Shown: positions 1-64,000 of the stretch, one piece after another | Layout: every line of letters starts with the position of its first letter | How positions within the stretch are numbered: the stretch's first letter is position 1 | DNA from: an uncultured Lachnospiraceae bacterium | GTDB lineage: Bacteria; Bacillota; Clostridia; Lachnospirales; Lachnospiraceae | Assembly: GCA_947630025.1 (NCBI GenBank) | Contig: CANRFZ010000002.1 | Coordinates: forward strand, 124,001 to 188,000 | Direction: 5' to 3' | Length of the DNA stretch: 64,000 bases | Program-made: the position numbers and the translations under genes | The notes under the pieces: model-generated | The model's input: only the letters and a program-made list of their open reading frames with translations | Database searches by the model: none | What the model was told of the DNA's origin: nothing

Positions 1-1487
<1,487 letters not shown>

Positions 1488-1548
1488 TCTCCCGATAGCA
1501 CAACGGCAGCACTGCGCCTGTGCATACGACCGGTCTGGGAATCCCGGC

Positions 1549-2565
1549 TCAGCGCCGTCTGTCGCGCACCACGTTCCACACGACTACGGCCAGACTGACC
1601 AGCAGGAGGAAATAGAAATTGATGCCCCGCGTCACATATAGCGAGGGCATCAGATACCCGTCGGTAAAAATATCGGCAAAGATACTGCGGTACATCAGTT
1701 CCGTAATTCCCTGCGCGCCCGGCAGCGGCAGCATATCCACCGCGATATAGACGGACGCCTGCAGCAGCATGACCGTCAGCGCGTCGGCGCCTTCCAGCGG
1801 AAATCCGCAGTAGACGATCCACGCCAGCACGAACACGCTGCACCGCTGCACCACGGTAAAAAGGCATACGTGCAGCACTTTGCGCTTGTGGTCTATGAGG
1901 AACCGCACCGCGTCCTGATAGCCGCCCACAAACCGCACGATCCGCTCCGTCCGCTGCGCGGAGGGTTTGAGGATTCTGATTTTGACGAGGCATTTTTCCA
2001 GAGTCAGCAGGATGCTCCTGATAATGCCCGGCAGTAACATCACCGCCAGAAGCGCCAGCACCAGTACCGTGTTCAGCGAAAGCCCCAGCAGATACAACGG
2101 ATAGTACCCCCGCAGATGCCTTTTCAGCGGGCCGTGCCAGAATAGCAGCATGGCGATGCCGATCACGACCAGAACGAACTTATAGAGAAGCGCCACCGTC
2201 ATCAGCACCACAGAGGACTGAGACAGTCCGTTGTGGTGCTTGCGCATATAGTATAGCTGCATCGGCTGCCCGCCGGTGGCGGAGGGCGTGATGCCGGAAT
2301 AAAAAAAGCCGATAAACGAGTAGGAGATGCACTGCAGCAGGCTGCTGGCGCCGTGCAGGTCGCGCAGCAGATACCAGATCATGATGCCTTCCGCGCTGAC
2401 AAAAAATAGCGCGGTCACCACCGCCGCAACGAACGCCGCCGGAGACAGTTTATCCAGAGACGCCAGGATCTGCTCCAGATCCTGTCCGTGGAAAACGGTA
2501 TAAAAAGACAATCCCATCACAAGAAGAAAAAACAATATTTGTCCGCGCAGCTTTTTGTCCGCCAT
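1549..2565 (-). CDS. Lysylphosphatidylglycerol synthase TM region / UPF0104 (YbhN-like) flippase-type membrane protein
   Basis: Multi-TM protein with GITPSATGGQPMQLYYM and LPLPGAQGITE motifs of the family; start taken at MADKK. Confidence 0.75.
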   Translation of the reverse strand: MADKKLRGQILFFLLVMGLSFYTVFHGQDLEQILASLDKLSPAAFVAAVVTALFFVSAEGIMIWYLLRDLHGASSLLQCISYSFIGFFYSGITPSATGGQPMQLYYMRKHHNGLSQSSVVLMTVALLYKFVLVVIGIAMLLFWHGPLKRHLRGYYPLYLLGLSLNTVLVLALLAVMLLPGIIRSILLTLEKCLVKIRILKPSAQRTERIVRFVGGYQDAVRFLIDHKRKVLHVCLFTVVQRCSVFVLAWIVYCGFPLEGADALTVMLLQASVYIAVDMLPLPGAQGITELMYRSIFADIFTDGYLMPSLYVTRGINFYFLLLVSLAVVVWNVVRDRRR

Positions 2566-2594
2566 ACCATTACCCCTTTTTCTACATAGATATT

Positions 2595-3125
2595 TTAGCC
2601 CGCCCATACCAACTGTGCAAGACTTCCTTCAAAGATAATTTTTTTATCAGGGTACAGATAGAAGTCCCTAGGCGTAACGAGAGAAAAATGCTTCGGCGCG
2701 ATCTCGATCTGATTGGCGCTTAACACTGCCGCTATGTAGGAGGAACAGGTATAGTGCCTGTCCTGATAAAAAGGCACGCCCGCCACCAGAAACGGCAGCC
2801 CCAGCAGCGCATAGTGGGAGCGGAACCGCCTCCTGTAGTCCTGCCGCAGACGCGCCTGAATATTCTCTTTCTGTTCGACGCTGCACTCCAATTCGCATAC
2901 CATGTAGTCCGCCGTGGGAAAGGCGCGCAGGATTTCCCGCCGGTCTTCTTTTTCAAATCCCGCAAAAAACGGAATGTGCGGATTCCGCCTGCCGTAACTG
3001 TACGCCTCCCGCATCTGCGCATCCATGCCAATCACCACATGGACATATTTCTGCTTCAGATAGCGGCGGATCAGACAGGCGAACAGGCCCGGCGTGTCCA
3101 CCATCGCCAGATAGATATGTGCCAT
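2595..3125 (-). CDS. Permuted NlpC/P60-like (YiiX/YaeF-type) putative cysteine peptidase/amidase
   Basis: Small protein with early His (KYVHVVIG) and late Cys (YTCSSYIAAVL), the order seen in permuted papain-like folds; SD AAAGGG before ATG at 3125. Confidence 0.5.
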   Translation of the reverse strand: MAHIYLAMVDTPGLFACLIRRYLKQKYVHVVIGMDAQMREAYSYGRRNPHIPFFAGFEKEDRREILRAFPTADYMVCELECSVEQKENIQARLRQDYRRRFRSHYALLGLPFLVAGVPFYQDRHYTCSSYIAAVLSANQIEIAPKHFSLVTPRDFYLYPDKKIIFEGSLAQLVWAG

Positions 3126-3140
3126 CGCTAACACCCTTTC

Positions 3141-4187
3141 CTACTGAAACTGATAAATCCTGCGCGCCGCGCGGTAGCCGCCGCGGGTGAGCATACCGCC
3201 CAGTCTGCCGGGCAGATAAGTCAGCCCGCTTAGGGTGGTGTACTTCAGACGGTAATAGAGCCTGCTGTCCTCCTCGCGGATGTTGTCCCAGAGACGTTTC
3301 CGCTTATCGTACGCCTCGTCCGAATCGATGAGCAGCAGATGAACGGACGAAATCGCCATCATGATGGAGATATTGCGGCGCATATATTCCGCCAGCTTGG
3401 GATAGCGCATCTGCACCTCGTCCAGATCGACGCATTTCCGCACGATCTCCGTCACCCTGATCTGCTGGTCGATACGGCTCATCATCACCTTTTCGTTGAC
3501 GGACTGGTCGGCCCGCCCGATATAGTAATGGTACAGGTCGATATCCATATAGTAGATGCTATGCACATAGGGCAGCGGCTTGTAGGCAAAAATATTGTCC
3601 ACATAGAACGTGTGCTCCGGCAGCACCACATCCGCCCGTCGCAGGAGCACCGTCCGAAAGAGCAGCGCGTGCATAATCAGATATTGCGACGCATGAAATC
3701 TGCCGATATCGTTCCAGCCGCACAGTTCCTCCGCCGGAAAGACATTACGATAGCGCACCGTATGGCGGGTGCCTTCGTCCAGATGGTCGTACAGATAGTT
3801 GCAGACAAACAGATCCGGCAGATCCGCCTCCGTCTCCCTGCCCGCCTTGTGCGGCCCGCACATCTTTTTGATGCGGTGCAGCAGCCGCATATACGCCTGC
3901 CTGTCCAGCCAGTCGTCCGAATCCACGACCTTGTAGTAGATGCCCCGCGCCAGCGTCAGCCCTCTGTTGACCGCCGCGCCGTGTCCGCCGTTCTCCTGAT
4001 GCACCGCCTGCACGATGCCGGGGTAGGAGCGCTCATACTCATCGGCGATCCAGCCCGTCCCGTCCGTGGAACCGTCGTCCACGATAATAATCTCCACATC
4101 CTCGCCTCCCGCCAGAAGCGAGTCGATGCAGCGCTCCATATAATCTTCCGAATTGTAACAGGGTACCGCAAAAGTAATGTATTTCAT
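3141..4187 (-). CDS. Glycosyltransferase family 2
   Basis: N-terminus ITFAVPCYNSEDYMERCIDSLLAGGEDVEIIIVDDGSTDGT, then DSDDW; SD AAAGGAG upstream. Confidence 0.9.
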   Translation of the reverse strand: MKYITFAVPCYNSEDYMERCIDSLLAGGEDVEIIIVDDGSTDGTGWIADEYERSYPGIVQAVHQENGGHGAAVNRGLTLARGIYYKVVDSDDWLDRQAYMRLLHRIKKMCGPHKAGRETEADLPDLFVCNYLYDHLDEGTRHTVRYRNVFPAEELCGWNDIGRFHASQYLIMHALLFRTVLLRRADVVLPEHTFYVDNIFAYKPLPYVHSIYYMDIDLYHYYIGRADQSVNEKVMMSRIDQQIRVTEIVRKCVDLDEVQMRYPKLAEYMRRNISIMMAISSVHLLLIDSDEAYDKRKRLWDNIREEDSRLYYRLKYTTLSGLTYLPGRLGGMLTRGGYRAARRIYQFQ

Positions 4188-4217
4188 AAGATTCTCCTTT
4201 TATATCATATCTCTGAT

Positions 4218-4300
4218 GCCAGTAGCGTAAATCATACCGGGAGAATCCCACAGGGATTCTCTGGAAGTAGGCTGCCGAGCCTGCTTCTTTTATATCATAT
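4218..4300. repeat. Dispersed two-hairpin intergenic element, copy A
   Basis: GCCAGTAGCGTAAATCA..GGGAGAATCCCACAGGGATTCTC..AGGCTGCCGAGCCT..TATATCATA; similar to 34808-34891. Confidence 0.8.
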
Positions 4301-4350
4301 AAAACCCGCAAATTTCCTTCAGTATTGTTTAATTTTGTCTTAAAATGCGC

Positions 4351-6375
4351 CTACCACCGCACGATCCGGTAGTAAGTCTTTGCGGTCAGATTGTAGATCA
4401 GCACATACATCACCGCAAAAACCAGATAGCAGACGACCATGCAGCACAGGTACAGACCGGTATCCATCATGTTCAGCATCCTCAGAAGCTGCGAGACAAT
4501 CGGAAACGCCACCGTCGTATGCACGCCGGCCATGAGCAGCGGCAGGAAAAAGACCGTAAGCACCTGCGAATGGATGGCGCTCTTTACCTCCGCCTGCGTC
4601 ATGCCTACCTTCTGCATGATCACGAACCGCTCCCGATCCTCGTAGCCCTCGGAAATCTGCTTATAATAAATGATCAGCACGGTAGCCATGATAAACAAAA
4701 GGCCCAGAAACATCCCTAAGAAAAACAACCCGCCGTATAGCGACATAAACGACGCCCGCTGGCCCATCCGCATCTCCGCAAACCCCTGAAACGTTCCCGC
4801 GATGCCGTCCTTAATGCGGTTGGCAGCCTCGATTCTGTCCGCCTCGCTGCCCGACAGATCCAGCCCGAAGAAATGCGTGATCTCCACATTTTCCGCGCCC
4901 CACGCCTGCACCGTCGCCTGTATGATCTGCTCCCATTCCTCGTCGCGCACAATGACGAAATAGGTCGTGCTGATGTTGGATGCCAGATGGCCGTTTCCAA
5001 AAACGGAGCGCCGTTCTTCACGAACCGTATAGTTCCTGCCGCAGGCATGGACTGTCTGTTCTCCGTATCTGCCGCGGTTTACGCACACCAGCGCTTCATG
5101 GCTGCCCAGTTCTGTCGCGTCTTCCGGCGCAATCCGGTTGTAATCGGACAACGGCACAAAAGACAACTCCACAACATTGGCCAGATTTCCCATATATCCC
5201 GCAGATCCGTCATATACCAAATCTTCAATAGCATTTTCGTCCGTCAGGAAAGTGTCGCCGCACAGTATGGCTTCCACCAGCATATATCTGTACTCCATGC
5301 TGCCCGTCACCGTCATGCCGATTTCCCGACAGATGTCCTCCGCCTGCCTGTAAGCCGCCGCGTTAGTGTCGTCCTGCGGCGTCCGGTCCGTTCCGTAGAA
5401 ATCGATGTCGCAGGGGAACCGGTTATGAATGATCCCCTCCACGCCCACCATAAGCGACGTCGTGGTGGAGACCATCACCAGCACCATGGTGGACAGGATG
5501 CAGATATTGGCCAACCCTATGGCGTTCTGCTTCATCCGGTAGATCATGCCCGACACGCTGATAAAATGTCTGGCGCGGTAATAGTAGCGCTTGTTCCGGC
5601 GCAGCAGCTTCAGCACCGTGATACTTCCCGCCGTAAACAGCAGATAAGTGCCCAGAATCACCATCACCACCGCTGCAAAGAACAATACCAGCGCCGACAG
5701 CGGATTGGTCGTCGTAAGCGCGACATAGTACGCCCATCCGACCATCGCCGCGCCCAGCAGCGCCAGAAACCACTTGGCCTTGGGCTCTTTTTCGCCCACG
5801 CTGCCGCCCCGCAGCAGTTCGATCGGCTTGGAGATCCCCAGCGCCAGCACGTTTTTGACAAAAAGGAGCAGCAAAACAATGCCCGGCAGACAGAAGGCGG
5901 CCGCCACCGCTTTCGGCGAGACAAAAAATCCCAGCGTGATCTCCTCCGTTCCGATGATCTTTGCGCCCAGCAGATACATCGCCTTGTCCAGGGCCATGCC
6001 GCACACCAGACCGCAGACGCAGCAGACCGCCAGCACGATCAGCGTCTCGCCGAACAGTACGACGGCCAGATGCTTCTTTCCCATGCCGAGGATATTATAC
6101 AGGCCAAATTCTTTTTTGCGCTGCCGCATCAGAAAGTTATTCGTATAAAACAGAAAAATCAGTGCAAAGAGCTCGATAACATGACTTCCCAGCTCCAGAA
6201 TATAGGCGATATAGCCGCCGCCGTACATCTTGCTCATCGCCGGATTTAACGACAACGATTTCATCATATAGTACACCATGATCGTCACCATGCAGGTGAC
6301 CATATAGGGCAGATACAGCCTTTTGTTTTTCTTGATATTATCGACTGCCAGCCGCAGATAAAATCCTATTCTCAT
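4351..6375 (-). CDS. ABC transporter permease, FtsX/BceB type
   Basis: 674 aa, multiple TM, large extracellular region, next to a BceA-like ATPase and a two-component system. Confidence 0.85.
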   Translation of the reverse strand: MRIGFYLRLAVDNIKKNKRLYLPYMVTCMVTIMVYYMMKSLSLNPAMSKMYGGGYIAYILELGSHVIELFALIFLFYTNNFLMRQRKKEFGLYNILGMGKKHLAVVLFGETLIVLAVCCVCGLVCGMALDKAMYLLGAKIIGTEEITLGFFVSPKAVAAAFCLPGIVLLLLFVKNVLALGISKPIELLRGGSVGEKEPKAKWFLALLGAAMVGWAYYVALTTTNPLSALVLFFAAVVMVILGTYLLFTAGSITVLKLLRRNKRYYYRARHFISVSGMIYRMKQNAIGLANICILSTMVLVMVSTTTSLMVGVEGIIHNRFPCDIDFYGTDRTPQDDTNAAAYRQAEDICREIGMTVTGSMEYRYMLVEAILCGDTFLTDENAIEDLVYDGSAGYMGNLANVVELSFVPLSDYNRIAPEDATELGSHEALVCVNRGRYGEQTVHACGRNYTVREERRSVFGNGHLASNISTTYFVIVRDEEWEQIIQATVQAWGAENVEITHFFGLDLSGSEADRIEAANRIKDGIAGTFQGFAEMRMGQRASFMSLYGGLFFLGMFLGLLFIMATVLIIYYKQISEGYEDRERFVIMQKVGMTQAEVKSAIHSQVLTVFFLPLLMAGVHTTVAFPIVSQLLRMLNMMDTGLYLCCMVVCYLVFAVMYVLIYNLTAKTYYRIVRW

Positions 6376-6387
6376 AGCGCAGCCCTC

Positions 6388-7155
6388 CTAATTCGTCCGG
6401 TCTTCGCGGAGCGCCAGAAGCGTCAGCGTATCGGAAATCTTCTGATACATCTGCTCCTTGGTATCGTTGCCCCGGTAGATCTGATGGAACACCTCGCCGT
6501 CCTTGATGAACAGTACGCGGCCCGCATGACTGGCCGCATTGACCGAATGAGTCACCATTACGATCGTCTGCCCGCCCCTGTTGATCTCGCCGAACACCCG
6601 CAGCAGACTGTCCGCGGAACGGGAATCCAGCGCCCCGGTGGGCTCGTCTGCCAATACCAGTCTGGGCTCTGTAATCAACGCTCTGGCCACCGCCGCCCGC
6701 TGCTTCTGCCCGCCGGACACCTCGTAGGGATATTTGCCCAGCAGCTCCTCGATCCCCAGCTTAGGAGCGATCTTTGCCAGCCGCTCGTTCATCTCCTTAA
6801 CGCTTCTGCCCGCCAGCACCAGCGGCAGGAAAATATTGTCCTGCAGCGTAAACGTGTCCAAAAGGTTAAAATCCTGAAAGACAAACCCCAGATTGTCCCG
6901 GCGGAAAGCCGCCATCTCGCTGTCCTTTACGGTGCTCAGATCCCTGCCGTCCAGTATGACGCTGCCCTCTGTCGGTTTGTCCAGCGCCGCCAAGATGTTG
7001 AGCAGCGTCGTTTTGCCCGAGCCGGACTCTCCCATAACCGCCACATATTCGCCCTGCTCCACCGAGAACGAGACGCTGGACAGCGCCTTGACCTGATTGC
7101 CGCCAAAGCGTGTGGTGTATATTTTTTTCAGACAGGATACTTCCAAAATTGCCAT
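6388..7155 (-). CDS. ABC transporter ATP-binding protein, BceA/MacB type
   Basis: Walker A GESGSGKTT, signature VSGGQKQRAAVARAL, Walker B LVLADEPTGALDS. Confidence 0.95.
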   Translation of the reverse strand: MAILEVSCLKKIYTTRFGGNQVKALSSVSFSVEQGEYVAVMGESGSGKTTLLNILAALDKPTEGSVILDGRDLSTVKDSEMAAFRRDNLGFVFQDFNLLDTFTLQDNIFLPLVLAGRSVKEMNERLAKIAPKLGIEELLGKYPYEVSGGQKQRAAVARALITEPRLVLADEPTGALDSRSADSLLRVFGEINRGGQTIVMVTHSVNAASHAGRVLFIKDGEVFHQIYRGNDTKEQMYQKISDTLTLLALREDRTN

Positions 7156-7195
7156 CGTTGTGACCTCCTAATCAGATTTGCCTTTATCATACAAA

Positions 7196-7239
7196 AAGAC
7201 CGGGCCGCGCGACATCGAATCGTGTGACAGTCCGGTCTT
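7196..7239 (-). terminator. Hairpin terminator downstream of bceRS-like genes
   Basis: AAGACCGG...CCGGTCTT 8-bp stem followed by TTTG on the minus strand. Confidence 0.5.
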
Positions 7240-7245
7240 GTCATG

Positions 7246-7259
7246 TGACATTTCTGTAA
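7246..7259 (-). promoter_or_regulatory. Candidate BceR-type operator upstream of the ABC transporter
   Basis: TGACA-TTTC-TGTAA, matching the recalled BceR-like TNACA-N4-TGTAA motif, in the bceS-bceA intergenic region. Confidence 0.5.
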
Positions 7260-7274
7260 GGTTTCCGCCCGACG

Positions 7275-8285
7275 CTAGTCCATGGCGACAGGCTCCCGGC
7301 GCAGATCCAGCGAGAAGCTGCTGCCCTCTCCCACCGTAGAGGACGCCCGGATGGTGATTCCCAGCTTGTCCGCCGTCCGCCGGCACAGATACAGGCCCAG
7401 CCCCGTGGCTTTCTTGTCCGCCCGGCCATGGTAGCCCGTAAAACCTTTGTCAAAAATGCGGGGAAGATCCTCCGGCGCAATCCCCATGCCCGTATCCGAC
7501 ACGGTCAACACCTGATCCTCCGATACGGCGATCGTCACCGTTCCGCCGCTCTGCGTGTATTTGACGGCGTTGGACAATAACTGCTCTATGATAAAAAGAA
7601 GCCATTTCTCGTCGGTCAGGACACTCACCTGCACCGGTTCATAGACCAGATGTATTCTCGTCTTGACGAACAACGGCGCATACTTGCGCACCGCCTGTCT
7701 GATGATCCCGTCCAGATCATATTCCTGAAATACAAAATCCGTCTGGTCACTGTCCAGTCTGATGTAGGACAACACCATCTCCACATACTGCTCGATACGA
7801 AACAACTCCGCCAGCAGCTCCCTGTTCTCCTGCGTGTCGTCGCTCTGCAGCGTCATGCGCATCGCCGCGATGGGCGTCTTGATCTGGTGCACCCAAGTGG
7901 AATAATAGTCCAGACTGTCCTGCCGCTGCCTGTTGTAATCCGTCTTTTCCGCCTGATAGATCTCGCCCAGCGCCCGTATCATCTGCCGGTAGTCCTCCTC
8001 CGCCAGCGTCCGCGCGGCGGGAAGCTCCTCATAGGTGATTCCGATATTGCAGAGCCGCTGCTGCCGCTCCCGGTGCGCCGCACAGAACCGCACATATTCG
8101 ATCCCCAGCACAATAAGCCCCACGAACGCGCACAACCCCAGCGCATAGCAGACCGCCTCCCGCTCCACGTTGTAGAGGAACAGGATGCTCCCGTCGATGG
8201 CCGCGAACAGGCCAAACGCCGCTATGACGCCCGCCTGCTGCCGGATAAACCGCAGCAGCAGAAACTCCCGCTTTTCCTTTTTCAT
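7275..8285 (-). CDS. Sensor histidine kinase, BceS type
   Basis: Two TM segments, H-box YYSTWVHQIKTPIAAMR, ATPase motifs DTGMGIAPEDLPRIFDKGFTGYHGR. Confidence 0.9.
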   Translation of the reverse strand: MKKEKREFLLLRFIRQQAGVIAAFGLFAAIDGSILFLYNVEREAVCYALGLCAFVGLIVLGIEYVRFCAAHRERQQRLCNIGITYEELPAARTLAEEDYRQMIRALGEIYQAEKTDYNRQRQDSLDYYSTWVHQIKTPIAAMRMTLQSDDTQENRELLAELFRIEQYVEMVLSYIRLDSDQTDFVFQEYDLDGIIRQAVRKYAPLFVKTRIHLVYEPVQVSVLTDEKWLLFIIEQLLSNAVKYTQSGGTVTIAVSEDQVLTVSDTGMGIAPEDLPRIFDKGFTGYHGRADKKATGLGLYLCRRTADKLGITIRASSTVGEGSSFSLDLRREPVAMD

Positions 8286-8953
8286 ATCATGTAGCCGCTC
8301 CCCACCTTCGTTGTGATAAAATCAGGCAGCCCTTGACTATCCAGCTTCCTGCGCAGACGGGTAATGTTGACCGTCAGCGTGTTCTCCTCCACATAAGAGT
8401 CCGTCTGCCAGAGCTTCGTCATCAGCGTATCTCTGCTGACGATCCGCCCCTTATTCTCCATCAGCGTCTGCAGGATGCGGAACTCATTCTTGGTCAGCTC
8501 GATCTGCCGTCCGTTATAATAGAGAGAAGCGTCGTTCAGATTCAGGACGGCCCCTCTGTGTTCCAGCACCGGGATTTTGCTCCCGCCCATGTCATAAGTG
8601 CGCCGCAGCACCGCCTGAATCTTGGCGATCATCACATCCGCGTCTACCGGCTTGGGGATAAAATCATCGCCGCCCATGTTCATCGCCATCACGATGTTCA
8701 TATTGTCCGACGCGGACGAGATAAAAATGACAGGAACGTCAGAAATCTTGCGTATCTCGCTGCACCAGTGGTAGCCGTTGTAAAAAGGCAGCATGATGTC
8801 CACCAGTACCATATGCGGATCGTATTCCACAAATGCGGGGATCACATTCCGAAAATCCTGTACCAGCCTCACCTCGTTGCCCCATGTCTCGATCTGCTTC
8901 TTCATGGCCGCCGCCAAAGAAACGTCATCCTCTATCATCAGGATCTTATACAT
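8282..8953 (-). CDS. OmpR/BceR-type response regulator
   Basis: MYKILMIEDDVSLAAAM receiver domain and winged-helix C-terminus (ELTKNEFRILQTLMENKGRIVSRDTLM). Confidence 0.92.
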   Translation of the reverse strand: MYKILMIEDDVSLAAAMKKQIETWGNEVRLVQDFRNVIPAFVEYDPHMVLVDIMLPFYNGYHWCSEIRKISDVPVIFISSASDNMNIVMAMNMGGDDFIPKPVDADVMIAKIQAVLRRTYDMGGSKIPVLEHRGAVLNLNDASLYYNGRQIELTKNEFRILQTLMENKGRIVSRDTLMTKLWQTDSYVEENTLTVNITRLRRKLDSQGLPDFITTKVGSGYMI

Positions 8954-8964
8954 ACGCGCTCCTC

Positions 8965-9216
8965 TTAGCCCTGCAGCCCTCTGGACTGTCTCTCCATGTC
9001 CTCCACGACAATATCGTAGATCTCTCCCAGCGACGCGCAGTACTCCAGCACCTTCCACGGCTCGTTAGTGTGGAAGTGAATCTTGATCAGCTCGTCGTCG
9101 CCCACCGCCAGCAGGCAGTCGCCCTTGAAATGCTCGGTGAAGTATTCGCTGACTGCGTCTTCATCCAGATCCTCTCCTTCGATCAATAACTGTGTGTCGT
9201 AACGAAATTCCAACAT
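8965..9216 (-). CDS. Short stand-alone protein resembling a segment of DAK/FakA-type kinases
   Basis: MLEFRYDTQLLIEGEDLDEDAVSEYFTEHFKGDCLLAVGDDELIKIHFHTNEPWKVLEYCASLGEIYDIVVEDMERQ resembles the HVHTNNPGKVLEYALKFGEL region of FakA; no DhaL kinase domain. Confidence 0.6.
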   Translation of the reverse strand: MLEFRYDTQLLIEGEDLDEDAVSEYFTEHFKGDCLLAVGDDELIKIHFHTNEPWKVLEYCASLGEIYDIVVEDMERQSRGLQG

Positions 9217-9246
9217 ATGCGGTTCCTCCGGTTCTTTTATCATAAA

Positions 9247-9277
9247 GGCCCATGAGACGTCTTGCATCCCATGGGCC
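9247..9277 (-). terminator. Hairpin downstream of sugar ABC permease
   Basis: GGCCCATG...CATGGGCC inverted repeat; weak T-run (TTTATGAT) on the minus strand. Confidence 0.45.
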
Positions 9278-9314
9278 ATTATACCATAAAATGTTTTTTG
9301 CGAAAACGTTCCGC

Positions 9315-10481
9315 CTATTTCTTTCTCTTGGAAAGCAGGTCAGCCGTAACCGCCAGCAGAAGCACCGCACCCTTTACGACCTTCTGGATATCGGTAGACC
9401 ATCCGTAGATCGACATACCGTTGTTCAGAACGCCCATGATAAACGCGCCTACTACCGCGCCCAGCACCGTACCGGCGCCACCGGCTACCGCCGTACCGCC
9501 TATGTAACAGGAAGCGATGGCGTCCATCTCGAAACCGTCGCCTGCCTTCGGCGTTGCCGACGCATTTCTCGCCGCCAGCACGATACCTGCCACCGCCGCC
9601 AGCAGTCCGGAGTTGGTATATACCCAGAAAAATACTTTGTTGGTATTGATACCGGAGAGGTTGGCCGCCTTACGGTTGCCGCCCAGCGCATAGATCTGGC
9701 GGCCCGCTACCGTGCTGCTCGTAATAAACTGATAGATGCCGACAATCACTGCCAGAATAACCAGCACGAACGGAATGCCCGCGTTACGCCCCAATTTATA
9801 AAATACAAAGAATACGACAAATATGATGACGCAGTCCTTTAACGCCAGCTGCCAGAACGGATTCTGTGCAAATCCGTATTTTTTCTTGGTGGCAACGCTC
9901 TTTACCTCGGCGACAATCACGAGCACCGAGACCACCGCCGCCACGCCGATAGAAATCAGATCGAGCTGGCCGTCGCCAAACGGAACTTTCACCGTCGGCA
10001 GGAAGCCGGAACCGATAAAGGTAAAGCTGCCGTCAAAGGGGCCTTTCGTCTGCGCCTGCAGCACGGTATAGGTCAGACCTCTCCACATCAGCCACGTCGC
10101 CAGTGTGGTAATAAAGGGCGGCACGCCCAGATACGCCACAAAGAAACCTACGAATACGCCGGATGCGATACCTACCAGCAGGGCGAGCAGAATCGCCACC
10201 CACATATTCATATGATGGTCTACCATGGCGATACCGCAAACGGCGCCGGTCAGCGCTACCAGAGAGCCTACGCCCAGATCGACGTTACCGGTCAGGCAGC
10301 ATAGCAGCATACCGGTCGCCAGAATAACGACATAACCGTTCTGCATCACAAGGTTATTGATATTGGCCGGCGACAAGGTGGCGCCTTTCGTCAGGGCCGC
10401 AAAAATCAGATAAATCACAATCAGCATAAAGATCATGCCGTATTGTTTGATGTCAACATTGACCACTCTTTTTTTGTCCAT
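9315..10481 (-). CDS. Sugar ABC transporter permease (XylH/MmsB type)
   Basis: Multi-TM BPD_transp_2 family (NIDLGVGSLVALTGAV-like segment, YALGGNRKAANLSGIN). Confidence 0.88.
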   Translation of the reverse strand: MDKKRVVNVDIKQYGMIFMLIVIYLIFAALTKGATLSPANINNLVMQNGYVVILATGMLLCCLTGNVDLGVGSLVALTGAVCGIAMVDHHMNMWVAILLALLVGIASGVFVGFFVAYLGVPPFITTLATWLMWRGLTYTVLQAQTKGPFDGSFTFIGSGFLPTVKVPFGDGQLDLISIGVAAVVSVLVIVAEVKSVATKKKYGFAQNPFWQLALKDCVIIFVVFFVFYKLGRNAGIPFVLVILAVIVGIYQFITSSTVAGRQIYALGGNRKAANLSGINTNKVFFWVYTNSGLLAAVAGIVLAARNASATPKAGDGFEMDAIASCYIGGTAVAGGAGTVLGAVVGAFIMGVLNNGMSIYGWSTDIQKVVKGAVLLLAVTADLLSKRKK

Positions 10482-10483
10482 TT

Positions 10484-12034
10484 TTAATCATCCTTTCTGT
10501 TATGTGCCATGATACACTGCATGATCTTTTCCTGCGTCACTTCCTCTTTGGTCAGCTCGCCGGCGATCTCGCCCTCGTTCAGTACATAGACGCGGTCGCA
10601 CGTACCGATAACTTCCGGCATTTCCGAAGAAATTACGATCACCGCCTTGCCTGCTTTCGCCAGATCATTGATAACGCAGTAAATCTCATATTTTGCACCT
10701 ACGTCGATACCACGGGTAGGTTCATCCAAAATCAGCACATCCGGCTGCGTCAGCATCCACTTTGAAAGAACGACTTTCTGCTGGTTACCGCCGGAAAGAG
10801 AACCGACCTCCTGCTCGATGGAACCCGTTTTGACATTGATCTTCTTACGGTATTCTTCCGCCGCTACGATCTCGTCGTTTTTGTTGATAGTGCCCCGCTT
10901 GCTGAAATATTTCCTGCGGGCCGCCATTGTCATATTCTCACGGATATTCTGTATCAGAACGAGGCCGTAAGTCTTTCTGTCCTCTGATACATAGGCGATC
11001 TTGTTCTCAATACAGTCGTTGACGGTTTTGGTAGAGACTTCTTTGCCGTTGACCAGCACCTTGCCGGATATCTTCTGACCGTAATTGCGTCCGAAGATAC
11101 TCATCGCCAGCTCCGTGCGGCCCGCGCCCATCAGACCTGCCAGCCCGACGACCTCTCCCGCCTTTACATGGATATTCACATCCTTGATGACCTGCTTCTC
11201 GTCATCATCGGGACTGTATACGTTCCAGTCCTTTACCTCAAAAATGGTATCTCCGATCGTAACGCCTTCGCGCACCGGATAACGGTTGGTCAGCTCACGG
11301 CCTACCATACCCTTGATAATGCGGTTCTCGGAGATATCGTCCTGCCCCTTTTTCAGTGTCTCTATCGTCTTACCGTCACGGATGATCGTGATCGAATCCG
11401 CCACGTATTCTATCTCGTTCAGCTTGTGGGAAATCATGATGCAGGTGATTCCCTGCTTCTTCAAGCCCAGCATCAAATCCAGCAGATTTTTGCTTTCCTC
11501 ATCATTGAGCGCCGCCGTCGGCTCATCCAGGATCAAAAGATCCACCTTCTTGGCCAGCGCCTTGGCAATCTCCATCAACTGCTGTTTACCTACGCCAAAG
11601 GCATTGATCGGCAGATTGACATTCTCATGCTCCAATCCCACTTTTGCGAGAACTTCCTCGGCCCTCTTTCTCGTAAGCGCCCAGTCGATCACTCCCTTTG
11701 TGGAGGTCTGCTCATTCCCCAGGAAAATATTCTCTGCAACCGACAATAACGGGCTGAGCGCCAGTTCCTGATGAATGATAACGATGCCCTTCCGCTCACT
11801 CTCCTTGATATTACGGAACTTGCAAACCTCGCCGTTATACACAATATCCCCGCTATAACTCCCATAAGGATAAACGCCTGACAGGACGTTCATCAATGTG
11901 GATTTTCCGGCTCCGTTTTCCCCGCAGATCGCATGGATCTCTCCACGCTCCACCTGAAGATTAACATCATCAAGCGCTTTCACGCCGGAAAATTCCTTTG
12001 TAATGTGGTTCATTTCCAAAATGTAATCCGACAT
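10484..12034 (-). CDS. Sugar ABC transporter ATP-binding protein (XylG/MmsA type)
   Basis: Tandem ABC domains ([47 protein letters not shown]); start at MSDYILEM. Confidence 0.92.
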
Positions 12035-12133
12035 CCTACACGCTCCTTCTCTTTGATCCGACTCCCGCACAGGCACAGATCCCGCCTTTCCGATGCCGGA
12101 ATCGGTATTGTTATAAATGCTGCGTTTATAAAA

Positions 12134-12160
12134 GGGGCGGTGGCATAACAGCCCCGCCCC
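12134..12160 (-). terminator. Hairpin between sugar-binding-protein gene and ATPase gene
   Basis: Minus strand GGGGCGG...CCGCCCC followed by TTTTAT. Confidence 0.6.
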
Positions 12161-12173
12161 CAAATCGCTGAGA

Positions 12174-13370
12174 TTAGTTGTCAAGCTGATCCTGCGTATA
12201 ATATCCGCCGTCAACAATCAAACTCTGCATATTGTCAGCATCCACCGCTACCGGTGTGCACAGATAAGAAGGAACTACCAACTGGCCGTTGTCATAGGTT
12301 GTGGTATCGTTGATCTCCGGCTCGGAGCCGTTTACAACTGCCTCTACCATCGTAACGCACTTCTCAGCCAGAAGTCTTGTATCCTTGTAGATAGAGAATG
12401 TCTGCGTGCCTGCGATGATGTTCTTGCACGCCATCAGCTCCGCATCCTGACCGGAAATAATCGGCCAGTTGTCAGCCGTGTAGCCCGCATTCTCCAGAGC
12501 CGCCTTGATACCATAGGAGAAGCCGTCAAATGCGGATGCCGCGATGTCCAGATCCTCATCTGCATAGAAAGAAGCCAGATAGTTCTCTGCCCACTGCTGA
12601 GCCGTCTCCTGAGACCATCTCAGAATACAGGTATCTTCAAAGCTCGTTCTGCCGGACTTGCATACCAGCGTGCCGTCATCCAGATAAGGCTGCAGCACTT
12701 TCATCAGGCCGTTGTAAAGCATCAGCGCGTTGTTGTCATCCGGAGAACCCATAAAGAACTCAATCGTTCTGTGCTCGCCGTTCGCCTGCACCTCTTTCAG
12801 ATTTGCCTTCGCCTCGATCGTCTCACCGATAACGCGGCCAACGCCTTCATTGTCGAACGTTGCATAGTAGGAAACCGCATCCGTGTCCATCAGCAGACGG
12901 TCATATGCGATGATCGGAATGCCTGCTGCCTTAGCGGAAGCCTCAACCGTCGTCAGCGCGCCGGAGTCAACCGCTGCGATAACCAGACAGTCAACATTCT
13001 GCGCTACCATGTTCTCAATCTGGGAAACCTGCTGCTGTACGTCGTCCTCTGCGAACTGATCGATAACCGTGTAACCAAGCGCCTCCAACTGAGACTTCAT
13101 GTTTGCGCAGTCATTGATCCATCTCTCGGAAGACTGAGTCGGCATACAAAGACCGATCGTTTTGCCCTCGCCGGTGTTGCCTGCGGGCGCTGCCGCATCT
13201 GCCGTGTCCGCAGCAGCGGTGTCTGCCGTGTCAGCGGCTGCAGTGTCAGCCGTCTCCGTCTGTCCTGCATCGGCTGCAGGAGCGTCTGTCTGTGCGCCGC
13301 TGCCGCAGCCGATCAACAGAGCGGCTACCATCGCAGCGCTGAGCAAAGTGCTTACTAATTTCTTTCTCAT
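12174..13370 (-). CDS. Sugar ABC transporter substrate-binding lipoprotein (ChvE/XylF type)
   Basis: Lipobox LLIGCGSG, periplasmic-binding fold motifs, Ala/Asp/Thr-rich linker. Confidence 0.9.
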
Positions 13371-13527
13371 ACTTACCTTCCTTCCCTTTAAGAATAATTT
13401 TGATGAAAAAATATATTACAATCCGCACAAAAATCTGCGCGGTTTTGTACCGACAATGCTCTCCTACAGCGGCTCCGCAGCCCTCTGTCAAAAGCCTGTT
13501 ATTTCGTCCAAAAAATACCGTTAGTTT

Positions 13528-13555
13528 ATTATATAACCCCCCCCATGTTTGTCAA
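13528..13555 (-). promoter_or_regulatory. Sigma-A-like promoter of sugar-binding-protein operon with C8/G8 tract in spacer
   Basis: Minus strand TTGACA (13555-13550), 16-nt spacer containing G8, TATAAT (13533-13528). Confidence 0.65.
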
Positions 13556-13584
13556 GGCTAACTCGCCATTTATGAGCAAAAAAA

Positions 13585-13616
13585 CTGCGCCGGCAGCAGG
13601 GCGCGTACCGGCGCGG
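13585..13616 (-). terminator. Rho-independent terminator
   Basis: Minus strand CGCGCCGG...CCGGCGCAG followed by a long T-run; downstream of the 13678 gene. Confidence 0.65.
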
Positions 13617-13677
13617 TTTTGTAAACATATCTATGAGTTTGTGCTGAACTGTTATGTTGTAAAATTACGTTGTAAAA

Positions 13678-14037
13678 TTATTCCTGTTTTCCTACATCTG
13701 TAGACTCCGATGAAGCCGTCTGCCCGGCCTCTGTGTCTATCGCCGGCTCCTCCTCCGGGTTCTCCTCCTCCGGATCTATATCCGCCGCCCCGCCCACATA
13801 TCTGCCATAGATCAGGCTCCGGCAGGCAAAAAATAGCAGCAGCACTCCGATGACCGCATAGGCCGCCAGAAAGAAACCCATCAGATACCGTCTGGTTCCC
13901 TCCCCGTGCACCACGCTGTCGATCAGGGAATACGACACGTACAACAGATAACCGCCCACCAGCGCCCGCGCCGTCAGCGCAAATTTCGTCGGCAGATTTC
14001 TGCCGGACGTCCGGGAATCCTTTTCTTTTTTCTGCAT
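13678..14037 (-). CDS. Hypothetical small membrane protein
   Basis: MQKKEKDSRTSGRN..., two predicted TM segments, acidic C-terminus. Confidence 0.55.
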   Translation of the reverse strand: MQKKEKDSRTSGRNLPTKFALTARALVGGYLLYVSYSLIDSVVHGEGTRRYLMGFFLAAYAVIGVLLLFFACRSLIYGRYVGGAADIDPEEENPEEEPAIDTEAGQTASSESTDVGKQE

Positions 14038-14108
14038 ATGGCACCTCCGCTTGCAATTTGCTCTGCTGCCAGTATAGCAAAGTTCGGACAATTCCACAAT
14101 GTAAAACA

Positions 14109-14137
14109 TTGACTTCCCGCCCTTTGGATAGTACAAT
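14109..14137 (+). promoter_or_regulatory. Putative aspS promoter
   Basis: TTGACT - 17 nt - TACAAT. Confidence 0.5.
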
Positions 14138-14168
14138 TTTCAAGGAAGCTGCTGCGGGAATTATCTGA

Positions 14169-14210
14169 CGGAATATTATTATCTTGCAACGGAATATTAT
14201 CATCTTGCAA
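14169..14210 (+). repeat. Tandem 21-bp repeat in aspS leader
   Basis: CGGAATATTATTATCTTGCAA followed by CGGAATATTATCATCTTGCAA (one mismatch). Confidence 0.85.
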
Positions 14211-14226
14211 AAGGAAGGGAAAGACA

Positions 14227-15990
14227 ATGCAGGGAAGAACACACACTTGCAACGCGCTGCGCATCGAGGATGTGGGCGCCGAAGTCACGCTCGTAGGCTG
14301 GTATGACAACCTGCGCAGAGTGAGCAAAAATTTAGGCTTTTTGATTCTGAGGGACTTCTACGGTTCCACACAGATTGTCATTGAGACAGAGGAAATGATG
14401 AACATCGTAAACGGCGTGAATTACGAATCCACGCTCTCCATACACGGCACCGTGCGGGAGCGCTCCAACAAGACCGTCACGATGGCGACGGGCAGCATCG
14501 AGGTCGTTCCCTCCTCCATCGAGGTGCTCGGAAAATGCCGCTACAACGAGCTGCCTTTTCAGATCGCGCACTCCAAGGAGGCGGACGAAAATACACGCCT
14601 GAAATACCGTTATCTGGATCTGCGCAATCCGGCGGTCCGGGACCGCATCAGCCTGCGGAGCAAAGTCGTCGCGGAGCTGCGCGCGGGTATGGCGGCGCAG
14701 GATTTCATGGAGATCACCACGCCGATTCTGACCTGTTCCTCTCCGGAGGGCGCACGTGATTATCTGGTTCCGTCCCGCAACCATCCGGGCAAATTCTACG
14801 CGCTGCCGCAGGCGCCGCAGCAGTTCAAGCAGTTATTGATGGCCTCCGGCTTCGACCGCTATTTTCAGATCGCTCCCTGCTTCCGCGACGAGGACGCCAG
14901 AGCGGATCGCTCTCCGGGCGAGTTCTACCAGTTGGATATGGAGATGGCGTTTGCCAGCCAAGAGGATGTCTTTGAGATTATAGAAAAAGTGCTGCCGCCG
15001 GTCTTCGCCAAATACGGCGTATACCACACCGCGAGCGCGGCGCCGTTTCAGCGGATCTCCTATGCGGACGCCATGGAACGCTACGGAACCGACAAGCCCG
15101 ACCTGCGCATCGACCTGATCGTGCAGGACGCCACCGGCTGCGCCGCGGACTGCGGTTTTGAGCCGTTTGCCGGACAGACCGTAAAAGCGGTGGTCGTCTC
15201 GGATTTCGACGGCACGAGAAAGATGATCGACAAACTTTGTGCCGATGTGGAGGTGCAGAGCGGCGGCAAGGCATACTGGTTCCGCGTGGACGAGAACGGC
15301 GACTTCACGGGCGGCGTCTCCAAATTCCTGCAGGAGAGAAAAGCACAGGTGACAGAGGCTCTCGGCCTCAAACCCGGCGACTTCGTCGGTCTGGCCGCAG
15401 GCAAAAAACAGGCTGCCCGGAAGACCGCAGGCGTGCTTCTCAAGATGCTGGGCGCCATCTGCCCCGCCCATATGAAAAATGACTGCTACGAATTCTGCTG
15501 GATCGTGGACTTCCCGATGTATGAGATCGGCGAGGAATCCGGCGAGCTGGAATTCTGCCACAATCCGTTTTCCATGCCGCAGGGCGGCATGAAAGCGCTG
15601 GAAGAACAGAACCCGCTGACGATACTGGCCTATCAGTACGATCTGGTGTGCAACGGTGTGGAGTTGTCCTCCGGCGCGGTCAGAAACCACGATCCGGAGA
15701 TCATGATTAAGGCGTTTCAGTTAGTCGGCCTAGGGGAAGAAGATGTGAAATCCAAATTCCCCGCCATGTATAACGCTTTCTGCTACGGCGCGCCGCCGCA
15801 CGCAGGCATCGCTCCCGGCGTTGACCGCATGGTGATGCTGATTGCAGGCGAGGAGAGCATCCGGGAGATCATTCCGTTCCCGATGAACAAGAACGCGCAG
15901 GACATCATGATGGGCGCGCCCGCCACGGTGGAGCAGAAGCAGCTCGACGATGTGCACATCCGGATCGTGATGCCGGAAGAAAAGAGCTGA
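14227..15990 (+). CDS. aspS: Aspartate-tRNA ligase
   Basis: MQGRTHTCNALRIEDVGAEVTLVGWYDNLRR; class II motifs (FRDEDARADRSPGEFYQLDMEMAF; GIAPGVDRMVMLIAGEESIREIIPFPMNK). Confidence 0.97.
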   Translation: MQGRTHTCNALRIEDVGAEVTLVGWYDNLRRVSKNLGFLILRDFYGSTQIVIETEEMMNIVNGVNYESTLSIHGTVRERSNKTVTMATGSIEVVPSSIEVLGKCRYNELPFQIAHSKEADENTRLKYRYLDLRNPAVRDRISLRSKVVAELRAGMAAQDFMEITTPILTCSSPEGARDYLVPSRNHPGKFYALPQAPQQFKQLLMASGFDRYFQIAPCFRDEDARADRSPGEFYQLDMEMAFASQEDVFEIIEKVLPPVFAKYGVYHTASAAPFQRISYADAMERYGTDKPDLRIDLIVQDATGCAADCGFEPFAGQTVKAVVVSDFDGTRKMIDKLCADVEVQSGGKAYWFRVDENGDFTGGVSKFLQERKAQVTEALGLKPGDFVGLAAGKKQAARKTAGVLLKMLGAICPAHMKNDCYEFCWIVDFPMYEIGEESGELEFCHNPFSMPQGGMKALEEQNPLTILAYQYDLVCNGVELSSGAVRNHDPEIMIKAFQLVGLGEEDVKSKFPAMYNAFCYGAPPHAGIAPGVDRMVMLIAGEESIREIIPFPMNKNAQDIMMGAPATVEQKQLDDVHIRIVMPEEKS

Positions 15991-16041
15991 GATTTCCACG
16001 ATGGCAAAATCGTCTGAAATCTCATGATAAATTTCATAAAA

Positions 16042-16094
16042 AAAGAAAGCAGCCGGCTCCGCGGTATGACACCGCTAAACCGGTTGTTTTCTTT
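16042..16094 (+). terminator. Terminator-like hairpin after aspS
   Basis: AAAGAAAGCAGCCGG...CCGGTTGTTTTCTTT with inner GCGGT/ACCGC. Confidence 0.6.
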
Positions 16095-16181
16095 ACGGCT
16101 TCTGTCTCTCTGCACGCATAGGACTGCGCTATATGCCGCGTCTTCTTCTCCGCACAGATATCGTTATGACAGTTCCGCCGT

Positions 16182-18854
16182 TTACTCTACCGCCAGCACT
16201 TTGTAGTCCTGCGCCTCTACCGCCTGCCGCAGCTCGTCGTCGCCGATCTCGGCATTCAGCGTTACGACCGCCGTGCCGTTCTCGTGGCTTACCGCCGCCT
16301 CATCCACTGCCGCCAGACTCTCCAGCGCCTTTTTGACTCTCGCCTCGCAGTGCCCGCACATCATACCTTCGATTTTCATTGTCTTTGTCATTTTCGTCGT
16401 CTCCTTTTCTTGTTGGATGGGTTCTTGCTTGATTGCTTCTTGCGTAGTTGCTTCTTGCGTAGTTGTTTCTTGCTTGATTACTTCTTGCTTGGTTGTTTCT
16501 TTCTTAGTCGTCTCTTGTTGGATCACTTCTTGCCGGACTGCTTCCTGTTGGAGCGCTTCCGCCGCAGCGCCACGCCGGAGCTTCCTGTCCCTGCCCGCAT
16601 CGCGGAGTTTACACCAATTCAGTCTCAGCGCGTTGCTCACCACACAGAAGCTGGACAGGCTCATGGCCGCCGCGCCGAACATCGGATTCAGTTTCCAGCC
16701 AAACAACGGAATCCAGACGCCCGCGGCCAGCGGTATTCCGAGCACGTTATAAAAGAAAGCCCAGAACAGATTTTCATGGATATTGGTGAGCGTCGCCCTG
16801 CTCAGCCGGATGGCTGCCGGCACGTCACTGAGCCTGCTATGCATCAGCACCACATCCGCCGCGTCTATGGCGATATCCGTGCCCGCGCCGATGGCGATGC
16901 CAATATCGGCTCCCGTCAGGGCGGGAGCGTCGTTAATGCCGTCCCCCACCATCGCCACTCTGCCCTGCTGCCGCAGCCTGCGGATTACCTTTTCCTTGCC
17001 GTCCGGCAGAACGCCCGCAACGACCTCGTCCACGCCGGCCTGTGCGCCGATGGCCTTGGCGGTCTTCTCGTTATCGCCGGTGAGCATGACTACGCGGATT
17101 CCCATATTGTGCAGTTCCCTGACCGCCTGCGGACTGTCCTCCCGGATAACATCCGCCACCGCGATCAGCCCCGCCAGCACGCCGTCTCTGGCAAAGAGCA
17201 GCGGCGTTTTACCCTGATCCGATAGACGCTCCGCCTGCCGTCCGATGCCGTCGTCAACGGCAGTCTGCCCGCCGATAAATTTCACACTGCCCGCCGTCAG
17301 CTTCGCTCCATCCATCATAGCGGTGAGGCCGTTGCCCGGCAGCGCCCTAAACTCCGTCACTTCCTGCGGCGACAGGTGCATCTCTCCGGCTTTGTCCATG
17401 ATCGCGCGGGCCAGCGGGTGCTCGCTCTTTTTTTCCAGCGAGCAGGCCATCTGCAATAGTGAAGCCGCCGTCATGCCCGGGGCCGGAATGATGTCCGTCA
17501 CCACGGGTTCCCCCACCGTGACCGTTCCGGTCTTATCCAGCGCCACAATCTGCACTCTGCCGCACGCCTCCAGCGAGGCCGCCGTCTTAAATAAGATGCC
17601 GTTCTTCGCACCCAGCCCGTTGCCTACCATGATCGCCACCGGCGTCGCCAGTCCCAGCGCGCAGGGGCAGCTAATGACCAGCACCGAGATGGCCCGTGCC
17701 AGCGCGAAGCCAAACGTCTGCCCCGCCGCCAGCCAGACGGCCAGCGTCACACAGGCGATGCCGATGACCGCCGGCACGAACACGCCGGAAACCCGGTCGG
17801 CAATCTTCGCGATGGGCGCTTTCGTCGCCGCCGCGTCGCTCACCATCCTGATAATCTGCGAAAGCGTCGTGTCCTCGCCTACGCGGGTGGCCCGGCAGCG
17901 GATAAATCCCGACTGGTTGACCGTGGCGGCATAGACCTTGTCGCCCGCCGCCTTGTCCGCCGGAATGCTCTCCCCTGTCAGCGCCGCCTCGTTGACCGCG
18001 GTGACACCCTCTATGACCTCTCCGTCCATGGGAATATTTTCACCCGGACGCACTACGAAGATGTCTCCCTGCCGCACCTGTCCGATGGGAACGGTCTCCT
18101 CCGCGCCGTTCCGCTCGATGACCGCCGTCTTCGGAGACAGGCGCATCAGCCCTTTCAGCGCGTCCGTGGTTCTGCCCTTGGAGCGCGCCTCCAGCATTTT
18201 GCCCACCGTGATCAGCGTCAGGATCATGGCCGCCGACTCAAAATAAAATTCGTCCATATAGGCCATGACGCCTTCCATATCCTGCCGCATCTGGGCGTCC
18301 GTCATCATAAAAAGCGCGAACACGCTCCAGACGAAAGACGCCATGGAGCCCATCGCCACCAGCGTATCCATGTTGGGGGAGCGATGAAGCAGCCCTTGAA
18401 AGCCGTTGATAAAAAACTTCTGGTTGATGACCATGATCACCGCCGACAACAATAGCTGCAGCAGTCCCATCGCCACATGGTTCTGCGCCAGACGCGCCGG
18501 AACCGGAAACCCGAACATCATGTGCCCCATAGAAAAATAGAGCAGCACGATCAGGAATCCCAGCGACGCTAATAGCCTCCTGCGCAGCGCCGGCGTCTCA
18601 CGGTCGCGCAGCATATCCTCGTCGTCGAAGGCAGCCGCCGTTTCCGTTCCTCCGGCAGATTTGAGCGACGCGCCGTAGCCCGCCTCCTCCACGGCCCGTA
18701 TGACGGCGCCGCTGTCGGCGTTTCCCTCCACGCCCATGGAATTGGTCAGCAGACTGACCGAACAGGATGTGACGCCGTCCACTTTGGAGACGGCTTTTTC
18801 TACCCGGGCGCTGCACGCGGCGCAGCTCATACCCGTCACGATATATTGCTGCAT
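16182..18854 (-). CDS. copA: Copper-translocating P1B-type ATPase with N-terminal HMA and an additional C-terminal CopZ-like HMA domain
   Basis: HMA MSCAACSARVEKAV; CPC (SCPCALGLATPVA); DKTGTVT; C-terminal IEGMMCGHCEARVKKAL after a repetitive linker. Confidence 0.95.
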   Translation of the reverse strand: MQQYIVTGMSCAACSARVEKAVSKVDGVTSCSVSLLTNSMGVEGNADSGAVIRAVEEAGYGASLKSAGGTETAAAFDDEDMLRDRETPALRRRLLASLGFLIVLLYFSMGHMMFGFPVPARLAQNHVAMGLLQLLLSAVIMVINQKFFINGFQGLLHRSPNMDTLVAMGSMASFVWSVFALFMMTDAQMRQDMEGVMAYMDEFYFESAAMILTLITVGKMLEARSKGRTTDALKGLMRLSPKTAVIERNGAEETVPIGQVRQGDIFVVRPGENIPMDGEVIEGVTAVNEAALTGESIPADKAAGDKVYAATVNQSGFIRCRATRVGEDTTLSQIIRMVSDAAATKAPIAKIADRVSGVFVPAVIGIACVTLAVWLAAGQTFGFALARAISVLVISCPCALGLATPVAIMVGNGLGAKNGILFKTAASLEACGRVQIVALDKTGTVTVGEPVVTDIIPAPGMTAASLLQMACSLEKKSEHPLARAIMDKAGEMHLSPQEVTEFRALPGNGLTAMMDGAKLTAGSVKFIGGQTAVDDGIGRQAERLSDQGKTPLLFARDGVLAGLIAVADVIREDSPQAVRELHNMGIRVVMLTGDNEKTAKAIGAQAGVDEVVAGVLPDGKEKVIRRLRQQGRVAMVGDGINDAPALTGADIGIAIGAGTDIAIDAADVVLMHSRLSDVPAAIRLSRATLTNIHENLFWAFFYNVLGIPLAAGVWIPLFGWKLNPMFGAAAMSLSSFCVVSNALRLNWCKLRDAGRDRKLRRGAAAEALQQEAVRQEVIQQETTKKETTKQEVIKQETTTQEATTQEAIKQEPIQQEKETTKMTKTMKIEGMMCGHCEARVKKALESLAAVDEAAVSHENGTAVVTLNAEIGDDELRQAVEAQDYKVLAVE
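16406..16555 (-). repeat. 15-bp (pentapeptide) degenerate repeat in copA linker
   Basis: About ten units of [QK]Exxx: QEAVR QEVIQ QETTK KETTK QEVIK QETTT QEATT QEAIK QEPIQ QEKET; boundaries approximate. Confidence 0.8.
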
Positions 18855-18871
18855 AACAATCATCTCCTCGT

Positions 18872-19219
18872 TTATTTCATCAGCTTCTGCAGCGTCGCCA
18901 CCAGTTCCTCGATCACCTCGTCATGCCCCGCCCGGATATCCCGCGCCACGCAGCCGTGGATATGGTTTGCGATCAGGTCTTTGTTAAAGGCGTTCAGCGC
19001 CGCATTCACCGCCGCGGACTGAATCAGAATATCGTTGCAGTAGGCGTCGCGCTCCACCATGCCCCGGATGCCGCGGATCTGTCCTTCGATCCGATTCAGC
19101 CGGTGGATCAGCTTCCTGCGCTCCTCCTCCGTCCGCGCCGTCGTCTTCTCATTTATCTCTGTCTTTTTCTTCGCCACGATACGCTCCGTTTCCAGTGTCT
19201 TAGTACATCGCTGCCGCAC
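18872..19219 (-). CDS. csoR: CsoR-family copper-sensing repressor
   Basis: HRLNRIEGQIRGIRGMVERDAYCNDILIQ...NHIHGCVARDI with the C-H-C ligand pattern; true start may be GTG near 19177. Confidence 0.88.
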   Translation of the reverse strand: MRQRCTKTLETERIVAKKKTEINEKTTARTEEERRKLIHRLNRIEGQIRGIRGMVERDAYCNDILIQSAAVNAALNAFNKDLIANHIHGCVARDIRAGHDEVIEELVATLQKLMK

Positions 19220-19301
19220 ACTGTTTCCGATCTCCGGTTCGGCAGAATTTCATTCCCCTGTCAGAGCAGTTCTCATCTGCCGAATCGCAACTGCTATAAA
19301 A

Positions 19302-19352
19302 TATACCCCATCGGGGTATACTCATTGTATACCCATATGGGGTATCTGTCAA
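19302..19352 (-). promoter_or_regulatory. csoR-copA promoter with two CsoR-type palindromes
   Basis: TTGACA (19352-19347), 17 nt, TACAAT (19329-19324); palindromes ATACCCATATGGGGTAT (19329-19345) and TATACCCCATCGGGGTATA (19302-19320). Confidence 0.8.
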
Positions 19353-19444
19353 CAACTTTTATCATATATTTTCCGCGCCTTCCCAGCGCGCTGCCACTGT
19401 CCCGCGGCACGGCATTTCTTTCCAAATGGCGCTTTTGTCATTCA

Positions 19445-19819
19445 CTATGCCTGCGGCGTGGCGCCGTTTACGCCCAGCGCCGCCGCCCATTCCGACTCCT
19501 TGAAGCCCGTCAGGACGAATCCGTCGCCCACCAGAAGCGGCCTTTTGACCAGCATACCGTCTGAGGCCAGCAGCTTGTACTGCTCCTGCTCGCTCATGGA
19601 GGACAACCGATCTTTCAGCGCGTATTCCTTATACAATAATCCGCTGGTATTAAAGAACTTTTTCAACGGCTGGCCGCTCATCTTGTGCCATGCCTGCAGT
19701 TCCTTTACCGTCGGATTCTTTTCCTTGATATGTCTGTCCTCAAAAGGGATTCCGTTTTCTTTCAGCCATTTTTTGGCTTTCATACAAGTAGTGCATTTAG
19801 GGTATTCGATCAATAACAT
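19445..19819 (-). CDS. Spx/ArsC-family protein (arsenate reductase-like)
   Basis: MLLIEYPKCTTCMKAKKWLKENGIPFEDRHIKEKNPT. Confidence 0.88.
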   Translation of the reverse strand: MLLIEYPKCTTCMKAKKWLKENGIPFEDRHIKEKNPTVKELQAWHKMSGQPLKKFFNTSGLLYKEYALKDRLSSMSEQEQYKLLASDGMLVKRPLLVGDGFVLTGFKESEWAAALGVNGATPQA

Positions 19820-19976
19820 AATTACCTCCTCCGCCGCCTATGCTTTTTTAAGAGTTCGATCTCATTCCTTCGGCGGGCGGTTCCTGCGCTTTCCGCTGCG
19901 GGACACCCAGCCTGTCTCTCTCCACGTTCATCGCTAGGGCGAACCATTTCCCATTGTCGCCATGTCCCATCAGCCA

Positions 19977-20003
19977 GACGGCGCAGTCTAAAACTGCGCC
20001 GTC
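19977..20003 (-). other. Perfect 11-bp hairpin whose loop contains the rpe stop codon
   Basis: GACGGCGCAGT-CTAAA-ACTGCGCCGTC; rpe stop at 19988-19990 is in the loop; no U-tract. Confidence 0.7.
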
Positions 20004-20656
20004 AATGCCTGTATATTTTCTGTGATATTTCCTTTGAATACTGCTGATCCGGCCACGATCACGTTAGCCCCGGCGTCCAGCACCACCCTGACGTTGTCGC
20101 GGGTGATACCGCCGTCCACCTGAATATCCAGGTCGGTGCCCATCTCGTCCGCCATCCGTCTGACCTCCCGGATGCGCTCCGTGGATTCCGGTATGTACTT
20201 CTGTCCGCCGAATCCCGGCTCTACGGTCATCACCAGCAGCATATCCAGCTTGTGCAGATATTTCCGCACCGCCTCCACCGGCGTCTGCGGCTTGATCGAC
20301 ATACCGGCCCGGCAGCCCAGCGCGTGGATCTGGTCGATCAGCTCGTCCGCGTCCTCCGCCGCTTCCAGATGGAACGTAATACTGTCCGCGCCGCACCGGA
20401 CGAACTCCTCCACATACCGCTCCGGCTCCACGATCATCAGATGCACGTCAAAAACCATATCGGTCAGACCGCGGATGCTTCTGACCACCGGCATCCCGAA
20501 CGAGATCGACGGCACGAACACGCCGTCCATCACGTCGATATGCAGATATTCCGCGCCTGCCGCAGCAGCTTCTCTGATCTGCTCTCCCAATACGGCAAAA
20601 TCAGCCGCCAGTATGGAGGGGGACAGAATATTCTTTCTGTTTGCACTCTCGGACAT
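19988..20656 (-). CDS. rpe: Ribulose-phosphate 3-epimerase
   Basis: LSPSILAADFAVLGEQI, HIDVMDGVFVPSISFG, MTVEPGFGGQKYIPE. Confidence 0.97.
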   Translation of the reverse strand: MSESANRKNILSPSILAADFAVLGEQIREAAAAGAEYLHIDVMDGVFVPSISFGMPVVRSIRGLTDMVFDVHLMIVEPERYVEEFVRCGADSITFHLEAAEDADELIDQIHALGCRAGMSIKPQTPVEAVRKYLHKLDMLLVMTVEPGFGGQKYIPESTERIREVRRMADEMGTDLDIQVDGGITRDNVRVVLDAGANVIVAGSAVFKGNITENIQALTAQF

Positions 20657-20695
20657 TTACATGACCATGCCTTTCACCTAAACTTAAACGTCTGT

Positions 20696-21637
20696 CTATT
20701 TGACAAAGCCTTTGACGGAAGCATAGATTCCCTTGCCGTCCAGACCGTATTTCTCCACCAGTGCGCCCGCGGAGCCGGACTCTCCGAATACGTCCTGCAT
20801 ACCGATCTTCAGCACCTTCGTCGGGCATTTGGCCGAGAGACAGTCACATACCGCGCTGCCCAGGCCGCCGATCACGGAGTGCTCCTCCACCGTCACAACC
20901 CTGCCGGTCTTTCCGGCGGACGCAGTGATGATGTCCTCGTCCAGCGGTTTGATCGTGTGGATATTGATGACTTCCGCGCTGATACCGTCCGCAGCCAGCA
21001 GTTCCGCCGCTTCCAGCGCATTGGCCACCGTGATGCCGCTGGCAACGATGGTCACGTCGCTGCCCTCGCGCAGCAGCACGCCCTTGCCGATCTCGAACCG
21101 ATAATCCGGCCTGTCGTTGATCACCGGAACCGCCGCGCGTCCGAACCGCAGATAAACCGGCCCGTTATACTCGATCGCCGCGCGGACTGCCGCTTTCGCC
21201 TCCACATCATCAGAGGGAACGATCACGGTCATGCCGGGGATCGTGCGCATCAGCGCCACATCCTCGTTACACTGATGGGTAGCGCCGTCCTCGCCCACCG
21301 TGATGCCCGCATGAGTCGCGCCGATCTTGACATTCAGGTGGGGATACCCGATAGAGTTACGCACCTGCTCGAAGTTACGCCCCGCCGCAAACATCGCAAA
21401 AGAGCTGATAAACGGAATCTTGCCGCAGGTGGCAAGTCCGGCGGCGATACCGGTCATATTGCACTCCGCGATACCGCAGTCGATATGACGCTCCGGAAAA
21501 GCCTTCTTGAATACGCCGGTCTTGGTTGCGCCCGCCAGATCCGCGTCCAGCACAACCAGATTAGGGAAATCAGCGCCGCATTCGGCCAGTGCATTACCAT
21601 AACTTTCACGTGTAGCAATCTTCTTTACATCCGCCAT
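20696..21637 (-). CDS. Transketolase, C-terminal (pyrimidine-binding) subunit
   Basis: ATRESYGNALAECGADFPNLVVLDADLAGATKT; paired with the N-terminal subunit. Confidence 0.93.
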   Translation of the reverse strand: MADVKKIATRESYGNALAECGADFPNLVVLDADLAGATKTGVFKKAFPERHIDCGIAECNMTGIAAGLATCGKIPFISSFAMFAAGRNFEQVRNSIGYPHLNVKIGATHAGITVGEDGATHQCNEDVALMRTIPGMTVIVPSDDVEAKAAVRAAIEYNGPVYLRFGRAAVPVINDRPDYRFEIGKGVLLREGSDVTIVASGITVANALEAAELLAADGISAEVINIHTIKPLDEDIITASAGKTGRVVTVEEHSVIGGLGSAVCDCLSAKCPTKVLKIGMQDVFGESGSAGALVEKYGLDGKGIYASVKGFVK

Positions 21638-22476
21638 TAGTTCGCACCTCCTAATTCCTGACCGATCTTCTCTAAGTCAGCCATCGCCACGGCGTACTCC
21701 TCGTCGTTGGGAGCCTTGCCGTGCCAGCCCGCATTGTTCTCCATGTAGGACACGCCCTTGCCCTTTACCGTCTTACAGATGATGGCGGTGGGCATTCCTT
21801 TGGTGGCTCTCGCCTCTTTGAACGCCGCGTCGATCTGGTCAAAATCGTTGCCGTCGATGTTGATGACATGGAAATTGAACGCCTCGAATTTTTTGTCAAT
21901 GGGATACGGGGAGCATACGTCCTCGATCTTGCCGTCGATCTGCAGACCGTTGTTGTCCACGATCACAACCAGATTGTCCAGCTTGCGGTGCCCCGCAAAC
22001 ATGGAAGCCTCCCATACCTGTCCTTCCTGAATCTCGCCGTCGCCCAGCAGCGTATATACTCTGTAGTCCTTATTGTCCATCTTGGCCGCCAGCGCCATGC
22101 CTACCGCCGCGGAGATGCCCTGTCCGAGAGAGCCGGAAGACATATCTACGCCGGGCGTCTCCTGCATACAGGGATGCCCCTGCAGATAAGAGCCCAGATG
22201 CCGCAGCGTCGCCAAATCCTCCACCGGAAAATATCCTCTGTGCGCCAGCGCGGAATACAGTCCCGGCGCCGTGTGCCCTTTGGAAAGGACGAAACGGTCC
22301 CTGTCCGCCTTCTTCGGATTCTTCGGATCGATATTCATCTCCTCAAAATAGAGATAGGTAAAGATGTCCGCAGCGGACAGTGATCCGCCCGGATGTCCCG
22401 CTTTAGCGCCGTGTACCGCGGTAACGATGCCTTTGCGAACTTCATTAGCTGTTTTTTGTAACTCTAACTTGTTCAT
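21637..22476 (-). CDS. Transketolase, N-terminal (TPP-binding) subunit
   Basis: AKAGHPGGSLSAADIFTYLYF, LGDGEIQEGQVWEASMFAGHRKLDNL; start at MNKLELQK. Confidence 0.93.
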   Translation of the reverse strand: MNKLELQKTANEVRKGIVTAVHGAKAGHPGGSLSAADIFTYLYFEEMNIDPKNPKKADRDRFVLSKGHTAPGLYSALAHRGYFPVEDLATLRHLGSYLQGHPCMQETPGVDMSSGSLGQGISAAVGMALAAKMDNKDYRVYTLLGDGEIQEGQVWEASMFAGHRKLDNLVVIVDNNGLQIDGKIEDVCSPYPIDKKFEAFNFHVINIDGNDFDQIDAAFKEARATKGMPTAIICKTVKGKGVSYMENNAGWHGKAPNDEEYAVAMADLEKIGQELGGAN

Positions 22477-22662
22477 CGCCAACCTCCGTCTGAATTTATT
22501 GTCTTGCTTTCTGCCTCGTATGCGCCGTGATGCGCATACTCCGTCACAGTACCCATGATAGCACAAACACGACTGCGCCACCACCAAATTATTGCCGTAT
22601 CCTTCTATTTGTTGCTTTTATCCCGCGGGCGGCGGCATACGGACGTGCCTGCCGTCTGTCTG

Positions 22663-23361
22663 TTACTTGCCCTGCCCGTAGTAGGCGTTTGCGCCGTGCT
22701 TTCTGTAATAGTGCTTATCCTGCAGCTTCTGCGGCGCGGGCATGATCTGCGGATCGATTGTCTCCGCGCGGTACGCCATCTTCGCCACTTCCTCCAGCAC
22801 CACCGCGTTGTGCACCGCCTCGTGCGCGTCCTTGCCCCATGCAAAAGGGCCGTGGTTCTTGCACAGCGCCGCAGGCACCGCCATCGGGTCTTTCTTCATG
22901 CGCGTAAACTCATTGACAATCAGAAGCCCGGTATTCTTCTCATAGGCTTCCTCGATCTCGTCCGCGTTCAGGCACCGCAGGCACGGAATTTCTCCGTAGA
23001 AATAGTCCGCGTGCGTCGTGCCGTAACACGGAATACTCCTGCCGGCCTGCGCCCAGCTCGTCGCATAGGACGAATGGGTGTGCACCACGCCGCCGATCTC
23101 CTCGAACGCCTTATACAGTTCCAGATGGGTAGCCGTGTCGGAGGAAGGGTTGTATCTCCCCTCCACCTTATTGCCGTCTAAGTCGATCAGCACCATGTCG
23201 TCCGGCGTCAGCAGGTCATAGTCCACGCCGCTGGGCTTGATGGCAAAGATGCCGCTCTCCCGGTCGATCTCGCTGACGTTGCCCCATGTAAAAGTCACCA
23301 GTCCGTATTTCGGCAGAAGCATATTCGCCTCATAGACGCGCTCCTTTAATTGCTCTAACAT
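22663..23361 (-). CDS. araD: L-ribulose-5-phosphate 4-epimerase
   Basis: [40 protein letters not shown]-type class II aldolase signature, HTHSSYAT. Confidence 0.95.
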
Positions 23362-23418
23362 AAGATCCCTCTCCTTTTCCGCGCAGAACCGCGGAGAGAC
23401 CGCCGCCTCTCCCTGCGC

Positions 23419-25008
23419 CTATAGATTCTCTACCGCCGCTCTCTCGATGGCCAGTCCCGCGCTATAGCGCTTCATGAACCGGTTGAAGCCTTCCACGTCG
23501 GCGGCATCCGGCTCCATCTTTTCGCCCTTCTGTCCGGCGAATACCTGCTCGTTCAGGAAAGCCGCCAGACTCTCGTCCGCACCCTTGTTGATCATATAGG
23601 ATGCCAGCAGCGCGATTCCCCATGCGCCGCCCTCGCCTGCCGTCTCCATCACGCTCACCGGCGCGTCGATGGCCGCCGCCAGAATCCGCTGGCCTACACC
23701 TTTGGTCTTAAAGAGGCCGCCGTGTCCGAGGATCTCGTCCACCTGAACGCCTTCTTCTTTCAGCAGGATATCGAGACCTGTCTTGAGCGCGCCCAGCGAT
23801 GTAAAGAGGTGGACTCTCATAAAGTTGGCCAGATTGAACTTCGCGTCGGGCGTCCGCACGAACAGAGGACGGCCCTCGTTGAACCCGGTCACGTGCTCGC
23901 CGGAGAAGTAATTGTACGCCAGCAGGCCGCCGCAGTCGTCGTCGCCTTCCAGCGCCTTGCGGTACAGATTGCCGTACAGTTCGTTCATGTCCACTTTCAT
24001 ACCCATCAGTTCGGAATACTCTTTGAACAGATTAACCCACGCATTCAGATCCGACGTACAGTTGTTGCAGTGCACCATCGCCACCAGACTGCCGTCGGGC
24101 GTCGTCACCAGATCGATGGCGTCGTATACCTTGGACAGTTCCTTTTCCAGTACGATCATGCCGAATACGCTCGTCCCCGCGGACACGTTGCCGGTGCGCT
24201 GCGCCACACTGTTGGTGGCCGCCATGCCCGTTCCGGCGTCTCCTTCGGGAGGACAGAACGGAATGCCCGCCTGCAGGGTGCCGGTAGTATCCAATAGCTT
24301 AGCGCCTTCTTCCGTCAGCGCGCCCGCCTGCTGCCCCGCCGTATAGACCGCCGGAAGCACGTCGCGCAGCTTCCATGCAAAGCCTTTGTCCGCCACGGCT
24401 GCGTCGAACTGTCCGATCATTCTCTCGTTAAACTGCCCTGTCGCAATATCGATAGGGAACATTCCGGACGCCTCGCCCACGCCGACGATCTTCTCCCCGG
24501 TCAGCTTCCACTGAATATAACCCGCCAGCGTGATCACGAATTTCAGATCCGCCACGTGCTCCTCGCCGTTCAGGATCGCCTGATAGAGATGCGCGATCGT
24601 CCAGCGCTGGGGAATGTGATAGTGGAACAGTTCCGTCAGCTTCTCCGACGCCTCCTCGGTGATCGTGTTGCGCCATGTGCGGAACGGAACCATCAGTTCG
24701 TCCTTGTCGTTAAAGGCCATATAGCCGTGCATCATCGCGCTGAAGCCGATAGCGCCCAGCTTTGTCAGCTTCTCGCCGTACTGCGCCTGCACATCCTCCG
24801 TCAGCCTGCGGTAGCAGTCCTGCAGCCCCGTCCAGATATCGTCCAGGCTATAAGTCCAGATGCCGTTCTCCAGCCTGTTCTCCCAGTCGTGCGCGCCGGA
24901 GGCAATAGGCTGATTCTTCTCATCCACCAGCACCGCCTTGATCCGGGTAGAGCCGAACTCTATGCCGAGCACCGCCCTGCCGCTTGCAATACACTCTTTT
25001 GCTCCCAT
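23419..25008 (-). CDS. FGGY-family carbohydrate kinase, likely L-ribulokinase by context
   Basis: [18 protein letters not shown]...; located between araA and araD. Confidence 0.85.
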
Positions 25009-25078
25009 GATAAACCTCCTCTTTTTACGATTGCTCTGTCTGATCCTGCCGATCCTGTCATGCCGGCTCCCGCGCTGT

Positions 25079-26575
25079 CTACGCGCGGAAAGCCGCCTCA
25101 TTCCATCTCAGTTCGTTCTTGAAATTCCGAATCGTCGTGTCCTTGTCGATGACCACGCTCTCGATGCCCATCGCCGCCGCCCAGTCAACCATCTGGTCCA
25201 CCGTCAGGTCATAGGAGAACGCCGTGTGGTGCGCGCCGCCCGCGAGAATCCACGCCGTTGCGCCGACTTCCAGATTAGGCTGCGGCGTCCAGAACGCCGT
25301 ACCTACCGGCAGCTTGGGCATCGGCTTCTCCACCTTCTTGCAGTCCACCGCATTGATGAGCAGGCGGAATCTCGTCCCCAGATCTACCAGCGAGCACGCC
25401 ACCGCCGGGCCTGCCTTGGAGGTAAATACGAGACGCGCGGGATCTTCCCTGTTGCCCATCGATAGCGGGCACACCCGGATGCCGATGTCGCCGTCCGCTA
25501 CGGACGGGCAGACCTCCAGCATATGCGCCTGCAGGATGCCCTCCTTGCCGGGCACGAGATTGTACGTGTAGTCCTCCATCATCGAGGTGCCCTTGGCGTC
25601 CTTGATATCCGCCGTCATCAGCTTCATCAGACGCACCATGGCCGCTACCTTCCAGTCGCCCTCCGCGCCGAAGCCATAGCCCTTTTCCATCAGGCGCTGG
25701 ATCGCCAGTCCCGGCAGCTGCTTCAGGCCGCCCAGCATACCGAAATGAGTGACAACCGCATGGTAATCGTTGTCCGTCAGGAACTTCTCGATACCGATCT
25801 CCTGTCTCGCCTGAACCGCCACGTGACGCCTGAATTCCGCCGCGTCCCTGCCGTCGTCGATGATCTTGTATTTGCTATAGTACTCGTCGGTCAGCGCGTT
25901 TACGTCGCCTTCGGCCACCGCGTCCACATACTCCACCAGATCGTTGACACAGTAATGGTCGATCTCCCAGCCGAACTTGATCTGCGCCTCTACCTTGTCG
26001 CCTTCCGTCACGGCTACGTTGTTCATATTGTCACCGAAACGGCACACGCGCACATGGGAGGATTCCACGACGCCCAGCGCCGTCCGCATCCAGCTTCCGA
26101 GCTGCTTCTGCACCCGCTCGTCCGCCCAGTGTCCGACGATGATCTTGCGCTCGATCCCCATGCGGCTGACGATGTGGCCATACTCCCTGTCGCCGTGGGC
26201 GGACTGGTTCTCGTTCATAAAGTCCATATCTATCGTATCATAAGGAATTTCCTCGTTAAACTGCGTATGCAGATGGCACAGGGGCTTCTTGTACTCTTTC
26301 AGTCCCAGAATCCACATCTTGGCCGGGGAAAACGTGTGCATCCACGTGATGACGCCCGCGCAGTCGGGATCGTTATTTGCCTCGTTAAAAGTCTGCCGGA
26401 TGGACGCCTGACTGATCAGCGTCGGCTTCAGCACCACTTCAAACGGCAGATTGCCGGAAGCGTTAAGCCCTTCCACGATCCGCGCGGAGTGCTCCGCCAC
26501 CTTTTTCAGACACTCGTCTCCGTACAGATCCTGAGAGCCGGTACAGAACCAGAACTTATAATTTTTTACCTGCAT
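25079..26575 (-). CDS. araA: L-arabinose isomerase
   Basis: [43 protein letters not shown]; start at MQVKN. Confidence 0.97.
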
Positions 26576-26615
26576 AGTAACCTCCAATCAAAATATTTTA
26601 TTTTTTTCTAAAAAA

Positions 26616-26660
26616 CGCAGGGCTGCTACACCGACAAAAATCCCGGTATCACAGCCCGCT
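26616..26660 (-). terminator. Terminator after sugar ABC permease, immediately before araA
   Basis: Minus strand GCGGGCTG...CAGCCCTGCG followed by TTTTTT. Confidence 0.6.
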
Positions 26661-26673
26661 TTTTTCTATGCCG

Positions 26674-27720
26674 TTATTTTTTCTTACGTGACATAACGAT
26701 ACTCTGGATCACCAAGAACAGGCAGAGGATAACCGCCTTGGTGATACCCGTCCACCACGCCTCGTCCAGACCGGCGGAGGTAACGATATTCTGGATCGTA
26801 CTAAAGGACAATACACCGAAGAAAGTACCGATGATATTGCCCACGCCGCCCGTCAGCATCGTGCCGCCGATGATAGAGGATGCGATGGCGTTCATCTCCG
26901 CGCCAGCCGCGTTGGTCACGGCGCCGTTGCCGGAGTGAAGGAAATACACATAGCCGCCGATACCCGTCAGCAGACCGCAGAGCAGATGCGCGAGGAATTT
27001 CGTCTTCTTCACGTTGATACCAAGCATCAGCGCACTCTGTACGTTACCGCCCACCGCGTAGAACGCACGGCCCAGCTTCGTCCATCTGAGCATACAGAAC
27101 ATGACGACCACCACGAGGAGCGCCACGATGACGCCGATCTCCACATAGGCGTCCACATAGATGCCTTTCGGATTGACGAAGCCCATACCGGGCACTACGA
27201 TACGGGTATTTTTGAGCGCCGTAAAACTCTCGTTGGACACGTTGAACGGATTCGCATTGACGATCGTCGTCATGCCCTTGGCAAAGAACATACCGGCCAG
27301 TGTTACGATAAACGGCTGGATGTCCAGAAAAGCCACAAGCGCGCCCTGAAAAGCGCCGAAAGCCAGACCGATCGCCAGTGCGATCAGCACCGAAACGGCC
27401 ACGTTGCCGCCCATATTGTCCAGATAGACCGCGCAGCACATCGTGATAAGCGCCGTGACGCCGCCTACCGAAATATCGATGCTGCCCGTAATCATGACAA
27501 GACTCAGGGCACAGGATAAAACGATCAGCGCAGCGTTGGCATTCAGGATATTAAAGAAAGTCTGCGTCCGCAGGAAACCGCCCTTTAAGAAGATCATCGC
27601 CGCCAGATACATCAGGAAAAACGCTATGATCGTAATCGTAAGGAGCATATTAGTATCCGTCATGTTGTTCAGTTTGCCGCGCAGCCCGCCGGACGGCGCG
27701 GAAGAATTCTTCTTCGACAT
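26674..27720 (-). CDS. Sugar ABC transporter permease (YjfF type)
   Basis: BPD_transp_2-type multi-TM protein (GSIDISVGGVTALITM, GGNVQSALMLGINV). Confidence 0.87.
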   Translation of the reverse strand: MSKKNSSAPSGGLRGKLNNMTDTNMLLTITIIAFFLMYLAAMIFLKGGFLRTQTFFNILNANAALIVLSCALSLVMITGSIDISVGGVTALITMCCAVYLDNMGGNVAVSVLIALAIGLAFGAFQGALVAFLDIQPFIVTLAGMFFAKGMTTIVNANPFNVSNESFTALKNTRIVVPGMGFVNPKGIYVDAYVEIGVIVALLVVVVMFCMLRWTKLGRAFYAVGGNVQSALMLGINVKKTKFLAHLLCGLLTGIGGYVYFLHSGNGAVTNAAGAEMNAIASSIIGGTMLTGGVGNIIGTFFGVLSFSTIQNIVTSAGLDEAWWTGITKAVILCLFLVIQSIVMSRKKK

Positions 27721-27721
27721 A

Positions 27722-28825
27722 CTAAGCAGCCTCCTTTACTTTAGCTTTCTTTACCAGATTGGAGAGGTATTCCCTCACGGTCGGCGCACTCATAACAACC
27801 AGCAGGATAACGACCACCGCCTTGTACGCCGGAAGCGCTTCGGAAGGCACCTTGTACTTATACAACGTCTGTGTCAGGAACTGGATGATGTACGCGCCCA
27901 TGATCGACGTCGCCATATTGAACTTGCCGCCGCTTAGAGAGTTGCCGCCCAGCGCCACCGCGAGGATCGCGTCCATCTCGATATCTTTGGCGATAACCGA
28001 GTAGTTGATGGAAGATACACGGCTCACCTTGATCAGACCTACCACCGCCACGCACAGGCCCAGAATCACAAAGGACAGGATCTTGATCGCCGCGGGATTC
28101 AGACCGTTCAGGCGGGCGGAATTTTCGTTGATGCCTACCGCCTCGGTATACAGTCTCAGGTTGGTAAATTTCAGTACAAGCGTAATCACGACCACGCAGA
28201 TCACCGCGATAAAGAACGGCGTCGGGATCGGAACCCCCGGAATGAAACCGCCGATATAGGAAAACGTCGCGTCCTTGATGATCGGCAGCTCGTTGTTGTT
28301 AAACCACGCCGCGATGGAACGGCCCGCCGTATACAGAATCAGCGTCGCAATCATCGGTTGTATCTTAAAGAACGCCACCAGTATGCCGTTGAAAGCGCCA
28401 AAAAGCATCGCTACCACGCAGCCCAGCAGGAATGCGCAGATAATCGGCATATGCAGCGTGCTGGAGGAGCTGTCGCCGCCGCACAACATCCGCAGGATAA
28501 AACTGCCGGCGATGGCAACCGCCGCGCCCACACTGATATCCTGTCCTTTGGAAGCCGCCGTGACAAGCGTCATGCCGATGGCCAGAATCGCAAGTTCCGA
28601 ACCGTAGTCCAGAATCGTGATCGGTGTACCCGCCAGCACCCGATTCCCGGCGCTGTTCGTGGTGATTGAGATTTTAAAGAAAGCCGGATCAGCGATCAGG
28701 TTGAACAGAGCGAGCAGAACCAATGCCGTCAAAGGAATAAAGTACTGCTGCCTCACCAATCGGCCAAAAAAAGCTCCAATGCCTGATTTACTCTTATTCT
28801 GCATTCTTCTTCTCACCTCCTGCAA
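27722..28825 (-). CDS. Sugar ABC transporter permease (YtfT type)
   Basis: KGQDISVGAAVAIAGSF, VALGGNSLSGGKFNM; same family and operon. Confidence 0.87.
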   Translation of the reverse strand: MQEVRRRMQNKSKSGIGAFFGRLVRQQYFIPLTALVLLALFNLIADPAFFKISITTNSAGNRVLAGTPITILDYGSELAILAIGMTLVTAASKGQDISVGAAVAIAGSFILRMLCGGDSSSSTLHMPIICAFLLGCVVAMLFGAFNGILVAFFKIQPMIATLILYTAGRSIAAWFNNNELPIIKDATFSYIGGFIPGVPIPTPFFIAVICVVVITLVLKFTNLRLYTEAVGINENSARLNGLNPAAIKILSFVILGLCVAVVGLIKVSRVSSINYSVIAKDIEMDAILAVALGGNSLSGGKFNMATSIMGAYIIQFLTQTLYKYKVPSEALPAYKAVVVILLVVMSAPTVREYLSNLVKKAKVKEAA

Positions 28826-30326
28826 TCGTACTCATGACTTTACTCTGGTTCATATCCGCTCCCGTCAGCTCGCCGACCACGTGCAGGTCGCGCATAACCA
28901 CCAGACGCGAGCAGGTGCGCAGCATCTCATCCAGCTCGGAGGAAATGAACGTAACGCTCATGCCTTCCGATGCGAGCTTCAGCACCAGCTTCTGAATATC
29001 CGTCTTCGTGCCGACGTCGATACCTCTCGTGGGCTCGTCGAGGATCAGATATTCGGGATGGGCAAGCAGCCATCTCGCCACGATGACCTTCTGCTGGTTG
29101 CCGCCGGAGAGTGACTTGATCGGCGTATCCGCGGAGGCCGTCTTAATGCTCAGCAGCTTTATGTACTCGTCCGCGAATTTATTTGCTTCCGCCTTGGAGA
29201 AAGGCTTCATGAATCCTTTTAACACCTGTGCCGCAAGAATCAGGTTATCCCGCACGGACAGATCGCCGACGATGCCGTCCACTTTACGGTCTTCCGGCAG
29301 ATAGGCGATACCGTGGCGCATCGCGTCGATAGGCTTCGTAATCTTTACGGGCTTGCCATTCATCTTGACTGTGCCGTGCGTCACCCTGTCCGCGCCGAAA
29401 ATCGCGCGCACGCACTCGCTTCGTCCCGAACCCAGCAGGCCGGTGAAGCCGTTGACCTCGCCCTTGTTGATATGGAAGTCAAAAGGCTTGATGCCGGAGT
29501 CGCTGGCAAGGCCCTCCGCCTCGAATACCGGCGCTTCGCCTTCCTTATGCTCATAAGTACGGTACTCGCCGCTGATGTCGCCCATGTCGTCGAGCTCTTT
29601 GCCGAGCATCTTGGAGACAAGCTGCACTCTCGGCAGATCCTCGATCACATACTCGCCGACCAGCTGGCCGTCCCGCATAACCGTGATCCTGTCGCACACC
29701 TCGTACACCTGATCGAGGAAGTGCGTGACGAAGATAATGCCGACTCCTCTCGCCTTCAGGTCGCGCATCAGCTTAAACAGTTTCGCAACCTCCTGCTCGT
29801 CCAGAGACGACGTAGGCTCATCCAGAATCAAAACCTTACAGTCCATGTCCACCGCCCGGGCGATGGCTACCATCTGCTGCACCGCGATGGAGCAGCTCGA
29901 CAACTGCTGCGTCGCCTTGGCCGGGATATCGAGAGACTGCAGGATCTTCTCCGCATCCGCATTGACCTTTTTCCAGTTCTGCCTGATTCCCGCGGTACGT
30001 CCGATATACATATTCTCGGCTACCGACAGATTCGGGCAGAGCGTGATCTCCTGATACACGGTACTGATGCCTGCATTCTGCGCCTGCTGCGGAGAATGAA
30101 TCGCCACGACCTGACCGTCGATGCTGATCTCTCCTTCATCCTTTGTATAAACCCCCGTCAACACCTTGATCAGCGTTGACTTACCTGCGCCATTCTCTCC
30201 CATCAGCGCATGGATCTCTCCCTTGCGCAGCGTGAAATCTACCCCCTGCAGGGCGTACACGCCGGGGAAACGCTTGTGAATGTTGCGCATCTTCAATAAA
30301 ACGTTATCACTCACCCCTGAATCCAC
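28794..30326 (-). CDS. Sugar ABC transporter ATP-binding protein (YtfR type)
   Basis: [49 protein letters not shown]; exact start (GTG 30326 or 30314) uncertain. Confidence 0.92.
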   Translation of the reverse strand: MDSGVSDNVLLKMRNIHKRFPGVYALQGVDFTLRKGEIHALMGENGAGKSTLIKVLTGVYTKDEGEISIDGQVVAIHSPQQAQNAGISTVYQEITLCPNLSVAENMYIGRTAGIRQNWKKVNADAEKILQSLDIPAKATQQLSSCSIAVQQMVAIARAVDMDCKVLILDEPTSSLDEQEVAKLFKLMRDLKARGVGIIFVTHFLDQVYEVCDRITVMRDGQLVGEYVIEDLPRVQLVSKMLGKELDDMGDISGEYRTYEHKEGEAPVFEAEGLASDSGIKPFDFHINKGEVNGFTGLLGSGRSECVRAIFGADRVTHGTVKMNGKPVKITKPIDAMRHGIAYLPEDRKVDGIVGDLSVRDNLILAAQVLKGFMKPFSKAEANKFADEYIKLLSIKTASADTPIKSLSGGNQQKVIVARWLLAHPEYLILDEPTRGIDVGTKTDIQKLVLKLASEGMSVTFISSELDEMLRTCSRLVVMRDLHVVGELTGADMNQSKVMSTIAGGEKKNAE

Positions 30327-30403
30327 CTCCTGTTTTCTGTATCATCTTTGCAGAAGAACCGCCAAGCGCCCTCCCGCCGCGGGCCCGCGTCCCGCTAAAA
30401 CAA

Positions 30404-30437
30404 GGGCGCAGCGCATCATATTCTCTGCACTGCGCCC
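30404..30437 (-). terminator. Hairpin between sugar-binding-protein gene and ATPase gene (second operon)
   Basis: Minus strand GGGCGCAG...CTGCGCCC followed by TTGTTTT. Confidence 0.6.
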
Positions 30438-30475
30438 ATTTGTTCAGTCGCAAAAGCTATATGGTTCTTCACCTA

Positions 30476-31582
30476 TTAGATACCGTAGGTGTCAACATCC
30501 TCCTGCGTGATGGTCTCTGCATCGAAGCCCATCTCGTCCATGATGATGGTCTTCTCCTCAACCGTGCCGCCGCTCTCCAGCGTCTTGATGATGTTGTCGA
30601 TGTAGGAAGACTGGAACGGGTTGCACTGTCCGTCATAGTTCCAGTTGCCTGCCAGCAGCTCCTCCAGAGCGAACTTGTTGGTATCGAAACCAAGGATCTT
30701 AACGTCGCCGTCTACACCGTGCGTGATGCCTGCAGCATCCAGAGCCGCTACCGCGCCCTGTGCCATGTTGTCGTTCTCAGCGTAGATTACGTTGAAGGAC
30801 TCGCCGGAGTCGATTACGGACTGTACGATCTGCTGCGCTTCCTCTGCGTTCCAGTTAGCGGTCTGGCTTACGATAATGTTCCAGCCCTCAGACGCTGCCG
30901 TCTCGGTAAGTGCATCGGAACGACCGATCTGTGCTGCGGAACCCATAACGCCCTGAATGTGGATGATGTTGTACTCGTCGAGGTTCTGGCTCTTGAGCCA
31001 ATCAACCGCCTTGTCGCCCTCGGCTCTCATATCGGATACGATAGATGCCTCATACAGGCTCGGATCAGCGTCGATGGTACGGTCGAACAGGATAACTCTT
31101 ACGCCGTTCGCCTGTGCATCCTGCAGTACGGAATCCCAGCCGGATGTATCCGCTGCGGACAGAAGCAGGTAGTCAACGCCGTCCTGAATGAACTGCTGCG
31201 CTGCATTGATCTGCTCCTCGTTCTTCAGGCTATATGCAAAAGATGCGTCGTAGCCGTTCGCCTCGCAGAAGGTTGCCTTTAAGTCTGCGTCGTTTGCCGT
31301 ACGATAACCGGACTCGTTGGGATCGTTGTTGATGATGCCGACTTTGATCAGAGCGCCCGATGCAGCCGTGTCATCTGCCGCTGCCGCGTCGTCCGCCGCT
31401 GCTGCGTCATCCGTAGCTGCTGCCGCGTCGTCTGTAGCTGCTGCTGCGTCGTCCGTAGCTGCCGCATCATCTGTAGTTGCTGCATCACTGGAGGTTACCG
31501 CTGCGTCGCTCCCCCCCCCACAACCTACAACAGAAGCCATGGTCATGCCGGCTACTAACAAAAGTGCCAATTTCTTCTTCAT
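30476..31582 (-). CDS. Sugar ABC transporter substrate-binding lipoprotein (YtfQ type)
   Basis: MKKKLALLLVAGMTMASVVGCGGGSDAAV lipobox; periplasmic-binding fold; DDAAAAT-repeat linker. Confidence 0.9.
   Translation of the reverse strand: MKKKLALLLVAGMTMASVVGCGGGSDAAVTSSDAATTDDAAATDDAAAATDDAAAATDDAAAADDAAAADDTAASGALIKVGIINNDPNESGYRTANDADLKATFCEANGYDASFAYSLKNEEQINAAQQFIQDGVDYLLLSAADTSGWDSVLQDAQANGVRVILFDRTIDADPSLYEASIVSDMRAEGDKAVDWLKSQNLDEYNIIHIQGVMGSAAQIGRSDALTETAASEGWNIIVSQTANWNAEEAQQIVQSVIDSGESFNVIYAENDNMAQGAVAALDAAGITHGVDGDVKILGFDTNKFALEELLAGNWNYDGQCNPFQSSYIDNIIKTLESGGTVEEKTIIMDEMGFDAETITQEDVDTYGI
31370..31490 (-). repeat. About 21-bp minisatellite encoding DDAAAAT repeats in binding-protein linker
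   Basis: SSDAATTDDAAATDDAAAATDDAAAATDDAAAADDAAAADDTAAS; near-identical 21-bp units. Confidence 0.85.
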
Positions 31583-31693
31583 TCTTTTTTCCTCCCTTAA
31601 TTGATAGATAGAATTATGAAGTTACTAGAAGGCGTCCCGGGTGCCATTCGGAAATGACGGTCGGGAGTTCTTCTTGCATTCTTATTTTAGCAA

Positions 31694-31830
31694 TACAAAA
31701 TTACGCCGTCAATGTAATTTGCTTCCATTTTGTTCGTTTTGGGGAAACAGACAATACAAATTTTTATTTTTTAAAATTTTTAGATACAAATTCGGTAAAA
31801 TATGTTATATTTTTTATGATAAGTACAAAA
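31694..31830. promoter_or_regulatory. Cluster of TACAAA half-sites between divergent binding-protein gene and AraR-like regulator
   Basis: TACAAA(A/T) at 31694, 31755, 31785 and 31824, similar to half of the Bacillus AraR motif ATTTGTACGTACAAAT. Confidence 0.35.
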
Positions 31831-31969
31831 TTTTAATTTTTTGCAACGCAAAAAGGGCGATTTTTTTCCGAAAAAAATATGTTAATTCTGCCGATGAACC
31901 ATAAAAATTAAAATAATTTTGATTTTTTATCTTTGAAAAGTGTGTTTTTTTGCACCAAGGAGGATTGCC

Positions 31970-33049
31970 ATGCAGCCGAAATATCAGACGATAGCCGCCC
32001 AGTTGACAGACTATATCACCGCCAATTACCGGGAGGGCATCTGCCGTCTTCCCACGGAGGCGGAACTGTGCAGCCGCTACCATGTGAGCAGACAGACGGT
32101 GCGGCGGGCGCTGGCCCTGCTGCGGGAGCATAACCTGATCACCGCGCGGCAGGGCAGCGGCTCCTACGCCACGGGCCGATCCGCCGATCCGTCGCTGAAC
32201 ACGGTGGCGCTGCTGATTTCCAGCGGGCAGGAATACATCTACCCGGAGCTGATCGCCGACATCCGCTCCGGCCTCGCCGCTCAGGGCTTTACGCTGGAGC
32301 TGCTGGTCACGGAGGACCGCCATATCGACGAGCGGCATTATCTGGAACGGCTCCTGAACCGCCCCCTGCGCGGACTGATCGCGGAGGGCTGCAAGAGCGC
32401 GCTGCCCAATCCCAATCTGGACTTATACGACAGGCTCCACGACCAGGGCGTCCCGATCCTGTTTCTGCACGACTCCTATCCGGCGCTTCCGTGGGCCGTC
32501 TGCGTCAGGGACGACAACTATTACGGCGGCTATCTGCTGGGGGAATATCTGTTCAGCCGGGGCCACACCGCCACCGCCGGACTGTTCAAATCCGACGACA
32601 TCCGCGGCACCGAACGCTACCGCGGGTTCATCACCAGTATGCGGGATCACGGCTGCATGGTGGACGACGACAGGATCGGGTGGTTTGCGTCCGCCCAGCA
32701 GCACGCGCTGGAAAAAAGGCAGGACACGCATTTCCTGTCGGATTTTGTCCAGAAGCAGATGGCATCCTGCTCGGCCCTGATCTGCTACAACGACGAGATC
32801 GCTTACTGGGCCATCAAGGAGCTGCAGTACGCCGGCTACCGGATTCCCTATGATATCGCCGTGGTCTGCTTTGACAACAGCTACCTGAGCGAATTCAGCG
32901 ACGTGCGCATCACGACGCTCACCCACAGGCCCCACGAGATGGGCTCCTGCGCCGCCGCGTATATGCTGCGCGCCATCCGCGGTGAAACCGTGACGTCCGT
33001 GGAACTCCCCTGGGAGCTGGTGGGCAGGGAGAGTTCCTTTTCTCCGTGA
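31970..33049 (+). CDS. araR: GntR-type HTH plus LacI-type sensor regulator, AraR architecture
   Basis: KYQTIAAQLTDYITANYREGICRLPTEAELCSRYHVSRQTVRRALALL followed by a periplasmic-binding-like domain; divergent to the arabinose operon; SD AAGGAGG. Confidence 0.82.
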   Translation: MQPKYQTIAAQLTDYITANYREGICRLPTEAELCSRYHVSRQTVRRALALLREHNLITARQGSGSYATGRSADPSLNTVALLISSGQEYIYPELIADIRSGLAAQGFTLELLVTEDRHIDERHYLERLLNRPLRGLIAEGCKSALPNPNLDLYDRLHDQGVPILFLHDSYPALPWAVCVRDDNYYGGYLLGEYLFSRGHTATAGLFKSDDIRGTERYRGFITSMRDHGCMVDDDRIGWFASAQQHALEKRQDTHFLSDFVQKQMASCSALICYNDEIAYWAIKELQYAGYRIPYDIAVVCFDNSYLSEFSDVRITTLTHRPHEMGSCAAAYMLRAIRGETVTSVELPWELVGRESSFSP

Positions 33050-33050
33050 C

Positions 33051-33200
33051 CGCGGCGTTATCTCTTTACCCTTTGGCGCCCGCGCGGTACTCGCCGGATG
33101 TACGGCGCTGCCCTCGGGCTCTGCGCTATATCCTCTGGATGCGCGGCGTTGTCCTTTTATCCTTTGGCTCCCGCGCGGTATTCTCTGGGTGTGCAGCCCT
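33051..33200 (-). repeat. Imperfect direct duplication of the 3' end of the YesN-like gene
   Basis: 33051-33109 and 33142-33200 match at about 47/59 positions; copy 1 also reads EYRAGAKG-stop. Confidence 0.75.
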
Positions 33201-34782
33201 GCGTCTTCTTAAATACGTAGCTGAAATAGTGGGGATCTTTGTAGCCCACCTCCTGCGCGATATCGCCGGAAGCCCTGTCCGTCCGGCGCAGCAGCTCCTT
33301 GGCCCGCTCCATGCGCCTGTGCGTGACATACTCGATAAAAGTCATTTCCATCGTGCGGCTGAACAACGCGCTGAGATACCCGGCGCTGACGCCCACATCT
33401 GCCGCCGCCGTGTGCAGGGACAACGTCTCCTGCATATAATGTTCCTCGATATATTCCAGCGCCCGGTTCAGCGCTTTCCTGCCCTGACTGTCGGAGGCGC
33501 GGTCGCGCAGCTCCATCGCCTTGTCCAGCATCCGCCCTATACAGACGGACAGTTCTCCACCGTCGGGGCCGCGCTCCGGCGCAGTCCCTTCTCCGGAAAA
33601 AAGCTCCTGCAGCTCCTGTCTGCCGCAGCCGAGGGATTCCACATACGCCGCCGCCACAAAATACACATGATAAAACAGATAATTGCGGAATATGCCGGAG
33701 CGCACGGCGTCCTCCAGCTTCTGCAGCCAGCCGTCCACAAATTCCGTGATCTCGTCCCGGCTGCCCTGCCGCAGAAAATCCCGGATCAGCTCCGGCGCCA
33801 CCTGCGCCGCGTCGATATCGCCGATCCTGCCGCCCGCCTGAAACGGCATATATTTTTCCGTCGCCTCCCAAGTCAGGATATGCTCGCCGGGCATCAGGAA
33901 CCGGTAGGCAAACAGGCGGTTTACCTTGTCATAGCATTCCGATAGCATACTGAGGCGTTCCACCGGCTCGCCCGCCGCGGCGTGCCAGTCCAGCTCGTTT
34001 TCCGCCGGACGGCAGATGCGCTCTACATTGTCGAGGCAGCGCGCGGCCAGCTCCTTCATCTGCTCCGCACTCCCCATAATCAGTACGCCGTAGGTGTTGA
34101 GATTCCACCGGAAGATCAGAAGCTCCGGATAGCGGATGAAATAGTGCAGCAGTTCCTCCCGCCTGCGGGCCAGTGTCTCCGACGCCGGGCCGCCGCTCTC
34201 CGCCGGTTTCTTCTCGTGGACGTTATACAACAAAATGTTGTAACACGGCGCGTTGACATTCAGCGATAACCGCGCGGCTTCCGCGTAAATATCCTCCACC
34301 GCCATCCGGCCTTCAAATAATTTCATAAAAAAATTGGTTCTGGCAAACTGCTCGTATTCCCGCGTCTCGATCTGATAATTCTTCTGCCGCTCCCGCTGCT
34401 CCCGCTCGGCGTCGATCTTGGCCTTGAGCTGCGCCAGCACCCTCTGCAGATCGTCCCGGGCGACCGGTTTGAGCAGATACTGCTCCACGCCCACGGCGAT
34501 GGCCTGCTGCGCGTACTCGAAATCGTCTCTGCCGCTGATAATGAGAATCTTCATCTCCGGGAACTGCTGGTGCACGATCCTGCTCAGCGAGAGGCCGTCC
34601 ATAAACGGCATGGTGATATCCGTCAGAAGCACGTCGGGCTGCAGTTTCCGGATCAGCGGCAGCGCCATCTCGCCGTCCGCCGCCTCCCCCGCGAAGCGGT
34701 ATCCCCACTGCTGCCACGGGATGCCGTCCCTGAGCTCCGCCCTGACTATATCATCATCTTCCACCAGAAATACCTTCAGCAT
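33157..34782 (-). CDS. YesN-type response regulator with AraC HTH
   Basis: MLKVFLVEDDDIVRAELRDGIPW receiver domain; C-terminal AraC HTH (GYKDPHYFSYVFKKTQGCTPREYRAG). Confidence 0.93.
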   Translation of the reverse strand: MLKVFLVEDDDIVRAELRDGIPWQQWGYRFAGEAADGEMALPLIRKLQPDVLLTDITMPFMDGLSLSRIVHQQFPEMKILIISGRDDFEYAQQAIAVGVEQYLLKPVARDDLQRVLAQLKAKIDAEREQRERQKNYQIETREYEQFARTNFFMKLFEGRMAVEDIYAEAARLSLNVNAPCYNILLYNVHEKKPAESGGPASETLARRREELLHYFIRYPELLIFRWNLNTYGVLIMGSAEQMKELAARCLDNVERICRPAENELDWHAAAGEPVERLSMLSECYDKVNRLFAYRFLMPGEHILTWEATEKYMPFQAGGRIGDIDAAQVAPELIRDFLRQGSRDEITEFVDGWLQKLEDAVRSGIFRNYLFYHVYFVAAAYVESLGCGRQELQELFSGEGTAPERGPDGGELSVCIGRMLDKAMELRDRASDSQGRKALNRALEYIEEHYMQETLSLHTAAADVGVSAGYLSALFSRTMEMTFIEYVTHRRMERAKELLRRTDRASGDIAQEVGYKDPHYFSYVFKKTQGCTPREYRAGAKG

Positions 34783-34807
34783 AACCGTCCCCGCTTCTCT
34801 GTCGTTT

Positions 34808-34891
34808 GCCAGTAAAGTAAATCACTCTGGGAGAATCCCGCAGGGATTCTCTAGAGTTAATTGCGAAGCAATTTGCTCTTATTATATCATA
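34808..34891. repeat. Dispersed two-hairpin intergenic element, copy B
   Basis: GCCAGTAAAGTAAATCA..GGGAGAATCCCGCAGGGATTCTC..AATTGCGAAGCAATT..TATATCATA. Confidence 0.8.
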
Positions 34892-35040
34892 ATTTTAATT
34901 CTGGTAATGTAAAACATTTCAGGAGAGAAGTCCCCTGTTAAGTCCGGAAATTTCTCGTCCGGTTATTTACCCTTGTGGAAGATATATTTTTCTAAATATA
35001 TAAATATATTTTAAAATATGAGAAAAAACCTCATATATTG

Positions 35041-35068
35041 TTTACAAAATCGAAAAACGGTATATAAT
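35041..35068 (+). promoter_or_regulatory. Putative promoter of RloA-like gene
   Basis: TTTACA - 16 nt - TATAAT. Confidence 0.5.
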
Positions 35069-35092
35069 ATAAAATTATAAAGTGAGATTGAT

Positions 35093-35131
35093 CGTGTAAA
35101 AAATCACATTGATGTGCTGATTTTTCACACG
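35093..35131 (+). promoter_or_regulatory. 14-nt inverted repeat in leader of RloA-like gene
   Basis: CGTGTAAAAAATCA...TGATTTTTCACACG (one mismatch), with overlapping CACAT-TG-ATGTG. Confidence 0.7.
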
Positions 35132-35146
35132 AGAATGGAGATTGCT

Positions 35147-36373
35147 ATGTTAAGTCAATTTACTGTGAAAAACTACAAAAGCATCCGTGATGAGATTACG
35201 TTTGATATGCAGGCGGCAGCTATTTCGGAGCATAACGACAAAATTATGAAAGATGAGAACGGAGAATTGTTTCTGCCCGTAGCGGCCATCTATGGGCCGA
35301 ACGGCGGCGGAAAATCTAATGTACTGGAAGCGATTCACACATTGACATCTAAAGTTCTGCGTCCTCTTTGTGCAGCCTGCGATAAGAGCGACTGCGCATA
35401 CAAGGCTAAGAAAATTCCTGTAGAACCGTTTGCTTTTACAGAAGAAAACAGAAATATGCCTACAGAGTTTGAAATTTACTTTCGGACACAGGCGGCAGAG
35501 TATCGTTATATTCTTCATATTAAAAGAGAAACCGTGCTTTATGAAAGCCTTGACAGAGTGAAAATGGAGACAGGAAGGCGCTCTGCGTTGTTTGTTCGTG
35601 AAAGAGGCAAAATAGATTTGAAAGGTACGTTCGCCAAATTTAAGATTAGTGAAGATTTGTCGGAAACGCTGCCATTATTGTCATATCTCGGAATTACTTA
35701 TAAAAAGAACGAAATAGTGAGTGATGTGCTGAATTGGTTTGAAGAATCCATAGACTTTTTAAATTATGGAAATCCTTATCAGGAAATAAGAACAGCTATA
35801 GCAAAATCCGATAAAATCAAAGAATTAGTGCTGAAAATGATCCGGGAAATGGACTTGGATATTGAAGATTTCCGCGTTGAGGAAAAGGACGAGGATACGA
35901 TAGAGGTTTATACGAAGCACATTGTAAATGGAGAGAGTACGGAACTTACGCTATCCGAGGAGTCCAGCGGAACGAAAAAATTATTTGGACTTTTGCCTTA
36001 TATTGTGAGCAGCTTAATTTGCGGAACCACATTGGTCATTGACGAGCTGGACGCAAAAATTCATCCCTTATTATTGAAACACATTATTGAAATGTATACG
36101 GATATGAAAGTGAATAAGAAAAAGGGGCAGTTGATTTTTACCTCTCATGACTTATCAACCATGAACAATGAGGTTTATCGAAGGGATGAAATCTGGTTTG
36201 TGGCAAAGGGGAGGGATCAAAACACCAAGTTATACTCATTGGTAGAGTTTAAAGATAACAATGGTATGTCAATCCGCAAAGATGCAAAATACGATAAACA
36301 GTATCTCGAAGGAAAATACGGCGCTGATCCATATCTGCAAAGAATTATAGATTGGGGGAAAGTCAATGCCTAA
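35147..36373 (+). CDS. AAA/ABC-type ATPase, RloA/AbiLi-like putative defence ATPase
   Basis: LSQFTVKNYKSIRDEITFDM, Walker A GPNGGGKSN, SSGTKKLF, Walker B TTLVIDELDAKIHPLL; SD GGAG before ATG. Confidence 0.85.
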   Translation: MLSQFTVKNYKSIRDEITFDMQAAAISEHNDKIMKDENGELFLPVAAIYGPNGGGKSNVLEAIHTLTSKVLRPLCAACDKSDCAYKAKKIPVEPFAFTEENRNMPTEFEIYFRTQAAEYRYILHIKRETVLYESLDRVKMETGRRSALFVRERGKIDLKGTFAKFKISEDLSETLPLLSYLGITYKKNEIVSDVLNWFEESIDFLNYGNPYQEIRTAIAKSDKIKELVLKMIREMDLDIEDFRVEEKDEDTIEVYTKHIVNGESTELTLSEESSGTKKLFGLLPYIVSSLICGTTLVIDELDAKIHPLLLKHIIEMYTDMKVNKKKGQLIFTSHDLSTMNNEVYRRDEIWFVAKGRDQNTKLYSLVEFKDNNGMSIRKDAKYDKQYLEGKYGADPYLQRIIDWGKVNA

Positions 36374-37064
36374 AAAAGCCGGTATGGAAAAATGGAAGAA
36401 AGAGCGTCGGCAGCAGTATTTGGAACTCAAAGAGTACCGCTATTACATCTTTTGTGAAGGGGAACAAACAGAGCCCCAGTATTTTGCAGGATTTAAGCGG
36501 CTGATTGAGAACAATCCTATCTACAAAGATATGGTACTGATCGAGATCGAGCCTTGTGCTGCGGAAACCATGCGCGTCATGGGAATGGCGGAAAGATATG
36601 TCAAAGAGCACAACATACAAAAAGGGCAAATCTGGTGTGTGTATGATAAGGACAGCTTTCCGGCAGAACATTTTAACGGTGTCGTGGAACGAGCTGACTT
36701 GTTAAATAAAGATCACTCAGAATTACAATATCATGCGGCATGGAGTAATGAATGTATCGAGTTTTGGTTTATACTTCATTTTGCTTATTATACTGCCAAT
36801 AACCGCCGAACAGGGTACATAGATTTTTTAAACAATACGTTTCAGGAACTGGGACTGGGAAAATATCAGAAGAATATGCCAAACCTTTTTGAAATACTAA
36901 CGGAAAAAGGCAATCCAAAGCTGGCGATACGCTACGCCCGACGAATTATCAAAGATGGACGAGACAGAACGCCGGCGGAAATTGCGCCGGGCACAAAAGT
37001 GTATGAGTTGGTGGAGGAACTGGCGAAGTATTTGCCGGAAGACATGAAAATCCATTTCTTATAG
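36366..37064 (+). CDS. RloB-like protein (AbiLii-like)
   Basis: YYIFCEGEQTEPQYFAGFKRLI, WCVYDKDSF, WSNECIEFWFILHF; overlaps the ATPase gene by 8 bp. Confidence 0.82.
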   Translation: MPKKAGMEKWKKERRQQYLELKEYRYYIFCEGEQTEPQYFAGFKRLIENNPIYKDMVLIEIEPCAAETMRVMGMAERYVKEHNIQKGQIWCVYDKDSFPAEHFNGVVERADLLNKDHSELQYHAAWSNECIEFWFILHFAYYTANNRRTGYIDFLNNTFQELGLGKYQKNMPNLFEILTEKGNPKLAIRYARRIIKDGRDRTPAEIAPGTKVYELVEELAKYLPEDMKIHFL

Positions 37065-37120
37065 ATATAAAAAGAAATAAAATCTGCATTCATTTCATCA
37101 TTCCGGCAATACTTTCCACT

Positions 37121-37151
37121 AGAAAAAAACAAACGAAAATGCCTTTGGCAT
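37121..37151 (-). terminator. Terminator after LanC-like gene
   Basis: Minus strand ATGCC-AAA-GGCAT followed by TTTCGTTTGTTTTTTT. Confidence 0.55.
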
Positions 37152-37152
37152 C

Positions 37153-38550
37153 CTACAGGCTGAGATCCGTCGGATAGGGATCGTCGATATAGCGGATAAA
37201 GTGAATCTCCTTTTTCCGAAACTGGTACATCTGTAATAGCGCCGCGGCAATACCGGCGGAACCGGTCGCATAGCCAAAATCCGGCGCGACGTTTTCCGGC
37301 TTGATGCGTTCGTATGCAATCGGCCACACGCCGATGCGTCCGCCGAATTTATTCTCCTGCTCGCCCACCAAAATCTCAGCCGCCGTTTCAGCGGCCTCGG
37401 AAGCCTCCCTGCCAAAATCGGTTCCATAAAATACGATGCCGCAGTTGAGCAGGAACTGCAGTATGCCCGCGGTGCCGCAGCATACGCATACCGTATTCCA
37501 ATAACCCGCCGACATTTTTTCCGGCGCTCCCAAATGGCGCATCCCATAAAACAACCCTTTTATATCATTTAAGTACTGTTCCTCGTTCGTGATCCGGTAC
37601 AAGCCGTAAAACAACTTGCTCGTTCCTGCCGGGCCGTGACAGTTTGCAAGATAAAAAATCGGTTCTTCGCCGGGAACGTCATGCCATGGGATCAGGAAGC
37701 CGTCGCCTTGTCTGACGGAAATGGCTTTCAGATGTTTCGCCGCTTCAATAGCCGCCTGTCTGTAAGTTTCCTTTTGGGAATACCGGTATGCCACCGTCAG
37801 CGCATACCCTGTGCCCGCCGTCCCGCCTTCAAAGTTGGGGACGCGGTCCACATCGCCGTGCAGCGTACTGTGCCACGCATACCCGCCGCGGGGATCTGCG
37901 ATGGCATTGGCCACGATGCGGTCAGCCGCACGTTCCGCCGCCTCTTTTACCTTGTCATCCTGCAGAAAATCAGCGGCATGGTACAGATAGATCATCGTTC
38001 CGGCATCATGAAACATCGTGCAGTCCGCGCCCCAGTATAGGCCGTCTTGATCTTCTTTTGCGTTTGCGAGGATAAAGTCCGTAATCTCCCGAACGGCGTC
38101 TTTGTCCTTCTGCCGCTTCGTCAGACCGTAAATGGTGATCAATCCTTCTCCCGTGCTGGCTGCGCCGCAGTAATAATTGTAGATCGTGCCTAAGTCTTCA
38201 AAAATGCCATTTTCCCGCAGCATCGCGATCCCCGCTTCTCCCGCTTTTCTCCAGTTGGCGCCGATATAGTCCGCGGCCTTACGGATGATTTCCAGATAGT
38301 TCTCCTCTTTCGTCAACTGATAGAGTTCCATATAAAAGTACACAACGCCTGCAGATCCGGTATAAATCGCGCCGTTGCCGTCCTCTTTTCCCGGATGCGC
38401 CCAATAAATCCCATCCTTGTCCTCGATGCGCAGCGATTCCAGATAGTCATGCGCCTTCTTTGCGATTTCAATATATTCTTCTATGTTTTCCACCTTTTTG
38501 CGATTGTGCAGACCGCCAATGGTAAACGGATATTTTTGATTGATTTTCAT
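37153..38550 (-). CDS. LanC-like (lanthionine synthetase C-like) protein
   Basis: GSAGVVYFYMELYQL, CHGPAGTSKLFYGLY, CCGTAGILQFLLN, GSAGIAAALLQMY repeats with H/C ligand candidates; SD GGAGG before MKIN. Confidence 0.85.
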   Translation of the reverse strand: MKINQKYPFTIGGLHNRKKVENIEEYIEIAKKAHDYLESLRIEDKDGIYWAHPGKEDGNGAIYTGSAGVVYFYMELYQLTKEENYLEIIRKAADYIGANWRKAGEAGIAMLRENGIFEDLGTIYNYYCGAASTGEGLITIYGLTKRQKDKDAVREITDFILANAKEDQDGLYWGADCTMFHDAGTMIYLYHAADFLQDDKVKEAAERAADRIVANAIADPRGGYAWHSTLHGDVDRVPNFEGGTAGTGYALTVAYRYSQKETYRQAAIEAAKHLKAISVRQGDGFLIPWHDVPGEEPIFYLANCHGPAGTSKLFYGLYRITNEEQYLNDIKGLFYGMRHLGAPEKMSAGYWNTVCVCCGTAGILQFLLNCGIVFYGTDFGREASEAAETAAEILVGEQENKFGGRIGVWPIAYERIKPENVAPDFGYATGSAGIAAALLQMYQFRKKEIHFIRYIDDPYPTDLSL

Positions 38551-38564
38551 CGCGCTGCCTCCTG

Positions 38565-39551
38565 TCATTTTTTATATTTCTGATCGGTCATCGGTGTGGA
38601 AAGATACTTTAATACATCGTCGTAGCCAAGCGTAACGATTGTTTTCCCTCTGTATTCCGGCTTCGCAGCCAGTTCCGCCGCCAGATACATCGCGGCTCCC
38701 GCGGTGATCCCCAGAAAAATGCCGTCTGTCCGCGCCACTTTATTGGACATTCTGTAGGCGTCTTCTTTATCCACCTTGACGATCCTGTCATAAGGCGCTC
38801 TGTCTCTGCGGAGAATAATCTGCGGAAAGCTATGCCGCGGCGTCAGGCTGATACTGTGGACGCCGACCAGAGATTCGATATCGTCATCCGTCGGCTCAAA
38901 AGCGACCACTTCCAAATCGGGAAATTTCTCCCGCAGCGCTTCGCTTACGCCCGTGATCGATCCGCCGGAACCGACGCCCGCAATCAGCACATCGACATGA
39001 TCGACATCCTCAAGGATTTCCTGTCCGGTGGTACGGTACTGGATATCACGGTTTGCCTCATTTGCGGACTGCACCGTGAGGAAATAGCGGATGCCTTCTT
39101 CCGCGCTGCGCTTTTGGAACAGCTCGACCAATGCCTGCGCGGAATCTCCGTCTTCCGGCAGCGAGGACATCACTTCCATCACGCCCTCGTCCTGCGTCAT
39201 ATCCCGCACGGTTGCGCCGTATGCCTCCAAAAGCCTGACTCTCTCCTCCGTCGCCTGCACCATATAGGCAATCATCTTATAACCGCGCTTTAGGGCGATG
39301 GCGGCCAGACCGATGGCCGTGTTGCCGCTGGAAAATTCCACAATGGTATCTCCCGGCCGGATATCCGTATCACGCTCCAAGGCGTCGATCATCGCCATCG
39401 CGATACGGTCTTTTAACGAACCAAAAGGATTCAGGCTTTCCAGCTTTACTAAAATATGCGCGTCGATATTTTCCTGCTTTTCCAATCCGTCCAGCTCCAA
39501 AATCGGCGTATGCCCAATCACTTCTTCGATAGAATGTTTAATACGACTCAT
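38565..39551 (-). CDS. PLP-dependent cysteine synthase-like protein
   Basis: IGHTPILELDGL, KLESLNPFGSLKDR, SSGNTAIGLA, GVGSGGSITG. Confidence 0.9.
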   Translation of the reverse strand: MSRIKHSIEEVIGHTPILELDGLEKQENIDAHILVKLESLNPFGSLKDRIAMAMIDALERDTDIRPGDTIVEFSSGNTAIGLAAIALKRGYKMIAYMVQATEERVRLLEAYGATVRDMTQDEGVMEVMSSLPEDGDSAQALVELFQKRSAEEGIRYFLTVQSANEANRDIQYRTTGQEILEDVDHVDVLIAGVGSGGSITGVSEALREKFPDLEVVAFEPTDDDIESLVGVHSISLTPRHSFPQIILRRDRAPYDRIVKVDKEDAYRMSNKVARTDGIFLGITAGAAMYLAAELAAKPEYRGKTIVTLGYDDVLKYLSTPMTDQKYKK

Positions 39552-39592
39552 AACTGCTCTCCTTTTCCGAATTTATCTTTTCCTATTATTTT

Positions 39593-39645
39593 ATTCCTAG
39601 TAAACCTATGGGATTTATTATAATTATCAGGGCGAGCTTTGTCAA
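39593..39645 (-). promoter_or_regulatory. Consensus promoter and dyad upstream of the cysteine synthase-like/lanC-like operon
   Basis: TTGACA (39645-39640), 17 nt, TATAAT (39622-39617), imperfect dyad ATTCCTAGTAAACCTATGGGAT (39593-39614) at the predicted start site. Confidence 0.7.
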
Positions 39646-39808
39646 ATAGTTTTTTTCATCTTTTTACTTATTTTTTTACTTATTTTTTCATCTTTTTATT
39701 GATCCATTTTTTATCGGATCATTTCATCAGGCAAACGGTGACAAGTTCCGCCCGCGCCGCCGGTGTATTCTTAAAATCGCAAAAATCGTAATTTTTATCG
39801 ATGCGCAT

Positions 39809-40029
39809 TTGCATAAATCGCAAATATAGTGTATGATGTAGGTATTATATTTCTTTTAGATAGCTCTTTCTTTCTATAAAACGGAAACGCTATCAAAGAA
39901 ATATACTTGATGAAAGATTTATGCGGCAGCGGCATAAAAACAAAGCCCACAAGATCATAGAACAGAAACCGTAAAACAAAAGCCGCCATGCGGACGGGCG
40001 CGGCACAGGACGGAATCGTCTGAGGCAAT
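39809..40029 (+). promoter_or_regulatory. Promoter and long structured leader of GGEEF gene
   Basis: TTGCAT - 17 nt - TATGAT, then about 185 nt to ATG with stem TTTCTTT(TA)GATAGC / GCTATCAAAGAAA. Confidence 0.45.
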
Positions 40030-41118
40030 ATGGCAAAAACAAATTTTTTCTCTTTTCTATATCAAAAGATCTGTAAAGACACAGGGGAGCAGAATGAGTC
40101 TACCAAGCTGGTGATCGTCGTCAGGATGCTTACGCTGACCATGATCGCCTACTCGCTGGCCAACTGCATTTTCTTTGTGCTCGCATCCGACACGACGGGC
40201 ATGATCTTCTGTCAGCTGTCGATGATCGCGTTTTTGGGGCTTTTTGCCGCATCCTACTACTGGCGCTCGTTTGTGTCCTACTGCGTCTTTAATCTGTGCT
40301 CGCTGGTGTGGGTGATCTTATATGTGCGGATGTACGGATGGAATGTGGGCGTGCAGACGTATCTCTTTGTGCTCATCGTATTCTGCTTTTTTGCCAGATC
40401 GCGGCATGAGGGCACTAAGGTTCTGTATGTCGTCGTGCTGCTGGCGCTGCGGATGTACCTGTACTTCTACTGCCAGAACGAGGGCGCGCAGATCACCATG
40501 ACCTCGGAGCTGAACTTTGCGCTCCAGCTCTGCAACACCGTGGCGATTTTCCTGTCCCTGTCGCTGCTGGCGTACTTTTTCAGCGCGGACACGCAGGCTT
40601 TGGAGTGGAAACTGATCGAATACAATACGAAGCTGAAAGAGCAGGCGAGCATCGACCCGCTGACCGGACTGCACAACCGCCGCAGCACGATGGAATATCT
40701 GGACGGCGTCCTGAAAACCTCCGAGAACCAGATCAGCATCTGCCTGTGCGACATCGACTTTTTTAAGAGAGTCAACGACACCTACGGACATGATGTGGGC
40801 GACGTCGTCCTCACGAAGATTGCGGAGACGTTCCGCAGCCAGCTTCCGGCAGATACGTTCGTCTCCCGCTGGGGCGGCGAGGAATTTCTGCTGATCTTCC
40901 CGTCCTTAAACGGCGACGAGGCGCACTTCGAGCTGGAGACGCTGCGCCAGAAGATCAAGGCGATCGTATTTGACGGCGGCAGCGAAAACTTCTCCGTCTC
41001 CCTCACGTTCGGCCTGATCGAGTACGACTTCCACAGCGACCTGACGGCGCTGCTGAAGGAAGCCGACGAAAAGTTATACTACGGCAAGGAAAACGGCCGC
41101 GACCGCATCGTCTTTTAG
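40030..41118 (+). CDS. Membrane GGDEF-domain protein (putative diguanylate cyclase)
   Basis: N-terminal TM segments; DPLTGLHNRRSTMEYLD; RWGGEEFLLIF. Confidence 0.93.
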   Translation: MAKTNFFSFLYQKICKDTGEQNESTKLVIVVRMLTLTMIAYSLANCIFFVLASDTTGMIFCQLSMIAFLGLFAASYYWRSFVSYCVFNLCSLVWVILYVRMYGWNVGVQTYLFVLIVFCFFARSRHEGTKVLYVVVLLALRMYLYFYCQNEGAQITMTSELNFALQLCNTVAIFLSLSLLAYFFSADTQALEWKLIEYNTKLKEQASIDPLTGLHNRRSTMEYLDGVLKTSENQISICLCDIDFFKRVNDTYGHDVGDVVLTKIAETFRSQLPADTFVSRWGGEEFLLIFPSLNGDEAHFELETLRQKIKAIVFDGGSENFSVSLTFGLIEYDFHSDLTALLKEADEKLYYGKENGRDRIVF

Positions 41119-41182
41119 TTCTTATTCATGTGAGCCCTCTCCGGCACATATATTATGGTAAAGCCATTCGGCAGGTATTCCT

Positions 41183-43054
41183 TTGAAACACAGATTATCC
41201 ATCCGGCAGTGGGCGGCTGCCCTTATGATCTTCTGCGGCTTCAGCGCCGCAACCCTCGCCGCCTATCCGTACTTTCACGCGGACGCGCGCTTTGTCTCGT
41301 TTACGGAGGACTTTTTCCTTCAGGAGCTGCGGTCCGATCCCCTGCAGTTTCACTATGCCATCGATAACCCTTCCGCTTTCGGCGTGGACGAAACCGCGCT
41401 ATGTATGCCGGTATACCGGGCGGGAGACGCCGCATCAGACGCCTATGCGCTATCCGTTCTGTCCGACCGGCTGGATAGCTTCGCACACGCGCATCTGTCG
41501 CAGGCTAACCGCTGCCTGTATGAGCTGCTGGACACTTATCTCAGCGATCTGCGGCGCACGGCGGCCTATCCGTACTTCGCGGAACCGTTGTCGCCGTCCT
41601 CCGGCGCCGTCTCCGAACTGCCGCTGCTATTGGCGGAGTACCGGCTGGACGACCGGGCGGATATCGAACAGTATTTTGCCGTACTGGAGCAGATTCCGGA
41701 TTATCTGGACGGCCTGATCACGTATGAGCAGGAAAAAGCGGCGGCGGGCCTCTTTATGGCGGATGCCACCGCGGACAAAGTGATCCGGCAGTGCGCCGAC
41801 CTGATGGACGCCGACACGCTGGATAACGGAACGCATTTTCTGGAGACTACCTTTGACAACCGCCTGCAGACGCTGGTGGACAACGGCGTAATCACGGCGG
41901 CGGAGCGGGACGGATACCGCTCCAACCACAGGCGGCTCTTAGTCACCGTCGTGGCGCCGGCCTACGACCGTGTGGCGGACGAACTGACGATTCTGAAAGG
42001 AAGCGGTGGCGACATCGGCGGTCTGGCGCGCTATGCGGGCGGCAGGGAATACTATGAGGCGCTGCTGCATCTGACGACCGGCTCCTCCCGGAGCGTCGAC
42101 GGCATCCGGCAGTTCCTGTATAACGATCTGTCGGAACATTACGGAGAGCTGATGCGGCTGCTGCAGGCCGACGAATCCCTCAACGGCCTGCTTATGTCCG
42201 ATCCCGCCTATCTCCCGCAGATGACGCCGGAGGCCATTCTGGAACATCTGCAGGAGGCAATCGCCGCGGACTATCCTGCCATTCCCGCGGACACCGGCAC
42301 ATCCCCGCCGGACTGCACGGTTAAGTACGTGGACGCGGCGCTGGCGCCCTACAGTGCGCCCGCCTTTTATATGACGCCGCCGATAGACAATATCGGGAAC
42401 AATACGATCTACATCAACGAATCGGACATCTCCGGCGATCTGTCCCTCTTTACGACGCTGGCCCACGAGGGATATCCCGGCCATCTGTATCAGACCGTAT
42501 ACAGCAGGCAGCACTGGGCCGCCTCCGGCGTGACGCCGCTGCGGAGCATCCTCAGCTACGGCGGTTATGTGGAGGGCTGGGCCATGTACGCGGAGATGAA
42601 CGCCTACGACTATGCCGTCGAGCTGGCCGGGGAGTCGTACCCCGAAGCCGCCGCCTGCTACCGGGCCTGCCGCCTCGACCGCCAGATCCAGCTATGCCTG
42701 TACTCTCTGTTAGATATCGCTATCCACTACGACGGCGCCTCCCTGCAGGATGTGACGGAGATCCTGACGGCTTTTGGGTTCACAGATCCCGACACGATCG
42801 CCGCGGTCTACGCCTACATCGCGGAGGAGCCCTGCAACTATCCCAAATACTACGCAGGGTATCTGGAGATCATGGAGCTGAAACGGCAGGCCGCCAAAAT
42901 CTGGCTCGACCGGCATAAGGCGGCGAACCCCGGCGCGGCATACACCCTCACCGACATCTATCGGGACAGGGATTTCCTCCGTTCCTTCCACCGGTTCCTG
43001 CTGGAAAACGGGCCGGCGGATTTCGCCACACTGTCCAAGCTGCTGGGAAGCTGA
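41183..43054 (+). CDS. DUF885-family protein (putative metallopeptidase)
   Basis: N-terminal signal-like segment; HEGYPGHLYQ motif. Confidence 0.85.
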   Translation: MKHRLSIRQWAAALMIFCGFSAATLAAYPYFHADARFVSFTEDFFLQELRSDPLQFHYAIDNPSAFGVDETALCMPVYRAGDAASDAYALSVLSDRLDSFAHAHLSQANRCLYELLDTYLSDLRRTAAYPYFAEPLSPSSGAVSELPLLLAEYRLDDRADIEQYFAVLEQIPDYLDGLITYEQEKAAAGLFMADATADKVIRQCADLMDADTLDNGTHFLETTFDNRLQTLVDNGVITAAERDGYRSNHRRLLVTVVAPAYDRVADELTILKGSGGDIGGLARYAGGREYYEALLHLTTGSSRSVDGIRQFLYNDLSEHYGELMRLLQADESLNGLLMSDPAYLPQMTPEAILEHLQEAIAADYPAIPADTGTSPPDCTVKYVDAALAPYSAPAFYMTPPIDNIGNNTIYINESDISGDLSLFTTLAHEGYPGHLYQTVYSRQHWAASGVTPLRSILSYGGYVEGWAMYAEMNAYDYAVELAGESYPEAAACYRACRLDRQIQLCLYSLLDIAIHYDGASLQDVTEILTAFGFTDPDTIAAVYAYIAEEPCNYPKYYAGYLEIMELKRQAAKIWLDRHKAANPGAAYTLTDIYRDRDFLRSFHRFLLENGPADFATLSKLLGS

Positions 43055-43060
43055 CATCGG

Positions 43061-43081
43061 AGCGGCCCGGAACGTGCCGCT
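43061..43081 (+). terminator. Terminator after DUF885 gene
   Basis: AGCGGC...GCCGCT followed by TCTCTCTTT. Confidence 0.5.
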
Positions 43082-43096
43082 TCTCTCTTTATCCCT

Positions 43097-43636
43097 TTAA
43101 CCGATTCCGGCCATCATCCCCGCCAGCACCACGCTGGCCGCTATCCCCGCCAGCGTCGCCAGCAGCGCGCCGGTGAGCGTGTAGCGCGTCTTCGTGACCT
43201 TCGCCGCCAGAAAATACACCGACATCGTATAGAAGACCGTCTCCGTGCAGCTCATCATAATCGAAGTGGTCAGCCCGATCAGGGAGTCCGGCCCGTGGTT
43301 CTTGAAGATATCCAGCACCAGCCCCGTGGCCGCCGAGGAGGAAAACATCTTGACCAGCATCAGCGGGATCAGTTCCGAAGAAAAGCCCAGCCGGGCAGCC
43401 GCACCCGACGCCAGCCCGCCCAGAAAGTCGAGGAAGCCGGACGCCCTCAGCACGCCCACCGCCACCATAAGGCCGATCAGCGTCGGCATGATTCGGATGA
43501 CCGTCCGAAAGCCGTCCTCCGCGCCTTTGATAAAATCCTCATACACATTACTGCGGGCGGCCAGCCCGTGCGCTATGACATAGAAAATGATAACCGGAAT
43601 AATGAGATCGGAGATGTGGGAGAGTATGGCAGCCAT
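43097..43636 (-). CDS. spmB: Spore maturation protein B
   Basis: VIIFYVIAHGLAARSNVYEDFIKGAEDGFRTVIRIMPTLIGLMVAVGVLRASG. Confidence 0.92.
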   Translation of the reverse strand: MAAILSHISDLIIPVIIFYVIAHGLAARSNVYEDFIKGAEDGFRTVIRIMPTLIGLMVAVGVLRASGFLDFLGGLASGAAARLGFSSELIPLMLVKMFSSSAATGLVLDIFKNHGPDSLIGLTTSIMMSCTETVFYTMSVYFLAAKVTKTRYTLTGALLATLAGIAASVVLAGMMAGIG

Positions 43637-43675
43637 AGGTAACGCTCCTTGCAGCGCGGTTTCCGCATGGAAAAG

Positions 43676-43706
43676 CCGCATAAATCTACTATCAGTTTAT
43701 GCGGCC
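43676..43706 (-). terminator. Terminator between FAD oxidoreductase and spmB
   Basis: GCCGCATAAA...TTTATGCGGC 10-bp stem followed by TTTT on the minus strand. Confidence 0.65.
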
Positions 43707-43742
43707 TGTTTCTTTCTTATGAAATTCCCGGTGTGTCCGGCG

Positions 43743-45113
43743 CTATGCCATACCCAGAATATCACGCGCCACGTGCACACCGCTGGCGGACGCATGGGAG
43801 AGCGAGTGGGTTACGCCGCTGCCGTCGCCGATAATATATAAGCCCGGATAGCGGGACTGCAGGCGCTCGTCGATCTCCACTTCCATATTATAAAATTTCA
43901 CTTCCACGCCATACAGGAGCGTATCGTCGTTGGCAGTGCCGGGCGCGATCTTGTCCAGCGCGTATAGCATCTCGATGATGCCGTCCAGAATCCGCTTGGG
44001 GAGCACCAGACTCAGGTCGCCGGGCGTGGCGGACAGGGTGGGCTCCACCAGTCCCTCGGCAATCCGCTTTTCGTTGCTGCGGCGTCCTCTGACCAGATCG
44101 CCGAACCGCTGCACGATCACGCCGCCGCCCAGCATATTGGACAGTCTGGCGATACTCTCGCCGTAGCCGTTACTGTCCTTGAACGGCTCGGAGAAGTGCT
44201 TCGCCACCAGCAGCGCAAAATTCGTATTTTCGGTCTGTTTCTCCGCACCCTCGTAGCTATGGCCGTTCACGGTGACAATGCCGTTGGTATTTTCATTCAC
44301 CACGATCCCGTGGGGATTCATGCAGAAAGTCCGCACCCTGTCCTCGAATTTCTCGGTGCGGTATACGATCTTGCTCTCGTACAGCTCGTCCGTCAGATGG
44401 GAAAAGATAACCGCCGGCAGCTCCACGCGCACGCCGATATCTACCCGGTTGGACTTCGTTCCGATCTCCAGTTCCTCGCACACCTGCTGCATCCATTTGC
44501 TGCCGCTCCTGCCCACAGAAATGACACATTTGTCACATTCGTAGGTGCCGTCGTCGCATCCGATACGGTAGCCGTCCTCCGTAACCTCCACCTTCCGCAC
44601 CGGCGTATCGAAGTAGAAATCTACCTTGTCTTTCAGCTCCGCGTAGAGGTTTTCCAGCACGACATAGTTAATATCCGTTCCCAGATGGCGCACCGAAGCG
44701 TCCAGCAGATTCAGCTTGTTCTGGAGACACAGTTTCTTAAAATGGCTTCCGGCGGTACTGTAGAGCTTCGTCCCCTGCCCGCCGTACTGCATATTGATGT
44801 CGTCCACATATTTCATCAGTTCGATGGCGCGCTTCTTGCCGATATGTTCATACAGCGTGCCGCCGAAATCGTTGGTGATATTGTATTTGCCGTCGGAAAA
44901 AGCCCCCGCGCCGCCGAACCCGCTCATAATCGAGCAGCTTGCGCAGCGGACGCAGCTCTTTACTTTGTCGCCGTCGATCGGGCAGCGCCGCATATGCAGG
45001 GGATGTCCCGCCTCAAAGACCGCAATCTTCTTTCCGTCCTGCCGCCGCGTCAGCTCGTAGGCGGTAAAGATACCGCCCGGCCCCGCGCCTACTATGATAA
45101 TATCGTATTTCAT
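43743..45113 (-). CDS. NAD(P)/FAD-dependent oxidoreductase
   Basis: YDIIIVGAGPGGIFTAYEL Rossmann motif; C-terminal GDGSGVTHSLSHASASG. Confidence 0.88.
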   Translation of the reverse strand: MKYDIIIVGAGPGGIFTAYELTRRQDGKKIAVFEAGHPLHMRRCPIDGDKVKSCVRCASCSIMSGFGGAGAFSDGKYNITNDFGGTLYEHIGKKRAIELMKYVDDINMQYGGQGTKLYSTAGSHFKKLCLQNKLNLLDASVRHLGTDINYVVLENLYAELKDKVDFYFDTPVRKVEVTEDGYRIGCDDGTYECDKCVISVGRSGSKWMQQVCEELEIGTKSNRVDIGVRVELPAVIFSHLTDELYESKIVYRTEKFEDRVRTFCMNPHGIVVNENTNGIVTVNGHSYEGAEKQTENTNFALLVAKHFSEPFKDSNGYGESIARLSNMLGGGVIVQRFGDLVRGRRSNEKRIAEGLVEPTLSATPGDLSLVLPKRILDGIIEMLYALDKIAPGTANDDTLLYGVEVKFYNMEVEIDERLQSRYPGLYIIGDGSGVTHSLSHASASGVHVARDILGMA

Positions 45114-45137
45114 CGTTCACTCCGTTTCCGCGCCCGG

Positions 45138-45815
45138 TTAAGAAATCTTAACGCGCTTTTCTCCCGTCTTCCGGCCATGCCGTCCCGACGTCTTTTCCTT
45201 CCTGTCCATTATCTTACAATAAACCACCGCCGTCAATGTGCTGACGCAGGTCGCGGCGATGGCGGGGGCGACGATCCCCGCCGGGTTGACGCTGCCGTAC
45301 TGCTGCCGGTAGGCAATCATATTGACGGGAATCAACTGCAGCGAAGAAATGTTTAATATCAGGAACGTGCACATTTCCCGGCTGGCGACGCGCTCCCCCT
45401 CGGCGTGTCCGCCGTCCGCATAGGCGGGATCGCCCCGCTCGCACTCCAGCGCGGCCAGCGCCTCCATCGCTTTCAGGCCGGCGGGCGTACAGGCCCAGCC
45501 CAGCCCCAGAAGATTGGCGATGAGATTCGTCGCTATATACTCTCTGGCCGGATGCTCCTTGGGGATGCCCGGAAAGAGGAAGCTGATAAAAGGCTGTATT
45601 CCCCGCGTCAGTCCGGCGATCAGCCCCGACTTGCGGGCGATCTCCATCAGCCCTACCCACAGGGCCATCACGCCGATCATCGTAATGCAGAGAGACACCG
45701 CCTCCTGCGCGGACTGCAGCGCGGCGTTGGTGACTTCCGCCATTCTGCCGGTGATAGCCGCATAGATCACGCCGATCAGGATCATGCCGGCCCAGATATC
45801 GTTCAGCATAGGCAT
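45138..45815 (-). CDS. spmA: Spore maturation protein A (nucleoside recognition domain)
   Basis: MTNAALQSAQEAVSLCITMIGVMALWVGLMEIARKSGLI-type SpmA sequence. Confidence 0.9.
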   Translation of the reverse strand: MPMLNDIWAGMILIGVIYAAITGRMAEVTNAALQSAQEAVSLCITMIGVMALWVGLMEIARKSGLIAGLTRGIQPFISFLFPGIPKEHPAREYIATNLIANLLGLGWACTPAGLKAMEALAALECERGDPAYADGGHAEGERVASREMCTFLILNISSLQLIPVNMIAYRQQYGSVNPAGIVAPAIAATCVSTLTAVVYCKIMDRKEKTSGRHGRKTGEKRVKIS

Positions 45816-45820
45816 ACAAA

Positions 45821-45874
45821 AGCCGCCGTAAATCCTGCCTCTGTCTGGTAACACGATGGATTCTGCCGGCGGCT
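45821..45874 (-). other. Terminator-like hairpin immediately 5' of spmA start
   Basis: AGCCGCCG...CGGCGGCT followed by TTTTG, ending about 5 nt before the proposed ATG. Confidence 0.55.
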
Positions 45875-45969
45875 CCTATTTTTCTTACTGTTATCTTATG
45901 TCTCTCTATGGCGTTTTATGCCTCCGCAGCCTGCACACTGGCCGCCGCTGCACACCCCTGTCGCCGGTG

Positions 45970-46203
45970 TTATGCCTCTACGCCCTTGCTTTTCATATAT
46001 TCGATAACGGCGCCCACCGTCGTGATCTGCTCCAGATCCTCCGCCGGGATCTCCACGCCGTACTCCTCCTCAAACGCCATAACAAGCTCGAACAGATCCA
46101 GCGAATCCGCGCCCAGATCATCTTTAAAGGAAGTCTCCTCCGTGATTTCAACGCCGTCTAAATTTAACTGTTCCTGAATAATCTCAACAACTCTCTCCAA
46201 CAT
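45970..46203 (-). CDS. acpP: Acyl carrier protein
   Basis: [41 protein letters not shown]. Confidence 0.95.
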
Positions 46204-46310
46204 TTTTTAATCTCCTTTTCAAGCAGACAAAATAACCCAGTGCTCAAAGTATATTATCTGCCCCTGTATTTGTCAATCTTAATTTTACGGTTTTTCTGCG
46301 TTTTGTCAAT

Positions 46311-47153
46311 TCACTTTGTCAATAAATATTGGTAAATCTCTCTTTTGGGCACGCCCCGGTCTTTTGCGACCTGCTTCATGGCGCTTTTTTCATCCATTCC
46401 CTCTCCCGTATAATATGCCATGTGTTCTTCTATGGTGACGCTCTGCCACGCGGTATGCCGCTCGTCCTCTTTCTGTTTCAGGCTCTTGCCCTCGATGACC
46501 AGAACATACTCTCCTCTGGGCTCCTCCTGCTCATAGGTGCGCACCGCCTCCGCCAGCGTCGTCCGTACAACCGTCTCAAATTTTTTGGTGAGTTCCCTGC
46601 ATATGGCCACCCGCCTGTCTCCCAGCGCGTCCGCCAGCTCCCGCAGCGTGCCCGCCAGATGGTGGGGCGCTTCGTAGAGAATGATCGTGCGGGACTCCTG
46701 CTGCAGCTCCCCGAGGATCTGCGCCCGCTCCTTTTTGTCCGCGGGCAGAAACGCCTCGAAGCAGAATCGCCGGGCGGGAAGCCCCGACAGCGTGAGCGCC
46801 GTGATACAGGCCGCCGCGCCGGGCAGCGAGGTGACGCGGATTCCCGCCTCATGGCACTTGGCTGCCAGCACCTCCCCCGGATCGGATATGGCCGGCGTAC
46901 CGGCGTCGGTGATTAACGCCACATCCTTTCCCTGCTGCATCTGCCCGATCAGATAGTCCGCTTTTTCTATTTTATTATACTCGTGGTAGCTGGTCATAGG
47001 CGTCCGGATGCCGAAATAGTTCAGCAGCTTCTTACTGTTCCGCGTATCCTCCGCCGCTATGATATCCACGCCCTGCAGCGTCTCCACCGCCCTGGGCGTC
47101 ATGTCGCCCAGATTGCCGATGGGCGTTGCGCACAAATACAACATTCCCGCCAT
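46311..47153 (-). CDS. rsmI: 16S rRNA (cytidine(1402)-2'-O)-methyltransferase
   Basis: LYLCATPIGNLGDMTPRAVETLQ, AEDTRNSKKLL, TDAGTPAISDPG. Confidence 0.96.
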   Translation of the reverse strand: MAGMLYLCATPIGNLGDMTPRAVETLQGVDIIAAEDTRNSKKLLNYFGIRTPMTSYHEYNKIEKADYLIGQMQQGKDVALITDAGTPAISDPGEVLAAKCHEAGIRVTSLPGAAACITALTLSGLPARRFCFEAFLPADKKERAQILGELQQESRTIILYEAPHHLAGTLRELADALGDRRVAICRELTKKFETVVRTTLAEAVRTYEQEEPRGEYVLVIEGKSLKQKEDERHTAWQSVTIEEHMAYYTGEGMDEKSAMKQVAKDRGVPKREIYQYLLTK

Positions 47154-47182
47154 CGCTCTCTCCTTATCGCCCTGCCCGACCT

Positions 47183-47962
47183 TTAATAGCCGTAGACCTC
47201 GTAGATCTCCGGCATATAGACGCCCGGCTCCCGGTAGACGATCAACGGCTTCTCCACGGTCATGCGCGGCCTGCCGCCCCGGTTGGCCTCGATCAGCACC
47301 ATATTGGGCTCCTTGTCCACATAAGGGTACACGAGCCGCATCCGCTTGGGCTCCAGCTTATAACCGTGCAAGAGCACTAGGATTTCCGCCAGCCGGAACG
47401 GTCTGTGCACCATGTAGAAATTCCCGCCCGGCTTTAATAGCTTCGACGCCTGCGCTACCACATCCTCCAGCGTACACAGAATTTCATGCCGGGCCACCGC
47501 CTTGGCGTCGCTGGGGTTGACCAGTCCGTGCCGATCCGTCATATAGGGCGGATTGCAGGTGACAACGTCAAAAGAAGCAGCGTCAAACAGACTCCCTGCC
47601 TCTTTTATGTCTCCCGTCACGATATCGATTTTATCCTCCAGCCGGTTGAGACGCACGCTGCGCCTCGCCATGTCCGCACTGTCCTCCTGAATCTCTAAGC
47701 CGGTCAGATGGGCCGCCCCGGTCTTTGCTTCCAGCAGGATCGGGATAATGCCCGTACCCGTGCCCAGATCCAGCACCCTGCCGCCGTCTCCCACCTTGGC
47801 AAAGCCGGACAGAAGCACCGCGTCCATCCCGAAGCAGAACCGCTTGGGGTTCTGAATAATCCGGTAGCCGTTGCGCTCCAGATCGTCGATGCGCTCGTTT
47901 TCTTTTAACAGAACATTCTCTCCGGACGTCATGGCGTCCGCCCCGATGTGTCTTACATCCAT
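47183..47962 (-). CDS. tRNA1(Val) (adenine(37)-N6)-methyltransferase-like
   Basis: LDLGTGTGIIPILL, VVTCNPPYM. Confidence 0.9.
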   Translation of the reverse strand: MDVRHIGADAMTSGENVLLKENERIDDLERNGYRIIQNPKRFCFGMDAVLLSGFAKVGDGGRVLDLGTGTGIIPILLEAKTGAAHLTGLEIQEDSADMARRSVRLNRLEDKIDIVTGDIKEAGSLFDAASFDVVTCNPPYMTDRHGLVNPSDAKAVARHEILCTLEDVVAQASKLLKPGGNFYMVHRPFRLAEILVLLHGYKLEPKRMRLVYPYVDKEPNMVLIEANRGGRPRMTVEKPLIVYREPGVYMPEIYEVYGY

Positions 47963-47964
47963 CG

Positions 47965-48882
47965 TCAGTTCTCATCCAGTTTGGATTTGTCCGAATCCTG
48001 TTTCTCCAGTTTTTCCAGTTCTTTTAATTCCGCCTCGTTCTTCGCGTCCACCTTGCGGTTTTTGCCGTGCCTGCGCTTAAACCGGAGCTGCTCCACCCTG
48101 TACTCCTGAATTTCCTTTTCGTCGTCCACATCGACCAGTACCTTCACGAGCTGGCGCAGCACGTTGACGCTCTGCACCTCTCCTTTCAGGCCGTCCTCCG
48201 TGGTCACGTAGTCCCCCACGTTCGGCAGCCTGCGGTTCAGCTCCTCGTAAGTCTCCTCCTCGTTCTTGAGACAGCACATCAGCCTGCCGCACACGCCGGA
48301 GATCTTCGTCGGGTTCAGCGACAGATTCTGCTCCTTGGCCATCTTGATGGACACCGGCGCGAACTCGGACAGATGCGTGTGGCAGCAGAGGGGCCTGCCG
48401 CAGATGCCGATGCCTCCGAGGATCTTCGTCTCGTCCCTGACGCCGATCTGCCGCAGCTCGATTCTGGTCTTGAACACGGACGCCAGATCCTTGACCAGCT
48501 CCCGGAAATCGATACGGCCATCCGCCGTAAAATAAAACAGTACCTTGTTGTTGTCAAACGTGTACTCCGCGTCGATCAGCTTCATCTGAAGGCCGTGTTT
48601 CCTGATCTTCTCAAGACAGATCTGAAAGGCGTCCTTCTCCTTCGCCCGGTTGTTCTTCTCCTGCTCGTCGTCCTTGGGCGTCGCCATTCTGAGGATCGGT
48701 TTTAACGGCTGCACCACCTTGTCATCCGGCTCCTCCCTGGGATCGCCCACGACGGTGCCGTACTCGATACCCCGCGCCGTCTCCACGATCACATGGTCGT
48801 TCCGTTTCAGCTCCAGCTTGCCCGGATCAAAATAATATATCTTACCGGCGGTACGAAACCGCACGCCTGCCACTCGTTTCAT
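47965..48882 (-). CDS. ricT: PSP1-domain protein (YaaT/RicT-like)
   Basis: KLIDAEYTFDNNKVLFYFTADGRIDFRELVKDLASVFKTRIELRQIGVRDE and conserved Cys-rich core. Confidence 0.92.
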   Translation of the reverse strand: MKRVAGVRFRTAGKIYYFDPGKLELKRNDHVIVETARGIEYGTVVGDPREEPDDKVVQPLKPILRMATPKDDEQEKNNRAKEKDAFQICLEKIRKHGLQMKLIDAEYTFDNNKVLFYFTADGRIDFRELVKDLASVFKTRIELRQIGVRDETKILGGIGICGRPLCCHTHLSEFAPVSIKMAKEQNLSLNPTKISGVCGRLMCCLKNEEETYEELNRRLPNVGDYVTTEDGLKGEVQSVNVLRQLVKVLVDVDDEKEIQEYRVEQLRFKRRHGKNRKVDAKNEAELKELEKLEKQDSDKSKLDEN

Positions 48883-48936
48883 AATCTATCAACCTCCGTA
48901 TCACTTTCCTGCCGCCGTCTCCGCAGTCCGCGGCGG

Positions 48937-49926
48937 TCAGTTCTCCTTGATGGTCATCAGCAGAAGCTCCATCGTCAGATCAAAATTGACGTTTGCCTCC
49001 AGCCTCCGCTTGGCCTGCTCCAGCGCTTTCACGATATTCTCGATCCCCTCATAGGTGCTCCGGTCGGACACCCGCATGATCTGCTGGATCTCCTCTTTGA
49101 AAATCAGACTGTTCACATCGCGGGTTGCCTTAAAGAGCAGCACATCCCTGTACCATGCGGACAGAATATCCAGATAGTCGTTTACGTCAAATTTGTACTC
49201 GTTGATCTTCTTGATCGCCTTGACGATCTCGCTGATCTCCATGTCGTTAATATATTTGACCAGCGTGATGGCCTCGTCCTTTACTTTTTCAAACTCCTCG
49301 CTGCTGGCCAACAGCTTCGCCTTCCCCACGTTGCCCCTCGCAAAAGCGACGCAGATATTGGCCTTGTAATCGGGTACGCCCAGCTCCTCCATCAGATATT
49401 TCTTGACCAGGGCGTCCGGCACGGGCTTCATGTTGAGCACGACGCATCGGCTTAGGATCGTCGGCAGCAGCGCCTCCACCTGTGTGGTGAGAATCAGGAT
49501 CACCGCGTACGCCGGCGGCTCCTCCAGCGTCTTTAGCAGCGCATTCTGCGCCTGCGCCGTCATCTTCTCCCCTTCGTTCATGATGTAGATCTTGCGCGGG
49601 CTGCTATAGGGTTTCACAACGATATCGCCGTTGATCTGCGTCCTGATATCCTCCACGCCGATGGTGTTGGGCTTCTCGTGGCCCACATAGATGATGTCGG
49701 GCTGGTTGTTGCTAAGCGCCTGCCTGCAGGAATGACATTCGCCGCAGGGCTCTACGCCGTCCCGCTCGCACTGCAGCGCCATCGCAAAGACGCGGGCAAT
49801 AAACTCCTTGCCGGAGCTCCTCTCCCCGTTGATGATATACGCATGGGACACCTGCCCGGTGGCCACCGCGTTGCGCAGATGCTCCTTGATCTGTTCCTGT
49901 CCTATGATATCCGCAAAATTAGCCAT
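48937..49926 (-). CDS. holB: DNA polymerase III subunit delta'
   Basis: FADIIGQEQIKEHLRNAVATGQVSHAYIINGERSSGKEFIARVFA, CGECHSC. Confidence 0.93.
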   Translation of the reverse strand: MANFADIIGQEQIKEHLRNAVATGQVSHAYIINGERSSGKEFIARVFAMALQCERDGVEPCGECHSCRQALSNNQPDIIYVGHEKPNTIGVEDIRTQINGDIVVKPYSSPRKIYIMNEGEKMTAQAQNALLKTLEEPPAYAVILILTTQVEALLPTILSRCVVLNMKPVPDALVKKYLMEELGVPDYKANICVAFARGNVGKAKLLASSEEFEKVKDEAITLVKYINDMEISEIVKAIKKINEYKFDVNDYLDILSAWYRDVLLFKATRDVNSLIFKEEIQQIMRVSDRSTYEGIENIVKALEQAKRRLEANVNFDLTMELLLMTIKEN

Positions 49927-49959
49927 CTATAACCACCCTGCCCTTGATACCGCCTTTTA

Positions 49960-50400
49960 TCATGTGAAAATATCCAACAGCAGCCCTCTGATCTCCCCGA
50001 TTTTATTTAAGATCGCCAGATGGTCCTGCTCGTCCTTGACCAGTTCCTGCGCGAGCTGATCCAGATTCTCATCCACCAAACGGATGATGCCGTATACCCT
50101 GTGCCGCCCTTTTCTGTCCAGAAAGTTCTCTCTGGAAAAGGCATGGGAACGGTTCACGACCTCGTTGAGAAAATCCTTAATCAGCGCGCGGTACCGCTTC
50201 ATATCCTTGATATCCCGGTGCTTCGCCAGCTTATCGCCCTGTCTGGTGATCTCCTCCATCATGCCCGAGAGGGCGTTCTGCAGATCCTGTTCCTCGATCC
50301 TGCTGACAAGGGTAAACTTGAAAGTGCCGTCCGACTCCTGCACCTGCTGCGTCTGCTCTATGGGCGCCGACTGCTGCACCTGATTCACTTTAATGTCCAA
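49960..50400 (-). CDS. yaaR: YaaR family (DUF327) protein
   Basis: Size, position after holB and DUF327-like sequence ([25 protein letters not shown]). Confidence 0.85.
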
Positions 50401-51013
50401 GCTGCGCCACCTCCCCGGTCTCTCCGGCCAGCTCCTCCCGGAGATATGCCACGATATCTCTCATGCACTGCTCCGACTCGTCGTTGCGGAATGTACGCTC
50501 TACCCCGGCGCTATGGACTCTGTCCTCCGCAAAATCCTCCGCGTCCGCCAGAAAGCGGCGGCACATTTCGGTATATTTGGGATCGTCCTGCGCGCGCTCT
50601 CTGTTTAACGCCCTCTGCAGGCGTTCTCCGTCGTCCAGCTCGATCAGCACCGGCAGGATACTGTCCCTGCCGTAAAACCGGCACATATGCAGATAGGCTT
50701 CCAGCGTGCCGATCATCACATAAGACGCCTGCCGCAGATCGATGCTGCCGTCCGCCACCGTAAAATACCGCCACAGGCCCAGACACGTACTGTACGCCCG
50801 GTGCTCGATCACGCTGCCCTGCTCCATCAGCGCCCGGAATCCGGCCTCATCCGTAAAGTGATACTCCACGCCGTCCTGCTCGCCCGCCCGGATCGGTCTG
50901 GTCGTATACGGAACGATCGGCTTCAGCGCGACTTCCGTCTGCGCCAGCAGCTTTTTATAAATTGTGTCTTTTCCCGTGGAACTCTTTCCCATCAGGCACA
51001 CGATCTTACCCAT
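50390..51013 (-). CDS. Guanylate kinase-like protein
   Basis: P-loop [37 protein letters not shown]. Confidence 0.85.
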
Positions 51014-51130
51014 ATAGCCAATATCCTGCCACTCATGATAATCGGACGCTCCCGGCGCGGACAGATCCGATGCGCCGGTACGCCGTGTATTATTATAATG
51101 CCATACTTCGGCGGGAATTTCAACATCCTG

Positions 51131-53113
51131 TCACGCGCCGGTTCCGCCGTCGGCGACCACCGCGATGCAGCCTGCCTGCAGGATGCCCTGCACGGTGAGC
51201 CCCATGTCCAGATATCGGCCGATCTGCGCCAGAATCTCCCCTGTGATGCGCTCGCCCGGCGCCAGAATCGGGCTCCCCGGCGGATACAGATTCACGAAGT
51301 CCGCCGCCGTCCTTCCCTCCGCTTCCGTAAGGGCCGTGACCTCCCGCGCCGCCCGGAAAGCCTCCGCCGGAGACATCACGGTCTGCGCATATGCCGGACG
51401 CACCGGAAGAAGCGCTTCGTCTCCTCTGTCCGTGTCCTCTTTTATCTTATCATCTATCGCCAGCAGCGCGTCAGCCAATCTCTGCCAGCCTTCCCGCGTG
51501 TCCATCACCGTCATGAGCGCCACCACATAAGCGCCCGCCGCCATCTCCATCTGCAGACGGTATTCCTCCCGCAGCATATCGTAGAGCTGCCGACCGGTGA
51601 GGCCGCAGTTTTTTACATAAATGACCAGCTTGCCGATGTCCCATCCGGCCAGCGCATATCTGCCCGGCGGAAGCTCCTGCTCCCTGCCGACGCCGATATA
51701 ACGGCAGCCGCTTATCTTCCGGCAGAAGTCCTCGTATTCCTGCCGCAGCCGCAGGAACCGCTCCGCACCCTGCGTCTCCATATAACGGATGCAGCTGTCC
51801 ATGCTCGCCATCATCACATAGGACGGGCTGCTGGTCTGCAGCATCGTCAGATAGCCGCGCAGCCTCTCCCTGTCCACTCTGCCGCCCTGTACGTGCAGCA
51901 GCGCCGTCTGCGTCATGGCGGGGAGCGTCTTGTGCAGACTGTGGATGACCAGATCCGCGCCGCCCGCCAGCGCTCCGCTGCACACCGTTTCGTGCAGGCC
52001 GAAATGGGCGCCGTGGGCCTCGTCCACGATCAGGATGCCGCCCCGTGCGTGCACCGCGTCCGCCACCGCGCGGATATCGGTGACGATTCCCTCATAAGTC
52101 GGCGAAGTGATGACCACGGTTCTGCAGGCCGGATAGCGGTCCATCAGCATACCGATCTCGTCCGCGCGGACGCCGTCGCAGATGCCGTACTCCCCGATGA
52201 TATCGGGATAACAGAAGCGCAGCGTCAGCTCCTGCAGGATGGCCGCATGGTATACCGACCGGTGGCAGTTGCGTGCGATCAGCAGCTCCTCTCCCCGTCC
52301 TGCAGCCGTCATGACCGCCGCCAGCACGCCCACCGTACTGCCGTTGACCAGATAAAACGTCTCGTCCGCACCGTACAGACTGTTGGCGCGCTGCTGCGCC
52401 TCCTGCAGGATGCCCTGCGGATGGTGGAGATTGTCGAAGCCGTCGATCTCCGTGATGTCTATGTCATAATACCGCGCCATCTCGCCCGCCTCGGGATTCC
52501 GCTTGTGCCCCGGCATATGGCACGGATAACTGCCGCTCTCCCCATACGCCCGCAGCTTCTCATACAGGCCGGCATCCCTCTGCGCGCCGTGCCCCTTGCG
52601 GATGCCCACCGTCTCCCGCAGGGAACAGTACTTATCCGCCGCCGCGACCACCCACGCCTCTCTGCAGGTAGGCGGCACCACCGCCAACGGCCACATATGC
52701 TTTCTGATGATCTCCCGCTGGACGGCATTCAGTCCATACTCCCGCTCCGCATTGGCAGCGGCGACCGCGGGATGGCGGAAGCCGTGGAAACGTCCGCGCA
52801 CGGCCACATAGTCCTTGTCATGCCAGTCATACAGGAAATAGTCGTGCAGCAGCGCGCCCCGGATCAGATCCCGCTTGTTGCAGTGGAGCCCCAGCTTTTG
52901 ATTCAGCATCAGACTGCATCTCGCCACATCCATACAATGACTGTAGACCGTCATGGAGCCGTGCTGGATATGCGCCTTCGTACTCCTGAAATTGTCGGAC
53001 GCCAGAATATCCGCCGCGTACTCCTTTAACAGTCTGTGGATCTTTTTGTGCCGTTCATAGGATCTTTTGATCCGCTCGCTGCGCCGGGCAGCCCGGTCTT
53101 TTACCGTAATCAT
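51131..53113 (-). CDS. HD-domain / Orn-Lys-Arg decarboxylase fusion protein
   Basis: N-terminal HD region (HCMDVARCSLML...RGALLHDYFLYDWH) continuous with LYEKLRAYGESGSYPCHMPGHKRNPE...IVDEAHGAHFGLHE decarboxylase. Confidence 0.85.
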   Translation of the reverse strand: MITVKDRAARRSERIKRSYERHKKIHRLLKEYAADILASDNFRSTKAHIQHGSMTVYSHCMDVARCSLMLNQKLGLHCNKRDLIRGALLHDYFLYDWHDKDYVAVRGRFHGFRHPAVAAANAEREYGLNAVQREIIRKHMWPLAVVPPTCREAWVVAAADKYCSLRETVGIRKGHGAQRDAGLYEKLRAYGESGSYPCHMPGHKRNPEAGEMARYYDIDITEIDGFDNLHHPQGILQEAQQRANSLYGADETFYLVNGSTVGVLAAVMTAAGRGEELLIARNCHRSVYHAAILQELTLRFCYPDIIGEYGICDGVRADEIGMLMDRYPACRTVVITSPTYEGIVTDIRAVADAVHARGGILIVDEAHGAHFGLHETVCSGALAGGADLVIHSLHKTLPAMTQTALLHVQGGRVDRERLRGYLTMLQTSSPSYVMMASMDSCIRYMETQGAERFLRLRQEYEDFCRKISGCRYIGVGREQELPPGRYALAGWDIGKLVIYVKNCGLTGRQLYDMLREEYRLQMEMAAGAYVVALMTVMDTREGWQRLADALLAIDDKIKEDTDRGDEALLPVRPAYAQTVMSPAEAFRAAREVTALTEAEGRTAADFVNLYPPGSPILAPGERITGEILAQIGRYLDMGLTVQGILQAGCIAVVADGGTGA

Positions 53114-53129
53114 TGTCCTCTCCGTCCGC

Positions 53130-53465
53130 TTATACAAACACTGCCTGCACCAGCACCATATAACAGATCGTTCCGACGCCGATGCTGAGCAGGATATTCT
53201 TTTTCCACCGATGCAGCGCCGCCACCAGAAGCCCAGCGATCAGGGACGGCAGGAAATGGCCCGCCTCCTGCAGATCCACGTTCCGGAAGCAGTACACTAC
53301 CAGCACCGCCATAATGGACGCGGGAAGCACATCTCCGAGACGGCGCACCAGCGCTGGCAGCTCTTTCCTGCCACCGAACACCAGAAACGGAAACGCCCGC
53401 AGTATGATCGTACATAGCGACACCACGCCGATGACCGCCAGTGAATATCCCACGCCGCCCGTCAT
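53130..53465 (-). CDS. AzlD-family branched-chain amino acid transport protein
   Basis: MTGGVGYSLAVIGVVSLCTIILRAFPFLVF; ATGA overlap with azlC-like gene. Confidence 0.85.
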   Translation of the reverse strand: MTGGVGYSLAVIGVVSLCTIILRAFPFLVFGGRKELPALVRRLGDVLPASIMAVLVVYCFRNVDLQEAGHFLPSLIAGLLVAALHRWKKNILLSIGVGTICYMVLVQAVFV

Positions 53466-54172
53466 GCCGCACCCCTTCCTTTCTCTCCGTCCGCAGCATC
53501 CCTGCGCCTGCGGTCTGTCCATAGCAGGATAACCATACAGGTGCACAGGGCGGGCAGGATAAACCGATCCGGCCCTAGGAGCAGCAGCCAGACGATACCG
53601 CTTATGGCCCCCAGCAGCGTGGGAAAATGGGATTTCTGCCCCTGCCACTGCTCCGACACGATCACGATAAACAGAGCGGTCATGGAGAAGTCAATCCCCG
53701 TCGAGTCGAAAGGAATGTGACTGCCCGCCAGCGCCCCGATGACCGATCCCGCGATCCAGTAGCAGTGATCCAGCAGAGAGATCAGAAAGCTGACCTTCCC
53801 CCAGTCCATCCCCTCCGGCACTTTCAGATTGCACAGAACCGAGTAAGTCTCGTCCGTCAGGGAGAATACCATATACGGATACGCCTTCCCCGTCTTTTTG
53901 TACTTTTCTACAAAAGAAAGCCCATAGAAAATATGTCTGCCGTTGATAAACAGCGTCATCATGGCAACCGTCAGAAGCCCCGCGCCCGTGCGCAGCAGAT
54001 CCACCAGTACGAACTGCATACTGCCCGCATAGACCATCACGCTGGCCAAAAGCGCCCACACGACACTGTACCCCGCGTCCTGCAGCAGTATGCCGAAAGC
54101 TATTCCCAAAAAAAGATAACCCAGCATGACCGGTATCGTCTGCCGGAATGCAAATTTGAAATTATTCGCCAT
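53462..54172 (-). CDS. AzlC-family branched-chain amino acid transport protein
   Basis: AFRQTIPVMLGYLFLGIAFGILLQDAGYSVVWALLASVMVYAGSMQFVLV. Confidence 0.9.
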   Translation of the reverse strand: MANNFKFAFRQTIPVMLGYLFLGIAFGILLQDAGYSVVWALLASVMVYAGSMQFVLVDLLRTGAGLLTVAMMTLFINGRHIFYGLSFVEKYKKTGKAYPYMVFSLTDETYSVLCNLKVPEGMDWGKVSFLISLLDHCYWIAGSVIGALAGSHIPFDSTGIDFSMTALFIVIVSEQWQGQKSHFPTLLGAISGIVWLLLLGPDRFILPALCTCMVILLWTDRRRRDAADGEKGRGAA

Positions 54173-55343
54173 GTTCCATCCACTCATGCAGCACCGCCGC
54201 CCTGTGCGCCCAAGTATGGCCGGCTGCCGCCATCCGATACCCCGCGTCCGCGATCCGCTGCATCCTGTCCGTATCGCTCAATAGCTCCTCTGCGATGCCG
54301 GGGAGCTCCTCCATCCGGGAGAGCGAATAGATCCTGCAGTCTGTGCCGTCGTGCAGGATGCCGTCCAGATAGACGCTGCTGTCCGTCAGGCACACGGTGC
54401 CGTTGAGCATACTGTTAAAGATCCTGTCGTGGGCGCCGTCCTTAAACCATGGCATGACGTTCAGCGAGATCTTCGTCTGGCACAGTTTTTTCAGGCAGCC
54501 CGCCGAATCCAGATTGTTCATCATCAGCAGATTCTCGGGATGCCTGCACGGTATCGCGCCCCAGCCGTCCCCGAAGATGTGCACCCTGATACCGCCGTCC
54601 GCCAGCGCCTGTACCACCCGGCCCCGCACCGTATAGCGCACATACAGATCGATAAAGGTCTGGGAGGCCATCGCCTTTTTCAGCTCGTCCTCCGGCACTT
54701 CCCCCAATTCCCGCAGCAGATGCTCCTCCGTCACCTGTTCCACCGTCTTGTATGGATTCGCCAGCAGATCGTCTATCATGCCGTAATAAAAAGCCGTGTA
54801 CTCGTCGTCGATCCGTGTGATATATTTTTCAAAAGTCTGCGGCGCGCAGTAATTCCCCACCAGCATTACGTCATATCTGCGGTTTGCAATCGGCACATTG
54901 GAACGGTTCGGATTCAACTGCGTCCCCGCCAGAGGCAGAAACGGCATCCGCCTGATCTCCGGGAAAAACCGCTGCATATATTTGTCATGGTTCCTGTCGA
55001 TGCTGATGTGGTGGTACAGTCTGGGCGCCCTCTCCAGAAAATGATGATAGTACATCGGATGATCGACGACGATATTGTAGCTGGGGATCTCCAGAGCATC
55101 CCACATACTTCTGTCGTTTTCATCCAGAAAATAAGGCTCGCCGCTCATGCCGTGGAAATTAAAATTGATCAGCGCCGTGTTTCCCTTTTCAAAGAAACGG
55201 AAAAACTTATCCGCGCTGGCATATGGTTTGCTTAAGTCGAACAGAAACGTCTCGTGGCCCAGCCCGCGCATCGCTTCCGCCAGCCGCCCGGAAAAGTAAC
55301 CCTGCGTCTCTATATCGCCTTCAAAAAACATGATCTTCTTCAT
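54162..55343 (-). CDS. CgeB-like glycosyltransferase family 1 protein
   Basis: FGDGWGAIPCRHPENLLMMNNL, ISLNVMPWFKDGAHDRIFNSMLNG. Confidence 0.75.
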   Translation of the reverse strand: MKKIMFFEGDIETQGYFSGRLAEAMRGLGHETFLFDLSKPYASADKFFRFFEKGNTALINFNFHGMSGEPYFLDENDRSMWDALEIPSYNIVVDHPMYYHHFLERAPRLYHHISIDRNHDKYMQRFFPEIRRMPFLPLAGTQLNPNRSNVPIANRRYDVMLVGNYCAPQTFEKYITRIDDEYTAFYYGMIDDLLANPYKTVEQVTEEHLLRELGEVPEDELKKAMASQTFIDLYVRYTVRGRVVQALADGGIRVHIFGDGWGAIPCRHPENLLMMNNLDSAGCLKKLCQTKISLNVMPWFKDGAHDRIFNSMLNGTVCLTDSSVYLDGILHDGTDCRIYSLSRMEELPGIAEELLSDTDRMQRIADAGYRMAAAGHTWAHRAAVLHEWMEHGE

Positions 55344-55518
55344 CGCTATGATCTCTCTGTACCGCGGCAGACGCCGATAACCCCACATAAAACCGCAGTT
55401 TAGATTATAACACAGATCGCGGTATAAGTAAATTCTTTCGCAAACTGCCGCCCCGTTGTGGACAAAGATGCCGGCATCCATTATAATTTAGGCATAAACG
55501 TGAACAGGGGGCCCTCCG

Positions 55519-57888
55519 ATGAACATACCATTCCGACAGATCGCAAAGACAGACGCCGCAAAAACCCTGACGCCTGTCAAAATTCTTCTTGGCTTGGAGC
55601 TGTTGTGCCTGCTCATCGGCCTCTGCCAGTATCTGAGACCTCTCCGGCAGTACGATTACCGGTCGGACGATCTGGTCAGCAACCTTCCGCAGTATATGGT
55701 CTACGAGGAAACCGGCTGCTATCCGGACGGCATACGCATGAAAGAAGACGCCGGAGAGCTGGACCCGCTCTATATCACTACGCCCTATCTCCGGCTGCCC
55801 GGAGGCAGCTATGAAGTCTCCATCCTGTACCGGACGGACACCGAAGGGCAGGAATATACCGCCGCCTCCAAGTACCGAACCTATCCCGTTCACGCGGCGC
55901 ATGAGCACATCGAACTGCCGCCGGAAAAGGAAGCGCTGACCTTTTCTTTTTACTCCCCGCTGAAAGTGGAAAATTACCAGATCCACATCAATTACAACGG
56001 AAGCGGACGCCTGCTGGTGCAGGGCATTCAGATCCACGAGACGAACGCCTGGAAAAATGTCTTTTTATTTTACGTGCTTCTTTTTTCCGCTATGATCGAC
56101 CTGCTGGTGCTGGTATACCGCAGGGCGTCCTCTGCTGCCGCAAAGCGGGAGCTTCGGCTGGTGTGGGCCGTGCTCGCCTTCCTCGTGTTTTTTTCCAGCC
56201 TGCCGATATTTGATTTCTTCCTGCGCCAGAGCGACGACCTGCTTTTCCACCTCAACCGGATCGAGGCGATCAAGGCTTCGCTGCTGAACGGGCAGTTCCC
56301 CAACAGGGTGTCCGCTTGGTGGAATCTGGGCTACGGCTATGCCGTCGGCATCCTTTACGGCGAACTCTTTCTCTATCTGCCGGCCCTTCTGCGCATACTC
56401 GGCTTCTCCGTGCAGGGCGCTTATAAACTGTATCTTCTGTTCATCAATCTGGGAACCGCAGCCGCGGCTTACTGCTGCTTTAAGAAGTGTTTTAAACAGA
56501 CGTCCGCCGCCCTGATCGGCTGCGGCGCCTATATGCTGATGCCCTACCGACTCGTCTGCCTCTTTCTCAGGGCGTCCGTGGGCGAATATACGGCCATGCT
56601 ATTTTTCCCGCTGATCTTCTATGGCCTATACCGTCTCTGCTTCGGCCATACGGAGTCGGAAGATTACAAAAAAAGCGGGCTGCTTCTGCTGATCGGCTAT
56701 ACGGGCGTCATCCAGAGCCACGTGATCAGCTGCGTCATCATAGCGATCTTTTCCGGCCTGTTCCTGCTTGCCTTTCTCAAAAGAATCCTGCAGCCGCGGA
56801 GACTGTGGCAGTTTGTCAAAATAATGACCGGCGTGGTACTGCTGAACCTCTGGTTTCTGGTGCCGTTCGCCGATTATTTCCTCACGGAAAACGTGCGGAA
56901 AAATAATTATCCGTCGGGCGCGTTCAGCTCCAGCGGCGTTCTCCTTGGCCAGATGTTTTCCTTTTTCCAGCGGGCGCACGGCGCTTCCCATACGATTATG
57001 GAAACGCTGACGAGCACCCTCAGCGAGAGGAATTACGCGCTGGGCGCCGGTACGCTGGTGATCGCCCTATATCTCTGTCTCCGGCTCTATCAGGGGAAAT
57101 CCCGCTCGCGTATCACGCGGATCGGCGATTTCAGCATGGGGTTGGCAGCCGTGGCACTTTTTATGAGTACGATATGGTTCCCATGGGATTGGATTCATCA
57201 GATGAACGGCCTGTTCCAGATGATCACCAATAATCTCCAGTACCCTTGGCGTTTTCTCGGCATCGCCGGTTTCTTCACCGCGGTAACTGCCGTGTGCCTC
57301 GTCCGTCTGACCGGCTCCGTATCCCATCCGGCCCTGCACTACAGCGTGACCGTGTCGCTCTGCGCCCTCTATCTGCTCTCCGCCGGATATTTTCTCGATG
57401 ATTATACCGAAACCGCGGGATCGGTACGCTATATTGACGAATGCGACTTGGACAGCCGCATGATCGGAAACGGAGAATTTCTCCCCGAAAACGTTTCCGG
57501 AGATTTCTCTGCCCAGGAGGACGCCGTGGCGGACGACCGTTTGCAGATCACCTCGCAGGCCCGCAGCAAAGGCGCTTATATCGTAAGCTGCGTCAACGAT
57601 TCCTCCGCCGACGGCTATGTGGACGTTCCGATACTTCCCTGCCGGGGATACCGTTGTACGGACAGCGCTACAGGGGAAAATCTGACCGTGCAGCTGGACG
57701 TGCCGGGATGTATCCGGGTGATCGTTCCGTCCGGCTACAACGGAACGTTTCGCGTCGCCTATCGGGAACCCCTGTATTGGAGAGCGGCAGAGCTGATCTC
57801 TCTCCTGACGCTGCTCGTCATAGCGGGAGGCTTTCTGTCTGCGCGGCGCGCAAAACGTCCCGCGGTGACAACTGCCTGTAAGTCGTGA
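55519..57888 (+). CDS. Large polytopic membrane protein (YfhO-like / 6-pyruvoyl-tetrahydropterin synthase-related)
   Basis: 789 aa, many TM segments, HLNRIEAIKASLLNGQFPNRVSAWWNLGYGYAVGILYGELFLYLPALLRILG. Confidence 0.75.
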   Translation: MNIPFRQIAKTDAAKTLTPVKILLGLELLCLLIGLCQYLRPLRQYDYRSDDLVSNLPQYMVYEETGCYPDGIRMKEDAGELDPLYITTPYLRLPGGSYEVSILYRTDTEGQEYTAASKYRTYPVHAAHEHIELPPEKEALTFSFYSPLKVENYQIHINYNGSGRLLVQGIQIHETNAWKNVFLFYVLLFSAMIDLLVLVYRRASSAAAKRELRLVWAVLAFLVFFSSLPIFDFFLRQSDDLLFHLNRIEAIKASLLNGQFPNRVSAWWNLGYGYAVGILYGELFLYLPALLRILGFSVQGAYKLYLLFINLGTAAAAYCCFKKCFKQTSAALIGCGAYMLMPYRLVCLFLRASVGEYTAMLFFPLIFYGLYRLCFGHTESEDYKKSGLLLLIGYTGVIQSHVISCVIIAIFSGLFLLAFLKRILQPRRLWQFVKIMTGVVLLNLWFLVPFADYFLTENVRKNNYPSGAFSSSGVLLGQMFSFFQRAHGASHTIMETLTSTLSERNYALGAGTLVIALYLCLRLYQGKSRSRITRIGDFSMGLAAVALFMSTIWFPWDWIHQMNGLFQMITNNLQYPWRFLGIAGFFTAVTAVCLVRLTGSVSHPALHYSVTVSLCALYLLSAGYFLDDYTETAGSVRYIDECDLDSRMIGNGEFLPENVSGDFSAQEDAVADDRLQITSQARSKGAYIVSCVNDSSADGYVDVPILPCRGYRCTDSATGENLTVQLDVPGCIRVIVPSGYNGTFRVAYREPLYWRAAELISLLTLLVIAGGFLSARRAKRPAVTTACKS

Positions 57889-59275
57889 CGATGATCACCG
57901 CCGAAACAACCGCCGTCAGAAGATCCGATACCGGCATGGAATAGAGTACGCCGTCCAGCCCGAAGAAGACCGGCAGCAATAGCGCCAGCCCGACGCCGAA
58001 AACAATCTCCCGCACCATGGAAAGCATTGTGGATGCCGCCGCTTTTCCCATGGCCTGCAGGAAGATGAACGCCGCTTTATTGACACAGGCAAAAACCACC
58101 ATGCACAGATATACGCGAAATGCCTTCACCGCAAACGCCGTATAATATACGCTCTCGTTAGCAGCGCCGAAAATACCGATCAACTGCATCGGCCAGAGCT
58201 CCACGATCACAAGCGCAGCCGCGCCCACACACGCCTCCGCAGTCAGCAGTTTCGTAAAGAGCTGCTTCACACGCCCTGTCAGGCCCGCTCCCATATTAAA
58301 GCCCACGATCGGAATACATCCCGCCGCCATACCTACGACGATGGAAATGACGATCTGAAAAAATTTCATAACGATACCCACTACCGCCATCGGAATCTGC
58401 GCGTACTGTTCCTGTCCGAACACCGCGTCCATCGCGCCGTATTTGCGGATCATATTGTTGATGGCCGCCATCGCCGCGACAAGAGAAATCTGTGACAGGA
58501 AACTGCAGATACCAAGGGAAAGCATCCTGCCGACGATCGTCCTTTGCAGGCGCAGATCTCTCCCTGTGATTTTCACGGCCTTTGTGTGGCACAGATACCA
58601 CACCGCAAGCGCAGCCGTCGCCATCTGTCCCAGCACGGTCGCCACCGCCGCGCCCATCATGCCCCATTTGCACCCATATATAAAGATCGGGTCCAGCACA
58701 ATATTGATCACCGCGCCGGCCAGTGTGGAGACCATCGCGAACTTAGGACTGCCATCCGCGCGGATAACCGGATTCATCGCCTGCCCGAACATATAGAATG
58801 GGATTCCAAGCGTGATCCAGAAGAAATATTCCCGGGAATGATGAAAGGTCTCCTCATTCACCGTACCGCCGAACATCGCGATGATCTGATCACGGAAAAG
58901 CAGATAAACTGCAGTCAGCACAATACCGCCGAGCACTGTCAGAAGCAGTGCGTTTCCCATGCTCCGCCCGGCGTTCTCCGGTTCGTTTTTGCCAAGGCAC
59001 AAGGATACGAATGCGCAGCAGCCGTCGCCGATCATTACGGCCACCGCCAGCGCGATGACCGTCAGCGGAAATACTACCGTATTGGCCGCGTTGCCGTAGG
59101 AGCCGAGATAGTCCGCGTTGGCGATAAAGATCTGATCGACGATATTGTAGAGTGCGCCGACCAGCAGCGAGATGATGCAGGGAACGGCATATTTGGCCAT
59201 CAGCTTTCCGATTTTCTCATCGGCGAGATACCGCCGGTTGTTTTGTTTGTTTTCTGTGAGATTTTTGTTTTCCAT
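57818..59275 (-). CDS. MATE-family efflux transporter
   Basis: MAKYAVPCIISLLVGALYNIVDQIFIAN, GCIPIVGFNMGAG; start at MENKNLT. Confidence 0.93.
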   Translation of the reverse strand: MENKNLTENKQNNRRYLADEKIGKLMAKYAVPCIISLLVGALYNIVDQIFIANADYLGSYGNAANTVVFPLTVIALAVAVMIGDGCCAFVSLCLGKNEPENAGRSMGNALLLTVLGGIVLTAVYLLFRDQIIAMFGGTVNEETFHHSREYFFWITLGIPFYMFGQAMNPVIRADGSPKFAMVSTLAGAVINIVLDPIFIYGCKWGMMGAAVATVLGQMATAALAVWYLCHTKAVKITGRDLRLQRTIVGRMLSLGICSFLSQISLVAAMAAINNMIRKYGAMDAVFGQEQYAQIPMAVVGIVMKFFQIVISIVVGMAAGCIPIVGFNMGAGLTGRVKQLFTKLLTAEACVGAAALVIVELWPMQLIGIFGAANESVYYTAFAVKAFRVYLCMVVFACVNKAAFIFLQAMGKAAASTMLSMVREIVFGVGLALLLPVFFGLDGVLYSMPVSDLLTAVVSAVIIVTTYRQLSPRDVLRAAQTESLPL

Positions 59276-59304
59276 TTGATGCCTCCGTTTTCTTTCTTTC
59301 ACAT

Positions 59305-59390
59305 AAAAAAGCGCAAGTCCGTCAGTTGGACTTACGCCTTATAAGCTACTCACCGAAGTGTATTATAACACCGGCATTTTTATTTTTCAA
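59305..59390 (-). promoter_or_regulatory. Promoter followed by terminator-like hairpin in MATE gene leader
   Basis: TTGAAA (59390-59385), 17 nt, TATAAT (59367-59362); hairpin GCGTAAGTCC-AACTGAC-GGACTTGCGC (59337-59311) then TTTTTT. Confidence 0.6.
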
Positions 59391-59445
59391 AGTGTTTTTT
59401 TTATTTTTTTGCCTGTTTTTTATGGCCCGTTTTTTCGACCGGTTT

Positions 59446-60048
59446 TTATTGGTCGGCGGCGGTGGAGCGGAACTCGATGGACGCGATCGCATTCCCTTCC
59501 AGAATAAAGCATAGCTTCATCCCGTCCTTTTCGTACACGATCATGCCCTCCTCGTCACTCCACTGCGTCCCGTAGGCGCCCTCCATATCCTGCCGCGAAG
59601 ATCCGATACAGATCCCCTCGGGCGTAGATACCATATCGTCTTTGATGACGACCGAGGACACATAATCCGTTCCCTCGATCGGGTAGGTGTCCAGCTCGAA
59701 CGAACCGTATGTATATACCTTGTCAATGCCTTCAAACGCGCAGCTCGGCGCTTCAAAATAAGAAGCCGGCTCTCCCAGCGCCTCGACAATGGGCGCTGCC
59801 TCGGCATCCATCTCTATCGTCACGTCGTTGTAGACAAACACATACCCCTTGTGCTCTGCTGCCGCGGCCTCCTGCGTCTTTTCCTCCCCATCGCCGTCTG
59901 CGTCCGCGGTTTCCGCTGCGGCCTCCTGCTGCGCTCCGCTCTCACCGCCGGCGGCTGCCGTGTCTTTTTCTATGACTTTGGTGCTGCCCGCACATCCCGT
60001 CAGCACAACCGCCATACCTAACATCATACCTAATACTTTCTTTTTCAT
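59446..60048 (-). CDS. Hypothetical lipoprotein
   Basis: MKKKVLGMMLGMAVVLTGCAGS lipobox, low-complexity linker. Confidence 0.75.
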   Translation of the reverse strand: MKKKVLGMMLGMAVVLTGCAGSTKVIEKDTAAAGGESGAQQEAAAETADADGDGEEKTQEAAAAEHKGYVFVYNDVTIEMDAEAAPIVEALGEPASYFEAPSCAFEGIDKVYTYGSFELDTYPIEGTDYVSSVVIKDDMVSTPEGICIGSSRQDMEGAYGTQWSDEEGMIVYEKDGMKLCFILEGNAIASIEFRSTAADQ

Positions 60049-61082
60049 GGTTCTTTATATCCTCCCTGTCGTTGTATTTCCGCCTCGTACGCCGCCGCCT
60101 TTGCCTGCCATTCCGCTTCCAGCCGGGCGTCCTGATGCCGGTCGGCCAGCCCGTACTCCTGCTGCAGTATGCGCCCCAGATAGCGTGTCGTCTTCTCCGC
60201 GCCGTAGAGGTTCAGATGCAATCCGCCGTCGTAAGTGTCGCGGCTGTAATCCAGCCCGATCTCATCCGCCGCCTCCAGCAGATTCACATACAACAGGCCG
60301 TTTTGTGCGGCATACTGTTCCATCTGCTCGTCCCATTCGTCATACCAGTAGGGATAGAGCGACGGCGCCTTGATCAAAACCAGCCTGATACCGTTATCTT
60401 TGCAGAGCTGCACCATTTTGTCAAGATACAGGTATGCGTTATCGCCGAACGTGTAGTCGGCGAGCTTCTTTCCCTCCGGCACATTCTCCGCGGGCTTTAT
60501 ATCGGTTCTCATGTAATAGCCGTTAAAAGAGACCTGTTTGGTGCGGAACATATAAGTGATATCGTCCTTTCCCAGCTCCTGCCACCTCGAATGGTACCGC
60601 AGCAGCGGAAAGACATACTCGATCAGGTTTTCCTCCTCCGTCATGGACGCCTCGATCGACAGTACCTTTGACCACGACCACCGCATCCCCTCCAGACTCA
60701 TTCTGTTGTAGGCCTCGTTCTGCGGCGTGTTGTACTTCATCGCAAGCACGTTGAAGACGACCACATCCGGCTGCTCGTAACGCAGCGTATCCTCCAGCAG
60801 ATAATACGACTGCCACACAAGCTGCTGCGCGCTGCCCCGGATGTAACTGTTGATTCCGTAATCATCCCAGAGAACCTGCGGCGAAAAATTTTCATAAACC
60901 TCGCAGTCCCCGATAAAGATGACGTCGTGATCCTTGTCGCTCTCCTCATAATACTCGGCGATCATCCGCCCCTCGACCACGTCCGTGACGTACTTGGGAA
61001 CGAGCAGACGCTGCAGCAGGATCAGGGAGATCCCGATCACCGACGCGGACAATCCTATTCTGACGATCTTCTGTCTGGTCAT
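60045..61082 (-). CDS. Membrane-anchored SGNH-like protein associated with MBOAT (DltD/AlgX-like role)
   Basis: N-terminal TM; VIFIGDCEVYENFSP block and DTYDGGLHLN near the C-terminus. Confidence 0.65.
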   Translation of the reverse strand: MTRQKIVRIGLSASVIGISLILLQRLLVPKYVTDVVEGRMIAEYYEESDKDHDVIFIGDCEVYENFSPQVLWDDYGINSYIRGSAQQLVWQSYYLLEDTLRYEQPDVVVFNVLAMKYNTPQNEAYNRMSLEGMRWSWSKVLSIEASMTEEENLIEYVFPLLRYHSRWQELGKDDITYMFRTKQVSFNGYYMRTDIKPAENVPEGKKLADYTFGDNAYLYLDKMVQLCKDNGIRLVLIKAPSLYPYWYDEWDEQMEQYAAQNGLLYVNLLEAADEIGLDYSRDTYDGGLHLNLYGAEKTTRYLGRILQQEYGLADRHQDARLEAEWQAKAAAYEAEIQRQGGYKEP

Positions 61083-61091
61083 AAACGCTCC

Positions 61092-62684
61092 TTAGAATTG
61101 ATTATAAATAAACTGATTCGCATCGTATCCGATGCCATATACCCCTAGGATCAGCACTGCCAGAAACAGTCCGTACCATGCGGCGAAACGCACGGCGTAG
61201 GGCTTTGCGGCTATCTGCTGCCGCACGCTTCCTCTCCGCTGCAGCAGGCTGACACAGATTAACAACGCGACGCCCGCCGCCAGAATCACATAATCGGCGC
61301 ATCCCAGCCCCAGTGCCAGCAGCGAACCGTCCCACAGAATGTGCCAGTTCCCGGTCGTAAACATCGTGCCGAACATACGGAAAGTCAGCGGAACATCCCT
61401 ATAGCAGTCAAAAGTCCGCAGGCAGCTCATCAGCAGAACTGTCCGGACTATCTGGAAAAGCCGGAACCAGTTCTTGTCCTTGACATGAAATTTCCCATGG
61501 AATTTCTGATAACACGGCTCAAACTCCTGCGAGATCATGATAACAACCCAGTTGCCCAGTCCCCATACGATAAAATTCCAGCTTGCGCCGTGCCATATGC
61601 CCGTTGCAAACCAGACGAGAAACGAGGACAGATAGACCGGTATTCTCTTGCCGATCACATCCCCAAAGTGCTTTCGGGAAAACTGCGACAGTTTCAGCAT
61701 GGGCCGGCATATGGACACCGGATAGAAAATGTAATCCGTAAACCACGTTCCCATGGTAATATGCCATCTGCGCCAGTATTCCTTGATGGATTTGGAAAAA
61801 TAAGGGCGGTTGAAATTCTCCGTGACGACGATACCGAGGCACTGCGCGATTCCGATCGTGATATCGATACCGCCCGTAAAATCCGCGTAGAGCTCTGCCG
61901 CGTAGAACATCATCCCCACGAAAACATAAGCCCCGCTATACTGCTCCGGATTCTTGATGATCTCGTTGACTCCTATGATGATCCTGTCCGCGATGACTAA
62001 CTTCTTAAAAAATCCCCACAGGATTCTCTGCAAACCGCCCAGAAGCTGGCTCCGGTCAAACGGATGCTCCGCATACAGCGTTTGGGACAGTTCATGGAAT
62101 CTGCTGATGGGCCCCTGTATCAACTGCGGAAAAAAGGAGACAAACAACGCAAACCGGAACAGGTTCTTTTCCGCGCTGCAGCTCCCCCTGTATACGTCGA
62201 TCAGATAACCTAACGCCTGAAACGTATAAAAGGAAATCCCCATCGGCAGCAGCAGATCAAGCGGTCTGATCTCGCTCGGAGAGCCAAAGGTATGCAGCAC
62301 GATATTCAGATTATGGATCGCGAAGTTTGCATATTTGACAACCGCCAAAATGCCCAGATTGAAAAGCAGGCCCGCCAGCAGCATATGCCACATTCTTTTC
62401 TGCTGCCTGCCCTTGTATTTTTTTCTCGCTTCCCGGTCAAGACTGTCTTTGTTCTGCGCCAGATATGCCTTCTGCTCTGCGCGGATCTTCTCGATCCTGA
62501 CCGCCGACAGATAGACCGTCACCGTCGTCGTCAGGATATAGAGCAGATACCAAGGATTCGCCGCCAGATAGAAAAGATAACTGAATCCCAGCAGAAGCAC
62601 CCACTGAAATCTGGCGGGAATCACATAATAGAGTCCCAGCAGAATCAGCAAAAAAAACAGAAACTCGTAAGATGTGAATAACAC
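61092..62684 (-). CDS. MBOAT-family O-acyltransferase (DltB/AlgI-like)
   Basis: LLPMGISFYTFQALGYLIDVYRG, RRWHITMGTWFTDYIFYP, GIWHGASWNFIVWG. Confidence 0.93.
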   Translation of the reverse strand: MLFTSYEFLFFLLILLGLYYVIPARFQWVLLLGFSYLFYLAANPWYLLYILTTTVTVYLSAVRIEKIRAEQKAYLAQNKDSLDREARKKYKGRQQKRMWHMLLAGLLFNLGILAVVKYANFAIHNLNIVLHTFGSPSEIRPLDLLLPMGISFYTFQALGYLIDVYRGSCSAEKNLFRFALFVSFFPQLIQGPISRFHELSQTLYAEHPFDRSQLLGGLQRILWGFFKKLVIADRIIIGVNEIIKNPEQYSGAYVFVGMMFYAAELYADFTGGIDITIGIAQCLGIVVTENFNRPYFSKSIKEYWRRWHITMGTWFTDYIFYPVSICRPMLKLSQFSRKHFGDVIGKRIPVYLSSFLVWFATGIWHGASWNFIVWGLGNWVVIMISQEFEPCYQKFHGKFHVKDKNWFRLFQIVRTVLLMSCLRTFDCYRDVPLTFRMFGTMFTTGNWHILWDGSLLALGLGCADYVILAAGVALLICVSLLQRRGSVRQQIAAKPYAVRFAAWYGLFLAVLILGVYGIGYDANQFIYNQF

Positions 62685-62685
62685 G

Positions 62686-62916
62686 TTACTCCTCTGCCTC
62701 CAGCTTTTGTATTAACTGATATAACGCTTTGGCCGAATTAAAATTCTGAGGCGTAATATGCTCCGCCGAGATCTTTACATCAAACGTATTGGCGATTTCC
62801 GCGATAATCGTCACGATATCAAAAGAATCCAGTATCTTATCGTCGATCAGCGTCTCGCACGTCTCAAAATCAATATCTTCATGCAGATCTCTCAGTATTT
62901 CCAATAATTCATCCAT
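62686..62916 (-). CDS. Acyl/D-alanyl carrier-like protein
   Basis: 76 aa with DSFDIVTII phosphopantetheine site. Confidence 0.85.
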   Translation of the reverse strand: MDELLEILRDLHEDIDFETCETLIDDKILDSFDIVTIIAEIANTFDVKISAEHITPQNFNSAKALYQLIQKLEAEE

Positions 62917-64000
62917 TGTCCTTCTTCTCCTCCTGCACTTTCTTTTCCAGCTCCAGCCTGTTGATCTTGCCGTTGGCCGTCAGCGGTATCCTGTCCATTT
63001 GTATGATCTTGTTCGGCAGCATATACCGGGGCACCTTTGTCCGCAGCGCCGCCGTCACCTCTCTGGGCTGCGCCGTTCCGGTATAAAAGAGCACGATCTT
63101 GCTGCGGGTTTTGTCGTAGACGCATCCCGCCATCTTGACGCCCTCCACCAGATTTACGTTCGCCTCGATCTCTCCCAGTTCGATTCTGTGGCCCATGTGC
63201 TTGATCTGGTAGTCTTTGCGGGAGACAAACTCAAGCTCTCCTCTGTCGTTGCGCCTGCCGATGTCGCCCGTCCGATAGATCCGCTCGGGATAATGGGCGT
63301 GAAGCGGATTCTGGGTGAAGCTATCCGAAGTCTTTTGTAAATCGTTGTAATATCCCAGCGTCAGGGAACTCCCCCGTATGCAGATCTCCCCGCTCTCCCC
63401 CGGAGCGGCCTCCCGGTTCTGCTCATCCAGCAGAAGTATCTGCGTATTCCGAAACGGCCTGCCGATGGGAATCACATCTCCCGCCTGAAACTCCCGGTCT
63501 ACAATATAGTAGCAGCACACGCCCGTCGCCTCCGTCGGCCCGTACAGATTGACATAGGTGGCGTTGGGAACGGCTTCTTTCCACTTATGAAACTGCACGA
63601 TCGGAAACACTTCGCTGACAAAGGCGATCAGCCGCAGATATTCCGGCACTGCCACCTGAAACGTGTCAAAGGACGAGATCATGACCAGCGCGGACACCAC
63701 CCAGCAGATCGTGTTGATGCGATACTGGTTCAGATACTCCACCAGTTTGACCGGAAACAAAAACAACTCCCGCGGTATCAGATAAGCCGTGGCCCTAAAT
63801 TTCAGCGTCAGCAGCAGTTCCCGCAGACAGGCGTCCATGTATAACGGCGCCTGATTTCCAAATACGGTATCTTCGGCAAACGGAAGCGCCTCCGCCAGAT
63901 GCTCGATATAGTCGATCACCGATCTGTGGCACGCGGTGACTCCTTTCGGAACGCCGGTAGAGCCGGAAGTAAAAACGATGTAGATCGGGTCCGTATCGAT
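62909..64000 (-). CDS. Amino-acid adenylation enzyme, DltA-like (5' truncated by window edge)
   Basis: Frame continues past 63919 to window end (IDTDPIYIVFTSGSTGVPKGVTACHRSVIDYIEH); NLYGPTEATGVCC. Confidence 0.9.
   Translation of the reverse strand: MDTDPIYIVFTSGSTGVPKGVTACHRSVIDYIEHLAEALPFAEDTVFGNQAPLYMDACLRELLLTLKFRATAYLIPRELFLFPVKLVEYLNQYRINTICWVVSALVMISSFDTFQVAVPEYLRLIAFVSEVFPIVQFHKWKEAVPNATYVNLYGPTEATGVCCYYIVDREFQAGDVIPIGRPFRNTQILLLDEQNREAAPGESGEICIRGSSLTLGYYNDLQKTSDSFTQNPLHAHYPERIYRTGDIGRRNDRGELEFVSRKDYQIKHMGHRIELGEIEANVNLVEGVKMAGCVYDKTRSKIVLFYTGTAQPREVTAALRTKVPRYMLPNKIIQMDRIPLTANGKINRLELEKKVQEEKKDNG

Follow-up and report, generated by a model that had tools for sequence, protein, structure and literature searches.

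What a LanC-like protein does next to a cysteine synthase-like enzyme is the question raised by a two-gene operon in an uncultured Lachnospiraceae bacterium. Known uses of LanC chemistry are the closing of rings in peptides and, in eukaryotes, the addition of glutathione to dehydroalanine and dehydrobutyrine (Dha/Dhb). An earlier note on this stretch of DNA (64,000 nucleotides, hereafter the window) had described a bicistron with a Shine-Dalgarno sequence in its gap and a terminator behind it, and we found both open reading frames on the minus strand as it had placed them. The first gene (38565–39551, minus strand) encodes a 328-residue divergent paralog of the cysteine synthases (CysK/CBS fold, PLP) and ends in a TGA at 38567-38565, and the second (37153–38550, minus strand), with its ATG at 38550 and its stop at 37153, encodes a stand-alone LanC-like protein of 465 residues. 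The 14 nt between them hold the Shine-Dalgarno sequence AGGAGG of the LanC-like gene (38558–38563, minus strand). An alternative in-frame ATG at 38568 overlaps the stop of the CysK-like gene; the start of the relatives (M-K-I) supports 38550 as the probable one. A promoter, TTGACA-17-TATAAT, that matches the sigma-70 consensus at 12 of 12 positions lies at 39617–39645 (minus strand), and a terminator-like hairpin follows the LanC-like gene at 37136–37154 (minus strand). The 21-nt palindrome CCCATAGGTTTACTAGGAATA (39592–39612, minus strand), a possible operator by its position directly 3' of the -10 element, was rejected as such since a genome-wide pattern search found it to be unique and without enrichment. 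Upstream lies a GGDEF gene, and downstream, convergent with the bicistron, an AAA_21 ATPase gene is followed by one for a RloB-domain protein (35114-37064), resembling a RloAB defence-type pair. Given these flanks, the window transcript probably carries just two genes; no sulfur genes stand beside it, and no precursor-like small ORF was seen upstream.

The note's assignment of both products to families held. The LanC-like protein scores 79.6 bits with LANC_like (PF05147), whose cut-off is 23.2, and it aligns with LanM cyclase domains from the same bacterial family over residues 25-439 (hhalign probability 99.7%, E 3e-26). In sequence searches of the PDB, LanCL2 is the top match both for the single protein and for a profile of 21 members. 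With a curated cut-off exceeded and similarity to the alpha/alpha-toroid, the protein belongs to the LanC-like superfamily. AlphaFold2 gave a poor model from the single sequence (pLDDT 41) and one of pLDDT 60 when two relatives were added; among the Foldseek matches listed for the latter, human LanCL1 (8d0v) comes first by TM-score to the query (0.52), while by E-value LanCL structures are interleaved with GH76 and epimerase folds. We take this resemblance as weak backing for the fold only; around the ligand loops, confidence in the pLDDT-60 model is too low to resolve the zinc site.

The profile alignment is more telling about the active site. It pairs NCHGP of the LanC-like protein with WCHG of LanM, and CCG with CHG. 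The first zinc-ligand position, C304 (codon 37639–37641, minus strand; LanCL1 C276), is Cys in 25 of 25 relatives, and the second and third, C357-C358 (codons 37477–37482, minus strand; LanCL1 C322/H323), are likewise CC in 25 of 25. By alignment, all three zinc-ligand positions are therefore kept, as Cys-Cys-Cys, so that the ligand loss which the note had named as a refutation is not seen; CCG is the motif of ProcM-type LanMs (PMC10027976). Invariant besides the ligand cysteines are W351, W409 and R415, and H305, at the position of LanCL1 H277, is also Q, G or N in relatives. The catalytic acid His of the thia-Michael LanC and LanCL enzymes, in contrast, is gone: E241-G242 (NFEGG; codons 37825–37830, minus strand) pairs with LanM FSHG in hhalign, placing Gly242 where the His would stand, and the His is kept in 12 of 25 relatives. 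This residue (NisC H212, LanCL1 H219) is essential in NisC, SpaC, LctM, ProcM and LanCL1/2; without it, all LanC enzymes tested are impaired and the reverse reaction is lost (PMC9934072). With the ligand positions kept and the acid His replaced, zinc-thiolate chemistry seems likely for the window protein, and standard thiol addition to Dha/Dhb doubtful. As a separate observation, 10 of the 13 relatives that lack the His carry a Glu one residue before its position, so that this Glu (E241 in the window) is a possible replacement acid.

The partner matches PALP (PF00291) at 201 bits and falls under the cut-offs of the NCBIfam cysKM (249.8 against 344) and cysK (233.9 against 350.95) profiles; in score and in clade it lies outside the housekeeping CysKs. 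Its PLP lysine K47 (GSLKDR; codon 39411–39413, minus strand) is invariant in 18 partner proteins, as are S75-G76-N77-T78 and Q161, and the partner clade thus retains the PLP lysine and substrate loop of CysK (OASS). Housekeeping CysKs carry a GPHKIQGIGAGFVP segment that partner CysKs lack, so substrate choice probably differs between them. In a tree of 54 CysK-like proteins, 19 of the 20 LanC-adjacent members fall into one large group, apart from a housekeeping group that includes the second CysK copy of the window's own genome (G000:C25); label changes on the tree number 5, against 16.5 in shuffles, and none of 500 shuffles was as low. When the best-scoring CysK-like proteins of LanC-like-negative genomes were added, all of them joined either the housekeeping group or a sister group found next to NifB/NifD-like genes. 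Clades were assigned from the tree because scores by themselves do not tell partner CysKs and this sister clade apart (439.7 against 439.1 bits). Across 299 genomes of the window's family, the partner clade, which was defined after the LanC adjacency had been noticed, is present in 14, each of which also has a LanC-like gene, and in 0 of the 283 others (Fisher p 3e-22). The window's own subclade sits on a long branch and its exact placement is uncertain, and one nearly complete genome (G072) has a LanC-like gene and no partner-clade CysK. Independently of this, members of the sister group (L036, L053, L135, L140) adjoin NifB-like, ParA/NifH-like and NifD-like genes in an apparent nitrogenase-like cluster that has a CysK paralog of its own and might act as a reductase of C-S bonds.

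The pairing is real and conserved, as is the bicistron itself. Profile matches occur in 22 of the 299 family genomes, 16 of them stand-alone LanC-like proteins of the window's type and the remainder LanM-like or fragments. Elsewhere the type is rare, with one more genome (G864) in the class sample and, outside the family, none in the order and phylum samples; two relatives at 89% identity come from Lachnospiraceae MAGs labelled Eisenbergiella and Roseburia. The note had proposed searching for recurrence of the pair, and it does recur: a CysK-like gene lies within 1.2 kb of the LanC-like gene in 20 of 30 loci, on the same strand in 19, and farther off in the same gene run in two more, with either gene order found. 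This, together with the dedicated clade and the co-occurrence, rules out chance adjacency. LanC-like genes reach four copies per genome (G182), and one locus (L042:7403-10318) has two in tandem beside one partner CysK-like and one cystathionine gamma-lyase gene. A decayed pair, with the gene order of the window, is seen at L056:8380-9150 (G061:C37), where ~180 N-terminal residues of a CysK-like product, 55% identical to that of the window, give way to the ~46 C-terminal residues of a LanC-like one in a different frame; a deletion seems to have removed both genes.

The neighbours of these pairs, in relatives at 27-89% identity and not in the window itself, point to sulfur nutrition. They encode the C-S lyase PatB, cystathionine gamma-lyase, MetNIQ, cystine-type or other ABC importers, LysR regulators near CysB, NifS/NifU and, often, a short-chain dehydrogenase (SDR), which adjoins the pair in six loci and whose presence does not track with the acid His among relatives. 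In one locus (L100) the order is LysR - cystathionine gamma-lyase - PatB - LanC-like - CysK-like - NifS. A palindrome, TTATAR..YTATAA, stands 5' of 6 of 24 LanC-like operons against 4 of 117 others (p 0.002), and all four of the latter precede PatB or cystathionine gamma-lyase genes. It is similar to the methionine site of CmhR, TATAGTTTSAAACTATA (PMC5359408), and is absent from the window promoter. A looser CCTA..TAGG motif showed no clear enrichment (4/24 against 7/117), and riboswitch control was discarded after Rfam returned tRNA only in eight operon loci. In one further ORF of 548 residues (L034:2853-4499), a cystine-type amino-acid binding domain of family 3 is fused with a MetQ/NlpA lipoprotein domain, an unusual combination of two binding proteins for sulfur amino acids.

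Taken together, the kept zinc-thiolate ligands, a dedicated aminoacrylate-forming enzyme and operons for import and lysis argue for C-S chemistry on small molecules. On balance we consider it probable that the bicistron encodes a module of one zinc and one PLP enzyme for forming or cleaving C-S bonds in organic sulfur assimilation, and not a lanthipeptide system. The LanC-like protein would bind the sulfur of a small thiol or thioether as a zinc thiolate through C304, C357 and C358, and a C-S bond would be made or broken there, most likely with a thiol freed or passed on from a scavenged compound. The CysK-like partner would turn O-acetylserine or a similar donor into an enzyme-bound aminoacrylate and attach the thiol, or else work in reverse on an S-substituted cysteine. 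To judge from the operon company, PatB and cystathionine gamma-lyase would then liberate sulfur for cysteine, methionine and NifS. We favour scavenging over thioether synthesis because importers and lyases recur in these loci and exporters do not. Counting against the module are the isolated position of the pair in the window, the long branch of its CysK-like subclade, the partnerless LanC-like gene of G072, the window promoter without the palindrome and the mixed Foldseek ranking; operon company, moreover, does not single out one reaction. More tentatively, the LanC-like protein may be a nutritional zinc thioether lyase or transferase of LanC fold that cleaves thioethers from the diet or the host, for instance through retro-thia-Michael elimination, with another acid/base, perhaps Glu241, and hands the thiol to the dedicated PLP enzyme; in some operons the SDR might first oxidise a beta-hydroxy thioether to a ketone. 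If so, it would be the first LanC-type enzyme of primary sulfur metabolism.

The same operons and the Cys3 zinc-type site could also be read in the opposite direction, with an amino acid made by the PLP enzyme and then alkylated on its thiol by the LanC-like zinc protein, so that the pair builds an S-substituted cysteine or a low-molecular-weight thiol of a special kind. The SDR genes at six loci and the probably altered substrate choice of partner CysKs lacking GPHKIQGIGAGFVP fit such a synthesis, but C-S lyases and importers within the same operons indicate breakdown, and no exporter, ligase or NRPS recurs in the loci; we regard it as rather unlikely. The earlier note had proposed repair or detoxification, with a small thiol being attached to dehydroalanine-type electrophiles in proteins or peptides; a LanCL-like role of this kind would extend to dehydrobutyrine and to free electrophiles. 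The note's second suggestion, that the pair makes an unusual sulfur or diamino acid, may yet hold. The fold, the zinc-ligand positions and H305 at the LanCL1 H277 position speak for repair, and relatives that retain the acid His leave it some chance, but the claim is not supported as it was put. The acid His, on which both LanC addition and the reverse reaction depend (PMC9934072), is replaced by Gly in the window protein, for which the case is weakest, and is absent in 13 of 25 relatives. H305, moreover, is variable, and the gene context is one of nutrient sulfur uptake and C-S lysis, so that repair appears unlikely.

Slightly less credible still is a non-catalytic LanC-like protein that serves the CysK-like enzyme as a sulfide or thiol carrier or as a regulatory partner. 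The dedicated pairing and the variable acid residue would suit it, and protein partners such as CysE are known for CysK enzymes; against it stand the invariance of the active-site-like W351, W409 and R415 in addition to the cysteines, the free gene order and the LanC-like gene of G072 without a partner-clade CysK. That the protein is an orphan lanthipeptide cyclase acting for a distant precursor and dehydratase, as its kinship with LanM cyclase domains might suggest, is very improbable: the window gene is the sole LANC_like match in a genome assembly estimated to be 82% complete, no precursor is seen nearby, and relatives sit in sulfur operons with no lanthipeptide genes seen among the neighbours of their loci. 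On these grounds we set a lanthipeptide locus aside; one was looked for elsewhere in this incomplete assembly and not found, and the note's doubt about a lantibiotic role is supported. Searches for LanB and LanM dehydratases (PF13575/PF04738) gave no match, but control genomes were equally silent, so these searches alone do not prove absence. Weak matches to GH88, GH76 and cellobiose epimerase raise the case of an alpha/alpha-toroid glycosidase or sugar epimerase mistaken for LanC, which we hold to be scarcely conceivable and reject on the Cys found at all three zinc-ligand positions in every member; the best scores, too, come from LanC profiles.

That a conserved bacterial subfamily is tied to a dedicated cysteine synthase paralog and to operons for sulfur uptake suggests that the LanC fold has a role in metabolism, and it provides a concrete setting in which to ask what stand-alone bacterial LanC-like proteins do. 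It may also indicate a sulfur source of anaerobic gut bacteria that is as yet undescribed. For genome mining, a LANC_like match beside PLP enzymes need not mean a lanthipeptide locus. A literature search that combined LanC-like proteins with cysteine synthase or with sulfur metabolism turned up no relevant work, and the pair apparently represents an undescribed LanC-like subfamily in a metabolic setting.

Among known systems, the Firmicute methionine/cysteine regulons (CmhR/CmbR type, PatB, MccB, MetNIQ) agree with these loci in neighbour genes and in a CmhR-like palindrome, TATAG..CTATA, but in the papers searched no LanC-like member of such regulons was found. LanC and LanM cyclase domains (NisC, ProcM-type CCG LanMs) are similar to the LanC-like protein from end to end in profile, and ProcM shares the three zinc-ligand positions with CCG as the third motif (PMC10027976); the LanC-like protein differs in standing alone, in its sulfur operons without a dehydratase or precursor seen, and in the absence of the acid His from the window protein and 13 of 25 relatives. 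Eukaryotic LanCL1 and LanCL2 are likewise stand-alone LanC folds, and C304-H305 of the window protein falls at the C276-H277 position, whereas its third ligand is Cys instead of the His of LanCL, its acid His is missing and its setting is a bacterial sulfur operon. The partner, in turn, differs from CysK (O-acetylserine sulfhydrylase) in its separate clade, in lacking the housekeeping GPHKIQGIGAGFVP and in scoring under the NCBIfam CysK cut-offs, while it is about 40% identical to its own genome's other CysK and keeps the PLP lysine, the SGNT loop and the Gly-rich loop that it shares with CysK and cystathionine beta-synthase.
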